Positions 1-64,000 of a DNA stretch of 64,000 nt are shown piece after piece (positions within the stretch are counted from its first letter, which is position 1; each line of letters opens with the position of its first letter). The notes under the pieces are model-generated. The model was not told the DNA's origin, did not search any database, and saw only the letters and a program-made list of their open reading frames with translations. Origin of the DNA: Catenuloplanes niger (lineage in GTDB: Bacteria; Actinomycetota; Actinomycetes; Mycobacteriales; Micromonosporaceae); the NCBI RefSeq assembly GCF_031458255.1, contig NZ_JAVDYC010000001.1, forward strand, positions 4,349,001-4,413,000, read 5' to 3'. Both the position numbers and the translations under genes were made by a program.

Positions 1-30
1 GAAGCCCCCACGTGCCTGGCGTGCGGTTGG

Positions 31-196
31 GCGGGTTGGCTGCGGGGATGTTGTGGTTGATTCGGCTCGCTTCGCTCGCTCTACGGGCTGTGGGGTGCGT
101 TACGCGGGTTGGCTGCGGGGATGTTGTGGTTGATTCGGCTCGCTTCGCTCGCCCTATGGGCTGTGGGGTGCGTTACGCGGGTTGGCCGCGGGGATG
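31..196. repeat. 73-bp tandem repeat, about 2.3 copies
   Basis: The block beginning gcgggttggctgcgg at 31 recurs at 104 and again (gcgggttggccgcgg) at 177, so the period is 73 bp and the third copy is partial. Each full copy carries ggctcgcttcgctcgc. The repeat makes short open frames on both strands that look like genes but carry no domain signal. I see no gene between 1 and 351. This is the intergenic region downstream of the phosphotransferase gene, and the array may continue to the left of the window. Confidence 0.85.
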
Positions 197-351
197 TTCG
201 GGAGAACCGGCGCCGGGCGCGGATCTCGACTGCTCGGGGGCGCCGACGGTCCCTCGGGAGGGCGTTTGCGCTGCGTGCAAGCGATCGTCAAGCTGTTCCG
301 AACGTGGGGGCGGGGATCTGCAGATGTTCGCGTACCCGGTCTCGGCGCCTT

Positions 352-879
352 CTACAGCCTCTCCGCGATCCTTTCGGCACACACGATCGACTCGGTGTGT
401 GTGGTGTCGACCTCCACGTCATACACCACGCCCTGGTGCACCATGTCGGCCTGTGCGGCGGCCATCCCTCGGACTCGGTCTCCACGGGCGATCTCTCGAC
501 CAGCGGCGACCTGCGCATCGCAGCGGACGCCGGCCCACACCACGTCCAAGCCGTTGAGCACGGCCCGCCATCGCTGCTGAGATCGAGCTCCGCTGAGGAA
601 GACATCGTCAATGATGATCTTGGCGCCGGCTGCGGCGGTCCCGGCGACTCCGGCCATCCAGGCGTTCTGCAGCCGGTCGAATTCCGGCCCGATGACGACC
701 GTGCCGTCTGCCGCGAAATCGATGCTTTCCGGCGAGCGCATGGTTGCGGGCATCGCCTCGATCAGCCGGTCGACCCCGGTCGCAAGCCACGGATCCGGAA
801 GGATCGCCTGCAGGCACCGAACGATTCCCGACTTTCCTGCGCTTGACCCACCGTTGAGCACGATCACTTGCGTTCGCAT
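352..879 (-). CDS. chloramphenicol 3-O-phosphotransferase-like protein (CPT family)
   Basis: The product is 175 aa and resembles the Streptomyces venezuelae chloramphenicol phosphotransferase along its whole length. A P-loop NGGSSAGKS lies at residues 9-17, the catalytic-type aspartate D37 in [10 protein letters not shown] is conserved, and IIIDDVFL and the C-terminal YDVEVDTTH are present. CPT phosphorylates the 3-OH of chloramphenicol and so inactivates it. A longer open frame extends upstream, but homology begins at this ATG. There is no Shine-Dalgarno sequence; a TACGGT hexamer seven bases before the ATG suggests a leaderless transcript. The drug itself is an inference: relatives of CPT occur in strains not known to make or resist chloramphenicol. 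Confidence 0.85.
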
Positions 880-1106
880 GCGGTTACCGTACGGTCGCTG
901 TTCTGCAACCGCTCCCTGGTATCTGCGTTGCCGAGCAACGCTGAGGCTTCGGTTTGACGGTGCGTGCGGGTGCTTGGCGACCGTGCGCTGTAGTGGCTGT
1001 TTTCGAAGAACGTCACTTCGGCACCATGGCGGAAGGTGGGCCGTGGGTGGGTTGTATGGGTGTGGGGGTGCGAAAAAGCGGGGAAAGGCGGGTAGCCTGA
1101 GCACAT

Positions 1107-1127
1107 ATCCCATTAAGGAGATGGGAT
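1107..1127. promoter_or_regulatory. inverted repeat in the leader of the sulfotransferase gene
   Basis: ATCCCAT (1107-1113) and ATGGGAT (1121-1127) form a perfect 7-bp inverted repeat just downstream of a TAGCCT -10-like hexamer (1093-1098). A TAAGGAG lies in the loop, and the true ribosome site GGAGGGG follows at about 1137. It could be an operator or a small leader hairpin. No regulator is implied by the sequence alone. Confidence 0.4.
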
Positions 1128-1148
1128 TAACGGAGTAGGAGGGGCGCC

Positions 1149-2087
1149 ATGGCGTTGCCCGACTTCCTGATCGCGGGCGTGCCCAAGGCCGGCACGACCG
1201 CGCTGCATGCGGCACTGGCCGGGCATCCGGGGCTGTATCTGTCGCCGGTGAAGGAGCCGAAGTTCTTCCTGTCGGACGGGCCGCCGCCGAAGCACGGGGG
1301 GCCGGGAGACATCCAGACGTACCAGGAGCACGTGTGGCGGCGCGCGGACTACGAGCGGCTGTTCGCGGGAGCGCCGGCCGGGACGCTGACCGGCGAGGCG
1401 ACACCGTTCTACCTGCACGATCTGGAGGCACAGCGGCGGATCCGCGCGCTGGTGCCGGACGTACGGATCATCCTGTTGCTGCGCGACCCGGTGGACCGGG
1501 CGCATTCGAACTGGCAGCACCTGTGGACCGCGGGTCTGGAGCCGGAGGCGGACTTCGTGACCGCGATGCGGCGGGAACCGGAACGCGTCGCCGCCGGCTG
1601 GGCCGCGTTCTGGCACTACGCGGGCCTCGGGCGGTACGGGAGCCAGGTGCGGCACCTGTTCGAGCTGTTCGATCGGGAGCAGGTGCTGATCCTGCGCTAC
1701 CGGGACCTGCGGGAGACGCCGGCGGCGGCGCTGGACCGGGTGTGCGCGTTCCTCGGCGTGGCGACCGGCGTGATCGACGTGGTGCCGCCGGCGAACGTGA
1801 ACTTCTCGGTGGCGGACACGCCGGTCAACGGCGCGCTGCGCTACCTGCTGCGCACCGGCGGCCGGATCGGTCACCGCTATCCGGTGTGGCTGCGGAAGGC
1901 GTTCCGTGGACCGCTGTTGACCGCACTGCATCGGGAGCGTGGATGCCGGCCGCGGCTGACCGTCGAGCAGCGGGCGGCGGTGCTGCCGGGCTTCATCGAG
2001 GAGATCCGGCTGCTGGAGGAGGTCACCGGCGTGTCGTACGACGACTGGACGCAGTTGACCACCCATACCGCACAAGTTGTGAACTAG
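1149..2087 (+). CDS. sulfotransferase family protein
   Basis: The 312-aa product belongs to the PAPS-dependent sulfotransferase superfamily and resembles the heparan N-/O-sulfotransferase branch. The 5-prime phosphosulfate-binding loop is GVPKAGTT (residues 10-17) and the 3-prime-phosphate site is RDPVDRAHS (112-120). There is no signal peptide or membrane segment, so it should act in the cytoplasm on a carbohydrate or small-molecule acceptor. The ATG follows GGAGGGG at good spacing. The glycosidase-like gene starts 10 bp after the stop, which suggests an operon acting on one glycan or glycoside. The acceptor cannot be read from the sequence. Confidence 0.85.
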
Positions 2088-2097
2088 AGGAGACAAC

Positions 2098-2991
2098 GTG
2101 ACCACGCCGACGATGACGTTCCCGCTGCCGCGGTGGCACGAGGGCACGACCGTGATCGCGCCTCCGGAGGGTCGGGCCGGTGCCTGGGCCGGCGCGCCGA
2201 GCGCGGTACGCGACGGTGACTCGATCTACCTGGCCTACCGGCTGCGCAAGCCGATCGGGGAGGGGCGCGGCTTCGTCAACGTGATCGCCCGTTCCGCGGA
2301 CGGCGTCGACTTCACCACGATCGCGGAGCTGCACCGGGACGCGTTCGGCGGCGAGTCGCTGGAGCGTCCCGCGCTGGTCCGCACGCCGGCCGGCCGGTGG
2401 CGCGTCTACGTCAGCGTGGCCACGCCCGGCACCAAGCACTGGCGCGTCGACCTGCTGGAGGCGGACACGCCGGAGGGCCTGGCCACCGCACCGGCGATCA
2501 CGGTGCTGCCCGGCGACGACACGGTCGGCGTGAAGGACCCGGTCGTGCTGTTCCACGACGGCGGCTGGCACCTCTGGGCGTCCTGCCATCCGCTGGAGAC
2601 GGACGAGCGCGCCGACCGGATGACGACCCGGTACGCGACCAGTCCGGACGGCGTGACCTGGACCTGGCGCGGCACCGCGCTGGCCGGCCGCCCCGGCGAG
2701 TGGGACGCGCGCGGTGTCCGGGTGGCCGCGGTGCTGGCGAACGGCGACGAGCTGACCGTCGCGTACGACGGGCGGGCGACCGCGGAGGAGAACTGGGAGG
2801 AGCGCACCGGCCTCGCGCGCGGCACGTTCGGCCGGCTGACCGCGGACGACGGGGACCCGATCGAGTCGCCGTACGCGCCGCACGGGCTGCGCTACCTGAG
2901 CGTGGTCGCGCTGGGCGACGGCCGCCACCGGATCTACTACGAGGGGACCCGGCCGGACGGTGCGCACGAGTTGCGTACCGAGCTGGTCTGA
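2098..2991 (+). CDS. glycosidase-like five-bladed beta-propeller protein
   Basis: A 297-aa cytoplasmic protein beginning with GTG after AGAGGAGA. It has propeller-type repeats such as RSADGVDF, ERPALVRTPAGRWRVYVS, VKDPVVLFHDGGWHLWAS and YATSPDGVTW. These are characteristic of the GH43/GH32/GH130 superfamily, and the acidic residues in ERPALV and VKDPVV sit where that fold places catalytic or binding acids. I cannot assign a family or substrate. Ten base pairs after the sulfotransferase gene, it may process the same sugar-containing compound. Confidence 0.65.
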   Translation: MTTPTMTFPLPRWHEGTTVIAPPEGRAGAWAGAPSAVRDGDSIYLAYRLRKPIGEGRGFVNVIARSADGVDFTTIAELHRDAFGGESLERPALVRTPAGRWRVYVSVATPGTKHWRVDLLEADTPEGLATAPAITVLPGDDTVGVKDPVVLFHDGGWHLWASCHPLETDERADRMTTRYATSPDGVTWTWRGTALAGRPGEWDARGVRVAAVLANGDELTVAYDGRATAEENWEERTGLARGTFGRLTADDGDPIESPYAPHGLRYLSVVALGDGRHRIYYEGTRPDGAHELRTELV

Positions 2992-3003
2992 CACGATGGG
3001 CCG

Positions 3004-3534
3004 GTGATGGGGAGCCTGAAGACCGAGCCGGCGCTCGACCGGCCGGACCTGCTGGCCGCGCCGGTCGAGGCGGCACTCCGTGACTGGCCCGGCCGGTCCG
3101 GCACGGTGGTGGCCGCGATCGACGCCGGGCTGGCCGACACGGCCGCGTTCTGCGCGGAGTACGGCGTGCGCCTCGACGAGTCCGCGAACTGCGTGATCGT
3201 GGCCGGCAAGCGCGACGGCGTCACCCGGTACGCGGCCTGCCTGCTGCTGGCCACCACGCGCGCGGACGTGAACGGTGTGGTCCGCAAGCACCTGAACGTG
3301 CGCAAGCTGAGCTTCGCGCCGATGGACGAGGCCGTGGCACTGACCGGGATGGAGTACGGCGGCATCACGCCGATCGGGCTGCCGCCGGAGTGGCCGGTCC
3401 TGGTGGACCCGCGCGTGTGTGAGGCGGCCTCAGTAGTGATCGGTTCCGGTGTCCGGCACAGCAAGCTGCAGCTCCCGGGCGCGCTCGCGGCCGAGCTCCC
3501 GCGGGCCGAGGTCGTGGCGGGGCTGGCGCGGTAG
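3004..3534 (+). CDS. YbaK/EbsC-family aminoacyl-tRNA deacylase
   Basis: The 176-aa product matches the YbaK/ProX domain, a stand-alone relative of the editing domain inserted in bacterial ProRS. Such proteins hydrolyse mischarged aminoacyl-tRNA. The region ANCVIVAGKRDGVTRYAACL contains the conserved lysine after the V-I-V strand, and GMEYGGITPIGLP is the family glycine-rich signature. Tandem starts GTG (3004) and ATG (3007) are both possible. The gene begins 12 bp after the propeller gene. A true ProS with its own INS domain is encoded 0.7 kb downstream on the opposite strand, so this protein could complement its editing. Confidence 0.8.
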   Translation: MMGSLKTEPALDRPDLLAAPVEAALRDWPGRSGTVVAAIDAGLADTAAFCAEYGVRLDESANCVIVAGKRDGVTRYAACLLLATTRADVNGVVRKHLNVRKLSFAPMDEAVALTGMEYGGITPIGLPPEWPVLVDPRVCEAASVVIGSGVRHSKLQLPGALAAELPRAEVVAGLAR

Positions 3535-3581
3535 TGAGGCGGGCTCAGTGAACGTGAGCCCGCCACGTTTCACGTGAAACA

Positions 3582-4001
3582 TCAGGAGATCTGGCGCTTG
3601 AGCCGGGCCAGGATCGCGTGCCCGCCACGCACCCGCAGCGGGCTGATCACCTCGGCCAGCCCCATCCGCACGTAGAGGTCGTCCGGCACGGCGAGCACCT
3701 CGGACACGGTCGCGCCGGCCAGGCCCTCCGCGAGGATGCCGGCGAACGCGCGCGTGGTCGGCGCCTCCGGCGGCGCGTCGAAGTACGTGGTCACCACGCC
3801 GTCCGCGTCCACCTCCGCGTGCAGGAAGAACGCGGTCTGGCACTCCGGGACCTGCTCCATGCCCTCGTGGGCCAGGGTGGGCGGCAGCGGCGGGACGGCG
3901 TCGGAGAACTCCAGCAGCATCTCCAGCACCACGTCCCGCGGCGCGGAGGCCAGTTCGTCGACGATCTCGGCCAGCTTCGGCGGCATCTCAGGCATGATCA
4001 C
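3582..4001 (-). CDS. SufE family Fe-S cluster assembly/sulfur acceptor protein
   Basis: A 139-aa SufE-like protein, the usual length. The sulfur-accepting cysteine lies in VPECQTAFF (C54 counted from the GTG), and VRMGLAEVISPLRVRGGHAIL is the conserved C-terminal part. SufE takes persulfide sulfur from a cysteine desulfurase. The GTG (4001) overlaps the stop of an upstream 47-codon CBS-like frame in GTGA, so translation may be coupled; an ATG six bases further in is an alternative start. In many actinobacteria sufE sits next to a rhodanese gene; here a rhodanese lies 4.5 kb away. Confidence 0.85.
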   Translation of the reverse strand: MIMPEMPPKLAEIVDELASAPRDVVLEMLLEFSDAVPPLPPTLAHEGMEQVPECQTAFFLHAEVDADGVVTTYFDAPPEAPTTRAFAGILAEGLAGATVSEVLAVPDDLYVRMGLAEVISPLRVRGGHAILARLKRQIS

Positions 4002-4141
4002 AAACTACTCACCAGATCGCCGCGTGCCACGATGCCCATCGGCTGCCGGTCCGGGTCGCGGATCAGCAGCCGCCGCACGGCCGCCTGCGCGGCGTCGTCG
4101 AGCGTGGTGTCCGCGGGCAGGTAGACGACATCGCGAGTCAT
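3998..4141 (-). CDS. short CBS-domain-like remnant upstream of sufE
   Basis: A 47-aa frame begins MTRDVVYLPADTTLDDAAQA and ends QPMGIVARGDLVSSL. Both ends match a single CBS motif (MTRDVVtvpaDTtLdeAA and then PvGIVs.GDL). The usual middle helix and strand are shortened to AVRRLLIRDPDR, so about ten residues are missing. Its TGA overlaps the sufE GTG. It may be a decayed CBS protein kept because it couples translation to sufE, or a real micro-protein. It was found by reading the strand directly. Confidence 0.5.
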   Translation of the reverse strand: MTRDVVYLPADTTLDDAAQAAVRRLLIRDPDRQPMGIVARGDLVSSL

Positions 4142-4192
4142 GAGCGCACCGACTCTCACCATGTCCGTCCACCTACCCGGCGGACAGGAGCC

Positions 4193-5926
4193 TCAATCGC
4201 TGGTCAGGAGCCCGACCACGTCGGAGAGCGGGACCTCGGAGCGCTCGCTCGTGGCGCGCACGCGCAGCTCCACGACGCCGTCCGTGGCACCGCGGCCGAC
4301 CACGATCGAGTGCGGCGCACCGATCAGATCCGCGTCCGCGAACCGCACGCCGGTGGACACCTTCGCCGGCCGGTCGTCCAGCAGCACCCGGAGGCCCGCG
4401 GCGACCAGCGTCGAGGCGAGCTCAGTGGCGATCTCCAGCTGGGCACCCTTGCCGGCCGGGATCACCTGCACGTCGAACGGGGCCACCGACTTCGGCCACA
4501 CCAGGCCGCGCTCGTCGCAGTGCTGCTCCGCGATGGCCGCGACCGCGCGGGAGACGCCCACGCCGTACGACCCCATGGTGATCCGGACCGGCTTGCCGTC
4601 CTGGCCCAGCGCGTCCAGCCCGAACGCGTCCGCGAACCGGCGGCCGAGCTGGAAGATGTGCCCGATCTCGATGCCGCGGCGGATCTCCAGCGTGCCGTCC
4701 GCGCAGTTCGGGCACGGGTCGCCGGCGCGGACCTCGACCGCCTCGATGGTGCCGTCCGGCGTGAAGTCACGCCCGGAGACCACGTTCGTGGCGTGCTTGC
4801 CGGCCTCGTTCGCACCGGTCAACCACGCGCTGCCGGCCGCGACGCGCGGGTCGACCAGGTAGCGGGCGTCGAGCTTCTGCGGGCCGATGTAGCCGCGGAC
4901 CAGGTCGGGCCGGGACGCGAAGTCCTCGAACATGGTGACCGCGGCCGGGTGCACCTGCGCCTCGACTCGCTTCAGGTCCACCTCGCGGTCGCCGGGCACG
5001 CCGATGACCAGCAACTCCTTCTCCGCGACACCGGGCCGGCTCAACTCCACGACCACGTTCTTCAGCGTGTCGGCGGCGGTCCAGTCGGTGCGGCCGGCCA
5101 GCCCGCGCGCGTTGGCCAGGTCGACGAGCGACGCGATCGTCGGCGTCTCCGGGGTGTCGTGCACCTCCAGCCCCGGGTGCTCCCTGTCGATCGGAGCGGG
5201 AACGGGCGTCGTCACCGCCTCGGTGTTGGCCGCGTAGGAGCAGACCGCGCAGCCCACGAACGTGTCCTCGCCGACCTCGGCCGCCGCGAGGAACTCCTCG
5301 GAACCGGAGCCACCCATCGCGCCCGACTGCGCCGACACGATCGTGAAGTCCAGCCCGAGACGTTCGAAGATCCGCTGGTACGCGACGCGGTGCTTCGCGT
5401 AGGACTCGCGCAGGCCGTCGTCCGTGAGGTCGAACGAGTACGCGTCCTTCATCAGGAACTCGCGCCCGCGGAGCAGCCCGGCCCGTGGCCGCGCCTCGTC
5501 CCGGAACTTGGTCTGGATCTGGTAGAGGATCACCGGGAAGTCGCGGTACGACCCGAACAGGTCCTGCACCAGCAGCGTGAACAGCTCCTCGTGCGTCGGC
5601 GCCAGCAGGTACTCCGCGCCGCGCCGGTCCTTGAGCCGGAAGATGTCGTCACCGTACGCGGTCCACCGGCCGCTCTTCTCGTACGCGTCGCGGGGGAGCA
5701 GTGCCGGGAAGTGCACCTCCTGCCCGCCGATCGCGCGCATCTCCTCGTGCACGATCGCGGCGACCCGGTCCAGCACCATCTTGCCCAGCGGCAGCCAGGT
5801 GTAGCCACCCGGCGCGGCACGCCGGACGTAACCGGCGCGGACCAGCAACCGGTGGCTCGGAACCTCGGCCTCGGCGGGGTCCTCGCGGAGTGTGCGGAGG
5901 AACAGGGTCGACATGCGAAGCAGCAT
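4193..5926 (-). CDS. proS: prolyl-tRNA synthetase (bacterial type)
   Basis: A 577-aa class II aminoacyl-tRNA synthetase that charges tRNA-Pro. Class II motif 2 is visible in [17 protein letters not shown], motif 3 in the [17 protein letters not shown] segment, and the INS editing domain occupies roughly residues 220-400, as in bacterial-type ProRS. The C-terminal anticodon-binding domain follows. The start is MLLRMSTLF or the second ATG four codons later. No Shine-Dalgarno sequence is present, and a TACCCT -10-like hexamer sits just before the ATG, consistent with a leaderless message. Confidence 0.95.
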
Positions 5927-6022
5927 GCGAAAAGGGTACGGCGCACAGCGCGGGCAACCATTGCCGGGCAGACTCGCGTCTGGGCTGACATGACCCCCTC
6001 AGCTGCCGTCAGGAGGACACCG

Positions 6023-6520
6023 GTGGCCGACCCGCCGTCACCGGACTTCGACGACTTCGTCCGCGGCCGCACGCCCGCGCTGCTGCGCGCGGCCTACCTG
6101 CTCACCGGCGACCAGCACCTTGCCGAGGACCTCGTGCAGTCCGCGCTGGCCGGGACGCACCGCGCGTGGCGGCGGCTGGAACGGGTGGACAACGCCGAGG
6201 CGTACACCCGGAAGATCATGTATCACCTGCAGGTCTCCTGGTGGCGGCGCCGCCGGGTGGCCGAGGTGCTGCCGGGTGACCTGCCGGAGCGCGCGGGCCG
6301 GGCCGGCACCGACCCCACGCTGCGGTTGACGTTGCGCGCCGCGTTGCTGACGCTGCCGCCCCGGCAGCGCGCGGTGATCGTGCTGCGGTTCTTCGAGGAC
6401 CGCACGGAGGCGGAGACCGCGTACCTGCTCGGGGTCACGGTCGGCACCGTGAAGAGCCAGACCGCGAAGGCGCTGGCCAAGCTCCGCGCCGTGACCGACC
6501 TCGACGGGAGCCGGGCATGA
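6023..6520 (+). CDS. SigE-family ECF RNA polymerase sigma factor
   Basis: A 165-aa sigma-70-like factor with only regions 2 and 4. Region 2 covers LLRAAYLLTGDQHLAEDLVQ to the basic WWRRRR, and region 4 covers LPPRQRAVIVLRFFEDRTEA to VTVGTVKSQTAKALAKLR. It fits the actinobacterial SigE group. AGGAGG lies 6 bp before GTG 6023, so I choose that start over ATG 5990. Its stop overlaps the next gene in ATGA. The overlapping partner is a membrane protein and probably controls or reads out the sigma factor. Confidence 0.9.
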   Translation: MADPPSPDFDDFVRGRTPALLRAAYLLTGDQHLAEDLVQSALAGTHRAWRRLERVDNAEAYTRKIMYHLQVSWWRRRRVAEVLPGDLPERAGRAGTDPTLRLTLRAALLTLPPRQRAVIVLRFFEDRTEAETAYLLGVTVGTVKSQTAKALAKLRAVTDLDGSRA

Positions 6521-7617
6521 ACCTCGACGACCTCCGTGCCGGCCTGGCCGACCTCGCCGAGGAGGCCCGGCCGGTCGACCTGCGCGACCGCGCGGTGCGC
6601 ACCTCGCACCGCATCGCGCGGATCCGGCTCGCGCTGGCCGCGGCCGCCACCGTGGCGGTCGTCGGCGTCACGTCCGCCGGCTTCGCGCTGCGCGGCGGCA
6701 ACGACCGCGCGCTCCCGGAGATCGCCACGCCACCGGCCGGCGCGACCTCCGCGGTCTACATCGACAACCTCGCGGGCTTCGGGAACATGGCGGTCTGGGA
6801 CGGCGGCGGCGTGCGGACCCTGTACTTCCGCGACTTTCCGGTCGGCCGGTACGGCGGCGACGAACTGCGGGACTCGCTGGCCGTCTCGCCGGACGGCACC
6901 CACCTGTCCTGGATCTCGAACGCCGGCCTGCACCTGAGCCGGCTCGGCGACAACGACATGGTCGTGCTGAACCGGCAGGACGAGGACTTCCGGTTCAGCG
7001 GTGGTTGTTCCGCGCCGGCCTGGTCCTCCGACTCGACCCGGTTGCTGGCGGTGATGTGGCAGCCCGAGACGAACAGCGCGCAGACCGGCTGGTTCGCGGT
7101 CGACGGCGGAGCCTTCACGCCGCGCGACGACGAGAAGCTCCGGTACGCCTGCGACGTGCACATCAACGGCGACTGGGTGGCCTACACCGTGCATCCCCGG
7201 CTCGGGGTCTCCGAGACGTACGTGCGGAACCTGCGCACCGGCGCGAGCAGAACGATTCCCAACCTGTCCGGGAACCGGCTGGACCTCGAGATCAGCAGCG
7301 TCTCGCCGGACGGGGAACGGATCACCGCGCGTCTGATCGACAACGACGCGGAGCGGCAGACCGCACCGCCGCGCACGTTGGAGGCCAACCACGTGATCGA
7401 CACCAGGACCGGTGAGTCGCTGCCACTCGACGACGACACCGACGGTCTGGGTCCGCACCAGCTCTTCTTCACGCCGGCCGGTGACCTGGTGGCCCGCTAC
7501 GTCGAGGCGGACCGGTCGTGGCTGTCGATCCTCAGCCGGGACGGGCGGCTGCTCGGCCGGGCCGACGAGCCCGCGGAGGTGCGCGAGTCGGTTCTGCTCC
7601 GCCTGGTCGTCCCCTGA
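6517..7617 (+). CDS. single-pass membrane protein with extracytoplasmic propeller-like domain, sigma-factor partner
   Basis: The 366-aa protein has a charged cytoplasmic N-terminus (about 35 residues), one transmembrane helix (LALAAAATVAVVGVTSAGFA) and a long outer domain with TolB/WD40-like strands such as AVSPDGTHLSWISNAGLHL and SVSPDGERI. It lacks the HxxxCxxC zinc motif of ZAS anti-sigma factors. The ATGA overlap with the ECF gene implies translational coupling. By position it is a candidate anti-sigma or sensor partner, but no anti-sigma domain is recognisable. A strong terminator follows. Confidence 0.75.
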   Translation: MNLDDLRAGLADLAEEARPVDLRDRAVRTSHRIARIRLALAAAATVAVVGVTSAGFALRGGNDRALPEIATPPAGATSAVYIDNLAGFGNMAVWDGGGVRTLYFRDFPVGRYGGDELRDSLAVSPDGTHLSWISNAGLHLSRLGDNDMVVLNRQDEDFRFSGGCSAPAWSSDSTRLLAVMWQPETNSAQTGWFAVDGGAFTPRDDEKLRYACDVHINGDWVAYTVHPRLGVSETYVRNLRTGASRTIPNLSGNRLDLEISSVSPDGERITARLIDNDAERQTAPPRTLEANHVIDTRTGESLPLDDDTDGLGPHQLFFTPAGDLVARYVEADRSWLSILSRDGRLLGRADEPAEVRESVLLRLVVP

Positions 7618-7640
7618 TCAGGCAACACAACAACACACAA

Positions 7641-7680
7641 ACCCGCCGCCGGTACGTACCGGCGGCGGGTCTCGTTGTTT
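7641..7680 (+). terminator. rho-independent terminator after the sigma-factor operon
   Basis: A perfect 30-bp palindrome (two 15-nt arms, 7641-7655 and 7656-7670, centred on gtac|gtac) is followed by ctcgttgttttg. It lies 24 bp after the stop codon. Confidence 0.85.
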
Positions 7681-7766
7681 TGAAGCTCACCTATCGAGGG
7701 CCTACCGGCGGGTAATGGGAGTCGGCAAAATGCCTGTGGTGTGCAACTACCTAGTGGGGGACAGGT

Positions 7767-8543
7767 ATGCGCTGGCGTAACTTCGTGGCCGTCGGGGACA
7801 GCTTCTCCGAGGGGATGGACGACCCGTACCCGGACGGCACGTTCCGCGGCTGGGCCGATCTGGTCGCCACCCGGCTCGCCGCCGAGGCCGGGCCGGACTT
7901 CCGCTACGCGAACCTGGCGGTCCGTGGCCGGCTGCTCCCGTCCGTGACCGCCGACCAGCTGCCGGTCGCGTTGGAGATGCGGCCCGACCTGGTCAGCTTC
8001 GCGGCCGGCGGCAACGACATCCTGCGCCCGAAGTGCGAGCCGGCCGCGGTGTGCGACAGCTTCCACGACTCGATCACCCGGATCCGCGCGACCGGCGCCG
8101 ACGCGATCGTGTTCCGGTTCGCGGACGTGACGCTGCGGCTGCCCGGCCAGCGCGTGATGGGCCCGCGCGTCGCCTACATGAACGCGCGGGTCGGCGAGAC
8201 CGCGGCGGAGACCGGCGCCTACCTGATCGACCTGTTCGCCGACGACGAGTTCCGCAACCCGCTGCTGTGGAGCATCGACCGGCTGCACCTGTCCGACATC
8301 GGCCACCGCCGGACCGCCGCGCACGTGCTGAACGCACTCGGCGTCGCGGTGGACGAGGACTGGATGCTGGTCCCGCCGCACCCGGCGCCGTCGCCGTGGC
8401 TGCTGGCCCGCGGCGCGGACCTGCGCTGGGCCGGCCGCTACCTGGCGCCGTGGGTGAAGCGCCGGCTGACCGGCCGCTCCTCCGGCGATCTGATCGCCCC
8501 GAAACGACCGTCGCTCGCGCCGATCGTCCGCGAGGACGCGTAA
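7767..8543 (+). CDS. SGNH/GDSL hydrolase family protein
   Basis: A 258-aa esterase/lipase-type protein. Block I GDSFSEG puts the nucleophile at S12, block III is GGND, and the block V Asp-His pair is D171 and H174 in [12 protein letters not shown]. No signal peptide is present, so it should act in the cytoplasm; the substrate is unknown. The basic C-terminal tail ([11 protein letters not shown]) is common in the actinobacterial homologues. ATG follows a GGGGGACAGG ribosome site. Confidence 0.88.
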
Positions 8544-8553
8544 CTTAGGAACC

Positions 8554-9435
8554 ATGCCCGCATCCACGGATCCCGCACCGCACCTGCAGGACTACGCGCA
8601 TCCCGAGCGCCTGGTGACCACCGACTGGCTGGCGGAACACCTGCGCGATCCAGGCCTCGTCGTGGTCGAGTCGGACGAGGACGTGCTGCTCTACGACACC
8701 GGCCACATCCCGGGCGCGGTGAAGGTCGACTGGCACACCGAGCTGAACGACCCGGTGACCCGCGACTACCTGACCGCGGAGCGGTTCGCGGAACTGTGCG
8801 CGGCCAAGGGCATCGGCCGCGACGACACGATCGTGTTCTACGGCGACAACTTCAACTGGTGGGCGGCGTACGCACTCTGGGTGTTCACGCTCTTCGGCCA
8901 CACCGACGTGCGGTTGCTCGACGGCGGCCGGCAGAAGTGGGCCGCGGAGGGTCGTGAGCTGACCCGCGACCGCACCACCCGCCCGCGCGCCGACTACCCG
9001 GTGCCGGTCCGTGAGGACGCGCCGATCCGCGCGTTCCGCGAGGAGGTCGAGTCGCACGCCGGCGCGGGCCGGCCGCTGGTCGACGTGCGGTCGCCGGGGG
9101 AGTACAGCGGCGAGCTGACACACATGCCGGACTACCCGCAGGAGGGCGCGCTGCGCGGCGGTCACATCCCGGGCGCGGTGAACCGGCCGTGGAAGCAGGC
9201 GGCCCGCGAGGACGGCACGTTCAAGCCGGCCGCCGAGCTGCGGGAGCTCTACGCGGACCTGACCGGGGCGGCCGACGTGATCGCCTACTGCCGGATCGGG
9301 GAGCGGTCCAGCCACACCTGGTTCGTGCTGCAGCACCTGCTCGGGTTGCCGGCGGTGCGCAACTACGACGGCTCGTGGACCGAGTGGGGCAACCTGGTCC
9401 GCGCGCCGATCGTGAAGGGCCCGAATCCGCGTTGA
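8554..9435 (+). CDS. thiosulfate sulfurtransferase (two-domain rhodanese)
   Basis: A 293-aa protein with two rhodanese domains: an inactive N-terminal one and a C-terminal one with catalytic C246 in the loop [10 protein letters not shown]. It transfers a sulfane sulfur from thiosulfate or a similar donor to an acceptor thiol. It resembles the CysA/SseA-type sulfurtransferases of actinobacteria, whose gene is often next to sufE. Start ATG follows TTAGGAAC. The next gene begins at TTG 9432, inside this gene's stop (TTGA), so the two are probably co-translated. Confidence 0.9.
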
Positions 9436-9980
9436 GCGTCTGGCGTGCCTGGGGTCACGTCGTCCTGATCGCGTTCGCACTGGTGCCGGTGGCGGCCCTG
9501 GTCGCCACCGGGCTGGCCGGGCTGCGCGCGCGGCGTGGCGTGCCGCGGGAGGTCGCGTGGCGGCACAGCGCGGCCGAGATCGGCATGCTGGCGACCACCG
9601 CTCCCTGGGTGTGGATGATTCTCACCCCGCTGGACGCGCCGGGCCAGGTCTTCCTGATCCCGTTCACCGACCTGCCGAACCAGGCCGCGGAGGGGCTCGG
9701 GTTCCTCGGCTACCAGGTGGCCGGCAACCTGCTGGTCTTCGCGGGGCTGGGCGCGCTCGCACCGATCCGCTGGCCGGCGCTGCGCGGCATCGGCCGGGTG
9801 CTGCTGCTCGGCGCGGCCGCGTCCGTCACCGTGGAGACGCTGCAGTACGCACTGGACCTGGGCCGCGTCGCCTCGATCGACGACGTCCTGGTGAACGCGG
9901 CCGGCGCCGGCGTGGCCGCGTTGCTGTCGCGCCCGTGGTGGGAACCCAGAACGGCGCGTGATTACGCTCCCATCCCTTGA
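9432..9980 (+). CDS. VanZ family membrane protein
   Basis: 182 aa with about four transmembrane helices. The VanZ signature [25 protein letters not shown] (E-Q...R..D..D...N..G) occupies the third quarter. VanZ proteins are linked to low-level teicoplanin resistance, but most chromosomal members are uncharacterised. I chose TTG 9432 as start because it overlaps the rhodanese stop in TTGA and because no ATG or GTG lies upstream of the first helix. Confidence is good for the family and low for any role. Confidence 0.78.
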
Positions 9981-9991
9981 ACGATCGTTCA
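9978..9991. promoter_or_regulatory. TetR-type operator upstream of the leucine-catabolism operon
   Basis: The perfect 14-bp palindrome TGAACGATCGTTCA lies 32 bp before the TetR gene and upstream of a TAGGCT hexamer (10013-10018). The 10-bp core AACGATCGTT is repeated exactly upstream of the carboxyltransferase gene at 15683-15692. That makes it a likely binding site of the TetR regulator encoded next to it. Confidence 0.75.
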
Positions 9992-10023
9992 GCTTTTGCT
10001 TGACAGGGGGATAGGCTGAGCGG

Positions 10024-10632
10024 GTGACGGTGGACCAGCAGACCCCGAGCGTTCCGGGACAGAGCACGAAGAAGCGCTCGCGCAAGGACGAGATCCTCGG
10101 CATCGCGGTCCGGCTCTTCGCGTCCCGTGGTTATCACGGCGTCTCGATGGACGACATCGGCTCGGCCGCCGGTGTCACCGGCCCCGCGCTCTACCACCAC
10201 TTCAAGGGCAAGGAAGCGATGCTGGTCGCGGCGCTGATACCGGTCAGCGAGCGCCTGCTGGCCGGCGGCCGGGAGCGGGTCGCCGAGCATGAGCACGACC
10301 CGCGCGCCGCGATCGAGTCCCTGATCGCCTTCCACGTCGACTTCGCGCTGGCCAACCCGGCCGTGATCGCGCTGCACCTGCACGAGCTGGACCGCCTGCC
10401 GGAGGAGCCGCGCCGGCAGATCCGCCGGTTGCAGCGTCTCTACGTGGAGGAGTGGGTGCAGGTGCTGACCGTGCTGCGCCCCGAGCTGAGCGCGGCCGAG
10501 GCCCGGGTGATGGCGCACGCCGCGTTCGGCCTGATGAACTCCACCCCGTTCCTCGGCGGCGAGGTCGAGCGCGAACGCCGGGCCACGCTGCTGCGCGCCG
10601 CCACGCTCTCCGCACTGGTGCACGCCGGATAA
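10024..10632 (+). CDS. TetR family transcriptional regulator of acyl-CoA catabolism
   Basis: The 202-aa regulator has an N-terminal TetR helix-turn-helix (KDEILGIAVRLFASRGYHGVS...GVTGPALYHHFKGKEAM, residues about 20-65) and a helical ligand-binding domain of the KstR/FadR-like type. It starts with GTG and lies 20 bp before the biotin carboxylase gene. Position and the paired AACGATCGTT palindromes suggest it represses both acyl-CoA units and is released by a pathway acyl-CoA. That ligand is inferred. Confidence 0.88.
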   Translation: MTVDQQTPSVPGQSTKKRSRKDEILGIAVRLFASRGYHGVSMDDIGSAAGVTGPALYHHFKGKEAMLVAALIPVSERLLAGGRERVAEHEHDPRAAIESLIAFHVDFALANPAVIALHLHELDRLPEEPRRQIRRLQRLYVEEWVQVLTVLRPELSAAEARVMAHAAFGLMNSTPFLGGEVERERRATLLRAATLSALVHAG

Positions 10633-10652
10633 CTCCAGAAGGGCGCTCCCGC

Positions 10653-11984
10653 ATGATCGAGTCGTTGCTCATCGCGAACCGGGGCGAGATCGCCCGCCGG
10701 ATCCTTCGCACCGCGCGCCGTCTCGGCGTGCGCACCGTCGCGGTGCACTCCGACGTGGACGCGGACCTGCCGTTCGTGCGCGAGGCGGACGAGGCCGTCT
10801 GCGTCGGCCCGGCCGATCCGGCGCTGAGCTACCGCAACGCCGAGGCGATCCTCGCGGCGGCGAAGTCGACCGGCGCGCAGGCGATCCACCCGGGCTACGG
10901 CTTCCTCTCGGAGAACGCGGACTTCGCCCGTACCGTCGCGGGCCAGGGGTTGATCTGGGTCGGCCCGGGTGCCGACGCGATCGCCGCGATGGGCGACAAG
11001 ATCCGCGCGCGGAACCTGATGGAGGCGGCCGGCGTGCCGGTCGCGCCCGGCACCCGCGAGCCGGTCGCGGACGTCGAGGCGGCGCTCGCCGCGGGCATCG
11101 GCTACCCAGTGATGATCAAGGCGGCCGCGGGCGGCGGCGGCATGGGCATGGCGGTCGCGGCGGACGAGACCGCGCTGCGCGCCGAGTTCGACAAGGTTCG
11201 CGCCTTCGCGGAGCGCATGTTCGGCGACGGCTCCGTGCTGCTGGAACGCTACTTCCCCCGGGTACGGCACGTGGAGGTGCAGATCCTCGGCCTGGCGGAC
11301 GGCCGGGTGGTCGCGCTGGGCGAGCGTGAGTGCTCGGTGCAGCGCCGCAACCAGAAGGTCGCGGAGGAGGCGCCGTCCCCCGCGGTCACACCGGAGCTGC
11401 GGGAGCGCCTGCTGGCCGCCGCGGTCCGGGCCGGTGAGGCCGTCGGCTATCGCAACGCCGGCACGGTGGAGTGCCTGCTCGACCCGGCCACCGGTGAGTT
11501 CTTCTTCCTGGAGATGAACACCCGGCTGCAGGTCGAGCATCCGGTCACGGAGCTGGTCTGGGGCGTGGACCTGGTCGAGGAGCAGCTGCGGGTGGCGTCG
11601 GGACTGCCGCCCACGTTCGGCACGCTCCGTCTGACCGGCCACGCGATCGAACTTCGCGTCAACGCGGAGGACCCGAAGCGCTTCCTGCCGGGCCCCGGCA
11701 CGGTCACCACCTGGGTCGAGCCGGCCGGGCACGGCGTCCGGGTCGACTCCGGGTACGCCGCCGGCACCACGGTGCCGCGCTTCTACGACTCGCTGATGGC
11801 CAAGCTGATCGTCTTCGGCGAGGACCGTGAGCAGGCGCTGGCCCGCGCGCGCGACGCGGTCGCCGGGTTCGAGATCGCCGGGCCGAAGTCGAACCTGCCG
11901 TTCTTCGCCGAGCTGCTGGAGAACGACGAGTTCCGCTCGGGCGACTACGACACCGGCATCGTGGGCCGGATGAGGGGACGCTAG
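10653..11984 (+). CDS. biotin carboxylase subunit of an acyl-CoA carboxylase, without carrier domain
   Basis: 443 aa, the length of a free biotin carboxylase: Rossmann domain (SLLIANRGEIARRI), ATP-grasp with the glycine-rich loop AAAGGGGMGM, active-site segment EMNTRLQVEHPVTE and the C-terminal cap. It uses ATP and bicarbonate to carboxylate carrier-bound biotin. In the comparable Streptomyces leucine cluster the alpha subunit continues into a biotin carrier domain; here it stops at GRMRGR and no EAMKM motif is present. The carrier must come from another locus. Together with the neighbouring HMG-CoA lyase the likely acceptor is 3-methylcrotonyl-CoA. Confidence 0.9.
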   Translation: MIESLLIANRGEIARRILRTARRLGVRTVAVHSDVDADLPFVREADEAVCVGPADPALSYRNAEAILAAAKSTGAQAIHPGYGFLSENADFARTVAGQGLIWVGPGADAIAAMGDKIRARNLMEAAGVPVAPGTREPVADVEAALAAGIGYPVMIKAAAGGGGMGMAVAADETALRAEFDKVRAFAERMFGDGSVLLERYFPRVRHVEVQILGLADGRVVALGERECSVQRRNQKVAEEAPSPAVTPELRERLLAAAVRAGEAVGYRNAGTVECLLDPATGEFFFLEMNTRLQVEHPVTELVWGVDLVEEQLRVASGLPPTFGTLRLTGHAIELRVNAEDPKRFLPGPGTVTTWVEPAGHGVRVDSGYAAGTTVPRFYDSLMAKLIVFGEDREQALARARDAVAGFEIAGPKSNLPFFAELLENDEFRSGDYDTGIVGRMRGR

Positions 11985-11986
11985 CC

Positions 11987-12871
11987 ATGGTCTCGATCCG
12001 CGAGGTCGGCCCGCGCGACGGGCTGCAGAACGAGGCGCCGGTGCCCACCGACGCCAAGGTCCGGCTGCTGGACGCGCTCTCCGCCACCGGCGTGCGGCGC
12101 ATCGAGGCGGTGTCCTTCGTGCACCCGAAGGCGATCCCGCAGATGGCCGACGCGGACGAGGTGTGGGCACGGGCACGCAAGGCCGACGGCGTGCGCTACT
12201 CCGCGCTGGTGCCGAATCCGCGTGGCGCCGCACGCGCGCTGGCCGCCGGCTTCACCGAGCTCGAGGTGGTCGTCTCGGCCAGCGACACGCACAACCGGCG
12301 CAACCTGAACCGGTCCACGGAGGAGTCGCTCGCCGGCCTGACCGAGCTGATCACGACGGTGCACGCGGCCGGCGCCACGGTGGAGGTGATCGTGGCGACC
12401 AGCTTCGGCTGCCCGTACGAGGGGGACATCGCGCCCGCCCGGGTGGCCGGCATCGTGGAGCGGGTGCTGGGTGACGGCGCGGACCGGGTCGCGTTCGGCG
12501 ACACCACCGGCATGGCGACCCCCCGGCGGGTACGCGAGCTGCTGACCGCGGTCGGCCGGATCCCGCTGCTCCTGCACTTCCACAACACGCGCGGCACCGG
12601 CCTGGCGAACATCCTGACCGCGCTGGAGCTGGGCGTGACCGAGTTCGACGCGAGCGTGGGTGGTCTCGGCGGCTGCCCGTACGCACCCGGCGCCTCCGGC
12701 AACGTGGCCACCGAGGAAGTCGTCCACATGCTGCACGACATGGGCATCGACACCGGCATCGACCTGGAGAAACTTCTGGAGGCCGCGGCACTGGCCGAAC
12801 AGATCACCGGCCGGGAGCTGCCGTCCGGCGTTCTGCGCGCCGGCCCGCGCTCCCGATTGGTGTCACAGTAA
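11987..12871 (+). CDS. hydroxymethylglutaryl-CoA lyase
   Basis: A 294-aa DRE-TIM barrel enzyme that cleaves HMG-CoA to acetoacetate and acetyl-CoA, the last step of leucine breakdown. Visible are the metal/substrate motif REVGPRDGLQNE at the N-terminus, the conserved FGDTTGMA, the metal-site HFHNTRG, and the catalytic-cysteine loop GGLGGCPYAPGASGN (C230). The ATG lies two bases after the stop of the biotin carboxylase, so the two are in one operon. It supports assigning the surrounding carboxylase to 3-methylcrotonyl-CoA. Confidence 0.93.
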   Translation: MVSIREVGPRDGLQNEAPVPTDAKVRLLDALSATGVRRIEAVSFVHPKAIPQMADADEVWARARKADGVRYSALVPNPRGAARALAAGFTELEVVVSASDTHNRRNLNRSTEESLAGLTELITTVHAAGATVEVIVATSFGCPYEGDIAPARVAGIVERVLGDGADRVAFGDTTGMATPRRVRELLTAVGRIPLLLHFHNTRGTGLANILTALELGVTEFDASVGGLGGCPYAPGASGNVATEEVVHMLHDMGIDTGIDLEKLLEAAALAEQITGRELPSGVLRAGPRSRLVSQ

Positions 12872-12994
12872 TTCCGATTCGTCGCGTATCCCGCCCTTAT
12901 CCGCTTCGTTACCTAATTCGGTGAGAGCGTTTCGTCCAATTTGCGTGGATGAAGCGCCCGCCGAACGACGTGCCGACGGACGAGGGGCGAACCA

Positions 12995-14080
12995 ATGGCG
13001 GAGCAACGGGCGGGACGTGCGTCAAGCACGACCGTGCCCGAGACCGCCGTCCCGCCCTTCGGCGTGTCCGCGGTCCTGCGATCAGTCAACCAGGTGGTGG
13101 CGGATCGTCGGGGACGCCGGCCGGTCCTGCGCACGCTCGTCATCGGTGGCATCGCGGGAGCGGCCTGGCTGCTCACCGCCGGTGCCGCCCACGCCGCAGA
13201 GCCTGAGACGCCTACCGAGGCCGCACACCGCGGTCCGGGCGTGCTCGCCCTCGTCAACGACCTCGGCATCGGGGTGGTCGAGGAACGCGCACCCTCGCTG
13301 GTCGGTGAGCTTCTGACGCCTGCGGCCGAGGTCACCGCCGCACCGCCGACGGACCACCTCCGCGGCATCGGCGCCTTCGCCCGGACCGACACGGCGATGC
13401 CGGCGCGCCAGCCGGCGGAGTCCGACGCTCCGGCGCACACGCTACGCACGCTCGTCACCGGAGACGGTGCCGAGCGGGAGCCCGTCGCACCCATCCGCCT
13501 CACCGGCGGACCGGCCGGCTCCACGAACCCCGCAGTCCGGGACACGGCCACCGCACCGGCCGGTCCGGCGGGCCTGGGCGGACCGGATCCGAGGCCCGTC
13601 GCGATCCCGTCGCACGACACACCGGCCGAGCCCGACGGTCTCCGGACCGACTCCGCCACCGCGTCGCCGGACGTGGTGGTTCCGACCCCGGTCACCCCGA
13701 GCACGGGTGTCACCGCCGCGAGCACCGCGCCCGCCCGGGTGCCGGCGGCGGCGGTCGTGACCGGCATGCGGCTCGACTCGGAGCCCGAGCGGGCCGCGCG
13801 CTCGGCACCCACCGAGCCGCTCCCGCTCCGAGACGCCCGGACGGGTGTCCCGGAGCAACTCCCCGGTGCACCGCTGCCGTTCGGGCCCGCCAAGGGCACC
13901 TCGGGCGGTACGACGGGAGCGCCGACCGGCGGGTCGGTGGTGAACACCGACGGTGGTTCGTTCGCCGTCAGCCCCGCCGCGGTCGAGGGCACGATGGGGG
14001 CCGCGTCCCGGCCCACCGCCCCGGCCGATCTCGTGGTGCCCCGGCGCGATGCCGAGGCCCCCACCATTTCTCCGGATTGA
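12995..14080 (+). CDS. secreted or surface Ala/Pro/Thr-rich protein of unknown function
   Basis: 361 aa. After a cytoplasmic leader of about 47 residues comes a hydrophobic segment (TLVIGGIAGAAWLLTAGAAHA) ending in AHA-A, a typical signal-peptidase I site. The rest is low-complexity, rich in A, P, T, D and G, without cysteines, recognised domains or an LAXTG/LPXTG sorting motif. It lies between hmgL and the chaplin-like gene and is unrelated to acyl-CoA metabolism by sequence. It may be a cell-surface protein expressed with the next gene. ATG follows GAGGGGCG. Confidence 0.6.
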   Translation: MAEQRAGRASSTTVPETAVPPFGVSAVLRSVNQVVADRRGRRPVLRTLVIGGIAGAAWLLTAGAAHAAEPETPTEAAHRGPGVLALVNDLGIGVVEERAPSLVGELLTPAAEVTAAPPTDHLRGIGAFARTDTAMPARQPAESDAPAHTLRTLVTGDGAEREPVAPIRLTGGPAGSTNPAVRDTATAPAGPAGLGGPDPRPVAIPSHDTPAEPDGLRTDSATASPDVVVPTPVTPSTGVTAASTAPARVPAAAVVTGMRLDSEPERAARSAPTEPLPLRDARTGVPEQLPGAPLPFGPAKGTSGGTTGAPTGGSVVNTDGGSFAVSPAAVEGTMGAASRPTAPADLVVPRRDAEAPTISPD

Positions 14081-14278
14081 GGATGGTTCCGCCGGCGTAC
14101 CGGTGCCGGTTGGCTCTCCCGACCATTACCAGGGGAAACAGCACAAAGGCCCAGGGCACCGCCGCGCCCGGCAAGGCGTTCGTTCGCCCGCCGGACTACG
14201 GATTCGGCACCACAACCTAATAGCGAAATTCCGTAAGAGACATTCTCTTTTCTTATTTCGAAAGGTTATTGCCTTCCC

Positions 14279-15598
14279 ATGAAGACTTGGGTTCGCAAGA
14301 CTCTGAGCGTTGGCGTGCTGACCGCGGGCGCGCTGCTGCTCGCGCCGACCGCCGCTCAGGCGGCCGACATCCAGCAGGCCTCGTCGTCCGACGGTGACAC
14401 CGACGGCATCCTGAACGACGCGTCCATCGCCGCGCCGATCGACATCCCGATCAACCTCTGCAGCGTCGCGGTCGGCGTGCTCGGTGACGGCTACGCCGCC
14501 TCCGAGTGCACCAACGAGCTGCCGGAGCACTCCATCACCCAGGGTTCGGGTGGCGGCGATGTCGATGGCATCGCCAACAACCTGAAGGTCGCCGCGCCGA
14601 TCCAGGTGCCGGTCAACGTCATCGGCGTTGCCGCGGGCATCCTGGGCGACGCGTCCGCCGAGGGCGTGGGCAAGAACGGCGGCAGCGCCGAGACCGAGTC
14701 CGCGATCACCGAGGCCAAGCGGCACGGCGGCCAGGCGCAGGGTGCGGGCGGCCACGACGTCGACGGCATCGGCAACAACCTGTCGGTCGTCGCGCCGATC
14801 CACGTGCCGGTGAACGTCGGCGGCATCGCGGTCGGCGACGCCAAGTCGGCCGCCAAGCTGAGCAACGGTGGCCACGGCCACGGCGGTGCCGAGGGCACCG
14901 CGATCATGCAGAACACCGCCGGCGGCGACGTCGACGGGATCCTGAACAACGCCAGCGTCGCGGTTCCGGTCGACGTGCCGATCAACCTGTGCGGCGTCGC
15001 GGTCGGCCTGCTCGGCGACGGCGAGGCGGCCGCCGACTGCAAGAACGAGGGCTCCAACTGGGGCGAGGCCGGCATCCACCAGGGTGGCGGCTCGGGCGAC
15101 GTCGACGGCGTGCTCAACAACCTGCAGGTCGCGGTGCCGGTCAACGTGCCGATCAACATCTGCGGCATCGCGGCGGGCGTGCTGGGCGACGGCGAGGCCG
15201 CCGCGCAGTGCTCCAACGGTGGCGACGAGGGCAACGGCGTCTCCCCGGAGCAGCCGGACTCGCACTACCCGGGTGACGACGAGGAGCCCACCGACGAGGA
15301 GCCGGTGGACGAGGAGCCCGTGGACGAGGAGCCGGTCGACGAGGAGCCGACCGACGAGGAGCCCGTCGACGAGGAGCCGGTGGACGAGGAGCCGGTCGAC
15401 GACGGCAGCGGCGACCCGTCCGGCGACTACGACGGTGTCAGCCCGGACGCCTACGGCGACGGTGCGGACGCGGCCGCGGGTCGTCACTCGGCCGAGTCGC
15501 TGGAGCTCCCGGTCGTCAGCGGCCTGACCAAGGGCGGCAACAACAGCCTGGGCAACGGCCTGCCGGTGCAGAACCTGCTGTCCGGCCTGCTGGGCTGA
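14279..15598 (+). CDS. secreted chaplin-like protein with five repeats and an acidic DEEP tail
   Basis: 439 aa. A signal peptide ends at AQA|ADI (residues 28-29). Five repeats follow, each with DxDGILNNxSVAxPVDVPINxCGVAxGxLGDG; they start near residues 40, 94, 158, 219 and 276. The P-V-x-V-P-V/I-N-x-C-G core matches the chaplin domain of Streptomyces hydrophobic spore-coat proteins. Repeats 1, 4 and 5 have the chaplin cysteine pair, while 2 and 3 have Ile or Gly in place of the first cysteine and lack the second. A run of about ten DEEPV/T units and a hydrophobic Gly/Leu end follow. No sortase signal is visible. Likely surface-active on aerial cells or spores (inference). Confidence 0.75.
   Translation: MKTWVRKTLSVGVLTAGALLLAPTAAQAADIQQASSSDGDTDGILNDASIAAPIDIPINLCSVAVGVLGDGYAASECTNELPEHSITQGSGGGDVDGIANNLKVAAPIQVPVNVIGVAAGILGDASAEGVGKNGGSAETESAITEAKRHGGQAQGAGGHDVDGIGNNLSVVAPIHVPVNVGGIAVGDAKSAAKLSNGGHGHGGAEGTAIMQNTAGGDVDGILNNASVAVPVDVPINLCGVAVGLLGDGEAAADCKNEGSNWGEAGIHQGGGSGDVDGVLNNLQVAVPVNVPINICGIAAGVLGDGEAAAQCSNGGDEGNGVSPEQPDSHYPGDDEEPTDEEPVDEEPVDEEPVDEEPTDEEPVDEEPVDEEPVDDGSGDPSGDYDGVSPDAYGDGADAAAGRHSAESLELPVVSGLTKGGNNSLGNGLPVQNLLSGLLG
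15284..15402 (+). repeat. in-gene 12-bp acidic repeat (DEEP units)
   Basis: The codons for D-E-E-P alternate with V/T-D in about ten near-identical units of gacgaggagccc/ccg, separated by gtg or acc codons. It encodes the acidic spacer of the chaplin-like protein. Slippage could change its length between strains. Confidence 0.8.
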
Positions 15599-15616
15599 AG
15601 CACCACGTAACACCGG

Positions 15617-15650
15617 AAAGCCCCCGTGCGGTCTCCGCGCGGGGGCTTTT
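15617..15650 (+). terminator. rho-independent terminator after the chaplin-like gene
   Basis: aaagcccccg (15617-15626) pairs with cgggggcttt (15640-15649), followed by a short T run. It separates the secreted-protein gene from the carboxyltransferase operon. Confidence 0.85.
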
Positions 15651-15681
15651 CCCTGGCGCGGGCACCGGAGCTGGGTTACCC

Positions 15682-15693
15682 TAACGATCGTTA
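15682..15693. promoter_or_regulatory. TetR-type operator upstream of the carboxyltransferase operon
   Basis: The palindrome TAACGATCGTTA has the same 10-bp core AACGATCGTT as the site at 9978-9991, and lies 22 bp before the chosen GTG start. It overlaps the place where the promoter should be, which fits repression by the TetR protein encoded at 10024. Confidence 0.75.
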
Positions 15694-15715
15694 AGCGACG
15701 GTGCGGGGAGGTCCG

Positions 15716-17245
15716 GTGACGCTCGACGAGGCGACCCTGGCGGAGATGCGCAAGCGCGCCGAGGCGGGTGGCGCCGAGAAGTACCACGCCGCCAACGCGG
15801 CGAAGGGCAAACTGTTCGCCCGTGAGCGCATCGCGCACCTGGTCGACGAGGGCTCGTTCACCGAGGACGGCCGCTACGCGAACGTGCTGGCCGACGGCCT
15901 CCCGGCGGACGGTGTGATCACCGGGACCGCCACGATCGCCGGCCGCCCCATCTGCCTGATGGCGAACGACTCCACGGTCAAGGCCGGCTCCTGGGGCGCC
16001 CGCACGGTCGAGAAGATCATCAGAATCATCGAGCGGGCGTACGAGCGGGGCCACCCGATGATTTACCTGGTCGACTCCGCCGGCGCGCGGATCACCGACC
16101 AGGTCGACCTGTTCCCCGGCCGGCGCGGTGCCGGCAAGATCTTCCACACCCAGGTCCGCGCGTCCGGCGCGATCCCACAGGTCTGCGCGCTGTTCGGCCC
16201 GTCCGCGGCCGGCGGTGCCTACATCCCGGCGTTCTGCGACGTGGTCGCGATGGTCGACGGCAACGCCAGCATGTACCTCGGCTCCGACCGGATGGTGCGC
16301 ATGGTCACCGGCGAGCAGACCACGCTGGAGGCGATGGGCGGCGCCCGGGTCCACTGTGCCGAGTCCGGCGTCGGCCACTTCCTGTGCAAGTCCGAGGTCG
16401 AGGCGCTGGACGTGGTGCGCCGCTACCTCTCCTACCTGCCGGACAACTGGACCCAGGCGCCGCCCGCGGTGGACGGCACCGAGTCGCCCGCGGTGGACCT
16501 CGGCGGGCTGGTCCCGGCCAGCGAACGGCAGGCGTTCGACATGCGGCGCTTCGTGAAGGGCCTGCTCGACCGCGACTCGTTCCTGGAGATCCAGGCGCTG
16601 TGGGCCCGCGAGCTGACCATCGGGTTCGGCCGGCTGAACGGCCGTACCGTCGGGGTGCTCGGCAACAACTCGATGTTCAAGGGCGGCGTGCTGTTCGTCG
16701 ACTCCGCGGACAAGGCGGCGCGGTTCGTGCAGCTCTGCGACGCGTTCAACGTGCCGCTGCTGTTCCTCGCGGACGTTCCCGGCTTCATGGTCGGCACCGC
16801 GGTCGAGAAGCAGGGCATCATCCGGCACGGTGCCAAGATGATCAGCGCGGTCTCCGAGGCCACGGTGCCGAAGATCTGCGTGGTGGTCCGCAAGGCGTAC
16901 GGCGCCGGCCTCTACGCGATGGCCGGCCCCGGCTTCGACCCGGACGCCACGATCGCGCTGCCCACCGCCAAGATCGCGGTGATGGGCGCGGAGGCGGCGG
17001 TGAACGCGGTCTACGCCAACAAGATCGCGGCAATCGAGGACGAGGCGGAGCGGGACGCGTTCGTCGCCGCCCGCCGTGCCGAGTACGAGCAGGACATCGA
17101 CATCGCGCGTCTCGCCGGTGAGCTGGTGGTGGACACCGTCGTGCCGCCGGCCGAGCTGCGCGCCGAGCTGATCGCGCGATACGCGGCCGCGGACGGCAAG
17201 GACCGCTCGTTCGCCCGCCGCCGGCACGGTGTGACACCCGTCTAG
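15716..17245 (+). CDS. acyl-CoA carboxylase beta (carboxyltransferase) subunit
   Basis: 509 aa with N- and C-terminal crotonase-fold carboxyltransferase halves. Oxyanion-hole segments are GPSAAGGAYIPAF and DVPGFMVGTAVE followed by the A-K-A-Y-G-A-G-L stretch. It transfers carboxyl from biotin to an acyl-CoA, probably 3-methylcrotonyl-CoA given the HMG-CoA lyase and acyl-CoA dehydrogenase neighbours; sequence alone does not exclude propionyl- or another acyl-CoA. I prefer GTG 15716 because GGGGAGG lies four bases upstream. The dehydrogenase gene follows after 14 bp. Confidence 0.9.
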   Translation: MTLDEATLAEMRKRAEAGGAEKYHAANAAKGKLFARERIAHLVDEGSFTEDGRYANVLADGLPADGVITGTATIAGRPICLMANDSTVKAGSWGARTVEKIIRIIERAYERGHPMIYLVDSAGARITDQVDLFPGRRGAGKIFHTQVRASGAIPQVCALFGPSAAGGAYIPAFCDVVAMVDGNASMYLGSDRMVRMVTGEQTTLEAMGGARVHCAESGVGHFLCKSEVEALDVVRRYLSYLPDNWTQAPPAVDGTESPAVDLGGLVPASERQAFDMRRFVKGLLDRDSFLEIQALWARELTIGFGRLNGRTVGVLGNNSMFKGGVLFVDSADKAARFVQLCDAFNVPLLFLADVPGFMVGTAVEKQGIIRHGAKMISAVSEATVPKICVVVRKAYGAGLYAMAGPGFDPDATIALPTAKIAVMGAEAAVNAVYANKIAAIEDEAERDAFVAARRAEYEQDIDIARLAGELVVDTVVPPAELRAELIARYAAADGKDRSFARRRHGVTPV

Positions 17246-17259
17246 AGGGGAGATCCGGC

Positions 17260-18399
<1,140 letters not shown>

Positions 18400-18494
18400 C
18401 CGGAGGCCGCGGAGCTGTCGGCTATCGGCAGTAGGCCGGTCGGTCCGCCGACGATCGTCTTCCGGCGTGTGATACGCGCCCGTAGTCTTCCGCC

Positions 18495-20963
18495 ATGACC
18501 GTGGATCATGGCTCTGACCAGCGTGGAGCCGGCTTTGCCGACCTGCTGCGGGCACGGCGGGCCACCGCGGGCATGACCCAGGCCGACCTGGCCGCCGCGG
18601 CCGGCATCGGCGTGCGCACGGTCCGTGATCTCGAACGTGGCCGGGCGTCCCGGCCACAGCGCACCACGGTGGAGCTGATCGCCACCGCGCTCTCGCTCGC
18701 CGGCCGGGAACGCGCCGACTTCCTCGCGGCCGCCCGCGGCCGGCCCGCGGTGCCCGAACCGCCGGTGCCGCCGCGCAACGGGCTGCCGCCGCCGGTCGAA
18801 CTGATCGGCCGGGACACCGAGGTCGCGGACGTGGCGGAGCTGATCACCGCGTCCGGCCCACCCGGCGTGGTGACGCTGGTCGGCCTGGCCGGGGTGGGCA
18901 AGACCAGCCTCGGCCTCGCGGTCGCCGAACGCGTCGCCGCCGCGCACCCCGGCGGCACGGCCGGCATCGTGATCACCGAGCTGTCCAGCGGCAGCGACGT
19001 CCTGGCCCAGCTGGCCGCGGTGCTCGGCGTGGCCCGCGCGGCCGACCTGCGCACCCGGCTGCGCGGCGAGCGCACGTTCGTGATGATCGACGGCGTCGAG
19101 CGCTCACCGGACGCGGTCGCGGACGCGCTGCACTGGCTGATCGAGTCCGCGCCGAACCTGCGCGTGCTGGCCACCGGCCGGCACCCGATCGGGCTGCCCG
19201 GCGAGCACGTCCGCCCGGTCGGCCCGCTGGAGACGCCGCCCCCGGACGCGCCGGCCCGCCCGGACGAGATCGCCGCCTACCCCGCGGCCGCGCTGTTCCT
19301 GGCCCGGCTCCGGCAGGTGCGCCGCGACCCGATCACGGACGAGGAGGCGGTCGCGCTCGGTGCGTTGCTGCGCCGGCTCGGCGGACTACCGCTCGCGCTG
19401 GAACTGGCCGCCGCCCGGGGCCGGCTGCTCGACATCGACGAGATCCTGCAGCGGTACGGCGACCGGGTGCTCGACCTGTCCGGCCGGCCCGGCAGCCGCC
19501 CGTCCACCGACGTCACGCTGCGCGACGCGGCCGCCGCCAGCTACCGGCTGCTGGAACCGGACGAGCGCGCGGGCCTGCGCCGGCTCGCCGCGTTCCGCCA
19601 CCGCTGGTCGGTGCGCCTGGCCGCGGCGATCCTGTCCGACGACGACGCCGAGCCGGCCGACCCGCTGCCGCTGCTCGACCGGCTGCTGGAGCTGGGTCTG
19701 CTCGGCGTGCGCGGTGCCGGCCCGTACCGGTTCCGGCTCGTCGACGTGGTCCGCGAGCTCGCGGAGGAACGCGCCGTCGCGCGCGGCGAGGCGTCCGCGA
19801 TCCGCACCCGGCACGCGGCCGTGTTCGCCCGGCTGGCCGAACGCACCGCGCCGCAACTGGCCGGGCACGACCTGACCGACGGCATCAACCGGCTGGACGA
19901 GATCTCCGGTGACCTGTGGGCCGCGCTGGCCCACGCCGCCGGCGACGATCCGCACACCGCGCTGCGGATCGCGGCCGCACTGCCCCGGTGGTGGCGGTTC
20001 CGCGGCCGCGACGTGGTGGGCCGGCACTGGCTGCGCCGCCTGCTCGCGGACCCGCGCACCGAGGACGCGGACCCCCGGGTCCGGGCGTGGGCGCAGGTCG
20101 GGCTGGGCCGGCTCGCGCTGGAACACGGCGCCGGCGCGGAGGAACTGCCGGCCGTGACCGGCGCGCTCACCGAATTCCAGCGCCACGGCGAGGTGGCCGG
20201 CGAGCTCGCGGCCCGCAACGTGCTCTGCGCCCTGTGGATGACCGTCGGCGGGTACGACGAGGCCCGCCGGCACGGCGAGGCCGCGCTCACGCTCGCCACC
20301 CGGCTGGACCGGCCACGCGACATGACGGTCGCGCAGAACAACCTGACCTGGCACGAGATCCGGGCCGGCGACCTGCGCGCGGCCCGGCGCCGGCTCGCCG
20401 CGGTCGACCGACTGGCCGCGCAACAGGGCGACGACCGGCTGCGCGCGCTCGCGATGGCGAACCTGGCCGAGGTGAGCCGGCTCGGCGGCCGGTACACGGA
20501 GGCGCAGTCACTCGGCCGCCGCGCGATCGAGGTGCTGGAACGGCACGGCGACCCCGGCCACCGGCGGCGGCTGCTCGGCACGATCGGGATCGCGGCCGCG
20601 CAGGCCGGCGACGCGGAGACGGCCGGCCGGATCCTGGCCGAGCTGCGCGAGCCGGCCGGTGTGCCGGACGACCCGGACGCGCGGCGGCCCGCCGTCACCG
20701 AGGGACAGATCGCGATGATCGAGGCCTACCTGGCGGCCGGGCGCGGCGAACGCGAACTGGCCGCGGAGTGGTTCACGGCCGCGGCGGACTCGCACAGCGG
20801 CGGCCACGACCTGCGCGATGTGGCGGAGGCGCTGGTCGGGCTGGCGGCGAGCACGGACGACGGACAACAGCGCACATCCGTGCTGGCCCGGCTGGCCGAG
20901 GTGTGCAAGCTCGGCGGCATCACGCTGCTGCCCACCGAACGCGAGCGCAGCGGAGTGACCTGA
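18495..20963 (+). CDS. XRE-HTH STAND-type ATPase regulator with TPR-like repeats
   Basis: 822 aa. An N-terminal XRE helix-turn-helix (FADLLRARRATAGMTQADLA...VRTVRDLERGR, residues about 13-70) is followed by a NACHT/NB-ARC-type NTPase with Walker A GLAGVGKT (130-137) and Walker B-like FVMIDG, a winged-helix section, then about 350 residues of helical TPR-like repeats. This is the architecture of signal-transduction ATPases that switch on transcription after ligand binding. The ligand and targets are unknown. TAGTCT six bases before the ATG suggests a leaderless transcript. It is monocistronic and followed by a strong hairpin. Confidence 0.85.
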   Translation: MTVDHGSDQRGAGFADLLRARRATAGMTQADLAAAAGIGVRTVRDLERGRASRPQRTTVELIATALSLAGRERADFLAAARGRPAVPEPPVPPRNGLPPPVELIGRDTEVADVAELITASGPPGVVTLVGLAGVGKTSLGLAVAERVAAAHPGGTAGIVITELSSGSDVLAQLAAVLGVARAADLRTRLRGERTFVMIDGVERSPDAVADALHWLIESAPNLRVLATGRHPIGLPGEHVRPVGPLETPPPDAPARPDEIAAYPAAALFLARLRQVRRDPITDEEAVALGALLRRLGGLPLALELAAARGRLLDIDEILQRYGDRVLDLSGRPGSRPSTDVTLRDAAAASYRLLEPDERAGLRRLAAFRHRWSVRLAAAILSDDDAEPADPLPLLDRLLELGLLGVRGAGPYRFRLVDVVRELAEERAVARGEASAIRTRHAAVFARLAERTAPQLAGHDLTDGINRLDEISGDLWAALAHAAGDDPHTALRIAAALPRWWRFRGRDVVGRHWLRRLLADPRTEDADPRVRAWAQVGLGRLALEHGAGAEELPAVTGALTEFQRHGEVAGELAARNVLCALWMTVGGYDEARRHGEAALTLATRLDRPRDMTVAQNNLTWHEIRAGDLRAARRRLAAVDRLAAQQGDDRLRALAMANLAEVSRLGGRYTEAQSLGRRAIEVLERHGDPGHRRRLLGTIGIAAAQAGDAETAGRILAELREPAGVPDDPDARRPAVTEGQIAMIEAYLAAGRGERELAAEWFTAAADSHSGGHDLRDVAEALVGLAASTDDGQQRTSVLARLAEVCKLGGITLLPTERERSGVT

Positions 20964-21001
20964 GGAAGAGCCTGCGCCAACACCGTCTGGCTCTGGAAGA
21001 A

Positions 21002-21035
21002 CCGGCGCCGGCCGCTGGTGAGCGGCCGGCGCCGG
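21002..21035 (+). terminator. hairpin terminator after the STAND regulator
   Basis: A perfect 14-bp stem (21002-21015 with 21022-21035) with loop tggtga, 39 bp after the stop. It has no T tract, as is usual in high-GC actinomycetes. The rest of 20964-21249 shows no gene. Confidence 0.75.
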
Positions 21036-21249
21036 AAGGCGCGCACCCCCGTGCACGCGCGACGCGACGGAAACCCCGCAGAGGCCCCCCGACCTCCGTG
21101 CGTGAAACACCCCCCGGTGTGCGTCCCCGTGCGCGGGAAATCTAACCGATCACCCGGCGGCATTTGCCGTTTTCGGGAGCAATGTCGCTTCTGGTGGGCT
21201 CTTCTGCCTCTTGTTCTGCCGGTTACCGACCCGGATCATGCGCGAACGG

Positions 21250-21741
21250 TTACTCTCCGGAGTGAGAAGTGTCCGTAGTGCCCACCATCGCCCCGGGATT
21301 GGCGGCGTCCCGGATCACGCGCAGTGTGCCGAGCAGATCCTTCAGCCGATCGGCGTCGAGCAGGCCGGTGAAGAACTCCTCGATCAGTGCGAGATGGCCG
21401 GGGAGCGTCTCCTCGATCCGGGCCAGCCCGGCTTCGGTGATCACCGCGTAGGAGCTGCGCCGGTCGGTGGGGCAGGCGCGACGGCAGAGCAGTCCGGCGC
21501 GCTCCATCCGGTCCACGACGCGGGTGACGCCACTGGTGGAGAGCGACGTCTGCGACGCCAGGTCGGTCATCCGCAGCTCGCGGCCGGGGGACCGGGCCAG
21601 GCGCATGAGCACCTCGAACTCGACGGTGGAGACGTTGTGCTGGTCGAACTGGGCAGCGAACCGGTTGGTCAGACCCGAGTGGACCTCGGAGAGCAAGCCG
21701 ATCGCGGTGATGCGCGGGTCGTCGAACAGGTTCGGAGTCAC
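21250..21741 (-). CDS. MarR family transcriptional regulator
   Basis: 163 aa with the MarR winged helix: LRMTDLASQTSLSTSGVTRVVDRMERAGLL as recognition helix and RRACPTDRRSSYAVITEAGL as wing. Flanking helices form the dimer interface. It starts with GTG and is divergent from the YceI gene with a 100-bp shared promoter region, so it probably controls yceI and itself. The ligand is unknown; MarR proteins of this type answer phenolic compounds or oxidants. Confidence 0.88.
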   Translation of the reverse strand: MTPNLFDDPRITAIGLLSEVHSGLTNRFAAQFDQHNVSTVEFEVLMRLARSPGRELRMTDLASQTSLSTSGVTRVVDRMERAGLLCRRACPTDRRSSYAVITEAGLARIEETLPGHLALIEEFFTGLLDADRLKDLLGTLRVIRDAANPGAMVGTTDTSHSGE

Positions 21742-21760
21742 GGCTCAACTTTAGCAAAGC

Positions 21761-21791
21761 TTGACACGCGGAATACTGCGCAGCATATAGT
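21761..21791 (+). promoter_or_regulatory. promoter of the YceI gene
   Basis: TTGACA at 21761-21766 and TATAGT at 21786-21791 with 19 bp between them, unusually A/T-rich for this sequence. CTGCGCAG (21776-21783), an 8-bp palindrome in the spacer, could be the MarR contact. Confidence 0.6.
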
Positions 21792-21841
21792 TGCTTCGTC
21801 AGACGTCCTGATAGCAGACCTTGTTTCTGGGAGAACCTCCA

Positions 21842-22414
21842 ATGAGTGACCTCAACGTTCGTGACTACAACGGCGTCTCCATCCCGGCCGCCGGTGTGTA
21901 CGACATCGACCCCGCCCACTCGCGTGTCGGCTTCGTGGCCCGGCACCTCGTGGTGAGCAAGGTCCGTGGTCAGTTCAAGACCGTGACCGGCGTGGTCACG
22001 ATCGCGGAGGACCCGCTGGAGTCCTCCGTCACCGCCGACATCGACGCCTCGAGCATCGACACCAACCAGGCCGACCGTGACGGTCACCTGAAGAGCGGCG
22101 ACTTCCTGGACGTCGAGAAGCACCCGCAGCTGACGTTCCGCAGCGCCGGCCTGGCCGAGATCAGCGGCAACGAGTTCAAGCTGCACGGCGACCTGACGGT
22201 CAAGGACGTCACCCGCCGGGTCGAGCTGGACGTCGAGTTCGAGGGCGTCAACAAGTCCCCGTGGGGCCAGGAGGTCATCGGCTTCTCCGCGACGACCGAG
22301 ATCGACCGCGAGGAGTTCGGCATCACCTGGAACCAGAACCTGGAGACCGGCGGCGTGCTCGTCGGCAAGAAGGTCAAGATCGAGATCGAGGCCGAGGCCA
22401 TCCGCCGCGCCTGA
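21842..22414 (+). CDS. YceI family protein
   Basis: 190-aa lipocalin-like beta-barrel protein. Family motifs include YDIDPAHSRVGFVARHLVVSKVRGQF, the ADIDASSIDTNQADRDGHLKSGDFLD block and the final ETGGVLVGKKVKIEIE. YceI proteins bind isoprenoid or fatty amide ligands. There is no signal peptide, so this one is cytoplasmic, as commonly seen in actinobacteria. GGAG nine bases upstream supports ATG 21842 over an earlier frame start. Divergent from marR. Confidence 0.9.
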   Translation: MSDLNVRDYNGVSIPAAGVYDIDPAHSRVGFVARHLVVSKVRGQFKTVTGVVTIAEDPLESSVTADIDASSIDTNQADRDGHLKSGDFLDVEKHPQLTFRSAGLAEISGNEFKLHGDLTVKDVTRRVELDVEFEGVNKSPWGQEVIGFSATTEIDREEFGITWNQNLETGGVLVGKKVKIEIEAEAIRRA

Positions 22415-22427
22415 TCTTCCGCGAACA

Positions 22428-22457
22428 CCCCCGGCCGCCCGCACGGCCGGGGGTTTT
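22428..22457 (+). terminator. rho-independent terminator after yceI
   Basis: cccccggccg (22428-22437) pairs with cggccggggg (22444-22453), loop cccgca, then TTTT. Confidence 0.9.
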
Positions 22458-22641
22458 GCTGTCTCTGGGAATCCCATCGGCGTGGGAAGTGATCTATCCG
22501 GCACTAGAGGTTACGCGTTCCCGTGTGGCATGGTGGACGGAGCGTTCCGGAGTGCTTACCGGGCGTTGTGAAGCATTGTGTCTTCCTGAGCTGCGTCGCT
22601 CACCCACATAGATCCGTCACTGCCGTGCGCCGGGAGGACAG

Positions 22642-24114
22642 ATGGGCAAGGACGTCACCTCAGCCGCTTTCACCAGGGAGGACCGGGTCCAGTACCGGCG
22701 GAAGGTGCGCCGGTGCCTCGATGTCTTCGCCCTGATGCTCGACGACTTCGCGTTCGACGCCGACCGCCCGACCACCGGTCTCGAGATCGAGCTCAATCTG
22801 ATCGACGCCGATGCCGAGCCCGCGATGCGCAACGCCGAAGTGCTCGCCACCATGGACGATCCGCTGTTCCAGACCGAGCTGGCCCGATTCAACCTGGAGC
22901 TGAACGCGTCGCCCCGGCTCATCGCCGGTACCGGCTTCGCCGACTACGAGCGGGCGTTGCGCACCAGCCTGGACCGCGCGGAGGACCGGGCCGGCAAGTC
23001 CGACTCGCGGATAATGATGGTCGGCGTGCTGCCCACGCTCACCGAGCGGCACACGGTCGTCGAGAACCTCTCCGCCAACCCGCGCTACCACGCGCTCAAC
23101 GACCAGATCATGGCCGCCCGTGGGGAGGCGCTGGACCTGGACATCCGCGGTGCGGAGCGGGTCCGCTCGTACGTCGACTCGATCGCGGCCGAGGGCGCCT
23201 GCACCAGCGTCCAGTTCCACCTCCAGGTCGCGCCGGACACGTTCGCCGCGTACTGGAACGCGGCCCAGGCCGTTGCCGCGGCCCAGGTCGCGGTCGGTGC
23301 GAACTCGCCGTTCCTCTACGGCCGCCGGCTGTGGGCGGAGACCCGGATCGCGCTCTTCGAACAGTCCACGGACACCCGCCCGGACGAACTACGAGCCCAG
23401 GGGGTACGCCCGCGGGTGTGGTTCGGCGAGCGCTGGATCACGTCGATCTTCGACCTGTTCGAGGAGAACGTGCGGTACTTCCCGCCGCTGCTGCCGATCC
23501 TGGACGACGAGGACCCGGTCGTGGTGCTGCACGACGGCGGCGTGCCGAACCTCGGCGAGCTGCGGCTGCACAACGGCACGGTCTACCGGTGGAACCGGCC
23601 GGTCTACGACATCATGAACGGCCGGCCGCACCTGCGGGTGGAGAACCGCGTGCTCCCGGCCGGGCCCACCGTGGTCGACATCCTGGCCAACGCCGCGTTC
23701 TACTTCGGGCTGGTCCGCGCGCTGGCCGAGGCGGACCGGCCGATCTGGTCCCAGCTGACATTCGGCTCGGCCGAGGAGAACTTCCACCGGGCCGCGCGGC
23801 ACGGGCTGGACGCGTACATCAACTGGCCCGGCATGGGCGAGACGCAGGCGGACAAGCTGATCCTGGAGACGCTGCTGCCGATGGCGTACGAGGGACTGGA
23901 CCGCTTCGGTGTCGACCCGGCCGAGCGGGACCGGCTCCTCGGCGTGATCGAGGGCCGGTGCCGCACCGGGCAGACCGGGGCCGGGTGGCAGACCGCCCGG
24001 GTCGCGGACGCCGAGCGCCGGGGCCGGAGCCGCGACCAGGCACTGCACGAGATGGTTCTCGCGTACGCCGAGCTGCAGCGCACCAACGAGCCGGTCCACC
24101 TCTGGCCCTGCTGA
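22642..24114 (+). CDS. GCS2-family carboxylate-amine ligase (glutamate-cysteine ligase-like)
   Basis: 490 aa. The plant/proteobacterial-type GCS2 fold is shown by GLEIELNLID at the start, FNLELNASPR, SVQFHLQVAP and NRPVYDIMNGRPHLRVENRVLPAGPTVVD with the conserved R-x-E-N-R. Such enzymes join an amine to the gamma-carboxylate of glutamate with ATP. Mycothiol-producing actinomycetes normally do not make glutathione, so the product may be a gamma-glutamyl compound other than gamma-Glu-Cys (ergothioneine's EgtA is one relative). No other ergothioneine gene is adjacent. GGGAGGA precedes the ATG. Confidence 0.8.
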   Translation: MGKDVTSAAFTREDRVQYRRKVRRCLDVFALMLDDFAFDADRPTTGLEIELNLIDADAEPAMRNAEVLATMDDPLFQTELARFNLELNASPRLIAGTGFADYERALRTSLDRAEDRAGKSDSRIMMVGVLPTLTERHTVVENLSANPRYHALNDQIMAARGEALDLDIRGAERVRSYVDSIAAEGACTSVQFHLQVAPDTFAAYWNAAQAVAAAQVAVGANSPFLYGRRLWAETRIALFEQSTDTRPDELRAQGVRPRVWFGERWITSIFDLFEENVRYFPPLLPILDDEDPVVVLHDGGVPNLGELRLHNGTVYRWNRPVYDIMNGRPHLRVENRVLPAGPTVVDILANAAFYFGLVRALAEADRPIWSQLTFGSAEENFHRAARHGLDAYINWPGMGETQADKLILETLLPMAYEGLDRFGVDPAERDRLLGVIEGRCRTGQTGAGWQTARVADAERRGRSRDQALHEMVLAYAELQRTNEPVHLWPC

Positions 24115-24122
24115 TCCGGTGG

Positions 24123-25472
24123 TCAGTTCTTCGGGTCGGGCCTGGGCTTGACCACGGGACGGGCACGACCGGTCGGTTTGGGCGGTTGCTCGGCGTCCGA
24201 CGGCTTGTCCGCCGCGGCCGGGCGCTTCGGCCGGGACTTCGGCACCGGCTCCGGGTCCGGCTCCTCGACCAGGCCGAGCTGCGGCCGCTCCGACTTCGGC
24301 TTCAGCCGCAACTTCGGCGGCCCGGCCTGCGGTTCCGCCGGCGGTGGCGCCTTCTCGGGCTGCGGCTTGTCCGGCTGGGGCGGCCGGTCCGGCTGAGCCT
24401 TGCCCGGTTGCGCCTTGCCCGGCTGCGGAACGCTCTGCTGTTGGCGGGCGGGCTGCGCCGGCACGGCCGACGGCGGGCGGAGCGGTTCCGGGGCCGCGGT
24501 GAGCGCCGGGCGTACCGGTGGAATCGGGTCCTCGTCGTCGATCTCGACCGGGAGCAGCGCGCGTTCGTAGGAGGGGCGGGGCGTGGCGGCCGCGATGATG
24601 ACGGAGCCGAGCAGGCCGGCGATCACCGCGTACGGCGCTATCAGGTAGGCCGACACCTGCCAGGACTCCATGCCGCCCGGGCGCGGTGCGGCCATGAAGT
24701 ACGCGGCCGCGACCAGGATCGGGCCGATCGCGCCGGAGACCGACACGCCGACCTTCGAGTCGGTGCGGCGGCCGCCCCACCATGCCGAGATCAGGCCCGC
24801 GACCAGCGCGGCGGAGAGCGAGATGGCGGCACCCGGCCAGTACAGGCTGCGGATCCAGTAGCCCTCGCCGTCGTCCGTGATGCGCCAGACGCCGAGCTGC
24901 GCGCCGGTGAAACCGCGGCCGGACATCGCGCCGTCCACCGTCGCCGCGATCGCGAGCAGCCAGAGCCAGGCCGTCGTGATGATCACGTTGGCCGCTGTCG
25001 CGGCGGACGAGATCGCGGCGAAGGACACCCCGAGGCCGACGAGCACGCCGATCACCGTGTAGCCGGCCGCGATCGTCTCCGGCGCGAACGTGTAGTCCTG
25101 CGCGGCCTCCCGGGCCGGCACCGCGACCAGCGCCACGGTCAGCGCCGCACCGAGCGCGGCGGCCAGGCACAGCGCGATGCGCCAGAGCACCAGCTCCAGC
25201 ATTCCGCTGACCTTGCGCGCGGTGGGATCGGCGGCCAGCGCGCTGGGGCCGCTGCGCCGGTCCGCGTAGACGGCGCCGGCTATCACGGACGTCGCCGCGA
25301 TCCAGGTGGCCCATGTGAGGCTCGCCACCCAGACCGGCTCGGCGGAGCCGTCCGGTGACGGCACCCACGCGATGATCCCGAGCCCGTAACCGAGCCCCAA
25401 CTGTGCTGCGCCGGTGCCCGCCGCCACGCCGACTGCCGACGCGATCGATCCACCCCAGCCTCGTACGGCCAT
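24123..25472 (-). CDS. multi-pass membrane protein with Pro/Lys-rich cytoplasmic tail
   Basis: 449 aa. About eight hydrophobic helices fill residues 10-300 (for example LALCLAAALGAALTVALVAV-like and IITTAWLWLLAIAATVDGAM). A disordered tail of about 140 residues rich in P, K, Q and E follows, with repeats PGKAQPGKAQPDRPPQPDKP. I recognise no functional domain. Similar architectures are common in Micromonosporaceae. It converges on the GCS2 gene, only 8 bp apart. Confidence 0.7.
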   Translation of the reverse strand: MAVRGWGGSIASAVGVAAGTGAAQLGLGYGLGIIAWVPSPDGSAEPVWVASLTWATWIAATSVIAGAVYADRRSGPSALAADPTARKVSGMLELVLWRIALCLAAALGAALTVALVAVPAREAAQDYTFAPETIAAGYTVIGVLVGLGVSFAAISSAATAANVIITTAWLWLLAIAATVDGAMSGRGFTGAQLGVWRITDDGEGYWIRSLYWPGAAISLSAALVAGLISAWWGGRRTDSKVGVSVSGAIGPILVAAAYFMAAPRPGGMESWQVSAYLIAPYAVIAGLLGSVIIAAATPRPSYERALLPVEIDDEDPIPPVRPALTAAPEPLRPPSAVPAQPARQQQSVPQPGKAQPGKAQPDRPPQPDKPQPEKAPPPAEPQAGPPKLRLKPKSERPQLGLVEEPDPEPVPKSRPKRPAAADKPSDAEQPPKPTGRARPVVKPRPDPKN

Positions 25473-25613
25473 GCCGGGGAGAGTAGCGGGCCAGGGCCAC
25501 CGGGGCGAGGAGGCGAACTGGGAGCGGGTCGTTACCGCAACGTGCCGGAACGGCCGATAGGTTTAGACCGACCGCCAAGAGTACTGGCGACCGTCTCCGC
25601 GGAGAGGACAGCG

Positions 25614-26672
25614 ATGGCTGACGGCAGGCGTCCCGGTGACGACCAGGGTTCGCCCGACGAGACGCGGCAGTGGCGTGGTGATGACGCGCGGTACTGGGGC
25701 GGTGACGACCAGACAGCCGCCGGCCGACCGCCGGCCGACCCGTGGGCCGCGAACGAGGAGACCCGGCTGCAGCGCCCGATGAGCGGTCCGGGTGGCCCGC
25801 CGCCGGGTGGCCCGCCGCGTGGCGGCGACCAGACCGCGCCCTACCGTCCGGTCCCCGGTGGCCCCGGTGGCCACGACCAGACCGCGCCCTACCGTCCGGT
25901 CTCCGGCGGTCCCGGCGGCCACGACCAGACCGCGCCGTACCGTCCGGTCTCCGGCGACCAGACCGCGCCCTATCGTCCGGTGCCCGGTGGCGACCAGACC
26001 CGGCGGATGGATCCGGTCCAGGGCGGACCGGCCGGGCCGGGTGGCCCCGGCGGGCAGGACCCGTGGACCGCGCGCGCGTCCGTGCGCCCCGCCGAGCCGG
26101 CCGGGGCGTTCACGCAGGCCGACCCGTTCTCCCGCAACGATCCCGGCTGGGGTGCGCCGGAGGAGCCGAACCGCAAGTGGCTGATGCCGGTCATGTGGGG
26201 CGTGATCGTGCTGCTCGTGATCCTGCTGGTCGGCACCGGCATCTACTTCGGCATGCAGAGCGGCGGCGACGGCGACCCGGAGCCGACCCCGACCGCGACC
26301 GCCGCCGCGACGCCGACTGCGCAGCGGACGAGTGCGGAGCCGACCGAGGAGGCGTCGGACGAGCCGTCCGCGCCGGAGACCACCACGGCGCCGAGCCCGA
26401 CCCGGGCCGCCGAGGTGGAGGTGCCGCGGATGACCGGCTACACGATGCAGGAGGCACAGCAGGCGCTGGCCGGGCTCGGCCTGCCGTTCGCGCTGGTCTA
26501 CCAGGCCACGGACGACTTCGACCCGAACACCGTGATCGACTCGGACCCGCCGGGCGGTGCCGTGGTGCCGAAGGGCACGAAGATCACGCTGACCGTGGCG
26601 CGGGCGCCGGAGCCCACCGCGCCCGAGGAGCCCACCGGCGCGCCCACCACCGAGCCGGGGCCGAACGGCTGA
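25614..26672 (+). CDS. single-PASTA membrane protein with DQTAPYRPV repeats
   Basis: 352 aa. The N-terminal half is disordered, with four copies of DQTAPYRPV plus degenerate DQTAAGRP and DQTRRMDPV units. A transmembrane helix (LMPVMWGVIVLLVILLVGTG) and a Thr/Pro/Glu linker follow, then one PASTA domain (VPRMTGYTMQEAQQAL to GTKITLTV). PASTA domains bind peptidoglycan fragments or muropeptides and occur in PknB-type kinases and PBPs. This protein has no kinase domain. The repeated DQT threonines could be phosphorylation sites (inference). ATG 25614 follows GGAGAGG and is preferred to a GTG at 25542. Confidence 0.8.
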   Translation: MADGRRPGDDQGSPDETRQWRGDDARYWGGDDQTAAGRPPADPWAANEETRLQRPMSGPGGPPPGGPPRGGDQTAPYRPVPGGPGGHDQTAPYRPVSGGPGGHDQTAPYRPVSGDQTAPYRPVPGGDQTRRMDPVQGGPAGPGGPGGQDPWTARASVRPAEPAGAFTQADPFSRNDPGWGAPEEPNRKWLMPVMWGVIVLLVILLVGTGIYFGMQSGGDGDPEPTPTATAAATPTAQRTSAEPTEEASDEPSAPETTTAPSPTRAAEVEVPRMTGYTMQEAQQALAGLGLPFALVYQATDDFDPNTVIDSDPPGGAVVPKGTKITLTVARAPEPTAPEEPTGAPTTEPGPNG

Positions 26673-26677
26673 CCCGA

Positions 26678-26968
26678 TCAGCGACTGCGTACCGCGACGG
26701 CCGAGGCGGAGAGGCCCGGTCGTCGCGGTGCGGCACCGGCCCTCGTCTCCGGTGAGGCGTTGATCTGCCGCAATCCGTCCACCTGGACGAAGATCGAACG
26801 GCGCTCTACGGCGTCACCACCCGCGTTGAGCTCGTATCCGTCGAGCCAGACCCAGCCGTCATAGGTCGGCCAGTCATGCACCCGGATCACCCGGAAGTAG
26901 AGCGGCTCGGTGAACTGCACGCTCGCCGAGCGGGTCACGCAAAGGATATCGCCGGACCGGGGCAACAC
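26678..26968 (-). CDS. small conserved actinobacterial protein, function unknown
   Basis: 96 aa from GTG 26968, which has AAGGAG five bases upstream. A longer frame from GTG 27055 lacks a ribosome site. The core runs GDILCVTRSASVQF, FRVIRVHDWPTYDGWVWLDGYELN and RRSIFV, with a likely all-beta fold. I recall similar conserved proteins in Micromonosporaceae without assigned function. The small protein at 30094 follows the same pattern (RGDVLALAEADYKF...VRGVRLDD...), so the two flank the Scr1/DUF397 pair. It converges on the PASTA gene with 5 bp between stops. Confidence 0.65.
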   Translation of the reverse strand: MLPRSGDILCVTRSASVQFTEPLYFRVIRVHDWPTYDGWVWLDGYELNAGGDAVERRSIFVQVDGLRQINASPETRAGAAPRRPGLSASAVAVRSR

Positions 26969-27392
26969 ATCGACTCCTTGATCCGCGGTTTTCGCTGCGT
27001 CGGGGTCTTGTCCCGTGGCACGCGTGATGCGCCCACGAATGGCGTTTCTGATCACCTGTTTTCGCTGGCTGCGAATTGTTATCGAACCGGCGTGAGGGTA
27101 GGCCGGTCCGTTGTGGCGTGCCGTGTCGGGTCCGCCTCGGCGTCCGTCATGTCGGACTTCGTCCTACTTGAACGGACAGCCTGGGAACGTTGAGTGACCC
27201 ATGCCATACAGACAGATTGCATCAGGAGCCTAGTCAATGCAAGTTGCACGTTGGCGCCCACCTTCCGGCTACCGGTCCGGTTGATGGGCTTCCGACATAC
27301 CCGTCAGACTGAATGCCCTGCCGATAGCGAGCGCGAATTCGATCTTTCTGGTCGGGTTGATCCGGCCGTCCACCCCATAGCCGGAGGTAGCG
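26969..27392. other. 424-bp intergenic region upstream of the Scr1 gene
   Basis: No gene seen. It is less GC-rich than its surroundings. TTGCAT (27217-27222) and ATGCAA (27237-27242) form an inverted repeat with a further TTGCA at 27244, a possible operator for the Scr1-type regulator downstream. GGAGG at 27383-27387 is the ribosome site of that gene. Confidence 0.45.
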
Positions 27393-28268
27393 GTGACCCA
27401 GCGCCGAAGCCCCACGGTCCGGCGCCGCCGTCTCGGCGCCGAGCTGCGCAAACACCGTGAAGAAGCCGGTGTGACGATCGAGGCGGTGGCCGACCGTCTG
27501 CACTGTTCCACCTCCAAGGTCTCACGTATCGAGACGGGGCACACCAGTGCGACACCACGGGACGTCCGGGCGATGCTGGACATCTACGGCATTGACGGCG
27601 ACGAGTCCGCCGAACTGGTCCAGATTTCCCGCGAGGCGCGGCAGAAGGGCTGGTGGCACCCCTACAGCACCGTCCTGACCGGCGCATACGTCGGTCTGGA
27701 GGCAGAGGCGAACTCCGTCCGGGCGTACGAGCAGCAGGTCGTTCCCGGTCTCCTCCAGACGGAGGAGTACGCACGGGCGATGATTCGCTCCGCCCGGCCG
27801 GACATCTCCGCCGATGAGGTGGAGCGCCGGGTGCGTGTCCGAATGGAACGTCAATCGTTGCTGATGCAGGACGACCCGATCGACCTGTGGATGGTGCTCG
27901 ATGAAGCGGTAGTCAGCCGGCCGGTAGGCGGCGATGCGGTCATGCGAGCCCAGATCCACCACTTGGTCGTGACCGCCGAGCTGCCGAACGTGACGTTGCA
28001 GGTCCTGCCGTTCTCGGCGGGCGCGCACGCCGGCATGGACGGAACGTTCACAATTCTCGACTTCCCCGAGCCCACGGACACCGACGTCGTCTACGCGGAG
28101 AACGCGACCGGTGGGCTGTTCCTGGAGAAGGCGGACGAGTTGCGGAAGTACGTCTTCATCTTCGATCACATCCGCGCCGCGGCCCTCCGACCGGAGGAGT
28201 CCGTATCCCTCTTAGCGGACCTGGCGAAGGAGCCATTGTGGGAGTGGAGACAGCGGGACCTGACCTGA
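27393..28268 (+). CDS. XRE family regulator with DUF5753 (Scr1-like)
   Basis: 291 aa. The N-terminal XRE helix-turn-helix is LGAELRKHREEAGVTIEAVADRLHCSTSKVSRIETG. The DUF5753 domain follows, with the family signatures QQVVPGLLQTEEYARAM, WMVLDEAVVSRPVGG, NVTLQVLPFSAGAH and VVYAENATGGLFLEK. Such genes are numerous in actinomycetes and are paired with a DUF397 gene. Some control development or secondary metabolism. GTG follows GGAGG by five bases. It overlaps the DUF397 gene by 31 bp. Confidence 0.9.
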   Translation: MTQRRSPTVRRRRLGAELRKHREEAGVTIEAVADRLHCSTSKVSRIETGHTSATPRDVRAMLDIYGIDGDESAELVQISREARQKGWWHPYSTVLTGAYVGLEAEANSVRAYEQQVVPGLLQTEEYARAMIRSARPDISADEVERRVRVRMERQSLLMQDDPIDLWMVLDEAVVSRPVGGDAVMRAQIHHLVVTAELPNVTLQVLPFSAGAHAGMDGTFTILDFPEPTDTDVVYAENATGGLFLEKADELRKYVFIFDHIRAAALRPEESVSLLADLAKEPLWEWRQRDLT

Positions 28269-28456
28269 GCAGCGCGATGTGGCGCAAGAGTTCTCGCAGC
28301 GGCCCCAACTGCGACAACTGTGTGGAGATCGCTTTCGTCACGCCGGCGATCGCGATTCGTGACTCCAAGGACCCGGACGGGCCGGCGCTGATCCTCGCGC
28401 CGGACGGCTGGTCCGCCTTCCTCGCCGGCACCAAGAACGGCGAGTTCGACCTCTGA
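28238..28456 (+). CDS. DUF397 domain-containing protein
   Basis: 72 aa with the DUF397 core WRKSSRSGPNCDNCVEIAFV...IAIRDSKDPDGPALILAPDGWSAFLAGTKNGEFD. It starts at GTG 28238 with AAGGAG five bases upstream, inside the end of the Scr1 gene, so the pair is translationally linked. DUF397 proteins are thought to act with the Scr1 partner, in some cases like an antagonist, but the mechanism is not settled. Confidence 0.9.
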   Translation: MGVETAGPDLSSAMWRKSSRSGPNCDNCVEIAFVTPAIAIRDSKDPDGPALILAPDGWSAFLAGTKNGEFDL

Positions 28457-28468
28457 GGCATAGACGTT

Positions 28469-28500
28469 CGGTGGGCCGTACGCTGCCGTCCGGCCCACCG
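28469..28500 (+). terminator. hairpin after the Scr1/DUF397 pair
   Basis: cggtgggccg (28469-28478) pairs with cggcccaccg (28491-28500), 12 bp after the stop codon, without a T tract. Confidence 0.6.
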
Positions 28501-28612
28501 GATGCCCGCAAAACCGACATTCCGCCGTGGCCGGATCGCCAGGACCTTCGTTGCACTCATGAACCCGGTGTTGCGCCGGGCCGAGTTGAAGCGAGCAAGG
28601 CAGGCGAGAGCA

Positions 28613-29026
28613 GTGAGCATTGGCCCCGACAACCTCGGCAACGGATCGGCGACGCAGGACCGGTTCGCCGGTCACCTGAACGGGTACCGCCCGATCCAGC
28701 GCGACCGGGTCCTCTCCGGCGAGGTCGGCCCCGACGTGGAACTGAGCCCGCGCTCCGGCGCGCTCGACGAGCCGTCCATCGACCACAACCCGCGGCTGCC
28801 GTCCCTGGCGCTGGCCGGTCTGGAGGAGCCGGTGTTCCCGACGACCGGATGGCCGGACACCTCCGACCCGGGCCCGCTCGCGGACCACCCGCTGCTCCGC
28901 GGCCTGCTCCTCGAGCTGCCGCCGCGCGGTTCCCTTCCCGAGCCCGGCTGGCTGGACCGCTGGTTCGAGGCCACCCGCGCCATCCTGGAGCTGATCTACA
29001 CCCAGGGCGCCCTCGACCGTCGCTGA
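28613..29026 (+). CDS. conserved hypothetical protein (Micromonosporaceae type)
   Basis: 137 aa from GTG 28613; longer in-frame starts exist upstream but the extra residues are basic and unconserved in character. Acidic, cytoplasmic, mostly extended, with HLNGYRPIQRDRVLSGEVGP near the start and a compact end DHPLLRGLLLELP...WLDRWFEATRAILELIYTQG that looks like two helices. I know no function. No neighbour clearly shares an operon. Confidence 0.55.
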   Translation: MSIGPDNLGNGSATQDRFAGHLNGYRPIQRDRVLSGEVGPDVELSPRSGALDEPSIDHNPRLPSLALAGLEEPVFPTTGWPDTSDPGPLADHPLLRGLLLELPPRGSLPEPGWLDRWFEATRAILELIYTQGALDRR

Positions 29027-29157
29027 CCCGCCGGACCTTTCCCGCGCACCGCGGAACCGGCAGGAAGGCCGGCCTACGGCCGACCGGTGCCCGCGGGAGC
29101 ATGCGGGCCGCACCACGCCGGAAGTGGGCAGATCACGGTTTTGGGTGTGGTCCTCGG

Positions 29158-29763
29158 TCAGCGGGAGAGGGCGGCGGCGGACGCGCGGCGGACCGTTATC
29201 GCGCCCTCGGCGAGGCGGCTGTGGCGCAGCGCGTGACGGATGGCGAGGACGACCGTCGCGAGGGCCAGGCCGGTCACGATGATGCCGATCGCGCCGGAGC
29301 CCGCCGGGTCGAGCCAGCCGGTCGCCAGCGTGCCGGCGACGGCGGAGGCCAGGGCGGTGGCCTGCAGCGGGATCGCGAGCAGCGGGTGCGCGGCGCCGGC
29401 GCGCAGTGCGGGCGGCAGCGGTACGCCCGGGGCCGAGGTGAACGCGGACGTGGCGGTCCGGATCCGGGCCACGCGGCGCAGCGTGAAGCCGGCCGCGAAG
29501 ACGGCTGGGACCAGCGGGAGCAGCAACGAGAGCAGGCGCGGGTCGACCGTGCGGGGCGTGGCCGGCGACCACTCGGGTGCCGGGATCAGCGCCAGCGCGA
29601 CCAGGACGGCGAGGCCGCCGGTCGCGAGCACGAGCACCGAGCCGGACCGCTGCCGCAGCGCGCGGGCGGACGGCGCGTCGGGCAGCCCGTCGGCCAGGAC
29701 GCCGGCGGTGAGCCAGACGGCGGCGAGGGCGAGCATGGCTCCGAGGTGCACGGCTTCGGTCAT
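29158..29763 (-). CDS. six-helix integral membrane protein of unknown function
   Basis: 201 aa from the ATG of MTEAVHLG. Hydrophobic stretches at about 7-26, 45-66, 85-103, 125-150 and 158-180 indicate five or six membrane helices, with short Arg-rich cytoplasmic loops (RRVARIRTATS, RHALRHSRL). I recognise no family motif or catalytic residue. It is monocistronic and divergent from the hairpin-preceded small gene at 30094. Confidence 0.6.
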   Translation of the reverse strand: MTEAVHLGAMLALAAVWLTAGVLADGLPDAPSARALRQRSGSVLVLATGGLAVLVALALIPAPEWSPATPRTVDPRLLSLLLPLVPAVFAAGFTLRRVARIRTATSAFTSAPGVPLPPALRAGAAHPLLAIPLQATALASAVAGTLATGWLDPAGSGAIGIIVTGLALATVVLAIRHALRHSRLAEGAITVRRASAAALSR

Positions 29764-29962
29764 GCCGGTCAGCGTTACCCACATCGACGGACGGCGAATC
29801 CGGGACCTGCCCTGGTCGGGCCCGGGTTCACCACCCGTAGGGGGTCGGCGCGAAATATCCGACTATTCCGGATCTGGCGGATGAGGGGTGCGGCGCCATA
29901 CCCTGCCGGGACAGGTTTCGCGCCCGCGCGGCGCGGCATGGACCGGCCTGGGGAGGGTCGGC

Positions 29963-30062
29963 CGGGGTCCCGTGCACCTCGTTGTGCCCGGGACCCCGTC
30001 TTCCTCCGCCGCCAATGCAACACCCAGAAAACTGGGAGTTGCATTTCCGGGTGCGGCGGAGG
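29963..30062 (+). repeat. two consecutive hairpins in the leader of the 30094 gene
   Basis: Hairpin 1: cggggtcccg (29963-29972) with cgggaccccg (29989-29998). Hairpin 2: an outer 10-bp stem (30003-30012 with 30053-30062) enclosing an inner stem of aatgcaac and cccag with its complement (30014-30027 and 30032-30045) closed by an AAAA loop. The asymmetric bulge tccgggt lies on one side only. The rest of 29764-30093 shows no gene. The structure could act in transcript control or be a small palindromic repeat element. Confidence 0.7.
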
Positions 30063-30093
30063 CAGTCTTGTGGACGTGGAGCCAGGAGCCGTG

Positions 30094-30327
30094 GTGAAAC
30101 GCGGCGACGTGCTGGCCCTCGCCGAGGCGGACTACAAATTCGGCGCGGGCGGCCTCACGCTGCTGGTCGACGACGTGATGCACGTCCAGCGCCTGCCGGA
30201 CGGCCTGTGGGTCTTCGTGCGCGGCGTCCGCCTCGACGACGTCGGCAACCCGCGTGACCCGCGTCAGGTGCTGGTGCGGATGGCCGCGATCCCCGCCGCC
30301 GTCCGCCACCCCAGCGGCTGTCCCTAG
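30094..30327 (+). CDS. small conserved protein related in layout to the 26678 gene
   Basis: 77 aa from GTG 30094, placed five bases after AGGAG; GTG 30070 is an alternative. Sequence: KRGDVLALAEADYKFG then LTLLVDDVMHVQ, LWVFVRGVRLDD and QVLVRMAAI. The alternating pattern suggests a small beta-barrel. It begins with the same R-x-GD-V/I-L motif as the protein at 26678-26968. Function unknown. The leader contains the strong hairpins at 29963-30062. Confidence 0.6.
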   Translation: MKRGDVLALAEADYKFGAGGLTLLVDDVMHVQRLPDGLWVFVRGVRLDDVGNPRDPRQVLVRMAAIPAAVRHPSGCP

Positions 30328-30344
30328 GTCTCGTACCGTCGTGG

Positions 30345-31106
30345 TCAGAGCGTCTTCAGGTGGAAGCCGCCGTCCACGTTGATCACCTCGCCGGTGCTGT
30401 GCGGCAGCAGGTCGGTGGCGACCGCGACGACCGCGCGGCCCACGTCGTCCGGCTTGCCCCAGCGGCGAATCGGCTGGATTCCCCCGTTGAGGATCAGTTC
30501 GTCGTACTTGGCCGTGACCGCGCCGGTCATGTCCGTGGCGATGATGCCAGGGCGGATCTCGTAGACGTTGATCCCGTGCTCGGCCAGCCGCGCCGCGAAC
30601 AGCTGCGTGACCATCCCCAGGCCGGCCTTGGACACGCAGTAGTCGCCGCGGTTCACACTCGCGGTGTACGCGCTGTTCGACGAGATGATCACGATCTTCG
30701 GACGGGTCTCGCCCGCCGGCTGGGCGATCATGCGGTTGGCGGTGGACTGGATCAGGAAGTACGGGCCCTTGAGGTTGATGCCGAGCACCCGGTCGAAGGA
30801 CTCCTCGTCCGCCTCCAGGATGTCCGCCCGCACCTTCGGCGCCACGCCCGCGTTGCTGACCAACAGGTCCAGCCGGCCGAACGCGGCGTAGGACTCGGCC
30901 AGCAGTCGCTCGCGGTCCGCGGCCACGGACACGTCGGCCTGCACGGTCAGCGCGCGCCGGCCGAGCGACTCGGCCTCCGCGGCGACCTCCTTCGCGGCGT
31001 CCACGTTGCCGGCGTAGTTGACGACCACGTCGTACCCGGCCCGGGCCAGGCAGACCACGATGCCACGGCCGATGCCGCGGGAGCCGCCGGTGACGAGCGC
31101 GATCAT
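30345..31106 (-). CDS. SDR-family oxidoreductase (3-ketoacyl reductase-like)
   Basis: 253-aa classical short-chain dehydrogenase. The cofactor motif TGGSRGIG is at residues 6-13, NAG is in [10 protein letters not shown], the catalytic Ser is in [12 protein letters not shown], and Tyr/Lys are in YCVSK. The RP-G motif and the C-terminal [12 protein letters not shown] are present. NADPH-dependent by the basic residue pattern. It begins inside the stop of the GH88-like gene (ATGA), so it probably reduces or oxidises a product of that hydrolase, for example a keto-sugar or uronate (inference). Confidence 0.88.
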
Positions 31107-32479
31107 CGCGTACCCCCGAAGAAGGTGTAGTAGGGCTCGTCGCGGGCGACGCGCTGGAGGTAGAGCGCCAGCTCACGGGCGTGGTAGTCGCCCCACATGC
31201 TGGACTCGCCGTTCGGTACGCGCTGCCCGTCCGCCACGTGGTCCCAGCCGTTCGGCCGGTGGTAGACCGAGTGCAGGATCAGACCCTGGTGCGCCGGGTC
31301 GGTGGACAGGTACGGCTCGGCGAACAGCGTGTTGGCCACGGTGAGCCCGGCCTGCCAGTACCTGCGGCCGTCCTCGGCCCGGCCGTGCGCGGTCAGGTAG
31401 CGGCCCAGCCGGAGCAGGCCCTGCGCGCCGATCGCGGCCGCGGACGAGTCGACCGGCTCGTGCGCGTTGTACGGGTCGGCCGGCCGGCCCAGGTAGTCGC
31501 CGAGGTGGGCCAGGCCGGGCGCGCCGGTGTCCCAGTACGGAATGCCGTCGACCGGCGTGTGCTCCAGGTAGAAGTCACAGGTCGCGGTGGCCGCGTCGAG
31601 CATCATCGCGGTGATCTCGGTGCGCCCGCCGAACGGCTCCAGCTCCTCGTCCGCGATCGTGTCCAGGAACTCCAGCTGCTCCGGGTAGCCGACCATCGCC
31701 CAGGCCAGGCCGCGCGTCCAGGTGCTGAACGGCGAGTAGCCCTGCTGCGAGCTCGGCGCGCGGTAGTGGCCGTCGTTCACGTTGAACAGCGACTCGTGCG
31801 CGGTCCGCCCCCGGACGTCGTAGAAGTCGCGGCCGGTGCCGTACCAGATGTTGAACCGCGCGGTGTTGCGCGCGTGCTCGACGATCCGGCCGAGCAGCGA
31901 GATCTTCTCGTCGTGCTCGCCCATCAGCGCGTGCCCGAGCAGATGCGACACGGCCAGCGCGCGGCACGAGCGAATGGTGTCCACGAACAGCGACTGCGGC
32001 CCGTTGAACGAGTAGATGTAGCCGGTGCCGTCCTGCGTGCGCTGCCAGCGGGCCGCCTGCACCGCTCCGGTGATCTTCAGGGCGAGTTCGAGGAAGTTCC
32101 GGTCACCGGCGTCGATCCGGCCCTCGCCGGCCAGCCGCCAGAGGTTGCCGTACGTGCTGACGTTGTTGAAGCCGTGATCGTGCACGCCGATGTGGCTGAC
32201 GTGCCCGGCCATCACGTTCACGGTGGCGTCCCGGCCGATGGTCAGGAACCGTTCGTCCCCGGTCGCGTCGAACTGCAGGATCGCGGAGCCGTACTGGAAG
32301 CCCTGGGTCCACTCGGTCCAGCCGCGGGCCGTGTACCGCCCGGCCATGGTGAAGACCGGCGAGGGGGAACCGGGTGGGCAGGTCTGCTCGATCGACTCGA
32401 TCTTCGCGGCCGAGGCCTCCCACAGCTGCGTGATCCTCGGCAGCAGGTCCGCCGGGCCGAGCCCGTCGTCGATCTTCAT
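31103..32479 (-). CDS. GH88/GH105-like unsaturated glucuronyl hydrolase
   Basis: 458-aa (alpha/alpha)6-barrel glycoside hydrolase similar to unsaturated glucuronyl hydrolases. Characteristic are the [17 protein letters not shown] region, [31 protein letters not shown] with the conserved D-G and S-T-W-x-R-G motifs, and the C-terminal [11 protein letters not shown]. Such enzymes hydrate the 4,5-double bond made by polysaccharide lyases and release the sugar. There is no signal peptide, so the substrate is imported oligosaccharide. A LacI-type palindrome (32521-32536) precedes it; the SDR gene overlaps its stop. Confidence 0.85.
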
Positions 32480-32520
32480 GGCGGTGCCCTTCCGTTGATG
32501 TCGGCGTGCCGCCACAGCAT

Positions 32521-32536
32521 AGGAAAGCGCTTGCCT
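32521..32536. promoter_or_regulatory. LacI-family operator-like palindrome
   Basis: AGGAAAGCGCTTGCCT is a 16-bp dyad with one mismatched pair around the central GC that is typical of LacI-family sites (AAGCGCTT core). It lies 42 bp upstream of the GH88-like start, between that gene and the WecG gene. No LacI gene is in the window. Confidence 0.55.
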
Positions 32537-32553
32537 GAAGAAAACCCCCAGCT

Positions 32554-33360
32554 TCAGATGGAGAACGTCGGCGGGCGCTCGTTCGCCGGCTCCGGTGGCT
32601 GCGCGTTCCACAGCCGGGTCTTCTGCGCGCCGAGCCGGGCCAGGTACGCGGGGTTCAGCACGATGTACCGCCGCCACAGCCGGCGGGGCTCCAGCCCGAG
32701 CCGCCAGAACCACTCGAGGCCGACGCGCTGCATCCATGCGGGCGGGTTCCGCAGCAGGCCGGCGTGGTAGTCGAACGCGGCGCCGACGGCGAGCAGCGGC
32801 ATGTCCAGCAGCGGCCGCATCGCGTACGTGAACACCTCCTGCCGGGGGCAACCGAGCCCGACCAGCACGAGCCGCGCGCCGGAGGCCTTGATCCGGGCCG
32901 CGATCTCCTCGTCCTCGCCCGCCTCGACCGGCCGGAACTTCGACGACTCCACGCCCGCGATCCGGATGCCGGGAAACATCCGGTGCAGCGCCGGTACGAG
33001 CAGCGCCAGCGTGTCCTCGGTGGAGCCGTAGAGGTAGACCGGCAGGTTCTCGGCCGCGCACCGGGCCAGCACGCGCAGCGTCAGCTCCGGCCCGTAGACG
33101 CGGTCCGCCAGCCCGGCCTGGTGCAGCAGGTTGAGCGCCCACCGCACCGGCTGTCCGTCCGGCGTGACCAGGTCGAAGCCGTTGAGCCGCGCGTTGTGCA
33201 CCGGGTCCAGCACGCCGGTCATCACGCCGTGCACGGCCAGCGCGGTGAGCGCGAACGGCCGCCTGCGGTGCGCCGCCTCGACGATCTGGTCGACCGCGGA
33301 CTCGTAGTCGACCACGTCCACCATGACGCCGAGGACGTTGCGCTTGCCCTGCGCGATCAT
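32554..33360 (-). CDS. WecG/TagA/CpsF family glycosyltransferase
   Basis: 268-aa GT26 enzyme. The N-terminus VLGVMVDVVDYESAVDQIV, the acceptor/donor-site GFDLVTPDGQPVRWAL, the VYLYGS segment and VLVGLGCPRQEVFTYAM plus VGAAFDYHAG are all family motifs. The C-terminal RLGLEPRRLWRRYIVLNP is the membrane-attaching basic helix. These enzymes transfer ManNAc-type sugars to lipid-linked GlcNAc in teichoic-acid or enterobacterial-antigen synthesis. ATG overlaps the stop of the epimerase gene (ATGA), so the pair is one unit for a surface glycopolymer. Confidence 0.88.
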   Translation of the reverse strand: MIAQGKRNVLGVMVDVVDYESAVDQIVEAAHRRRPFALTALAVHGVMTGVLDPVHNARLNGFDLVTPDGQPVRWALNLLHQAGLADRVYGPELTLRVLARCAAENLPVYLYGSTEDTLALLVPALHRMFPGIRIAGVESSKFRPVEAGEDEEIAARIKASGARLVLVGLGCPRQEVFTYAMRPLLDMPLLAVGAAFDYHAGLLRNPPAWMQRVGLEWFWRLGLEPRRLWRRYIVLNPAYLARLGAQKTRLWNAQPPEPANERPPTFSI

Positions 33361-34436
33361 GAGACGAACCCCGGGACCCACTTGTCCGCGTTCGCCTCGT
33401 AGATCTCCCGCAGGATCATCGGGACGTCGTAAAGCTGCCGCCACCCGGGATAGTCACGCTCGAACGCCGCGTTGGACCCGATCCACCAGCGGTGGTCACC
33501 GACCCGGTTCTCCGGCACGTACTCCGTGCGCATCGGCAGCCCGGTGATCGACTCGGCCAGTGCGAACGCCTCGAGATGCGAGCTGTTCGACCGCCGGCCG
33601 CCGCCCAAGTTGTACACGGCGCCGCATCGAGGGGCGCGAAAGAACGCCTCGAAGGCCGTCAGTACGTCGTGACTGTGAATAGAGTCACGAACCATTTTTC
33701 CCTTGTACCCGAAGATCTTGTAGACGCGCTGCTCCATGTTGCACCGCATCAAGTAAGCCAGATATCCGTGCAGCTCAGTGGCCGAATGCGCAGGTCCGGT
33801 CAACGTTCCCCCGCGGAACACCACCGTCCGCATGCCGAAGTAGCGCCCGTACTCCTGCACCATCACGTCCGCGGCCACCTTCGACGCCCCGAACACCGAG
33901 TGCAGCACCTGGTCCATGGACATCGACTCGGTCACGCCGGCCCAGTAGGGGTGCTCTTCCCCCAGCTCGAACCGCGTTTCCAGCTCCACGAACGGCAGCC
34001 GGTTGACCCCGTCCCCGTAGACCTTGTTCGTCGAGCAGTGAATGAACGCGGCCTCGTCGCAGTGCTCGCGCACATTCTGAAGAACATTCAGCGTCCCGAC
34101 CGCATTGACGTCGAAATCCGTGAGCGGGTCGCGGACCGCCCAGTCGTGCGACGGCTGTGCTGCGGTATGGATCACAACCGAAACGTCGGACCCGAATTTC
34201 TTGAAGACCGACGACAGTCCTTCACGGTCGCGAATATCCAGGTCAAAGTGCATATAGTGCGAACCGAGCTCACGTACCAGCCGCCGGGTGTTCCACGCGG
34301 TGGACGCCTCCCGCCCGAAGAACTGCCCCCGCATGTCGTTGTCCACCCCGACGACATCCAGCCCCAGCCCCGCGAAGTGCCGCACCGCCTCCGACCCGAT
34401 GAGCCCTCCCGCCCCGGTCACCAGCGCAACACTCAC
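33357..34436 (-). CDS. NAD-dependent sugar epimerase/dehydratase (CDP-paratose 2-epimerase-like)
   Basis: 359-aa extended SDR. The NAD motif TGAGGLIGSEAVRH opens the protein and DNDMRGQFFG follows; CSTNKVYGDGVNRLPF resembles the tyvelose/CDP-paratose 2-epimerase group. In the catalytic Y-x-x-x-K position the sequence is FGASK, so Phe stands where Tyr is usual; I cannot tell from here whether this is normal in the subgroup. I start at GTG 34436 (GGGGTG upstream) rather than GTG 34448. Together with the WecG gene it should make and attach an unusual sugar. Confidence 0.82.
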   Translation of the reverse strand: MSVALVTGAGGLIGSEAVRHFAGLGLDVVGVDNDMRGQFFGREASTAWNTRRLVRELGSHYMHFDLDIRDREGLSSVFKKFGSDVSVVIHTAAQPSHDWAVRDPLTDFDVNAVGTLNVLQNVREHCDEAAFIHCSTNKVYGDGVNRLPFVELETRFELGEEHPYWAGVTESMSMDQVLHSVFGASKVAADVMVQEYGRYFGMRTVVFRGGTLTGPAHSATELHGYLAYLMRCNMEQRVYKIFGYKGKMVRDSIHSHDVLTAFEAFFRAPRCGAVYNLGGGRRSNSSHLEAFALAESITGLPMRTEYVPENRVGDHRWWIGSNAAFERDYPGWRQLYDVPMILREIYEANADKWVPGFVS

Positions 34437-34939
34437 CAGACACCCCACGATCGCGAGCCGAGGCCGTAGCTTTCACGGACTCCAACGACTCGCAAACCAC
34501 AACGCAACCCCAGAAATCACACCTTTAAGGGCACCCCCCACCCCAGGCTTCCTTCAGGAGTTCCCAACCCCCCCGCCACGCCGGACCCCACACACATTTC
34601 CGAAAGGCCGCCAGCAACCTCTTGGAGGGCACACCCATCGACCCGCCGCCATCCAGCACGCAATCTCAGGGGCCACGCCGCACCCGAACCATCCGACACG
34701 CGGCATCCGCACCCATTCGGCACGCGGTCTCAAAGCGGCCACGCCGCTTCGGCACCATCCGGCACGCGGTCTCAAAGCGGCCACGCCGCTTCGGCACCAT
34801 CCGGCACGCGGTCTCAAAGCGGCCACGCCGCATCCGCAACCATCCGGCACGCGGGGCACCCGGGGCTCGGCCCCGGGGCAGAATGACGAGAGGCCCCCGG
34901 TTCGCGCTCTCCGCGAACACAGGGGCCCCAGGCCTCTCG
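34437..34939. other. 503-bp gene-free region between epimerase and tRNA-Leu
   Basis: No gene is supported. The first 250 bp are C-rich with many proline-like codons on the plus strand. Then come the 42-bp tandem repeat and the long hairpin behind tRNA-Leu. Open frames through the repeat on either strand lack ribosome sites and read as repeated RHAVSKRPRRFG. Confidence 0.6.
34715..34840. repeat. 42-bp tandem repeat, three copies
   Basis: Three head-to-tail 42-bp units start at 34715, 34757 and 34799, each with cggcacgcggtctcaaagcg followed by gccacgccgc. Copies 1 and 2 are nearly identical and copy 3 diverges at its end. Partial units (catccgacacgcgg, ccggcacgcgggg) flank it. The embedded gcggccacgccgc is an imperfect dyad. 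Confidence 0.85.
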
Positions 34940-34940
34940 T
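34886..34940 (-). terminator. long hairpin directly after tRNA-Leu
   Basis: acgagaggcc (34886-34895) and ggcctctcgt (34931-34940) form a 10-bp stem that contains the tRNA discriminator base. An inner stem ttcgcg/cgcgaa lies within. It is placed where the tRNA precursor would be terminated or processed. Confidence 0.7.
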
Positions 34941-35022
34941 GGGGATGGGGGGAGTTGAACCCCCACGTCCTTTCGGACACACGGACCTGAACCGTGCGCG
35001 TCTGCCATTCCGCCACATCCCC
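34940..35022 (-). tRNA. tRNA-Leu (anticodon CAG)
   Basis: 83 nt. Acceptor GGGGATG/CATCCCC with discriminator A, D-arm GCG...CGC, anticodon stem CACGG/CCGTG with loop TTCAGGT (anticodon CAG, reads CUG), a class II long variable arm (TGTCCGAAAGGACG) and T-arm GGGGG-TTCAACT-CCCCC. CCA is not encoded. It neighbours fhaA, as in other actinobacteria. Confidence 0.95.
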
Positions 35023-35337
35023 GTGGCTGAGAACTACCCTAGGGCATAGGCTTGGGGGCCTTAGCTTCGGGGGGTTCCCGGCCTCTCAAGATCAGCTGCA
35101 GCATCGATAACAACTCCGCTGCGTTGTTCTTGTGAGGTGCCCGAACAGACTACGCTGTCCAAGGCTCGCATCACGAAACTGTTGCTGTGAGCAGCTTTCC
35201 GCCCGTGATGCCTCGGAAGAGTAGCACGGCACCCACCAGTCCCTGTATGAAGACTGGCAACCAGCGGTCGTTTGCCACGCGAGCTGCGTGAGCGGCGGCC
35301 GGATACCATCATGTCCTCGGAACCCGAGGAGGAGCCG
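35023..35337. other. 315-bp intergenic region with the fhaA promoter
   Basis: No gene seen. TACCAT (35304-35309) is a -10-like element and AGGAGGA (35327-35333) is the fhaA ribosome site. An in-frame ATG at 35311 lies too close to that -10 to be used, which favours GTG 35338. Confidence 0.5.
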
Positions 35338-36129
35338 GTGAGCGTGCTGCAACGCTTCGAGAAGCGATTGGAAGGCCTGGTCGAAGGGGCCTTCGCCAAG
35401 GTCTTCAAGGGGGTCGTCCACCCCGTGGAGATCCTCAACGCCATGCAACGAGAGGCCGAGGCGCACAAGGCTATCCTGGCCGGCGGGCGCACTCTGGTCC
35501 CGAACCGGTACGTGATCGACCTCTCGCCGTACGACCACAGTCGCCTTGCGCCGTACGCTGCTGCGCTCGCGCAGGAGCTGGCGCAGTCCCAGGCCGAGTT
35601 CATCGGTGAGCAGGCCTGGACCGTCTACGGCGACGTGATCGTCGAGATCGAGCGCGGTGACGGTCTGGACACCGGCATGTTCCGGGTCACGGCCGAGGTC
35701 TACACCGGTGGCGAGGTCGCCCCGATGCAGGGCGGCTACGACCAGGGCGGCGGTTACGACCAGGGTGGCTACGGCCAGCCGAGCGGTTACGACCAGGGTG
35801 GCTACGACCAGGGCGGCTACCCGCCGCACGGCGGTGCCCCGGGCGGGCGCAACATCCGCCTGGTCTCCGGCGACGGCCGCACCTATCCGCTGCAGATCGG
35901 TTCGACCGTCATCGGTCGTGGCGACCAGGCGAATCTGCGTCTGCCGGACGTCGGGATCTCCCGCCGGCACGCGCGGCTGGACTTCGACGGCAGCCAGGTG
36001 GTGCTGACCGATCTCGGATCGACGAACGGGACGATGGTCAACGGGCAGCGGGTCTCCGCGGTCGCGTTGAATCCCGGCGACATGATCCAGCTCGGGACGA
36101 CCACGTTGACGTTCCGCGTGGACGGCTAG
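35338..36129 (+). CDS. fhaA: FHA domain protein FhaA (DUF3662 + FHA)
   Basis: 263 aa. The N-terminal DUF3662 domain begins VLQRFEKRLEGLVEGAFAKVFKG. A Gly/Tyr/Gln linker follows with repeated YDQGG units, then a C-terminal FHA domain with the phosphothreonine-binding GRG, SRRHARL and GSTNGT motifs. FhaA binds phosphorylated partners of PknB, including the peptidoglycan flippase complex, and helps control cell-wall synthesis. First gene of the division/kinase operon; fhaB starts 5 bp after it. GTG 35338 has AGGAGGA at five-base spacing. Confidence 0.93.
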   Translation: MSVLQRFEKRLEGLVEGAFAKVFKGVVHPVEILNAMQREAEAHKAILAGGRTLVPNRYVIDLSPYDHSRLAPYAAALAQELAQSQAEFIGEQAWTVYGDVIVEIERGDGLDTGMFRVTAEVYTGGEVAPMQGGYDQGGGYDQGGYGQPSGYDQGGYDQGGYPPHGGAPGGRNIRLVSGDGRTYPLQIGSTVIGRGDQANLRLPDVGISRRHARLDFDGSQVVLTDLGSTNGTMVNGQRVSAVALNPGDMIQLGTTTLTFRVDG

Positions 36130-36134
36130 GCGCC

Positions 36135-36620
36135 TTGCCAGAGCTCGTCCTCACTGTCGCCCGGATAGGCCTGATCGTCCTTCTGTGGATCTTCGTGTTC
36201 ACGGTGGTCGGCGTGATCCGGCGAGACCTCTTCGCCGGCGCGCGGTCCAGTCGTCTGGTGGCCGCGCCACGGGGGGTGGGCGCGGCCCTCAATCAGGCGC
36301 GTCCCGCGGCGAAGGTCAAGCGTGGCCGCGCGGCGCGGCAGATGGTGGTCACCGCCGGTCAGCTGGCCGGCACGCGCATCACTCTGGGTGAGGCGCCGAT
36401 CACCATCGGTCGTGCCGAGGACTCCACGCTGGTGATCACGGACGATTACGCGTCCGCACGGCACGCGCGCCTGATGCCCCGTGACGGCCAATGGTTCCTT
36501 GAGGACATGGGCTCGACGAACGGGACATACCTGGACCGCGCTAAGGTCACTGGACCTACCCCCGTCCCCCTGGGCGTTCCGATCAAGATCGGGCGCACTT
36601 CTCTCGAGTTGCGGCCATGA
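36135..36620 (+). CDS. fhaB: FHA domain membrane protein FhaB (FipA)
   Basis: 161 aa, TTG start. One N-terminal transmembrane helix (ARIGLIVLLWIFVFTVVGVI), a basic linker, and an FHA domain with IGRAEDSTLVI, SARHARL and GSTNGT. FhaB/FipA links Ser/Thr phosphorylation to the FtsZ-FtsQ divisome. A threonine-rich stretch before the FHA domain is the region normally phosphorylated by PknA/B. The stop overlaps the pstP ATG (ATGA). Confidence 0.92.
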   Translation: MPELVLTVARIGLIVLLWIFVFTVVGVIRRDLFAGARSSRLVAAPRGVGAALNQARPAAKVKRGRAARQMVVTAGQLAGTRITLGEAPITIGRAEDSTLVITDDYASARHARLMPRDGQWFLEDMGSTNGTYLDRAKVTGPTPVPLGVPIKIGRTSLELRP

Positions 36621-38086
36621 CTCTGACCCTGCGCTACGCGGCACGCAGTGACCGCGGTCTGATTCGAGACGGCAACCAGGATTCCGTCTATGCCGGGCCG
36701 CGGCTTCTCGCCGTGGCCGACGGCATGGGCGGCATGGCCGCCGGAGACGTCGCCAGCAACATCGTGATCGGTGCGATGGCCCCGCTGGACGAGGACGTTC
36801 CCGGCAGCGCCCTGGTCGACGCTCTGCGGAACGCCGTCGAAACAGCGAACCAGCAGCTTCGTGACACCGTCGACGCGAACCCGCAGATGGAGGGCATGGG
36901 CACCACGCTCACCGCCGCCCTCTTCTCGGGCACGAAGTTCGGCATGGTGCACATCGGTGACTCCCGCGCCTACCTGTTGCGCGACGGCGAGTTCTCCCAG
37001 ATCACCAAGGACGACACGTACGTCCAGATGCTCGTCGACGAGGGGCGGATCAGCCCCGAGGAGGCCGGCAGCCACCCGCAGCGCTCGCTGCTCACCCGTG
37101 CGCTCGACGGGCGGGACATCGACCCGGAGTACAGCGTTCGCCAGGTCCTGCCCGGCGACCGCTACCTGATCTGCTCGGACGGGCTCTCCGCCGTGGTCAG
37201 CGCGGAGACGATCGCCGACACGCTCCGGGAGTACGTCGACCCGCAGCAGTGCGTCGAGCGGCTGGTGCAGCTCGCGTTGCGCGGCGGCGGCCCGGACAAC
37301 ATCACGGTCGTGGTCGCGGACGCCACCGACGGCGACATCGTGGAGCTCGCTCCGATGGTCGGCGGCGCGGCCGCCGGCGACCGGGGTCTCGGCGCGGTCA
37401 CCGACACGTCCACGCCCGCCGCGCGCGCCTCCGCGCTGAACCCGCCGCGGTCCGCCTCGCCGGACTCGGAGAACGGGGCGGACGCGGTGCCCGCCGAGGA
37501 GACCACGGAGGGACCGCGCCGGCACCCGGTGCGTACCGCCGTGCTCTCGGTCGCGCTGCTCGGGGTGCTGGCCGGTGGCGTCTGGGGCGGCTGGCAGTAC
37601 ACGCAGTCGCAGTACTACGTGGGTGCCACCGACGACGGGCGGCTCGCGGTCTTCCAGGGCGTGCCCGGGGAGATAGCCGGCTTCGCGCTCTCCAGCGTGC
37701 AGCAGACCAGTGACGCCGCGACGCTCGACGACCTCACCGTCGTCGCGCAGGACCGGGTCAAGAAGGGCATCGTCGCCAACGACCGGACGGACGCGGAGCG
37801 GCGGCTCGACGAGCTGACCACCGACTCGCCGTCGAATCCGAACCTGAAGCCGGCCTGCGAGACCGCGCCTCCGGTGGCGGCCACCCCGACCCCGGCGCCG
37901 TCGTCCACGGCTCCGTCCTCGCCGGCGGCGACCCCGTCCGGCAGTGCCTCCGCGACCGCCGCGCCGTCCACCAGCGCGACCGGGTCACCGACGCCGAGTG
38001 CACCGCAGACCACGTCCGCCGCCGAGACTCCCGCGCCTGACGTTCCGCCGGTCGCCGACCCGGCGAGCTGTCGGCCGGCCGGCTGA
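36617..38086 (+). CDS. pstP: PP2C-type Ser/Thr protein phosphatase PstP
   Basis: 489 aa. The PP2C catalytic domain spans residues 1-240 with metal-binding aspartates in RDGNQDSVY, VADGMGGMAAGD, DSRAYLLRDG and GGPDNITVVVAD. A transmembrane helix (VLSVALLGVLAGGVWGGW) and an extracytoplasmic domain ending in a Pro/Ser/Thr-rich tail follow. It removes phosphate from PknA, PknB and their substrates. Its position between fhaB and the SEDS gene is conserved in Actinobacteria. Confidence 0.95.
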   Translation: MTLTLRYAARSDRGLIRDGNQDSVYAGPRLLAVADGMGGMAAGDVASNIVIGAMAPLDEDVPGSALVDALRNAVETANQQLRDTVDANPQMEGMGTTLTAALFSGTKFGMVHIGDSRAYLLRDGEFSQITKDDTYVQMLVDEGRISPEEAGSHPQRSLLTRALDGRDIDPEYSVRQVLPGDRYLICSDGLSAVVSAETIADTLREYVDPQQCVERLVQLALRGGGPDNITVVVADATDGDIVELAPMVGGAAAGDRGLGAVTDTSTPAARASALNPPRSASPDSENGADAVPAEETTEGPRRHPVRTAVLSVALLGVLAGGVWGGWQYTQSQYYVGATDDGRLAVFQGVPGEIAGFALSSVQQTSDAATLDDLTVVAQDRVKKGIVANDRTDAERRLDELTTDSPSNPNLKPACETAPPVAATPTPAPSSTAPSSPAATPSGSASATAAPSTSATGSPTPSAPQTTSAAETPAPDVPPVADPASCRPAG

Positions 38087-38115
38087 GCCGGCACCATCGA
38101 CCGCAGGGAAGAACT

Positions 38116-39618
38116 GTGACAGCGCCAGCAGCATCGGCACCCACGCCCGCCTCAACGGGCGAGATGCCGCGACTCAAGATCGACAGCACCAAGCGCCGCA
38201 ACAGCGAGCTTGCGCTGCTGGCGCTGGCGCTGCTACTGGTGCTGGCGTACTCGGCGACCGTCGAGGCGACCATGCTCGACACGATCACCCCGGACTTCTG
38301 GGTGCCGACCGCGGCGCTCGCCGCGGTGTTCCTGGCGCTGCACGTGGTGATCCGGTTCCTCGCGCCGTTCGCGGACCCGGCCATCATCCCGGCGGCCGCG
38401 CTGCTCAACGGACTGGGCGTCGGTTTCCTGCGGCGCCTCGACCTGGACGACGTGAGTGGCGTGGCCGAGGCGGCGGACCGGGGCGCGTTCGCCGGCGGCG
38501 GCGGCCGTCAGCTGGCCTGGACGCTGATCTCGGTGATCCTGGCAGCGGCGCTGCTGGTGCTCATCCGCGACCACCGGAACGTGTCGCGCTACTCGTACAC
38601 GCTGGGTTTCGGCGCCATCATCCTGATCATGATCCCGGCCGTGCTCCCGGCGCGGTTCTCCGAGGTCAACGGCGCCAAGCTGTGGATCCGGTTCGGTGAC
38701 GCGTTCGCGATCCAGCCCGGTGAGTTCGGCAAGCTCGCGCTGGTCGTCTTCTTCGCGTTCTACCTGGTGCGCAAGCGCGAGGTGCTGTCGCTGGCCAGCA
38801 AGCGGTTCCTGGGCATCGACTTCCCGCGCGGCCGCGACCTCGGCCCGGTCCTCGTGGTCTGGATGATGTCGCTGCTGCTCCTGGTCTTCGTCAAGGACCT
38901 GGGCACCGCGCTGCTCTACTTCGGCATGTTCGTCGTGACGCTCTACGTCGCGACCGAGCGGTCCAGCTGGCTGATCATCGGTCTGCTGCTCTTCTTCGGG
39001 GGCGTGTTCCTCGCGTACTACCTGGGTGAGCTGGTCGGCGGCCCGTTCGCGAACTTCTACGACCGCGCCACGATCTGGCTCGACCCGTTCAGTGACATCG
39101 ACGGCGACGGCTACCAGTTGGTGCAGGCGCTGTTCGCGTTCGGCACCGGAGGCCTCTTCGGCGCCGGACCGGGCGGTGGGAGCCCCGGCATCATCCCCGA
39201 GGTGCAGAACGACTTCATCTTCGCCGGCATGGGCGAGGAGATCGGCCTCTTCGGCCTCGTCGCGCTGCTGATGCTCTACCTGATCATCGTCGAGCGCGGG
39301 CTCCGGGCCGCGCTCGACGTCCGGGACTCGTTCGGCAAGCTGGTCGCCGGTGGCCTCGCGTTCACCCTGGGTTTGCAGGTCTTCGTCATCATCGGGGGCA
39401 TCACCGGCCTGATCCCGCTGACCGGCCAGACGACACCGTTCCTCTCCTCTGGGGGCTCCTCCTTGATGGCCAACTGGATGCTGGTCGCGATGTTGCTCCG
39501 GATCTCGGACGCGGCCCGCCGTCCACTCGCCTCGGGCGGCGGTCTCGCGACGGCACCCGGTGGCAAGCCCGCGCCGCAGCAGCTGCACGGCGCCCCGACG
39601 GAGGTGATCCGCCCGTGA
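38116..39618 (+). CDS. rodA: SEDS-family peptidoglycan polymerase (RodA/FtsW type)
   Basis: 500 aa with about twelve membrane helices. SEDS signatures are GAKLWIRFGDAFAIQPGEFGKLAL, the LGTALLYFG segment with the catalytic-type acidic residue region before it (VKDLGTALL), YQLVQALFAFGTGGLFGAG and GLIPLTGQTTPFLSSGGSS. With its cognate class B PBP it polymerises lipid II. In this operon order it is the RodA member paired with PbpA. Its stop overlaps the pbpA start (GTGA). Confidence 0.93.
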   Translation: MTAPAASAPTPASTGEMPRLKIDSTKRRNSELALLALALLLVLAYSATVEATMLDTITPDFWVPTAALAAVFLALHVVIRFLAPFADPAIIPAAALLNGLGVGFLRRLDLDDVSGVAEAADRGAFAGGGGRQLAWTLISVILAAALLVLIRDHRNVSRYSYTLGFGAIILIMIPAVLPARFSEVNGAKLWIRFGDAFAIQPGEFGKLALVVFFAFYLVRKREVLSLASKRFLGIDFPRGRDLGPVLVVWMMSLLLLVFVKDLGTALLYFGMFVVTLYVATERSSWLIIGLLLFFGGVFLAYYLGELVGGPFANFYDRATIWLDPFSDIDGDGYQLVQALFAFGTGGLFGAGPGGGSPGIIPEVQNDFIFAGMGEEIGLFGLVALLMLYLIIVERGLRAALDVRDSFGKLVAGGLAFTLGLQVFVIIGGITGLIPLTGQTTPFLSSGGSSLMANWMLVAMLLRISDAARRPLASGGGLATAPGGKPAPQQLHGAPTEVIRP

Positions 39619-41135
39619 ACGCGCCCCTGCGCAAGGCCAGCATCGTCATCCTGGTGCTCTTCGGTCTGCTCTTCGCGAACCTCAACTGGGTCCAGGCCGC
39701 CAAGGGCGAGGAGTACCGGACCCACGAGCGGAACTCGTTCCGGCTCCGCGACGTGGAGTACGACAAGCAGCGCGGCAACATCGAGGTCCACGCGGGCGGC
39801 ACCAGCACGGAGGCGGTGGCGCTGAGCAAGTCCACCGACGGCCGGCTGCGCTACCAGCGGGAGTACCCGTTCGGTGACGTCTACGCGCACGTGGCCGGTT
39901 ACAAGCCGGTCTACGGGACCGCGAGCTCCGTCGAGCGCTTCGAGAACGACTACCTCTCCGGGCAGAGCGACGAGCTCTTCACGGACCGGGTGCGCGCGAT
40001 GTTCACCGGCGAGGAGGCGGCCGGCGGGAACGTGCTGCTCTCCATCTCCAAGGCGGCGCAGGAGGCGGCGTACAAGGAGCTGAAGGAGAACAAGCTGGGG
40101 GTCAAGGTCGGCGCCGCGGTGGCGCTCGACCCGTCCACCGGCGGCATCCAGGCGATGGTCTCGATGCCGAGCTTCGACCCGTCGCCGCTGGCCAGCCACA
40201 CCCAGGCGGACACCGACGCCGCGTTCGCCGCCTACGACGGCGACAAGGCGAAGCCGCTGCTGAACCGCGCGGTGGCCGAGACCTGGCCGCCCGGCTCGGT
40301 CTTCAAGGTGATCGACTCGGCGGCTGCGCTGGAGGCCGGCTCCACGCCGGAGACCATGATGCAGGCCGGCCCGTCGTACGTGGCGCCCGGCACCACGCAC
40401 GAGATCACGAACGCGTCGGCGAACGTGTGCCCGCAGCAGCAGATCTCGTTGATCGACGCGCTGACCGTCTCCTGCAACACCAGCTTCTCCCGGCTCGGCG
40501 TGGAGCTCGGCCGGGACGTGATCAAGAAAAAGGCGCAGGACTTCGGCTTCGAGGACGAGGCGCTGACCTGCGGAAACCTGAAGGAGAACAGCGGCCTGAC
40601 GGTCGCCACCAGCCACGTCGGTGACGTCGCCAACGCGGACGGCACCGAGGACAAGGCCGCGATGGCGCAGACCGCGATCGGCCAGAAGGACGTGCGGATC
40701 ACGCCGCTGCAGGGCGCGATGATCGCCGCCGCGGTGGCGAACGACGGCGTGCAGATGCGGCCGTACCTGGTGGAGCGGCTGCTCGGCCCGGACCGGACCT
40801 CCACGCACTACACGGTGAACCCGGAGGAGCTGCGCCGCTCCGTCTCCAGCGATGTCGCGCGCGACCTGCAGACCATGATGGAGAGCGTGGTCAACAACGG
40901 CACCGCCACCTCCGCGCAGGTCGAGGGCTACGACGTCGGCGGCAAGACCGGCACCTCGCAGAACGGCGTCACGGACAACCACGGCTGGTTCGTCGGCTAC
41001 GCGATGAAGGACGGCAAGGCGGTCTCCGCGGTCGCGGTCTTCCTGGAGGCGGCCGGCAACGGCGGCTCCGCGGAGGCGACCCGGATCGCCGGCCAGATCC
41101 TCAAGGCCGTCACGTCGGAGCGGGGCGGGAACTGA
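39615..41135 (+). CDS. pbpA: class B penicillin-binding protein PbpA
   Basis: 506-aa transpeptidase with an N-terminal membrane anchor (IVILVLFGLLFANLNWVQA). The active-site motifs are S228-VFK (SxxK), S286-CN (SxN) and K444-TG in GGKTGTSQ. It cross-links peptidoglycan made by the overlapping SEDS partner and is a known substrate class for PknB. Spacing and lengths are as in other actinobacteria. The next gene starts at its last base. Confidence 0.95.
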   Translation: MNAPLRKASIVILVLFGLLFANLNWVQAAKGEEYRTHERNSFRLRDVEYDKQRGNIEVHAGGTSTEAVALSKSTDGRLRYQREYPFGDVYAHVAGYKPVYGTASSVERFENDYLSGQSDELFTDRVRAMFTGEEAAGGNVLLSISKAAQEAAYKELKENKLGVKVGAAVALDPSTGGIQAMVSMPSFDPSPLASHTQADTDAAFAAYDGDKAKPLLNRAVAETWPPGSVFKVIDSAAALEAGSTPETMMQAGPSYVAPGTTHEITNASANVCPQQQISLIDALTVSCNTSFSRLGVELGRDVIKKKAQDFGFEDEALTCGNLKENSGLTVATSHVGDVANADGTEDKAAMAQTAIGQKDVRITPLQGAMIAAAVANDGVQMRPYLVERLLGPDRTSTHYTVNPEELRRSVSSDVARDLQTMMESVVNNGTATSAQVEGYDVGGKTGTSQNGVTDNHGWFVGYAMKDGKAVSAVAVFLEAAGNGGSAEATRIAGQILKAVTSERGGN

Positions 41136-42568
41136 TGATCGCGCCCGGAGCCATGCTCGGCGGTCGCTACCGCCTGGAGGAGCGGATCGCCAGCGGCGGC
41201 ATGGGTGACGTCTGGAAGGGCACCGACGAGGTGCTCGGCCGGACCGTCGCGGTGAAGATCCTGCTCCCGGCGCTGCTGGACGAGCACGGCTTCGCGGAGC
41301 GGTTCCGGGGCGAGGCGCGCACGATGGCCACGGTCAACCACCCCGGCGTGGTCGACATCTACGACTACGGCAGCGACACCCAGGTCGCGTTCCTGGTCAT
41401 GGAGTACGTGGAGGGCGACGCGCTCTCCCGCACGCTCGGCAAGGTCGGCCGGCTCACCCCGGCCCGGACCATGGCGCTGGTCGCCCAGGCCGCCGACGCG
41501 CTGCACGCGGCCCACCAGAAGGGCATCGTGCACCGCGACGTCAAGCCCGGAAACCTGCTGGTCCGGCCGAACGGCACGCTGGTGCTCACCGACTTCGGCA
41601 TCGCCCGGTCGGACATGGTCGGCTCGCTGACCGTGGCCGGTTCCGTGCTCGGCACCGCGGCGTACATCTCGCCGGAGCAGGCCTCGGGCGAGACCGCCAC
41701 GCCGGCCTCGGACGTCTACGCGCTCGGTGTGGTCGCCTACCAGTGCCTTTCCGGCCGTCGCCCGTTCGAGGGCGACAACCCGCTGGACATCGCGATGCGG
41801 CACGTGCGGGACACACCGCGCCCACTCCCGGCCGACATCCCGCCGGCCGCCCGCGCGATCGTCGAGCGGGCCATGTCGAAGGCACCGGCCGGTCGCTTCC
41901 CGAGCGCCGCCGCGATGGCCGTCGCCGCGCGTCAGGCCGCGGCCGCGCTGGCCAACACGCCCCGCCCGGCCAACCGGCCGAGCTCCGGTGCGCCGATCAC
42001 CGGCCGCGTCTCCGCGCCGCCGGCCACCGGCCCGGCGTCACCGACCTCACCGGCCGCCGTCGGCGTGCCCGGTCCTCAGCATGGTGTGCCCGGTCCCCAG
42101 CACGGCATGGCACCGCCGATCAGCGGACAGCCCGTGTCCAGTGGGCCGGCGGCGCCGTTCCGGGCCGCGGCGACCGTGCCGCCCCCGGTCGGGGCGCCGC
42201 AGCAGGTTCCGCACTACGCGCCGATGTACCCGCCGCCGGCCGGCGGCTCGACCAGCCGGCAGGTGCTGATCGTGCTCGCGATCGTGCTCGGCCTGCTGGT
42301 GCTGCTCTGCGCGGGGGTCATCGCCTGGTTGGCCGGCCGTAACAATCCCGTCGCTCTCGGTGCTCCGCCGGGTGTGACGAGGGTCGTCACCGCGACTGGA
42401 ACTGACATTCTTCCGGCCGCGTCGTACCGTCGGGATGAGCGAATTGACCCGGACCGGGCGATCGAGAATGATCGACCGGTCCCGCATGTGTTCAACGACC
42501 AGGCCGGCGGCGAGCCGGCGCCGGGGACGAACGAGCTCCCCATGACCGAAGGACGACAGACGAGATGA
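41135..42568 (+). CDS. pknA: Ser/Thr protein kinase PknA
   Basis: 477 aa. Kinase domain residues 10-270: glycine loop IASGGMGDVW, K41, HRDVKPGN with D135, DFG at D153, activation segment ending SPEQ. A Pro/Ala-rich linker of about 120 residues precedes a membrane helix (VLIVLAIVLGLLVLLCAGVIAWLAG) and a short outer tail. The lack of PASTA domains separates it from PknB. It phosphorylates division proteins such as FtsZ and Wag31 in relatives. Start overlaps the pbpA stop by one base and its own stop overlaps pknB (ATGA). Confidence 0.94.
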   Translation: MIAPGAMLGGRYRLEERIASGGMGDVWKGTDEVLGRTVAVKILLPALLDEHGFAERFRGEARTMATVNHPGVVDIYDYGSDTQVAFLVMEYVEGDALSRTLGKVGRLTPARTMALVAQAADALHAAHQKGIVHRDVKPGNLLVRPNGTLVLTDFGIARSDMVGSLTVAGSVLGTAAYISPEQASGETATPASDVYALGVVAYQCLSGRRPFEGDNPLDIAMRHVRDTPRPLPADIPPAARAIVERAMSKAPAGRFPSAAAMAVAARQAAAALANTPRPANRPSSGAPITGRVSAPPATGPASPTSPAAVGVPGPQHGVPGPQHGMAPPISGQPVSSGPAAPFRAAATVPPPVGAPQQVPHYAPMYPPPAGGSTSRQVLIVLAIVLGLLVLLCAGVIAWLAGRNNPVALGAPPGVTRVVTATGTDILPAASYRRDERIDPDRAIENDRPVPHVFNDQAGGEPAPGTNELPMTEGRQTR

Positions 42569-44355
42569 CTGCGCAGGCCCGCCTGCTGAACGGCAGGTAC
42601 CAGGTCGGCGAGCTGCTCGGCTATGGCGGTATGGCCGAGGTGCACCAAGGCCGCGACCTCCGGCTCGGCCGGGACGTCGCGATCAAGATGCTCCGGACGG
42701 ATCTCGCCCGCGACAACACCTTCCAGATGCGTTTCAGCCGGGAGGCGCAGAACGCCGCCGCCCTGAACCACCCCGCGATCGTCGCGGTCTACGACACCGG
42801 CGAGGAGATCGCCCCCACCGGTGAGAAGCTCCCGTTCATCGTCATGGAGTACGTCAACGGGCGGACTCTGAAGGAGGTGCTGACGGCCGAGGGCCGTCTG
42901 CAGCCGCGCCGCGCCTTCGAGATCATGGCGGACATCTGCGCGGCGCTGGAGTTCAGCCACCGGCACGGCATCATCCACCGGGACATCAAGCCCGGCAACG
43001 TCATGGTGACCCAGACCGGCCAGGTCAAGGTCATGGACTTCGGTATCGCGCGGGCCCTGGCCAGCGGTGCCACCACGATGACGCAGACCAGCGCGGTGAT
43101 CGGCACCGCACAGTACCTCTCCCCGGAGCAGGCGCGCGGCGAGCCGGTCGACGCCCGGTCGGACGTCTACGCGGCCGGCTGCGTGCTGTTCGAGCTGGTC
43201 GTGGGCCACCCGCCGTTCGTCGGTGACAGCCCGGTCAGCGTCGCCTACCAGCACGTCCGGGAGGAGCCGCCGACCCCGAGCGACCTCAACCCGGAGGCCG
43301 GCCCGGACCTGGACGCGATAGCGCTCAAGGCGCTGTCGAAGAACCCGGCGAACCGCTACCAGAGCGCCGGCGAGATGCGCGCGGACCTGCTGCGCGCCGC
43401 CACCGGACGCCCGGTGATGGCCACGCCGGTGATGCGCGAGGACGAGACGCAGTACCTCGGCGCCACCTCCGGCATGACCGGCGCGACCCGGGCGATCCCG
43501 CAGGGTGGTGGCGTGCCGCCGCGCCCGGCGCAGAAGGAGTCGTCCGCCTGGGTCATCGCCGGCCTGAGCGCGGTGGCGGTGCTGGTGGTGATCGGCCTGG
43601 TCGCCTGGATCGCGTTCCGGCCGGACCAGACCGAGGAACCGACGACGCTGCAGGTCAGCAGCGTCGTGGGGATGTCGAAGGACGACGCGGAGAAGGCGCT
43701 GCGGGACGACGGGTTCGTGCCCGCTTACGACCCGAAGCCGCAGACCGACAACTGCACCGTCGGCCAGGTGGTCAAGCAGAACCCGGAGGCCGACGCCACG
43801 GCGGCGCGCGGCGACACGGTCACGCTGACCATGTGCGCGGAGAAGGACACCGTCCAGGTGCCGAACCTGGTCGGCACCCAGTGGGACGCCGCCCAGAAGG
43901 AGCTCACCGACGCGGGCCTGGAGCCGGAGCGCCGGGACGTGAACGGCACGGCCCCGGAGGGCCAGGTCGTCAAGGTCGACAAGGTCGGTGACTCGGTCCC
44001 GAAGGGCACCACCATCGTGGTCGAGGTGTCCCGCGGCAACATGGCCGAGGTGCCGAACGTGGCCGGCCAGTCCCCGGCCGCGGCGCGGGCGCTGCTCGAG
44101 CAGGCCGGCTTCACCTGGGAAGAGGTGGAGGGCCAGTCGGTCCCGGCCGGCACGGCGCCGGTCGTGTCCGACCAGAGCCCGAACGCCAACAGCCAGGCGG
44201 AGAGGGGCAGTCGCGTGCGGATCACGATCACCGTGCCGCAGGCGCCGCAGCCGAACCCGACCACGGCGGGCCCGGACGAGTCCGAGGAACCGGGCGGGGG
44301 CAACAACACCCCGACGACTCCGCCGCCGGCATCGCCGACCAACGAGGCTCCCTGA
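42565..44355 (+). CDS. pknB: PASTA-domain Ser/Thr protein kinase PknB
   Basis: 596 aa. Kinase domain (LGYGGMAEVH loop, K41, HRDIKPGN with D140, DFG D158, activation loop TSAVIGTAQYLSPEQ), a juxtamembrane linker, one membrane helix (AWVIAGLSAVAVLVVIGLV), three extracellular PASTA domains and a Pro-rich end. M. tuberculosis PknB has four PASTA units. Lipid II or muropeptide sensing through PASTA regulates wall growth. This is the last gene of the seven-gene overlapping operon; a terminator follows. Confidence 0.95.
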   Translation: MTAQARLLNGRYQVGELLGYGGMAEVHQGRDLRLGRDVAIKMLRTDLARDNTFQMRFSREAQNAAALNHPAIVAVYDTGEEIAPTGEKLPFIVMEYVNGRTLKEVLTAEGRLQPRRAFEIMADICAALEFSHRHGIIHRDIKPGNVMVTQTGQVKVMDFGIARALASGATTMTQTSAVIGTAQYLSPEQARGEPVDARSDVYAAGCVLFELVVGHPPFVGDSPVSVAYQHVREEPPTPSDLNPEAGPDLDAIALKALSKNPANRYQSAGEMRADLLRAATGRPVMATPVMREDETQYLGATSGMTGATRAIPQGGGVPPRPAQKESSAWVIAGLSAVAVLVVIGLVAWIAFRPDQTEEPTTLQVSSVVGMSKDDAEKALRDDGFVPAYDPKPQTDNCTVGQVVKQNPEADATAARGDTVTLTMCAEKDTVQVPNLVGTQWDAAQKELTDAGLEPERRDVNGTAPEGQVVKVDKVGDSVPKGTTIVVEVSRGNMAEVPNVAGQSPAAARALLEQAGFTWEEVEGQSVPAGTAPVVSDQSPNANSQAERGSRVRITITVPQAPQPNPTTAGPDESEEPGGGNNTPTTPPPASPTNEAP

Positions 44356-44373
44356 CGCACTGTACGAACGAAT

Positions 44374-44404
44374 GAGGGCCGTGACCGCAGGGGTCACGGC
44401 CCTC
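44374..44404 (+). terminator. terminator between pknB and trpG (convergent)
   Basis: gagggccgtgacc (44374-44386) pairs perfectly with ggtcacggccctc (44392-44404); it can serve both converging operons. Confidence 0.88.
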
Positions 44405-44444
44405 GGCCGTTTCAGCTGGGCGATCGAGCCGGGTGCGGTGCGGG

Positions 44445-45089
44445 TCAGACGAACGCGCCGAGGCGGCGGGTCTCCGCCTCCGCGGCCAGCTCCGGCGCGC
44501 GGTCCCGGGCCGAGGGCAGGCCGCAGGCGGCGAGCCAGTTGGCCAGCATGGTGTGGCCGCCCTCGGTGAGCACCGACTCGGGGTGGAACTGCACGCCCTC
44601 GACCGGCAGCGTGCGGTGCCGCATCGCCATCACCACGCCGGACTCGGTCGTGCCGGTCACCTCGATCTCGTCCGGCAGCGTCTCCGGCACCACGGCGAGC
44701 GAGTGGTACCGCGTCGCGGTGAACGGGTCGGGCAGGCCGGCCAGCACGCCGTCACCCTTGTGCGAGACCAGGGACGTCTTGCCGTGCAGCAGCTCCGGCG
44801 CGTGCGTCACGGTGGCGCCGAACGCGGCGCCGATCGCCTGGTGGCCGAGGCAGACGCCGAAGAGCGGGATCTCCCCGGCGTACGCCCGGATCACGTCCAT
44901 CATGATCCCGGCGCGCTCGGGCGTACCCGGGCCGGGGGAGAGCAGGACCCCGGCGGCGCCGGCGCGGCCGACGTCGGCGACCTCGATCTCGTCGTTGCGC
45001 CGCACCTCGCACTCGGCGCCCAGCTGGCCGAGGTACTGCACGAGGTTGAAGACGAACGAGTCGTAGTTGTCGATCACGAGAATGCGCAT
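44445..45089 (-). CDS. glutamine amidotransferase, aminodeoxychorismate/anthranilate synthase component II
   Basis: 214-aa class I glutamine amidotransferase. The nucleophile cysteine is in GVCLGHQAIG, His-Glu in GVQFHPESVLTEGG, and SPGPGTPERAG near the front is the TrpG/PabA signature. It supplies ammonia to a chorismate-using partner. In actinobacteria this conserved neighbour of pknB is annotated trpG or pabA; no component I gene is in the window, so which pathway it serves is open. Last gene of the sortase operon, 2 bp after the preceding stop. Confidence 0.9.
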   Translation of the reverse strand: MRILVIDNYDSFVFNLVQYLGQLGAECEVRRNDEIEVADVGRAGAAGVLLSPGPGTPERAGIMMDVIRAYAGEIPLFGVCLGHQAIGAAFGATVTHAPELLHGKTSLVSHKGDGVLAGLPDPFTATRYHSLAVVPETLPDEIEVTGTTESGVVMAMRHRTLPVEGVQFHPESVLTEGGHTMLANWLAACGLPSARDRAPELAAEAETRRLGAFV

Positions 45090-45091
45090 CG

Positions 45092-45373
45092 TCAGCTCGC
45101 CGTCGGCTCGGGGTTGTTGGTCGTGGTGTCGTAGGGCACGTCGTGGCCGTCACCGGGGCCGGGCGTGCCGTCGCCGGTCCCGTCACCGCCCGGCGCATGC
45201 GTCGTGGTGCCGAAGTCGTCGCCGACCTGCACGTCGTCGAACGGCAGGATCGGTTCCGCCCAGGGGAAGACCACGAACCAGAGCAGCGCCACCAGCCCAC
45301 CGGTGATCAGCAGTGAGCCCGCTATCCTGCCGGGCGTGCCGAACGGCAGCTTGCGCCAGATCCACGCGTACAT
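45092..45373 (-). CDS. small membrane protein between sortase and trpG
   Basis: 93 aa. A short basic N-terminus, one membrane helix (GRIAGSLLITGGLVALLWFVVFPW), a short acidic section LPFDDVQVGDD and a Gly/Asp/Thr-rich outer tail. It is a frequent neighbour at this locus in Micromonosporaceae; function unknown. It is within 5 bp of both neighbours. Confidence 0.75.
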   Translation of the reverse strand: MYAWIWRKLPFGTPGRIAGSLLITGGLVALLWFVVFPWAEPILPFDDVQVGDDFGTTTHAPGGDGTGDGTPGPGDGHDVPYDTTTNNPEPTAS

Positions 45374-45377
45374 GTGA

Positions 45378-46820
45378 TTACTCCAGGACCGAGGGCTTCT
45401 CGCCGGGCACGCGGGGTTCCTGACTGCTCAGCTCCGCGTGGATGATCAGCCGCTCGTAGTTGTCCAGCTTCGGGTTGCAGGTGGTCAGCGTGAGCATGCT
45501 CTTGGTCGGCTCGGCGCCCGGCTGGTTCGGCACCGGCGCGACCACCTCGACCTGGTTCGGCTTCACGATGTGCTCCATCGTGACCTGGTAGATGTACCAG
45601 GAGTCCTTCGTCTCGACCACGATCGGATCGCCCTCGACCAGCTCGTCGAGCGCCCAGAACGTGGCCCGGTTCCGGTGGCCGGCGATGGAGAAGTTGCCGA
45701 CCTCGCCGGGCATCGCGCTGTTCGGGTAGTGACCGGGCGCGTACCGGATGTCCTCCGGCGTGACGCCCTGGTTGACCACCCACCGCTTGTCGAGCCGGGG
45801 GATGTAGAGCCGGCCGACCGGGCCGTCCGGCGCCGCCTCGGCGGAGACGGTCGGGGTCGGGCCGACCGTGGGCGCGTTGTCCCAGGCCTGGTTGAGCTGC
45901 TCGTCCAGGTCGCTCTGGTGCGCGTCGACGACCGCGCCGGAACCCCAGACCTCGTACGCCGCGAAGAGCAGCACGATCAGGCCGAAGGTGATCATGACTT
46001 CGCCGGCGCCGCGCACGACCGCCATGGTGCGGGTGAACCAGGTGGGCCGGGTCAGCTCGGAGTAGACGCTCTTGTACCCGTCCTCGACCCGCTCCGCGCG
46101 CAGCCGCACGACCTTGGCGCCGCGCGGGACCTTCTGCTCCGCGTGCTTGCCACCGCCACCGCCGCCGTCCGGCGCGGCCGTCTCGTCCTTGCGCGGTCGG
46201 GTGCCGTCGCCGAGTATCGCGCCCATCATCATCGTGGGCTCCGCGATCGGCGACGCCGGCGCGGCGGGGGCGGACCGGTGCGGTCGTGCCGGGGCCGTGG
46301 CGGGCAGCTGCGTCGTCTGGTCGGTGAGCGGTGTGCCGCGCGCCGGGGACGCGGCCGGCCGGGCCGTGGTCGTGTCCAGTGGCGGCGTGGCCTGGCGCGG
46401 GGACATCGTCGGCGGCCGCGGGCCGGCCGGGCGGGCCGGCAGCGGCGCCGTGGTCTGCGTGTCGGCGGACGCACCGAACGAGCCGTCCGGCGGCGTCTTG
46501 GGGAAGGGCGACGGCCGGCGGGTGTGCGGCGACGGCGGGTTCGGCGCGGTGCCCCCGTAGACCCGCGGGATTATCGCGGTGCTCTCCGCGCCCGGCGGAC
46601 TCACCGGCGCGGGCGGCTGCGGCACCGCGGACGGCTGCGGCACCGCGGACGGCCGTGGCGGCACCGACGGCGCGGGCGGCTGCGGCGGCGGGGGCGGGGG
46701 CGGGGGCGGCGGCGCGGGCGGGTCCGGCTCGGCGGGCGCGGGTGAGTACGTACTCGCGGCGTACGTCGCGGGCTGGCCGCGGCGACCGGACGGCGGCTTG
46801 TCGCTGTTCATCGGGGTCAC
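45378..46820 (-). CDS. class E sortase with long Pro-rich cytoplasmic extension
   Basis: 480 aa. About 240 disordered residues come first, with poly-Pro, repeated PSAVPQP and many TP/SP sites. A membrane helix ([22 protein letters not shown]) and a C-terminal sortase domain follow, with catalytic His in NFSIAGHRN, Cys in [17 protein letters not shown] and a following Arg. Class E sortases anchor LAXTG proteins or act in housekeeping. I see no LAXTG/LPXTG substrate in this window. The GTG 46820 overlaps the DUF881 stop (GTGA); ATG 46811 is an alternative start. Confidence 0.9.
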
Positions 46821-47617
46821 CCGGGGACATCCGCCGAGCGCAGGGCGGTGGATCCGTCATACGCCGGCACGGTGGTGTTCCCTTCCACGGTTTCTCGATA
46901 ACCCAGCCCGTAATCGGCCACCGCCTGGCGGAAGGCCTGGACCCCGGACGACGACGCGAGGGACGCCCGCATCGACTCCGGATCGCCGATCGCGATGATC
47001 TCGAAGGGCGGGGAGTAGTTCCGCCCGTGGAGAAGCAGCGTGTTGCCGACACAGCGTACCGCGCTGGTCGAGATGACCCGAACTCCCATAATCGACATCG
47101 CCTCGGCCCCACCGGCCCACATCGCGTTGACCACGGCTTGCACGTCGCCCTGGTGCACGACGAGGTCGTCGTTGGTGGCGCCGTCCGTGGCGTCGGTGTG
47201 CGGCGCGTCGTCCAGCACCACGCGCATGCCGGGACCGCCCAGCGCGGTGAAGCCGGCCCGCTGCTCGTAGGTGCCGGCCCGGTCGTTCTGCGCCTGCACC
47301 GAGCTGTTCGACGAGCCCTGCGCGTCGGTCTGCGCCCGGACGTCGTCGCGCAGCGCGTCGGCCCGCTCCTCCGCGGCCTCCACCCGGTCGCGCTCGTCCT
47401 CGATCAGCTGGGCCAGCTGCGGGCGGCGGTCCTCGCGCAGCGCGGTGCCGGCCGCCGTGGTCGCGCTGGTGGTGAACAGCAACCCCGCGGCCAGTGCGAT
47501 CACGGGCGTGCCGATCGACCAGACGGTGGGCTTGCGGCCTCGCCGCCCGGGTGGCAGCGCGCCGGTGGCGCGCCGCAGCACCTGCCGCCAGGACCGGACG
47601 TCGTCGGTGTACTCCAC
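46817..47617 (-). CDS. DUF881 family protein
   Basis: 266 aa. One membrane helix ([21 protein letters not shown]), a coiled-coil rich in E and R ([26 protein letters not shown]), then the DUF881 domain with [40 protein letters not shown] and [16 protein letters not shown]. Its place next to crgA and the sortase is conserved in Actinobacteria, which suggests a division or septal-wall role, not yet defined. First gene of the minus-strand operon; divergent from crgA. Confidence 0.88.
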
Positions 47618-47697
47618 GCCTGTTCGTCCTCCCCGTACCCGCCGACCGCGACCTGTGACAGTTTCTTTGCGGCCCGTCGATGCTTTAGCGCGCCGCC

Positions 47698-47727
47698 TTG
47701 ACTACGCTAACGAACGAACAGTAGTTC
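47698..47727 (+). promoter_or_regulatory. crgA: crgA promoter
   Basis: TTGACT (47698-47703) and TAGTTC (47722-47727) with 18 bp between. The second hexamer lies inside the SOS-box-like dyad at 47715-47728, so LexA binding would block it. Confidence 0.45.
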
Positions 47728-47728
47728 G
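47715..47728. promoter_or_regulatory. LexA (SOS)-box-like dyad upstream of crgA
   Basis: CGAACAGTAGTTCG matches the core CGAAC-N4-GTTCG of the actinobacterial SOS box. The outer T/A pair is absent (A and C flank it), and two of the four central bases deviate from the strict RNRY pattern. It lies between divergent crgA and DUF881. Confidence 0.55.
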
Positions 47729-47808
47729 CCACGGACCACCGCCGCTCTCGCCGGTCGCCTGGTCAGCGGGCGACCCGGATCCAAGACGGCAACCACCAGG
47801 AGAACGCA

Positions 47809-48075
47809 GTGCCTAAGTCGCAGGTCCGCAAGAAGAAGGTCTACACCCCGCCCGCCGAGCTCGGGCCGGCGAAGACCGGTGCGGCGGCTGGCAAGCCCAG
47901 CCCGGTCTGGGTGCCGGCGCTCGCCTGCTTTCTGCTGATCGCCGGCATCGCCTGGCTGGTGCTCTACTACCTGTCGAGCCAGCAGTACCCGGTGGGCACC
48001 TGGGGTTACTGGAACCTCGGTGTCGGCTTCGGCTCGATGGTCGCCTCCCTGATCGTCTTCACCAGGTGGCGTTGA
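47809..48075 (+). CDS. crgA: cell division protein CrgA
   Basis: 88 aa, the standard length. A basic start (PKSQVRKKKVYTPP) is followed by two membrane helices, VPALACFLLIAGIAWLVLYYL and NLGVGFGSMVASLIVFT, joined by the conserved SSQQYPVGTWGYWN loop. CrgA binds FtsZ, FtsQ, FtsI and CwsA and tunes septum formation, especially in sporulating hyphae. GTG start with AGGAG seven bases upstream. Monocistronic with a hairpin terminator and an SOS-like dyad in its promoter. Confidence 0.95.
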   Translation: MPKSQVRKKKVYTPPAELGPAKTGAAAGKPSPVWVPALACFLLIAGIAWLVLYYLSSQQYPVGTWGYWNLGVGFGSMVASLIVFTRWR

Positions 48076-48088
48076 CGCGTGCTCGGGT

Positions 48089-48121
48089 GCTCCCGGTCCG
48101 CGGAGAGCGCGGACCGGGAGC
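48089..48121 (+). terminator. hairpin terminator after crgA
   Basis: A perfect 13-bp stem (48089-48101 with 48109-48121) with a 7-nt loop, 13 bp after the stop; no T tract. Confidence 0.8.
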
Positions 48122-48318
48122 GCACGTGTCAGCGCACCCCCGGGCGTGGTCGGGCGGTTTCCGGCTCGCGGGGCGCTTAGGGTGATCCCGCTGGGGCCGT
48201 GGGTTATGGGCTGCGAGATGCTTCACGTTACGGCGCGCCTGTAGTTACTCGCGGGTAATCGGGCGCGTAGGCTGCTGAGAGACTGCAGCCGTTCGCAGCA
48301 GCCCCGGGAGGCCTTCGC

Positions 48319-50487
<2,169 letters not shown>

Positions 50488-50510
50488 GATTTTGAGCTTT
50501 TGATGCTTTA

Positions 50511-50554
50511 CCGCGGCACCCGGGGAAGACAAGGATCTACCCCAGGTGCCGCGG
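50511..50554 (+). terminator. hairpin after the Fe-S oxidoreductase gene
   Basis: ccgcggcacc (50511-50520) pairs with ggtgccgcgg (50545-50554), extended by gggg/cccc after one mismatch; loop of 14 nt. Confidence 0.75.
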
Positions 50555-50665
50555 TGATGTGCGGCAGGATAAGGCCGAGGTGAATCGATCATCGACGGGC
50601 TCCTAGTCACCACACTGCTGCCGCTGGTCATCTTCGCTCTGCTCACTGCCGGCAACGCGTTCTTC

Positions 50666-51898
50666 GTGGCCGCGGAGTTCGGCCTGGTCACGGTGGACCG
50701 GGTGGAGATCGAGCGGCGGGCCGAGGCCGGTGACCGCGGGGCCCGAGGCGTGCGCGCGGCACTGCACGAGCTCTCGTTCCAGCTCTCCGGCGCGCAGCTG
50801 GGCATCACGATCACGGCGTTGCTCACCGGCTATCTGGCCGAGCCCGCGCTGGCGAACCTGATCGACCCGGCGCTGCGCCCGCTGCTCGGCCCGCGGGTGG
50901 AGGTGGTCGCGCCGCTGCTCGCGCTCGTGGTCGCCACGCTCTTCTCGATGCTCTTCGGCGAGCTGGTGCCGAAGAACGCGGCGCTGGCCCGGCCGATGCG
51001 CGCCGCGCTGCTCACCGCCGCGCCGATGCGCGTCTTCACCGCGCTCTTCGGCTGGCTGATCCGCGCGCTCAACGGCGCCGCGAACCGGGTGGTCCGCGGC
51101 TTCGGCATCGAGCCGCAGGAGGAGCTGGCCAGCGCACGCTCCCCGGACGAGCTCGGCCTGCTGGCCACCATCTCGGCGAACGCGGGCGAGATGTCGGCCG
51201 AGACCGCGGCGCTGCTGCGGCGCACGATCCGGTTCGCCGACAAGCGCGCGGCCGAGGCGATGACGCCGCGGGTGGACGTGGTGGCGCTGCGGGCCACGGA
51301 CACGGTCGCGAAGCTCATCACGCTGGCCCGGCAGACCGGGCGCACCCGCTTCCCGGTGTACGAGCGGACGCTCGATCAGATCACCGGCGTGGCCGGCGTG
51401 CCGGACGCGCTCGGCGTGCCGCTGCACCGGCGCGCCACCACCACGGTCGCCACGGTCGCGCGCGAGCCGGTGCTGGTCCCGGAGAGCCTGGACCTGGACG
51501 GCGTGCTGGCGGCGCTGCGGGCCGGCAACGCGGACCTGGCGATCGTGGTCGACGAGTACGGCGGCACCGACGGCGTGGTCACGGTCGAGGACCTGGTCGA
51601 GGAGCTGGTCGGCGAGATCGCGGACGAGCACGACGTCGCCGAGCTGACCCCGGACCCGCCCGGTGACGAGCGGAAGCTGCTGGTCGACGGCGTGCTGCGG
51701 GAGGACGAGCTGCTGGAGCAGACCGGCTTCCGATTACCGGAGGGGCCGTACGAGACGCTCGGTGGCTTCCTGATGGCCCGGCTCGGCCACATCCCGGTGC
51801 CGGGCGAGACGGTTCGCGCCGACGGCTGGGAGTTCACCGTCGTCTCGGTGGAACGGCACCGGATCGAGCAGGTCAGGATCGTGACGCCGGATGCTTGA
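50666..51898 (+). CDS. CNNM/CorC-type hemolysin-family membrane protein (first of pair)
   Basis: 410 aa from the first canonical start, GTG 50666. It has a DUF21 membrane domain with FGELVPKNAAL, two CBS domains (MTPRVDVVAL..., DGVLAALRAGNADLAIVVDEYGGTDGVVTVEDLVEELVGEI) and the C-terminal CorC/HlyC domain. Such proteins are linked to Mg2+/cobalt efflux. The frame stays open upstream to a TAA at 50570 and encodes the missing first helix (LLVTTLLPLVIFALLTAGNAFF) with no ATG, GTG or TTG. The true start therefore lies near 50588-50591 or a base is missing. It overlaps the next gene by 8 bp. Confidence 0.85.
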   Translation: MAAEFGLVTVDRVEIERRAEAGDRGARGVRAALHELSFQLSGAQLGITITALLTGYLAEPALANLIDPALRPLLGPRVEVVAPLLALVVATLFSMLFGELVPKNAALARPMRAALLTAAPMRVFTALFGWLIRALNGAANRVVRGFGIEPQEELASARSPDELGLLATISANAGEMSAETAALLRRTIRFADKRAAEAMTPRVDVVALRATDTVAKLITLARQTGRTRFPVYERTLDQITGVAGVPDALGVPLHRRATTTVATVAREPVLVPESLDLDGVLAALRAGNADLAIVVDEYGGTDGVVTVEDLVEELVGEIADEHDVAELTPDPPGDERKLLVDGVLREDELLEQTGFRLPEGPYETLGGFLMARLGHIPVPGETVRADGWEFTVVSVERHRIEQVRIVTPDA

Positions 51899-52904
51899 GA
51901 TCGGCCTGACCGTGCTGCTCCTGCTCGGCAACGCGTTCTTCGTCGGCGGCGAGTTCGCGCTGATCGCGTCCCGGCCCACCGTGCTGGAACCGCTGGCCGA
52001 GACGTCCGCCCAGGCCCGGCTCGCGCTGGCCGCGATGAACCAGATCCCGCTCATGATCGCCGGAGCCCAGCTCGGCGTCACGATCTGCTCGCTCGGCCTG
52101 GGTGCGATCGCGGAGCCGGCCATCGCGCACCACCTCGAGGCGCCGTTCCACGCGCTGCACGTGCCGGAGCCGGCCGTGCACCCGATCGCGTTCACGCTCG
52201 CGCTCGGCCTGGTCGTCGGCCTGCACACGGTGCTCGGCGAGATGGTCCCGAAGAACATCACGCTGGCCGGCCCGGAACCGGCCGCGCTCTGGCTCGGCCC
52301 CGCGATGCTGGCGTTCTGCACCGCCACGAAGCCGCTGCTGCTGGCGATGAAGTGGGCGTCCCGGCGGCTGCTGCGGCTCGGCGGGATCGAGACCTCGGAC
52401 ACCGCGAAGACGGTGTTCACCGCGGACGAGCTGGCCGGGCTGGCCAGCCAGGCACAGGCGGAGGGGCTGCTCGGCGACGAGGAGCACGCGCGGATCACCG
52501 GCGCGCTCGCGCTGAGCCGGCAGACCGCGGCCGACGCGCTGCGCGACTGGCTGAGCGTGGTGACGGTCTCGGAGGACGTGTCACCGGCGTCGCTGGAGGT
52601 GCTCTCCACCCGCACCGGGCGGTCGCGGTTCCCGGTGGTGCAGCGCTCCACCCGCCGGGTGCTCGGATTCATCCACGTCAAGGACATCCTGGGGTACGAG
52701 GCGGAGGTGCGCCGCCGTGCCGTGCCGGCCGAGGTGATCAGGCCGCTGGCGGTGGTGCCACCGGACCGTACGCTGGCGGATCTGCTCATCGGGATGCGGC
52801 GCGAACGAAAACACATGGTGCTGGTCAGCGACGGCCGCGCCCCACTCGGAATTCTGACGCTGGCCGATGTGCTTACTGCGGTGGTTGGTGGCGATTTAGT
52901 GTAA
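51891..52904 (+). CDS. CNNM/CorC-type hemolysin-family membrane protein (second of pair)
   Basis: 337 aa. The DUF21 domain begins at once with a helix (LEIGLTVLLLLGNAFFVGGEF) and contains LGEMVPKNITLAGPE. CBS motifs are VLSTRTGRSRFPVVQRS and KHMVLVSDGRAPLGILTLADVLTAVVG. The CorC_HlyC C-terminal domain is absent, so it is shorter than its neighbour. Such pairs of a long and a short member are common in actinobacteria and may form a heterodimeric ion transporter. ATG lies inside the end of the first gene. Confidence 0.87.
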   Translation: MLEIGLTVLLLLGNAFFVGGEFALIASRPTVLEPLAETSAQARLALAAMNQIPLMIAGAQLGVTICSLGLGAIAEPAIAHHLEAPFHALHVPEPAVHPIAFTLALGLVVGLHTVLGEMVPKNITLAGPEPAALWLGPAMLAFCTATKPLLLAMKWASRRLLRLGGIETSDTAKTVFTADELAGLASQAQAEGLLGDEEHARITGALALSRQTAADALRDWLSVVTVSEDVSPASLEVLSTRTGRSRFPVVQRSTRRVLGFIHVKDILGYEAEVRRRAVPAEVIRPLAVVPPDRTLADLLIGMRRERKHMVLVSDGRAPLGILTLADVLTAVVGGDLV

Positions 52905-52952
52905 CGATTAGTGTTGGCGCGAGTGCGGTACGAATTGGTATTCGCCATTGGG

Positions 52953-52982
52953 TTGATAACGGACGGGTAAACGTCCTAAGGT
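52953..52982 (+). promoter_or_regulatory. promoter of the first NlpC/P60 gene
   Basis: TTGATA (52953-52958) and TAAGGT (52977-52982), 18 bp apart, 75 bp before the GTG. The short leader between them lacks the c-di-AMP riboswitch motifs seen before the second NlpC/P60 gene. Confidence 0.5.
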
Positions 52983-53056
52983 GAGGCTCCGTTACTCCGC
53001 CGGCACTATCCATTCCGGTCCGGCAGACCTCTCACCCCCCTCGGAGGCGAGCCCCG

Positions 53057-54064
53057 GTGACGCCAAGGCTCTCGTTGCGTCCCCATCGCGTGGTCACCCG
53101 CGCATTCCTCTCGGCCGGCGCGGCTGTCCTGTTCAGCCTGACGCTGTTGTCCGCCCCCGCTCACGCTGAGCCCACCCTCGCGCAGATCGAGGCTCAGATG
53201 GACGAGAAGTGGGCCGAGCTCGAGCCGATGATCGAGGAGCACAACAAGGTCCGCAGCGACCTCAAGGGCAACCAGAAGAAGCGGTCCGAGCTCGAAGCGA
53301 AGATGAAGCCGCTCAACGACCAGATGCAGGTCGCGATCGACAAGGTCGGTGTGATCGCCAACCGGTCGTACCGGGAGGGCCCCGCCTCCGGCCTCAACTC
53401 GATCCTGCGGACCAGCTCGCCGACCGCGCTGACGGACCAGCTCGTCTACCTGGACCGGCTGGCCGCGGGCGAGCGCGCGGACATCCAGGCCGTGGCCGAG
53501 GCCCGCACCGAGATGGACAAGCAGAAGGCCGAGCTGGACAAGATCGTCTCCGAGCAGGAGAAGCGGGAGAAGGAACTCGCGACCAAGAAGACCGCGGTCG
53601 AGAAGGAGATCAAGGAGCTCGAGAAGCTGCAGGAGGAGGCGTACGGTTCGGTGGCCAACGTCCCGAGCAGCGGCAGCACCTCCGGTGGCGGCTCCTGTTC
53701 GGCCAGCGGCGCGAGCGGTGCGGCCGCGGTCGTCGTGGCGACCGCCTGCGCGCAGCTCGGCAAGCCGTACGTCTTCGGTGCGGCCGGCCCCGGCTCGTTC
53801 GACTGCTCCGGCCTGGTCGCCTTCGCCCACAGCGCGGCCGGCGTCGGCCTCCCGCACAGCACCGTCTCCCAGTGGAACATGGGTACGGCGGTGAGCGGGT
53901 CCGAGGCGCGCGCGGGTGACGTGGTGTTCTTCAACAGCAGCCTCAGCCACGACGGCATCTACCTGGGTGGCGGCATGATGGTGCACGCGCCGCAGCCGGG
54001 CATGTCGGTCGAGGTGCTCAGCATCAACGTGATGCCGGTGGTCGGCTTCCGCCGCTACGTCTGA
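53057..54064 (+). CDS. secreted NlpC/P60 peptidoglycan endopeptidase (RipA-like), first copy
   Basis: 335 aa. Signal peptide ending AHA-EP (about residue 37), a long coiled coil (residues 40-200, with KKRSELEAKMKPLNDQM and KEIKELEKLQEEAYG), a Ser/Gly linker with one cysteine, then the NlpC/P60 domain: catalytic Cys in FDCSGLVAF, His in SHDGIYLG and a third polar residue in MVHAPQPG. The coiled coil resembles the autoinhibitory/FtsX-binding part of RipA/RipC-type hydrolases. It should cut the D-Glu-mDAP bond. GTG start. Confidence 0.92.
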   Translation: MTPRLSLRPHRVVTRAFLSAGAAVLFSLTLLSAPAHAEPTLAQIEAQMDEKWAELEPMIEEHNKVRSDLKGNQKKRSELEAKMKPLNDQMQVAIDKVGVIANRSYREGPASGLNSILRTSSPTALTDQLVYLDRLAAGERADIQAVAEARTEMDKQKAELDKIVSEQEKREKELATKKTAVEKEIKELEKLQEEAYGSVANVPSSGSTSGGGSCSASGASGAAAVVVATACAQLGKPYVFGAAGPGSFDCSGLVAFAHSAAGVGLPHSTVSQWNMGTAVSGSEARAGDVVFFNSSLSHDGIYLGGGMMVHAPQPGMSVEVLSINVMPVVGFRRYV

Positions 54065-54079
54065 CGTCGCACTTCACGG

Positions 54080-54122
54080 GCAGGAGCCCGCACCGGACGT
54101 ACCGGTGCGGGCTCCTGCTTTT
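54080..54122 (+). terminator. rho-independent terminator after the first NlpC/P60 gene
   Basis: A perfect 17-bp stem (54080-54096 with 54102-54118), loop acgta, then TTTT. The strongest terminator in the window. Confidence 0.93.
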
Positions 54123-54190
54123 GCATGATTTTGCCGTGGGCTCCGGTGGGTGGGCCGGGTGCCGCAACCCGCAATACCCACAATGGGGGA

Positions 54191-55126
54191 ATGTCCGAAA
54201 AAAGCCGTATGCCGGGAAAGCTGACGGGCCGGGTGGCTGCGGTCGCCGTGGGGGGTGCGGTGCTCGCACTGCTCACCGGCGCGATAGTGGTCTCCGGTGG
54301 AGAACCCACCCCGTCCGTCCCCACTCCCGCCCCGTCCTCCGCTTCCCCCTCCGCCGCCCCCACGCTGTCCGCCTACGCCGCCCCCACGCTGTCCGCCTAC
54401 GCCGCGGAACCGTTTGTCGACGACGGCGGGATCGAGGTGGTCCCGCCGGCCGACGAGCCGGCCCCGACCGAGGTGGCCCGGGTCGCGCCGCGGCCGGTCA
54501 CGGTGCGGTACACATTCGACGGCGGGGCCGGCCGGCAGTTCCTGGACGTCACCGGCCGGTACGGCATGCGGGCGCGCACCGCGGCCGGCGGCGCGCTCCG
54601 CCTCACCCGGCACGGCGGTGGCTGGGCCGCCACGTTCCCGGCCCGCTGCACCGCGCTGCCGCAGAACTGCCCGCGCGCGATCCTGGAGGGCGGCGACCCG
54701 GTCACGCTCAACCCCGGAACCCGCCGCCTGCGGTACGGCGCGTCCGTGCTGATGCGGCCCACGGACACCGCCGACGGCGCGAACGTGGTGCAGAAGGGCT
54801 TCTCGGTCGGCGGCGGCACCCAGTACAAGCTGCAGGTCGACGGGCTGGACGGTCGGCCCAGCTGCGTGGTGGCCAGCCCGGCCCGCATCTACCGGGTGGT
54901 CGCGCCGGTCCGGGTGGCCGACGGGCGCTGGCATGCGGTCGGATGCGTGCGCAACGGCGGCGCGCTGTCGATCAACGTGGACGGTGTGGCGCGCGGGACG
55001 ACGAAGCTGCCGGCCCGGCTGTCCATCGCGAATACCGAGCCGCTGCGAATCGGCGGCAAGAGCGTGACCGCCAACAACGATCAATATGCCGGCCAGGTCG
55101 ACGATGTATATGTGACGATCAATTGA
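54191..55126 (+). CDS. membrane-anchored LamG/concanavalin-like domain protein
   Basis: 311 aa from MSEKSRMPGK. One N-terminal hydrophobic helix (VAAVAVGGAVLALLTGAIVVSG), a Pro/Ser/Thr/Ala linker with the doubled unit APTLSAYA, then a C-terminal lectin-like jelly roll: VTVRYTFDGG, LRYGASVLMRPTD, VQKGFSVGGGTQYKLQVDGL, WHAVGCVRNGGALSINVDGVARG and ADDVYVTI-type end. The LamG fold binds glycans or proteins on the outer surface. There is no catalytic motif. It lies between the two NlpC/P60 genes, each with its own promoter. Confidence 0.8.
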   Translation: MSEKSRMPGKLTGRVAAVAVGGAVLALLTGAIVVSGGEPTPSVPTPAPSSASPSAAPTLSAYAAPTLSAYAAEPFVDDGGIEVVPPADEPAPTEVARVAPRPVTVRYTFDGGAGRQFLDVTGRYGMRARTAAGGALRLTRHGGGWAATFPARCTALPQNCPRAILEGGDPVTLNPGTRRLRYGASVLMRPTDTADGANVVQKGFSVGGGTQYKLQVDGLDGRPSCVVASPARIYRVVAPVRVADGRWHAVGCVRNGGALSINVDGVARGTTKLPARLSIANTEPLRIGGKSVTANNDQYAGQVDDVYVTIN

Positions 55127-55188
55127 CGGACAGTTGCATAACGTACGGCTACCACCCTTTTACGCACCGATTTTTGGGGTAGATCCGC

Positions 55189-55217
55189 TTGCGGTGTCCG
55201 TTTTGCCTCTCTAATCT
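55189..55217 (+). promoter_or_regulatory. promoter of the riboswitch-controlled NlpC/P60 gene
   Basis: TTGCGG (55189-55194) and TAATCT (55212-55217) with a 17-bp spacer, about 50 bp before the riboswitch P1 stem. Confidence 0.6.
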
Positions 55218-55266
55218 TGGGGTTCGCCGGGCTCGATGACGCGCGACCATCAGCGGTCGCCGCGAG

Positions 55267-55430
55267 CCTGACACCGCCGAATCATCCACGCGATGAACCG
55301 GGGACCCAAGCAGCACTCGGGGTGAATCCGCCGGCCACGGCCGGCGGTAGGGCGATGACCCTGTGGTGGGCGCTACTGCACCGGCCCTCACCCGCCCGAA
55401 CCCGTCAGCTAACCCGGTAGGCGGTCAGGG
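55267..55430 (+). ncRNA. c-di-AMP riboswitch (ydaO-yuaA type)
   Basis: The leader of the second NlpC/P60 gene has the conserved blocks of the actinobacterial ydaO element: GATGAACCGGGGACCC, then CGGGGTGAATCCGCC, a GC-rich hairpin, GGGCGATGACCC, and CCCGAACCCGTCAGCTAACC with GGTAGGCGG. P1 pairs CCTGA-CA-CCGCC (55267-55278) with GGCGGTCAGG (55420-55429). In actinobacteria this element controls wall-hydrolase genes such as rpfA and NlpC/P60 and turns them off at high c-di-AMP. Boundaries are from the P1 pairing. Confidence 0.88.
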
Positions 55431-55452
55431 ACACAAGGGAGCACACACTTCG

Positions 55453-56439
55453 GTGGCAGGCATTGCCGCACTCCGAAACCGGTCCGTCGTCGTCGGCGCG
55501 ATGTGTGCGCTGACCACCGCCCTGGTGGTCACGCTCGGCGGCACCGCCGCCCACGCGGAGCCGAGCGTGGCCGAGGTGGAGAAGCAGATCGACGAGGCGT
55601 GGACCCAGCTCGAGCCCACGGTCGAGAAGCACAACTCCACCCGCCAGGAGCTGCAGAAGAAAAAGAAGCAGGCCGAGGTGCTCGGCGCCAAGATCCAGCC
55701 GTTGCAGGCCGAGGTCGACCTGGTCATGGGCCGGGTCGGCCTGCTCGCGGCCGAGGAGTACAAGACCGGCCCGGTCAGCACGCTCGGCTCGATCCTGGTG
55801 ACCGGCTCGCCGACCACGCTCACCAACCAGCTCGAGATCCTCGATCACTTCGCCCGCACGCAGGGCCGGGAGATCGCCGAGGTCGTCGCGCTGAAGGAGC
55901 AGCTGGAGGCCGAGAAGGCGCCGCTCGACGCGCTCGTCGCCGACCTCACCAAGCAGGAGGCGGAACTCGCCACGAAGACCAAGGAGATCAACTCCGAGGT
56001 CGAGGAGCTGCAGAAGCTCCGGCTCCAGATCTACGGCAACGGTGGCGGCGGCGAACTGGCCCCGGCACCCTGCCCCTACGAGTACCCCGGCGGCAAGCGC
56101 GGTGTCGTGATCAAGTTTGCCTGCGCGCAGATCGGCTCGCCGTACGTCTGGGGCGCGGCCGGCCCGGACGCCTACGACTGCTCCGGCCTGATGCTGGCGG
56201 CGTACAACCAGGTCGGCATCTCGTTCCCGCACAACGCGGCCGCGCAGCGCGGACTGATGCGATCGGTGAGCCGCACCGAGCTGCAGCCGGGCGACTTCGT
56301 CTTCTACCGTGCCGACCTCAGCCACGTCGGCATGTACGCCGGTGACGGGTGGGTGGTGCACGCACCGAACCCCGCGGAGCCGGTGCGGATGATGAAGATC
56401 GACGCGATGCCGGTGCACAGCTTCGGCAGCCCGCTCTAG
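55453..56439 (+). CDS. secreted NlpC/P60 peptidoglycan endopeptidase, second copy, c-di-AMP controlled
   Basis: 328 aa from GTG 55453; the frame is open further up but that part overlaps the riboswitch. Signal peptide ending AHA-EP, coiled coil (IDEAWTQLEPTVEKHNSTRQ to VEELQKLRLQIYG) and NlpC/P60 domain with Cys in YDCSGLMLAAYNQ and His in SHVGMYAGDGWVVHAP. It shares coiled-coil phrases with the copy at 53057, so the two are paralogues with different regulation. AAGGGAG lies 11 bases upstream of the start. Confidence 0.92.
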   Translation: MAGIAALRNRSVVVGAMCALTTALVVTLGGTAAHAEPSVAEVEKQIDEAWTQLEPTVEKHNSTRQELQKKKKQAEVLGAKIQPLQAEVDLVMGRVGLLAAEEYKTGPVSTLGSILVTGSPTTLTNQLEILDHFARTQGREIAEVVALKEQLEAEKAPLDALVADLTKQEAELATKTKEINSEVEELQKLRLQIYGNGGGGELAPAPCPYEYPGGKRGVVIKFACAQIGSPYVWGAAGPDAYDCSGLMLAAYNQVGISFPHNAAAQRGLMRSVSRTELQPGDFVFYRADLSHVGMYAGDGWVVHAPNPAEPVRMMKIDAMPVHSFGSPL

Positions 56440-56451
56440 GTTCCCTTCGTT

Positions 56452-56479
56452 GAAAGGCCGCCCCTCGGGGCGGCCTTTC
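56452..56479. terminator. bidirectional terminator between NlpC/P60 and dcd
   Basis: gaaaggccgcccc (56452-56464) pairs with ggggcggcctttc (56467-56479), with A and T runs at both feet, so it works for both converging genes. Confidence 0.88.
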
Positions 56480-57058
56480 TCATGCCGTGGGCCAGGTGCG
56501 CCAGTTACGCCACGCGCGGCTCGGCGTCGGGCCGCGCTGGCCCTGGTAGCGGGAGCCGTAGACCTCCGAGCCGTACGGGTGCTCGGCCGGCGACGACAGC
56601 CGGAAGATGCAGAGCTGCCCGATCTTCATGCCCGGCCAGAGCGTGATCGGCAGGTTCGCCACGTTCGACAGCTCCAGCGTCACGTGCCCGGTGAACCCCG
56701 GGTCGATGAACCCGGCCGTGGAGTGCGTCAGCAGACCCAGCCGGCCCAGGCTGCTCTTGCCCTCCAGCCGGCCCGCCAGCTGATCGCCCAGCGAGATCAC
56801 CTCCAGCGTGGAGGCGAGCACGAACTCGCCCGGGTGAAGCACGAACGGCTGACCCGCCGGCACCTCGACCTCGGACGTCAGGTCGTCCTGCTGCACCGCG
56901 GGGTCGATGTGCGTGTACAGGTGGTTGTTGAAGACACGAAACAGCCGATCGAGCCGCACGTCGATGCTGGACGGCTGGACCAGCGCGGCCTCGAACGGAT
57001 CGAGGGCGAGCGTGCCGGCCTTGATCTCGGCGACAAGGTCCCGGTCGGAGAGCAGCAT
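56480..57058 (-). CDS. dcd: dCTP deaminase
   Basis: 192-aa trimeric enzyme that turns dCTP into dUTP (in some actinobacteria directly into dUMP). [15 protein letters not shown], the SSLGRLGL nucleotide motif with Ser/Arg, and the catalytic [19 protein letters not shown] (Glu) are all present. Start ATG is 58 bp from the divergent PNPOx-like gene. The intervening DNA contains a perfect LexA box. In Mycobacterium dcd also neighbours a tRNA-Gly gene. Confidence 0.95.
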
Positions 57059-57087
57059 CCGGACACACTATCGTTCACGCTGGCCGT

Positions 57088-57103
57088 TCGAACGTGTGTT
57101 CGA
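57088..57103. promoter_or_regulatory. LexA (SOS) box between dcd and the PNPOx-like gene
   Basis: TCGAACGTGTGTTCGA is a perfect 16-bp match to the actinobacterial SOS box (TCGAAC-N4-GTTCGA, central bases fitting RNRY). It lies 14 bp before ATG 57117, immediately upstream of its TAGGAT -10, and 30 bp from the dcd start. Confidence 0.85.
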
Positions 57104-57116
57104 GTAGGATCGTCAC

Positions 57117-57641
57117 ATGGCTACCTGGACCGTTTTCGCCACCTCACAGCCCGGTTTGGCCGCCGCCATCCGCACCCTCATGCAGCAATACGGTCCGGGC
57201 CTCGGCTACCTCGCCACCGTCCGCTCCGACGGCGGCCCCCGCGTCCACCCCGTCTCCCCGGTCATCACCGACGAAGGCCTCTTCTGCTTCATCGTCGACT
57301 CCCCCAAACGCCGCGACCTCGACCGCGACGGCCGCTACGCGCTGCACAGCTTCCCGCCCGAGGACAGCGACGACGAGGCCTACCTCGCCGGCCACGCCCA
57401 CCCGGTCACCGACCTCGCCCGCATCACCCGCCTCGCCGGCGACCTCCGCGCCGAACCCCACGTCGACTGGCGCCTCTACGAATTCACCATCGACGTCGCC
57501 ATGCTCGCCCGCCACGGCCGCGGCGGCGCCACCCCCCTCGCCACCGACACCACCACCGCCCGCCCCGCCGTCCAGGTCTGGCGCGACCACGCCCCCAGCG
57601 TCGAAATCGTCATCGCCGCCTCCGGCGACTCACAGGCATAG
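57117..57641 (+). CDS. pyridoxamine 5'-phosphate oxidase-like flavin/F420-binding protein
   Basis: 174-aa split-barrel protein. The N-terminal helix is followed by YGPGLGYLATVRSDGGPRVHPVSPVITDEGLFCFIVDSPKRRDL, the typical flavin- or F420-binding strands of the PNPOx-like superfamily, then RYALHSFP and the C-terminal half. No specific substrate can be named. TAGGAT (57105-57110) lies six bases before the ATG without a ribosome site, so the message is probably leaderless. The LexA box just upstream predicts induction by DNA damage. Confidence 0.85.
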   Translation: MATWTVFATSQPGLAAAIRTLMQQYGPGLGYLATVRSDGGPRVHPVSPVITDEGLFCFIVDSPKRRDLDRDGRYALHSFPPEDSDDEAYLAGHAHPVTDLARITRLAGDLRAEPHVDWRLYEFTIDVAMLARHGRGGATPLATDTTTARPAVQVWRDHAPSVEIVIAASGDSQA

Positions 57642-57688
57642 GCGCTCGCGCTGCGATCGCCCCACCAGGTAGAGTGAGGCCGCACCAC

Positions 57689-57762
57689 GCGGGTGTAGTT
57701 CAATGGCAGAACATCAGCTTCCCAAGCTGACAGTGCGGGTTCGATTCCCGTCACCCGCTCCA
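57689..57762 (+). tRNA. tRNA-Gly (anticodon CCC), AICE integration site
   Basis: Acceptor GCGGGTG/CACCCGC, discriminator T, D-arm GTTC...GAAC, anticodon stem TCAGC/GCTGA with loop TTCCCAA (CCC, reads GGG), T-arm closed around TTCGATT. CCA is encoded (57760-57762). The integrase gene lies 88 bp downstream on the opposite strand, so the 3' half is the attachment site. Confidence 0.95.
57715..57762 (+). other. predicted attL core (3' half of tRNA-Gly)
   Basis: AICEs recombine at the 3' half of a tRNA and rebuild it on insertion. Here the integrase, Xis and transfer genes begin directly after the tRNA. The core should run from about the anticodon stem to CCA. The second copy (attR) is beyond the right edge of the window, so the exact limits cannot be read. 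Confidence 0.6.
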
Positions 57763-57768
57763 CGGCAA

Positions 57769-57804
57769 AAGCCCTGGTCAGGACAGATGTCCCAACCAGG
57801 GCTT
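57769..57804. terminator. hairpin between tRNA-Gly and int
   Basis: aagccctggt (57769-57778) pairs with accagggctt (57795-57804), with an inner ggaca/tgtcc. It can end both the tRNA and the int transcript. Confidence 0.8.
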
Positions 57805-57809
57805 CCGTG

Positions 57810-57825
57810 TTTCTAGGACTAGAAA
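57810..57825. repeat. palindrome near attL
   Basis: TTTCTAGGACTAGAAA: two perfect 7-bp arms around GA, A/T-rich in GC-rich surroundings, 48 bp from the tRNA end and 26 bp from the int stop. Possible integrase arm-type or Xis site. Confidence 0.5.
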
Positions 57826-57850
57826 TCCGTCGCGTGCCTTCTACGTGCCA

Positions 57851-59026
57851 TTAGACCGGCTCAGCCTCGTCCTGAGCGGCCCTCGGCGCCCGCTTGCTCG
57901 GCTTCCGCCGAGCCGCCTGCACCGCCTTGTTGATCGCTTCGGCGATCGCCCGATCGGCCTCCGAGTTGGCGTGCTGGTAGATCAGCGCCGCGCGCGGGCT
58001 GTCGTGGCCCATCCGGGTCATCAGGTCCCGCAGGCTCGCACCCGGCGCGCGGGACGCGAGCGTGTTCCCGGTGTGCCGGAGGTCGTGGAAGTGCAGCTTC
58101 GGCGCCCCGATCGCCGCGACGGCATCCGACCACTTCACGAGCTGGTTGAAGTTGCCGCGCCAGATCGTCCGGCCTTCCGCGCCGGTGAACACGAACGCGT
58201 CCGGGTCATCACCTGCAAACTCGGTGAGATGCGCCTTGACCTGTGGCAGGACGACGGCCGGCAGGGTCACCGTGCGAAGTCCGGCCCGCGACTTCGGCGG
58301 GCCGAGGACCAGGCCCGTGCCGCGCTGCTCCACGTACGCCTGACGGACGCGCACCGTACCCGCCTCAAGGTCGATGTCTCGCCGCTGCAACGCGATCACC
58401 TCACCCCACCGGAGACACCCGAAAGTGGTGACCAGGATCAGCGCGCGGTAGCGCTCCGGCACCTTTTCCGCCAGGTCGAAGACCTGGGCGACGGTGAGCA
58501 CCGGCCGTTCCGCTGGCCGCTCCTGGTCTGCTCCCTTGATCCGGCACGGGTTCACCCGGATCAACTCGTCCTCCTTGACCGCCGTCATCAGGACCGCGCG
58601 CAGCAGCCGGTACGCCTTCGCGGCCATGGTGGCGGAGACGCCGTTGTCGAGCAGCTTCGTACGCCACTCCCGAACCATCGGCGTACTCAGCCGGTTCAGC
58701 GGCACCTTCCCGAGGTACGGCGTGACGTGCTTGCCGAGCAGCCACGTGTAGAGGTGCACCGTCCGGGGCCGCAGGTTCGGCCGTTCGGCGATCCAGCGCT
58801 CGGCGTAGTCCTGCAACCAGATCTTGCCTCGGTTCGGGTCGATCCACTCACTGGTGATCAGCTTCGACTCGACGATAGACAGGTACTGCTCGGCTTCCTG
58901 TTTCCGTTCGAACGTCTGCTCTCCCGGCCGCACCACACCGTCCGGGCCGGGGTAGCGCACCTGGTAGCGGCCGGACGGCAGCTTCCGGATCGCGCCGAAC
59001 CGGCGGTGGCCTCCCTTGCCCGGCAT
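57851..59026 (-). CDS. int: AICE tyrosine recombinase (integrase)
   Basis: 391 aa from the ATG that overlaps the xis stop (TGATG). An arm-binding N-terminal domain (FGAIRKLPSGRYQVRYPGPDG), a core-binding SAM-like domain (DYAERWIAERPNLRPRTVHLY) and the catalytic domain with R206, K245, H314-x-x-R317, H341 and nucleophile Y350 are all intact. It catalyses site-specific insertion into the tRNA-Gly and, with Xis, excision. The C-terminus is Lys/Arg/Ala-rich. Confidence 0.95.
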   Translation of the reverse strand: MPGKGGHRRFGAIRKLPSGRYQVRYPGPDGVVRPGEQTFERKQEAEQYLSIVESKLITSEWIDPNRGKIWLQDYAERWIAERPNLRPRTVHLYTWLLGKHVTPYLGKVPLNRLSTPMVREWRTKLLDNGVSATMAAKAYRLLRAVLMTAVKEDELIRVNPCRIKGADQERPAERPVLTVAQVFDLAEKVPERYRALILVTTFGCLRWGEVIALQRRDIDLEAGTVRVRQAYVEQRGTGLVLGPPKSRAGLRTVTLPAVVLPQVKAHLTEFAGDDPDAFVFTGAEGRTIWRGNFNQLVKWSDAVAAIGAPKLHFHDLRHTGNTLASRAPGASLRDLMTRMGHDSPRAALIYQHANSEADRAIAEAINKAVQAARRKPSKRAPRAAQDEAEPV

Positions 59027-59283
59027 CAGGCCACACCCCGCAGCCCGCGCCACACGCTCTCCGGCGTCATCGGCTCAACCCTGCCGGCCGTGACGAACTC
59101 GGCCAGGTCGGTGGGATCGAAGCGCACCGAGCGACCGAGCCGGTAGAACGGGATGCGACGTTCGGCGACCAGCCGACGGACGTACCGCACGCTCATCTTG
59201 ATCCGGAGCGCCGCTTCCTCGATCGTGAGCAGTTCCTCGGGCAGCACCGGGGCAACGGTGCGGATGTCGGTGACCTTGGGCAT
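59026..59283 (-). CDS. xis: excisionase / AlpA-like helix-turn-helix protein
   Basis: 85 aa. The MerR/AlpA-type winged helix reads LLTIEEAALRIKMSVRYVRRLVAERRIPFYRLGRSVRFDPTDLAEFV, the usual DNA-binding form of AICE Xis. It bends attachment-site DNA to promote excision. The start is ATG 59283; longer frames extend into the repeat region and are not supported. Its TGA shares a base with the int ATG. Confidence 0.9.
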   Translation of the reverse strand: MPKVTDIRTVAPVLPEELLTIEEAALRIKMSVRYVRRLVAERRIPFYRLGRSVRFDPTDLAEFVTAGRVEPMTPESVWRGLRGVA

Positions 59284-59401
59284 CAGCGGCACTCCTTCCG
59301 AACGGCGGGGGATCGAGCGAGAAGCGGACTGTGAGGGATGGCCGGTTGGCCTCGGTCGCACGCTGGTTCCTCTCGGGGTGAGGCGGCTCGGCTCGGGCGT
59401 G

Positions 59402-59469
59402 ACAGAACTGCCAGAACTGACAGAATCTCTGCGGTACGGGGGTTGTGGCAGTTCTGTCGGTTGTGTCAG
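59402..59469. repeat. iteron-like inverted and direct repeats between rep and xis
   Basis: gacagaactgcca (59402-59414) has its exact complement tggcagttctgtc at 59447-59459. Inside and beside it CAGAACTG occurs twice directly (59404-59411, 59413-59420), CAGTTCTG once inverted, and CTGACA/TGTCAG (59418-59423, 59464-59469) form an outer pair. It lies just after the rep stop and upstream of xis. Confidence 0.75.
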
Positions 59470-59474
59470 TGGCT

Positions 59475-61427
59475 TCATGCGGTCCGCCGGGCGTCGCGGA
59501 TCGGATGGACGGTGGCGGCCGGCCGGTGCACGTCCGGGTTCACGAGGAAGGTTGGCGACGGCGGCCGGCCGCCGGTCCGGGGTCGTGCCGGCGGGTCGAT
59601 CTGGCGGAGGTAGCCGTGCGCGTCGAGCACCGCGAGCGCGGGTTCCAGGTCGGCAACGGCCCGGATCGTGGCGGACTTGGTGGCGCGGTACAGGTCGCGT
59701 TTGGTGAATGTCGTCGATCCTGTGCGCTCGATCCACGCAAGCACGTGCCGGGCGTTGCGGGTGGCCTGGTCGGCGCCCATGTCGTCGAATGCGGCCAGCG
59801 CGTGAGCGGCGTAGTAGTCACCGAGCTGTGCAGCCCGGTCGATCGTCTCCGCCTCCACCGGCTTGCCCCATCCGTCGCGCAGGTGCTCGGCAAGGTGGAT
59901 CAGCCCGGCCATGCGGACGACGGCGCCGGTGTACTTGCTGCCCCAGTCCACGACGTGTCCCCACGCACCACCGGGCGCAAGCCGTGGCTCTACCGCGCGC
60001 TCGATGTCGAGCACCCTGGCGTTGGCATCCTCGGTGAGCGGCAGGACCGCCGGATCGGTCCAGCCCGCGAGCGTGAGGACCAGGGCGCCCAGGTTGTCCC
60101 TGTACGCCTCGGCAACGTCGGCCGGCACCGGGTCAGCACCGATCCGGCGGAAGCCGACCGTGTTCTCCGGCAGCGCGAACAGGATGCGTGCCAGCAGTCC
60201 GAGCCCGCGAAAGCCCGGCATGGAAGCGATGTCGCGCAGCACGTCCGGTTGCACGGCCAAGCCGAGCGTCAGCGCAGGCTTGGCGACGTGCTGACTCTCG
60301 CGGGACAGCCGGCCGACGCGCATCATGTCCCCGGCGTGCCCTTTGAGGAATACCTCCAGGTTCGGGGTGCCGGAGTAACGGCCAGCGATGGTGGCGAAGA
60401 TGCCACCTTCCGGCGAGAGCACCGCCAGCCGGCCGCCCTGGTCCGCGAGCAGCTGCGCGGCAGCCTCGCTGGTCACGTCATCGGCAACAAGCTGAGGCAG
60501 GCTCGGCACCGTGACGGCTTCGGCCTGCATCGCGGCGGCCGACGCCTCGGCCAGCAACGTATCCCGCGCGGACGCATCCGCGTTCGCCGCAGCGTGCGCC
60601 GCCTTGTCAGCGGCCTTCCCCGCCACCCGCGCCGCCAACTCGGCCTCGACGATCGCGGGTTTGGTCCGCTCCACCAGCGCCGATTCAGCCGCCAGCAACG
60701 GCCCGGTGATCGCCGCGAACACCGCCGACTTCCGCGACCCCGGCGGCAACACCACGACCGTGAACAGATTCGTCGGCTCCCGCCACGATCCCCGCACCTC
60801 CACCTCGGCCCGCCCGCCGGCGGCCGTCGACAGCGCCGCGAGCGCGATGCTCCCGGCCAGGTCGACCGGCGTCTGCGTGAACTCCGCGACTGCCCGCACC
60901 ATGTCCGCCACCCACCCCGGCAGCACGTGCGCGGGAAAGGCCGGCAGATGCCGCCCGGTGCCCAGCGGGATCGGTGGCGCCCACTCCGCACCGGTGCCGG
61001 TGTCGTCGAGCAGCGCGCGGCTGGTCGCCAGCAGATCGGCCGTGTCGGTGCCGGAGTCCGCGAGCTGGGTAAGCCGCAATCCCAGCTCGGAGACGTCCCG
61101 TCGCCGGGCGTGCCCTGCCACGATGTCCGCGTAGTAGCCGGCACTGGCGACGCTTGGCACCTCGGAGATCAGCGTGTGCAGGTACGGCGCCCCACCCACT
61201 CGCGCCAGATCCCCGGTCTCGGCCAGATGCGCCGCGAGCGTGATCGGATCGGCCGGTGTGCCGGCCGCGTCGAGCCGGCAGATCGCGTCCCACAGCGCTC
61301 CGTGGTTCGGACGGTAGAAGTCGCCGGGGTTGAGCTTGGCCGCAAGCTCGGTGACCAGCGACGGACTGAGCAGCGCGGCGCCGATGACGGCACGTTCCGC
61401 GCCTTCATCGTGTGCGGGTCGATTCAT
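59475..61427 (-). CDS. AICE replication protein: DnaB N-terminal domain plus DUF3987
   Basis: 650 aa. Residues 1-110 match the DnaB helicase N-terminal domain (AERAVIGAALLSPSLVTELAAKLNPGDFYRPNHGALWDAI). Residues about 165-560 match DUF3987 (YfjI-like) with a P-loop-like LPPGSRKSAVFAA, where the usual G-K-S reads R-K-S, and LSPEGGIF as Walker B-like part. The C-terminus is a wHTH-like section. By position it is the element's replication protein, a type unlike the classic RepSA. ATG has AAGGAGG upstream. Confidence 0.8.
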   Translation of the reverse strand: MNRPAHDEGAERAVIGAALLSPSLVTELAAKLNPGDFYRPNHGALWDAICRLDAAGTPADPITLAAHLAETGDLARVGGAPYLHTLISEVPSVASAGYYADIVAGHARRRDVSELGLRLTQLADSGTDTADLLATSRALLDDTGTGAEWAPPIPLGTGRHLPAFPAHVLPGWVADMVRAVAEFTQTPVDLAGSIALAALSTAAGGRAEVEVRGSWREPTNLFTVVVLPPGSRKSAVFAAITGPLLAAESALVERTKPAIVEAELAARVAGKAADKAAHAAANADASARDTLLAEASAAAMQAEAVTVPSLPQLVADDVTSEAAAQLLADQGGRLAVLSPEGGIFATIAGRYSGTPNLEVFLKGHAGDMMRVGRLSRESQHVAKPALTLGLAVQPDVLRDIASMPGFRGLGLLARILFALPENTVGFRRIGADPVPADVAEAYRDNLGALVLTLAGWTDPAVLPLTEDANARVLDIERAVEPRLAPGGAWGHVVDWGSKYTGAVVRMAGLIHLAEHLRDGWGKPVEAETIDRAAQLGDYYAAHALAAFDDMGADQATRNARHVLAWIERTGSTTFTKRDLYRATKSATIRAVADLEPALAVLDAHGYLRQIDPPARPRTGGRPPSPTFLVNPDVHRPAATVHPIRDARRTA

Positions 61428-61459
61428 GATGCGGCCTCCTTTCCAGGTTGAGCAGCGGA

Positions 61460-61741
61460 TCAGCGGTGGGGCGACGGTCGGGCAGCGACCGCGACACGGC
61501 CGAGCAGGACGCGCAGGCCGGAGAGCATGGCGAGCAACTGCCGCCGCGCCGCCACCTCACGGCGAGCGAGCGGCACCCAAAGCCGGACCTCGGCGTACTC
61601 GCGCCCGTTCTCCGTCCGCGTCCGCGTGACGACCGCGCGACCGTGCCGCGCCAGGTCGACGACGATCTCCGCGCTCCGGTGCTCGTTGAGCCCGCAGCGA
61701 TGGTCAGCGGCGCACCAGTCCGGGTGCGGAGTGCGGTTCAT
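61460..61741 (-). CDS. small conserved AICE protein
   Basis: 93 aa. An N-terminal C-x-x-x-H-x-C cluster (PDWCAADHRCGLNEHRSA) could bind zinc. The rest is two strands and a helix (REYAEVRLWVPLARREVAARRQLLAMLSGLRVLLGRV). Similar small genes lie between tra and rep in many AICEs; function unknown. Its ATG overlaps the stop of the upstream gene (ATGA). Confidence 0.7.
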   Translation of the reverse strand: MNRTPHPDWCAADHRCGLNEHRSAEIVVDLARHGRAVVTRTRTENGREYAEVRLWVPLARREVAARRQLLAMLSGLRVLLGRVAVAARPSPHR

Positions 61742-61989
61742 CGGGTGCCGTCCCGGTGCACGCGCCGGTACTCGTTCCACACGTGCCGCCCGACCCGGAT
61801 GCGCCGTCCGGTGCCGTCGCAGCGCCGGCACAGCCGGAACACGCGTCCGAACGGGCTCTTGATCCGCCCGGTTCCGTGACAGGTTGAGCACGCTTTCCAC
61901 GGCCAGATCGCGCAGCTAGCGGCGTAACAGATCGTGACGGGCGGTAGGACGAAGCAGAGGAAGCTAGCGATCAGGGAAGGGGTGTCCAC
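61738..61989 (-). CDS. zinc-ribbon membrane protein of the AICE transfer region
   Basis: 83 aa from GTG 61989, which has GGAGG at five-base spacing; ATG 62064 gives 25 more residues but no ribosome site. One membrane helix (LIASFLCFVLPPVTICYAASCAIW) is followed by two CxxC motifs in DnaJ-type spacing: CSTCHGTGRI and CRRCDGTGRR. Resembles spread-type (Spd) proteins that assist plasmid spreading in mycelium, but assignment is by position and layout. Confidence 0.65.
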   Translation of the reverse strand: MDTPSLIASFLCFVLPPVTICYAASCAIWPWKACSTCHGTGRIKSPFGRVFRLCRRCDGTGRRIRVGRHVWNEYRRVHRDGTR

Positions 61990-62031
61990 GAACGCCTCCA
62001 GGGCCGGTTTTCGGGCATGGGGGACCAGGGC

Positions 62032-62112
62032 CGCTAGCGTGCTAGCGTCCTGGCAGGGCTTCATTTCGTGTGCTAGCGGAGGTGCTAGCGCTAGCAGGCT
62101 CGGGCGCTAGCG
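62032..62112. repeat. cluster of GCTAGCG octamers (candidate clt/TRS)
   Basis: Six GCTAGC motifs start at 62033, 62041, 62072, 62084, 62090 and 62106, each within (T/C)GCTAGCG or its complement. Two more lie at 61915 and 61963 inside the zinc-ribbon gene. CTAG is normally rare in such GC-rich DNA. The cluster is in the 142-bp gap after the translocase gene stop. Confidence 0.85.
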
Positions 62113-62131
62113 CCAGCACCCTCCGGCGGTA

Positions 62132-64000
62132 CTAGGCCGCAGCCTTCGATCGGTTACGCTCGGCAACTTTCTCCGCGACATGCGCGCGGGTGATGCCGCG
62201 CCGGTTGACGGTCTTCCCGCCCACCCGCCGACCGATCTGGTCAACCTCGATCCCGTACGGCTTCAGCGCCGCCGTCAGCTGCTCCGGCGCCCACCCGTCG
62301 TAGACATCCGGCCGCAACTCCGCCAACCGCGCCACCACGGTCTCGTTCCACACCCGCAGCTCCGCCACCGGCACCACGGACAGGATGTCGTCGAGCAGGT
62401 GATGACCGGCCGCCCGCTCAACCTCCGGCGTCTCACCGAGCGCGTGCCCGGTCAGCCGCCCCGCCCGCTCCCGCAGCGCCCGCGCCTTCTCAGCGAGGAC
62501 GTTCGCGGCCGGCCCGTCGATGAACACGGTTGACACGATCCGCGCGTCCGCGCCTTCACCGGCGAAGTAGCCGATCCCCTTGTCCTCCCACGCGAACATC
62601 GTGGCCCGGACGCCGTTGCGGTATTTGCTGGTCCCGAGCACCATGTCGTTCTCCATCTGCCCCATGACCTTCAGGCAGAACCGCGTCGACGCGTTGGCGG
62701 AGATCGCGGTCGGCAGGCTCTTCGCGTCCGGCCGCTGGGTCGCCAGGATCAGCACGATCCCGGTAGCCGGCCCCCGCTTCACCAGGTCCGTGCAGATCTC
62801 CTCCAGCTCGGCCCCGTACTCCGGGTGCTCGAACCAGACCTGACACTCATCGACCCCGACCACGATCGGATGCAGGCCCAGCGAGCGCCGCGTGGCCAGC
62901 TCCGGCGTGACCTTGTTCTCCGGGCACAGATCCGGCGGCAGATCCCGGATCACCCGCGCCCGGCGGCGCAGCTCCGCCCGCAGCTCCCGCATCGCGGCCA
63001 CCGCGTAGAGGATGTCCTCGTCGTCCTCGCCAGCCCGGTACCGGTGCGCCACCTTCCCCAGCGCGGACAGGTCACCGGTGCCCTTCAGGTCGTACGCATG
63101 GATCTCCGCCCGAGGATCGAGCGCCGCGATCAGCAGCGCTTCCCGCAGCGCGAATGTCTTGCCCATCCGCGGAATCGACCCGATCACCATCGCGATGAAC
63201 ATCAGCGTCAGGTTCACCCAGCGTCCGCGCTGATCCGTCCCGTACGGCTGAGGCTTGAACAGGTCCACCGGCCCGCCCTTGAGCAGCGGCCACACGGGCT
63301 TGCGCGCCTTCGACATGTCCTGATCCCCGACCCAGAGCACCAGCCGGCCGGGATGCACCTCGGCGTTGCCCTCCGGCCACACGCACCCCAGCGGCCGGGT
63401 CAGCGCGCCGGCCAGCTTCTCCCGCCGCTCGATCACCTCGGTCGCGGTCACACCGGGCGGCAGATCGACATCGGCACGCCATCCGGGTCCGTCGCGGGTG
63501 ATCGGCGCCGGGAACCCGATCGCCTTGTCGCCCAGCTTCGACACCGCCTGGTTGATCCCCGCGAGCCCGAGCACGGACAGCGCGAGCGTGACCTGATTCG
63601 AGGTCAGCTCTTGCACATGCGTCGGAACGACAGCGCGGGACACCAGCGGCCGATCCGGTCGCGCCCCGCCGAGCCCGAACGCGGCGACCAGCCCCGCGAG
63701 CGTCGCCCAGTGCGCCCAGCTCGGCGCCAGCACCGCGAGCACGAACGTGCCGGCCGCACCGAGCACCGCGACCGACGCCGCGATCAGCGTCCGCAGACGC
63801 ACCCGGCCGTCACGCTGCCGGGACAGCCGGAGGTACTGCTCCGCGTCCTCCCGCCGGACCGCCGCAAGCCGGACGGGCAGGCCTTCCAGGTCGAGCACCC
63901 ACCGCGTACCGCCGGAAATGAATCGCCAGACCCCGCGCGGCGCCCGCAGCGCGAGCTTCCCGCCGTAGACCGGCATGCGGACCGCGTGATAGACGGAGAC
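62132..64000 (-). CDS. FtsK/SpoIIIE-type DNA translocase (TraB-like), 5' end outside window
   Basis: At least 615 aa. Two membrane helices (TLIAASVAVLGAAGTFVLAVL and WATLAGLVAAFGLG) precede the motor domain, with Walker A GSIPRMGKT, Walker B IVVGVDECQ and the ATQRPDAKSLPTAI motif. A C-terminal winged helix (TVNRRGITRAHVAEKVAERN) could read specific octamers. It pumps double-stranded DNA between hyphae during AICE transfer. The first ATG is at 63976, but the frame is open to the window edge and family members are longer, so I treat it as partial. Confidence 0.88.
   Translation of the reverse strand, partial: VSVYHAVRMPVYGGKLALRAPRGVWRFISGGTRWVLDLEGLPVRLAAVRREDAEQYLRLSRQRDGRVRLRTLIAASVAVLGAAGTFVLAVLAPSWAHWATLAGLVAAFGLGGARPDRPLVSRAVVPTHVQELTSNQVTLALSVLGLAGINQAVSKLGDKAIGFPAPITRDGPGWRADVDLPPGVTATEVIERREKLAGALTRPLGCVWPEGNAEVHPGRLVLWVGDQDMSKARKPVWPLLKGGPVDLFKPQPYGTDQRGRWVNLTLMFIAMVIGSIPRMGKTFALREALLIAALDPRAEIHAYDLKGTGDLSALGKVAHRYRAGEDDEDILYAVAAMRELRAELRRRARVIRDLPPDLCPENKVTPELATRRSLGLHPIVVGVDECQVWFEHPEYGAELEEICTDLVKRGPATGIVLILATQRPDAKSLPTAISANASTRFCLKVMGQMENDMVLGTSKYRNGVRATMFAWEDKGIGYFAGEGADARIVSTVFIDGPAANVLAEKARALRERAGRLTGHALGETPEVERAAGHHLLDDILSVVPVAELRVWNETVVARLAELRPDVYDGWAPEQLTAALKPYGIEVDQIGRRVGGKTVNRRGITRAHVAEKVAERNRSKAAA

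Follow-up and report, generated by a model that had tools for sequence, protein, structure and literature searches.

Clt loci and related DNA sites

The choice of DNA by a single-protein conjugation pump is known for a few Streptomyces plasmids. A comparable reader of DNA is FtsK gamma, the C-terminal winged helix of a hexameric DNA pump, which reads short KOPS sites that are scattered and directional over the chromosome. In pSVH1, recognition by TraB was assigned to a C-terminal winged helix and within it to helix alpha-3 (Vogelmann 2011, as cited in an excerpt of PMC3583192). According to the same excerpt, the clt of pWTY27 consists of 16 bp in traA and 159 bp behind it, contains repeats in both direct and inverted orientation, binds TraA and is needed for transfer (PMC3583192). 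In pIJ101, palindromic sps sites within a small plasmid gene are bound by a plasmid protein, as an excerpt of PMC4170104 describes. Here a cluster of GCTAGC motifs behind an FtsK/TraB-like translocase gene of Catenuloplanes niger was analyzed, which very probably is the clt of an AICE-type element, recognized by a C-terminal winged helix in the element's own Tra. In excerpts from the open-licence literature, no description of this array was found.

The host element

The cluster was located in the window, meaning the whole analyzed stretch of 64,000 nucleotides, within an element with the following features.

57719..57760, plus strand: attachment-site repeat, 42 bp, exact, within the 3' part of tRNA-Gly (57689-57762)
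57851..59053, minus strand: tyrosine integrase (PF00589, 7e-13)
59475..61427, minus strand: replication-type protein with DnaB N-domain and DUF3987 (PF13148, 4e-111; PF00772, 4e-26)
61738..61989, minus strand: small conserved ORF of 83 aa directly after the array, with a hydrophobic N-terminus (by eye) and a CXXC/CXGXG motif
62132..64000, minus strand: FtsK/TraB-like translocase gene tra, running past the window to about window-equivalent 64228
62135..62404, minus strand: predicted winged-helix part at the C-terminus of Tra

With the second copy of the attachment-site repeat at window-equivalent 71981-72022, the element measures 14,262 bp. As in an AICE, attachment repeats are found at a tRNA gene, here the 42-bp repeat, and the integrase is of one of the two expected types, tyrosine or serine. 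Tra scored 18.5 bits against PF01580 (FtsK_SpoIIIE; cut-off 24) and 20.9 against NF041214 (TraB equivalog; cut-off 800), while its kinship to FtsK was seen in FtsK chains at 3.5e-4 and in relatives annotated as FtsK. Because the protein scores below the curated cut-offs and shows kinship only, it is named FtsK/TraB-like, not TraB. The replication module, a DnaB N-domain with DUF3987, is none of RepSA, RepAM or Prim-Pol; representatives among the relatives carry DUF3631 and Prim-Pol, and further AICE replication modules were expected in an excerpt of PMC3218068. The product of the small ORF gave a weak DnaJ zinc-finger match below the cut-off.

The element also carries cargo at chromosome 4418292-4420615 (window-equivalent 69292-71615, L031:13292-15615), namely an AAA ATPase and a partner gene. 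The ATPase matches AAA_15/21, PtuA and AriA and the partner weakly matches AriB; the pair resembles an anti-phage system of the PARIS type or a relative of it.

The GCTAGC cluster and its unit

GCTAGC was counted nine times in the 64 kb of the window. Eight copies lie at 61915-62111, six of them within the 79 bp of 62033-62111, and only one is outside the cluster. CTAG was found 22 times vs about 170 expected from 70.9% G+C; eight of the 22 belong to the cluster, and one more overlaps the stop codon of tra. Dinucleotide shuffling of the whole window gave a mean of 8.46 GCTAGC and at least nine in 49 of 100 shuffles, a comparison that tests the total count, not the clustering, and is not corrected for CTAG avoidance. 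On the one-contig chromosome of 9,742,698 bp, GCTAGCG has 86 + 81 matches on the two strands, ten of which fall in the cluster. Seven places on the chromosome have two GCTAGC within 30 bp of each other, five in the cluster, one behind a second tra and one elsewhere. The clustering of GCTAGC is not due to chance. An earlier note on this DNA had reported eight copies in about 200 bp with six in 79 bp, had held CTAG to be rare and had placed the repeats immediately after the translocase gene, all of which was borne out by the window count: the cluster stands directly behind the tra stop codon (62132), between it and the GTG start of the small ORF (61989), and reaches into that ORF.

The unit proposed in the note, an octamer (T/C)GCTAGCG, did not stand. 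What repeats, at rigid spacing, is an inverted repeat, CCGCTAnnnnTAGCGG; it is present in two copies, mostly 22 bp apart, which are accompanied by one single site and by a third site that is split. In the window, GCTAGC at 62106 and a degenerate GCCAGC at 62112 form one inverted repeat, the copies at 62084 and 62090 form the second, that at 62072 is single, and those at 62033 and 62041 make up the third site.

62106..62117, minus strand: inverted repeat 1 (IR1), GCTGGCGCTAGC, one arm degenerate in the window
62084..62095, minus strand: inverted repeat 2 (IR2), GCTAGCGCTAGC
62072..62077, minus strand: single site, whose CTAG starts 19 bases after the start of the IR2 12-mer
62033..62046, minus strand: third site, GCTAGCACGCTAGC
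61963..61968, no strand assigned: GCTAGC inside the small ORF, with CTAG near the same offset in many relatives
61915..61920, no strand assigned: GCTAGC inside the small ORF, otherwise seen only in the near-identical L041 and L156

The sequence GCTANNNNTAGC occurs at eight sites on the whole chromosome, two behind the second tra, one in the window array and five as scattered singles. The second tra is 58% identical to the first over the whole protein and has its GCTAGC pair behind it at chromosome 4046908; its array has diverged (GCTAGG, TCTAGC, GCTAGA), and the spacing is the same within one base. In the element around it (chromosome 4043479-4049211; L040:7479-13211), no large ORF of replication type was found between the array and the integrase. 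The integrase itself is spread over separate frames, and the element is apparently decaying. A partial third tra at chromosome 7128927-7129904 shows 61% identity over query residues 113-437.

The array in relatives

A first set of 82 loci was assembled from 80 relatives (the best 80 of 125 tra loci from a contig scan, including a near-identical tra locus, L041, of Catenuloplanes japonicus), the window and the second tra. In 80 of the 82, one or more exact inverted repeats lie within -25 to +130 of the tra stop, and in the remaining two the array is found further on, at about 870 bp in L073 and about 700 bp in L113. CTAG cores follow the stop at about +13, +19, +35, +41, +53, +84 and +91 in many loci and are shifted by a few bases in others. 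Among 196 non-redundant loci, 145 contain a pair of exact inverted repeats at a distance of 21-23 bp (exactly 22 in 130 of these), a further 37 have one and 14 have none with this detector; of 811 control stretches from the 82 first-set loci, one has two repeats and 24 have any. The single site is at the exact offset in 172 of 179 loci. Plasmid pPaSha2 has a similar array (L153:6205-6290), which follows the small ORF and is on the opposite strand.

The constant neighbors of the array are Tra and the small ORF, the latter with family members in 80 of the 82 first-set loci. The gene between array and integrase varies, with DUF3987, DUF3631 (RepAM type), Prim-Pol, D5-type and AAA_25 among the representatives, and no large ORF separates the integrase from the array in L086, L100 and L117. 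Two loci whose Tra is without the C-terminus, L262 (182 bases after the stop) and L285 (876 bases), show no array there, which is weak evidence, as the genes may be decayed.

Arrays of other spelling were also seen behind tra by eye. They stand at the same place after more distant or divergent Tra genes: GAAACCGGTTTC is found in L273 and L275, GATACCGGTATC in L277, CTGACC/GGTCAG in L155 and L281, GCTTGCGCAAGC in L252, L270 and, slightly varied, L269, and GATAGACCTATC twice, 22 bp apart, in L230. Such arrays behind other Tra proteins suggest a general rule for translocases of this type.

Covariation of site spelling with Tra residues

In each half-site, TAG is followed by C, A or G, and this flank letter, by which the loci can be classed, is usually shared by both arms of both repeats. 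The 3' letter of the single site matches the class in 137 of 140 C loci, 22 of 23 A loci and all nine G loci, and the right-hand letter of the third site in 137 of 141, 20 of 21 and three of nine, respectively. Two residues of Tra were found to follow the spelling.

62198-62200: codon of R639 (660-aa numbering; R129 of the last 150 aa), in the motif NRRGI, the flank-letter residue
62207-62209: codon of V636 (V126 of the last 150 aa), three residues before R639, the center-dinucleotide residue

When all columns of Tra were compared with the flank letter in the 166 labelled loci among 176 non-redundant ones, the column of R639 carried 0.797 of 0.833 bits and the next column 0.385. In this column the C class has R 110, K 22, Y 3 and a gap in one, the A class I 15, M 2, F 2 and one each of T, K and S, and the G class G 5, Q 2 and V 1. 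In the first set the separation is full (0.762 of 0.762 bits), with R 58, K 6 and one gap for C, I 11, M 2 and T 1 for A, and G 1 for G; the best column of the small ORF reaches 0.631 of 0.774 bits there, and that of the integrase 0.376 of 0.793.

On a tree of Tra minus its C-terminus, the letter changes 14 times vs a shuffled mean of 28.9. According to a reading of the branch list, 11 of the 14 changes share their branch with a change of residue class, and three do not (L264, the L204/L205 pair and L233). When labels were simulated on the Tra tree in 300 runs, the normalized maximum was 0.699 vs 0.957 observed. The rule was fixed on the first set and tried on 132 further loci, 118 of them non-redundant and partly hand-picked from search lists. 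Of these 118, 15 had no label and 12 a residue outside the rule, leaving 91 that were predictable, and 90 were predicted correctly; the nearest neighbor by Tra motor gave 75 of 103 held-out letters correctly. The sole miss was L233, with NLKG and A-type sites.

Exceptions were also seen. Tyrosine goes with C-type sites in L211, L213 and L255. Glutamine is found with G-type sites in L170 and L189 and with A-type sites in L274. Tra proteins with NRRG or NRKG are found with the other array spellings of L252, L269, L270 and L230 named above, with a diverged array in L250 and with no readable array in L244, and the residue therefore does not set the whole site. The chemistry would fit, with Arg or Lys opposite G and hydrophobic residues opposite the methyl group of T.

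The middle dinucleotide of the inverted repeats is AC/GT in 118 loci and CG in 34, and this center class is followed by the column of V636 with 0.741 of 0.767 bits: A is found in 100 of the 118 AC/GT loci, and V or I in 32 of the 34 CG loci. A tryptophan insertion in the wing of Tra also tracks the center class, which changed ten times on the Tra tree. In an AlphaFold model, R639 and V636 are both located in the second strand of the wing, and the structural match of the Tra C-terminus to winged helices is weak.

A probable clt read by Tra and the alternatives

The array geometry, the association with tra and the two correlations between residue and site position were computed here, and from them a physical binding of Tra to the array can be inferred; loading of the motor and need for the site in transfer are suggested by analogy with pSVH1 and pWTY27. 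The candidate clt put forward by the earlier note is supported at the level of sequence, where two of the refuting conditions named in the note did not hold: the motif is not equally frequent over the rest of the chromosome, and it is kept in relatives with related translocases, spelled in accordance with a residue of the Tra C-terminus. A mechanism is proposed in which the C-terminal winged helix of Tra would bind the inverted repeats, the single site and the split site behind its own gene, the motor would assemble on the excised circle, and the excised double-stranded DNA would be pumped into the recipient. For a widespread AICE-type group, this provides a recognizable clt candidate and a specificity code testable by single substitutions, which would tell which elements can cross-mobilize each other or the chromosome.

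The symmetry of the array could have another meaning, in which IR1 and IR2 constitute one large dyad. It would act in the tra transcript as an RNA structure or, at the DNA level, as a cruciform or a single-strand hairpin. Such a role is quite improbable, although complementarity is common: the four middle bases of IR1 are the reverse complement of those of IR2 in 109 of 145 loci and the same in 17 (both in 13), the centers of loci with AC or GT in both repeats are opposed in 95 (GT,AC in 68 and AC,GT in 27) and alike in five (GT,GT in four and AC,AC in one), the outer flanks pair at 0.83 and 0.76 vs 0.53 and 0.43 when shuffled, and the window array can fold as a long hairpin with z of -2.3 as RNA and -3.2 as DNA. 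The inner flanks, however, pair little above chance, and CG-centered arrays often have non-complementary middles (GCGC/ACGT). An element of the tra mRNA is further disfavored by the array of pPaSha2, which follows the small ORF on the other strand, and by those of L073 and L113, displaced from tra. Since the single and third sites, outside the hairpin, change letter with it, the array is read first as the seat of a symmetric DNA complex and second as a cruciform or RNA structure.

Its position upstream of the small ORF and the rep genes would also suit an operator, by which Tra, the zinc-motif product of the small ORF or some other protein of the element would regulate the downstream operon, and the small ORF is as constant a neighbor as tra, with one column that follows the letter to the extent given above. 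Such an operator is highly unlikely; seven half-sites over about 85 bp at near-fixed spacing are judged to be more than a usual operator has, and the full match of residue to letter in the first set is in Tra. A replication origin, with the sites as iterons bound by the downstream DUF3987/DnaB-type replication protein, has very little probability: although iterons beside rep genes are known from pWTY27 (in an excerpt of PMC3583192) and a rep-type gene follows the array in the window, different replication modules stand behind the same array, with none that is large in L086, L100 and L117, and the sites share a spelling class that tracks the Tra residue while the modules change and the array stays, which makes an oriV unlikely.

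For a clt read by Tra, a bolder extension can be offered tentatively, and it is rather doubtful: the array may be a near-fixed, dyad-symmetric docking platform throughout the family, read by the wing through a code of nearly one residue, with a second residue for the center. In such a code, R or K would stand for C, mostly hydrophobic residues for A, and G or Q for G, and at the opposed IR1 and IR2 two motor assemblies would sit face to face or back to back, or a cruciform would be extruded. If true, the Tra sequence would allow a prediction of transfer specificity for many elements.

Comparison with known systems

Like a clt or TRS, the array lies next to a gene for an FtsK/SpoIIIE-like transfer translocase and contains several copies of one short motif. 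Covariation and held-out prediction give a strong agreement, at the sequence level, between the motif and the predicted C-terminal winged helix of the cognate Tra. The likeness to pSVH1 to which attention had been drawn was confirmed by a control, as pSVH1 (NC_007431, L151) has GACCCGGA in the same place, at +16, +38, +70 and +91 after the traB stop, with its complement at +107. In both, short repeats lie directly behind the gene of an FtsK-like translocase, and the first two pSVH1 copies at +16 and +38, 22 bp apart, compare with IR1 and IR2 at +15 and +37 in the window. The spelling differs from the known TRS, as had been claimed: the 8-bp GACCCGGA repeats of the pSVH1 type are absent from the window array. 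In pSVH1 the 8-mer is asymmetric, with four direct copies and one inverted, whereas here inverted repeats of another sequence stand in a fixed order. Recognition in pSVH1 is ascribed to helix alpha-3, whereas the discriminating residues here are in the predicted wing, and the two Tra proteins are 27.7% identical over the motor.

The array also differs from the clt of pWTY27, where the repeat is TGACACC and a single plasmid was studied, as far as an excerpt of PMC3583192 goes. The sps of pIJ101 is a 12-bp site inside spdA2, bound by SpdA2, and in an excerpt of PMC4170104 it affects stability, not transfer. With FtsK gamma, the proposed reading shares a C-terminal winged helix that would read short sites; KOPS are scattered and serve one-way loading, whereas the sites of the window form a local dyad-symmetric array.
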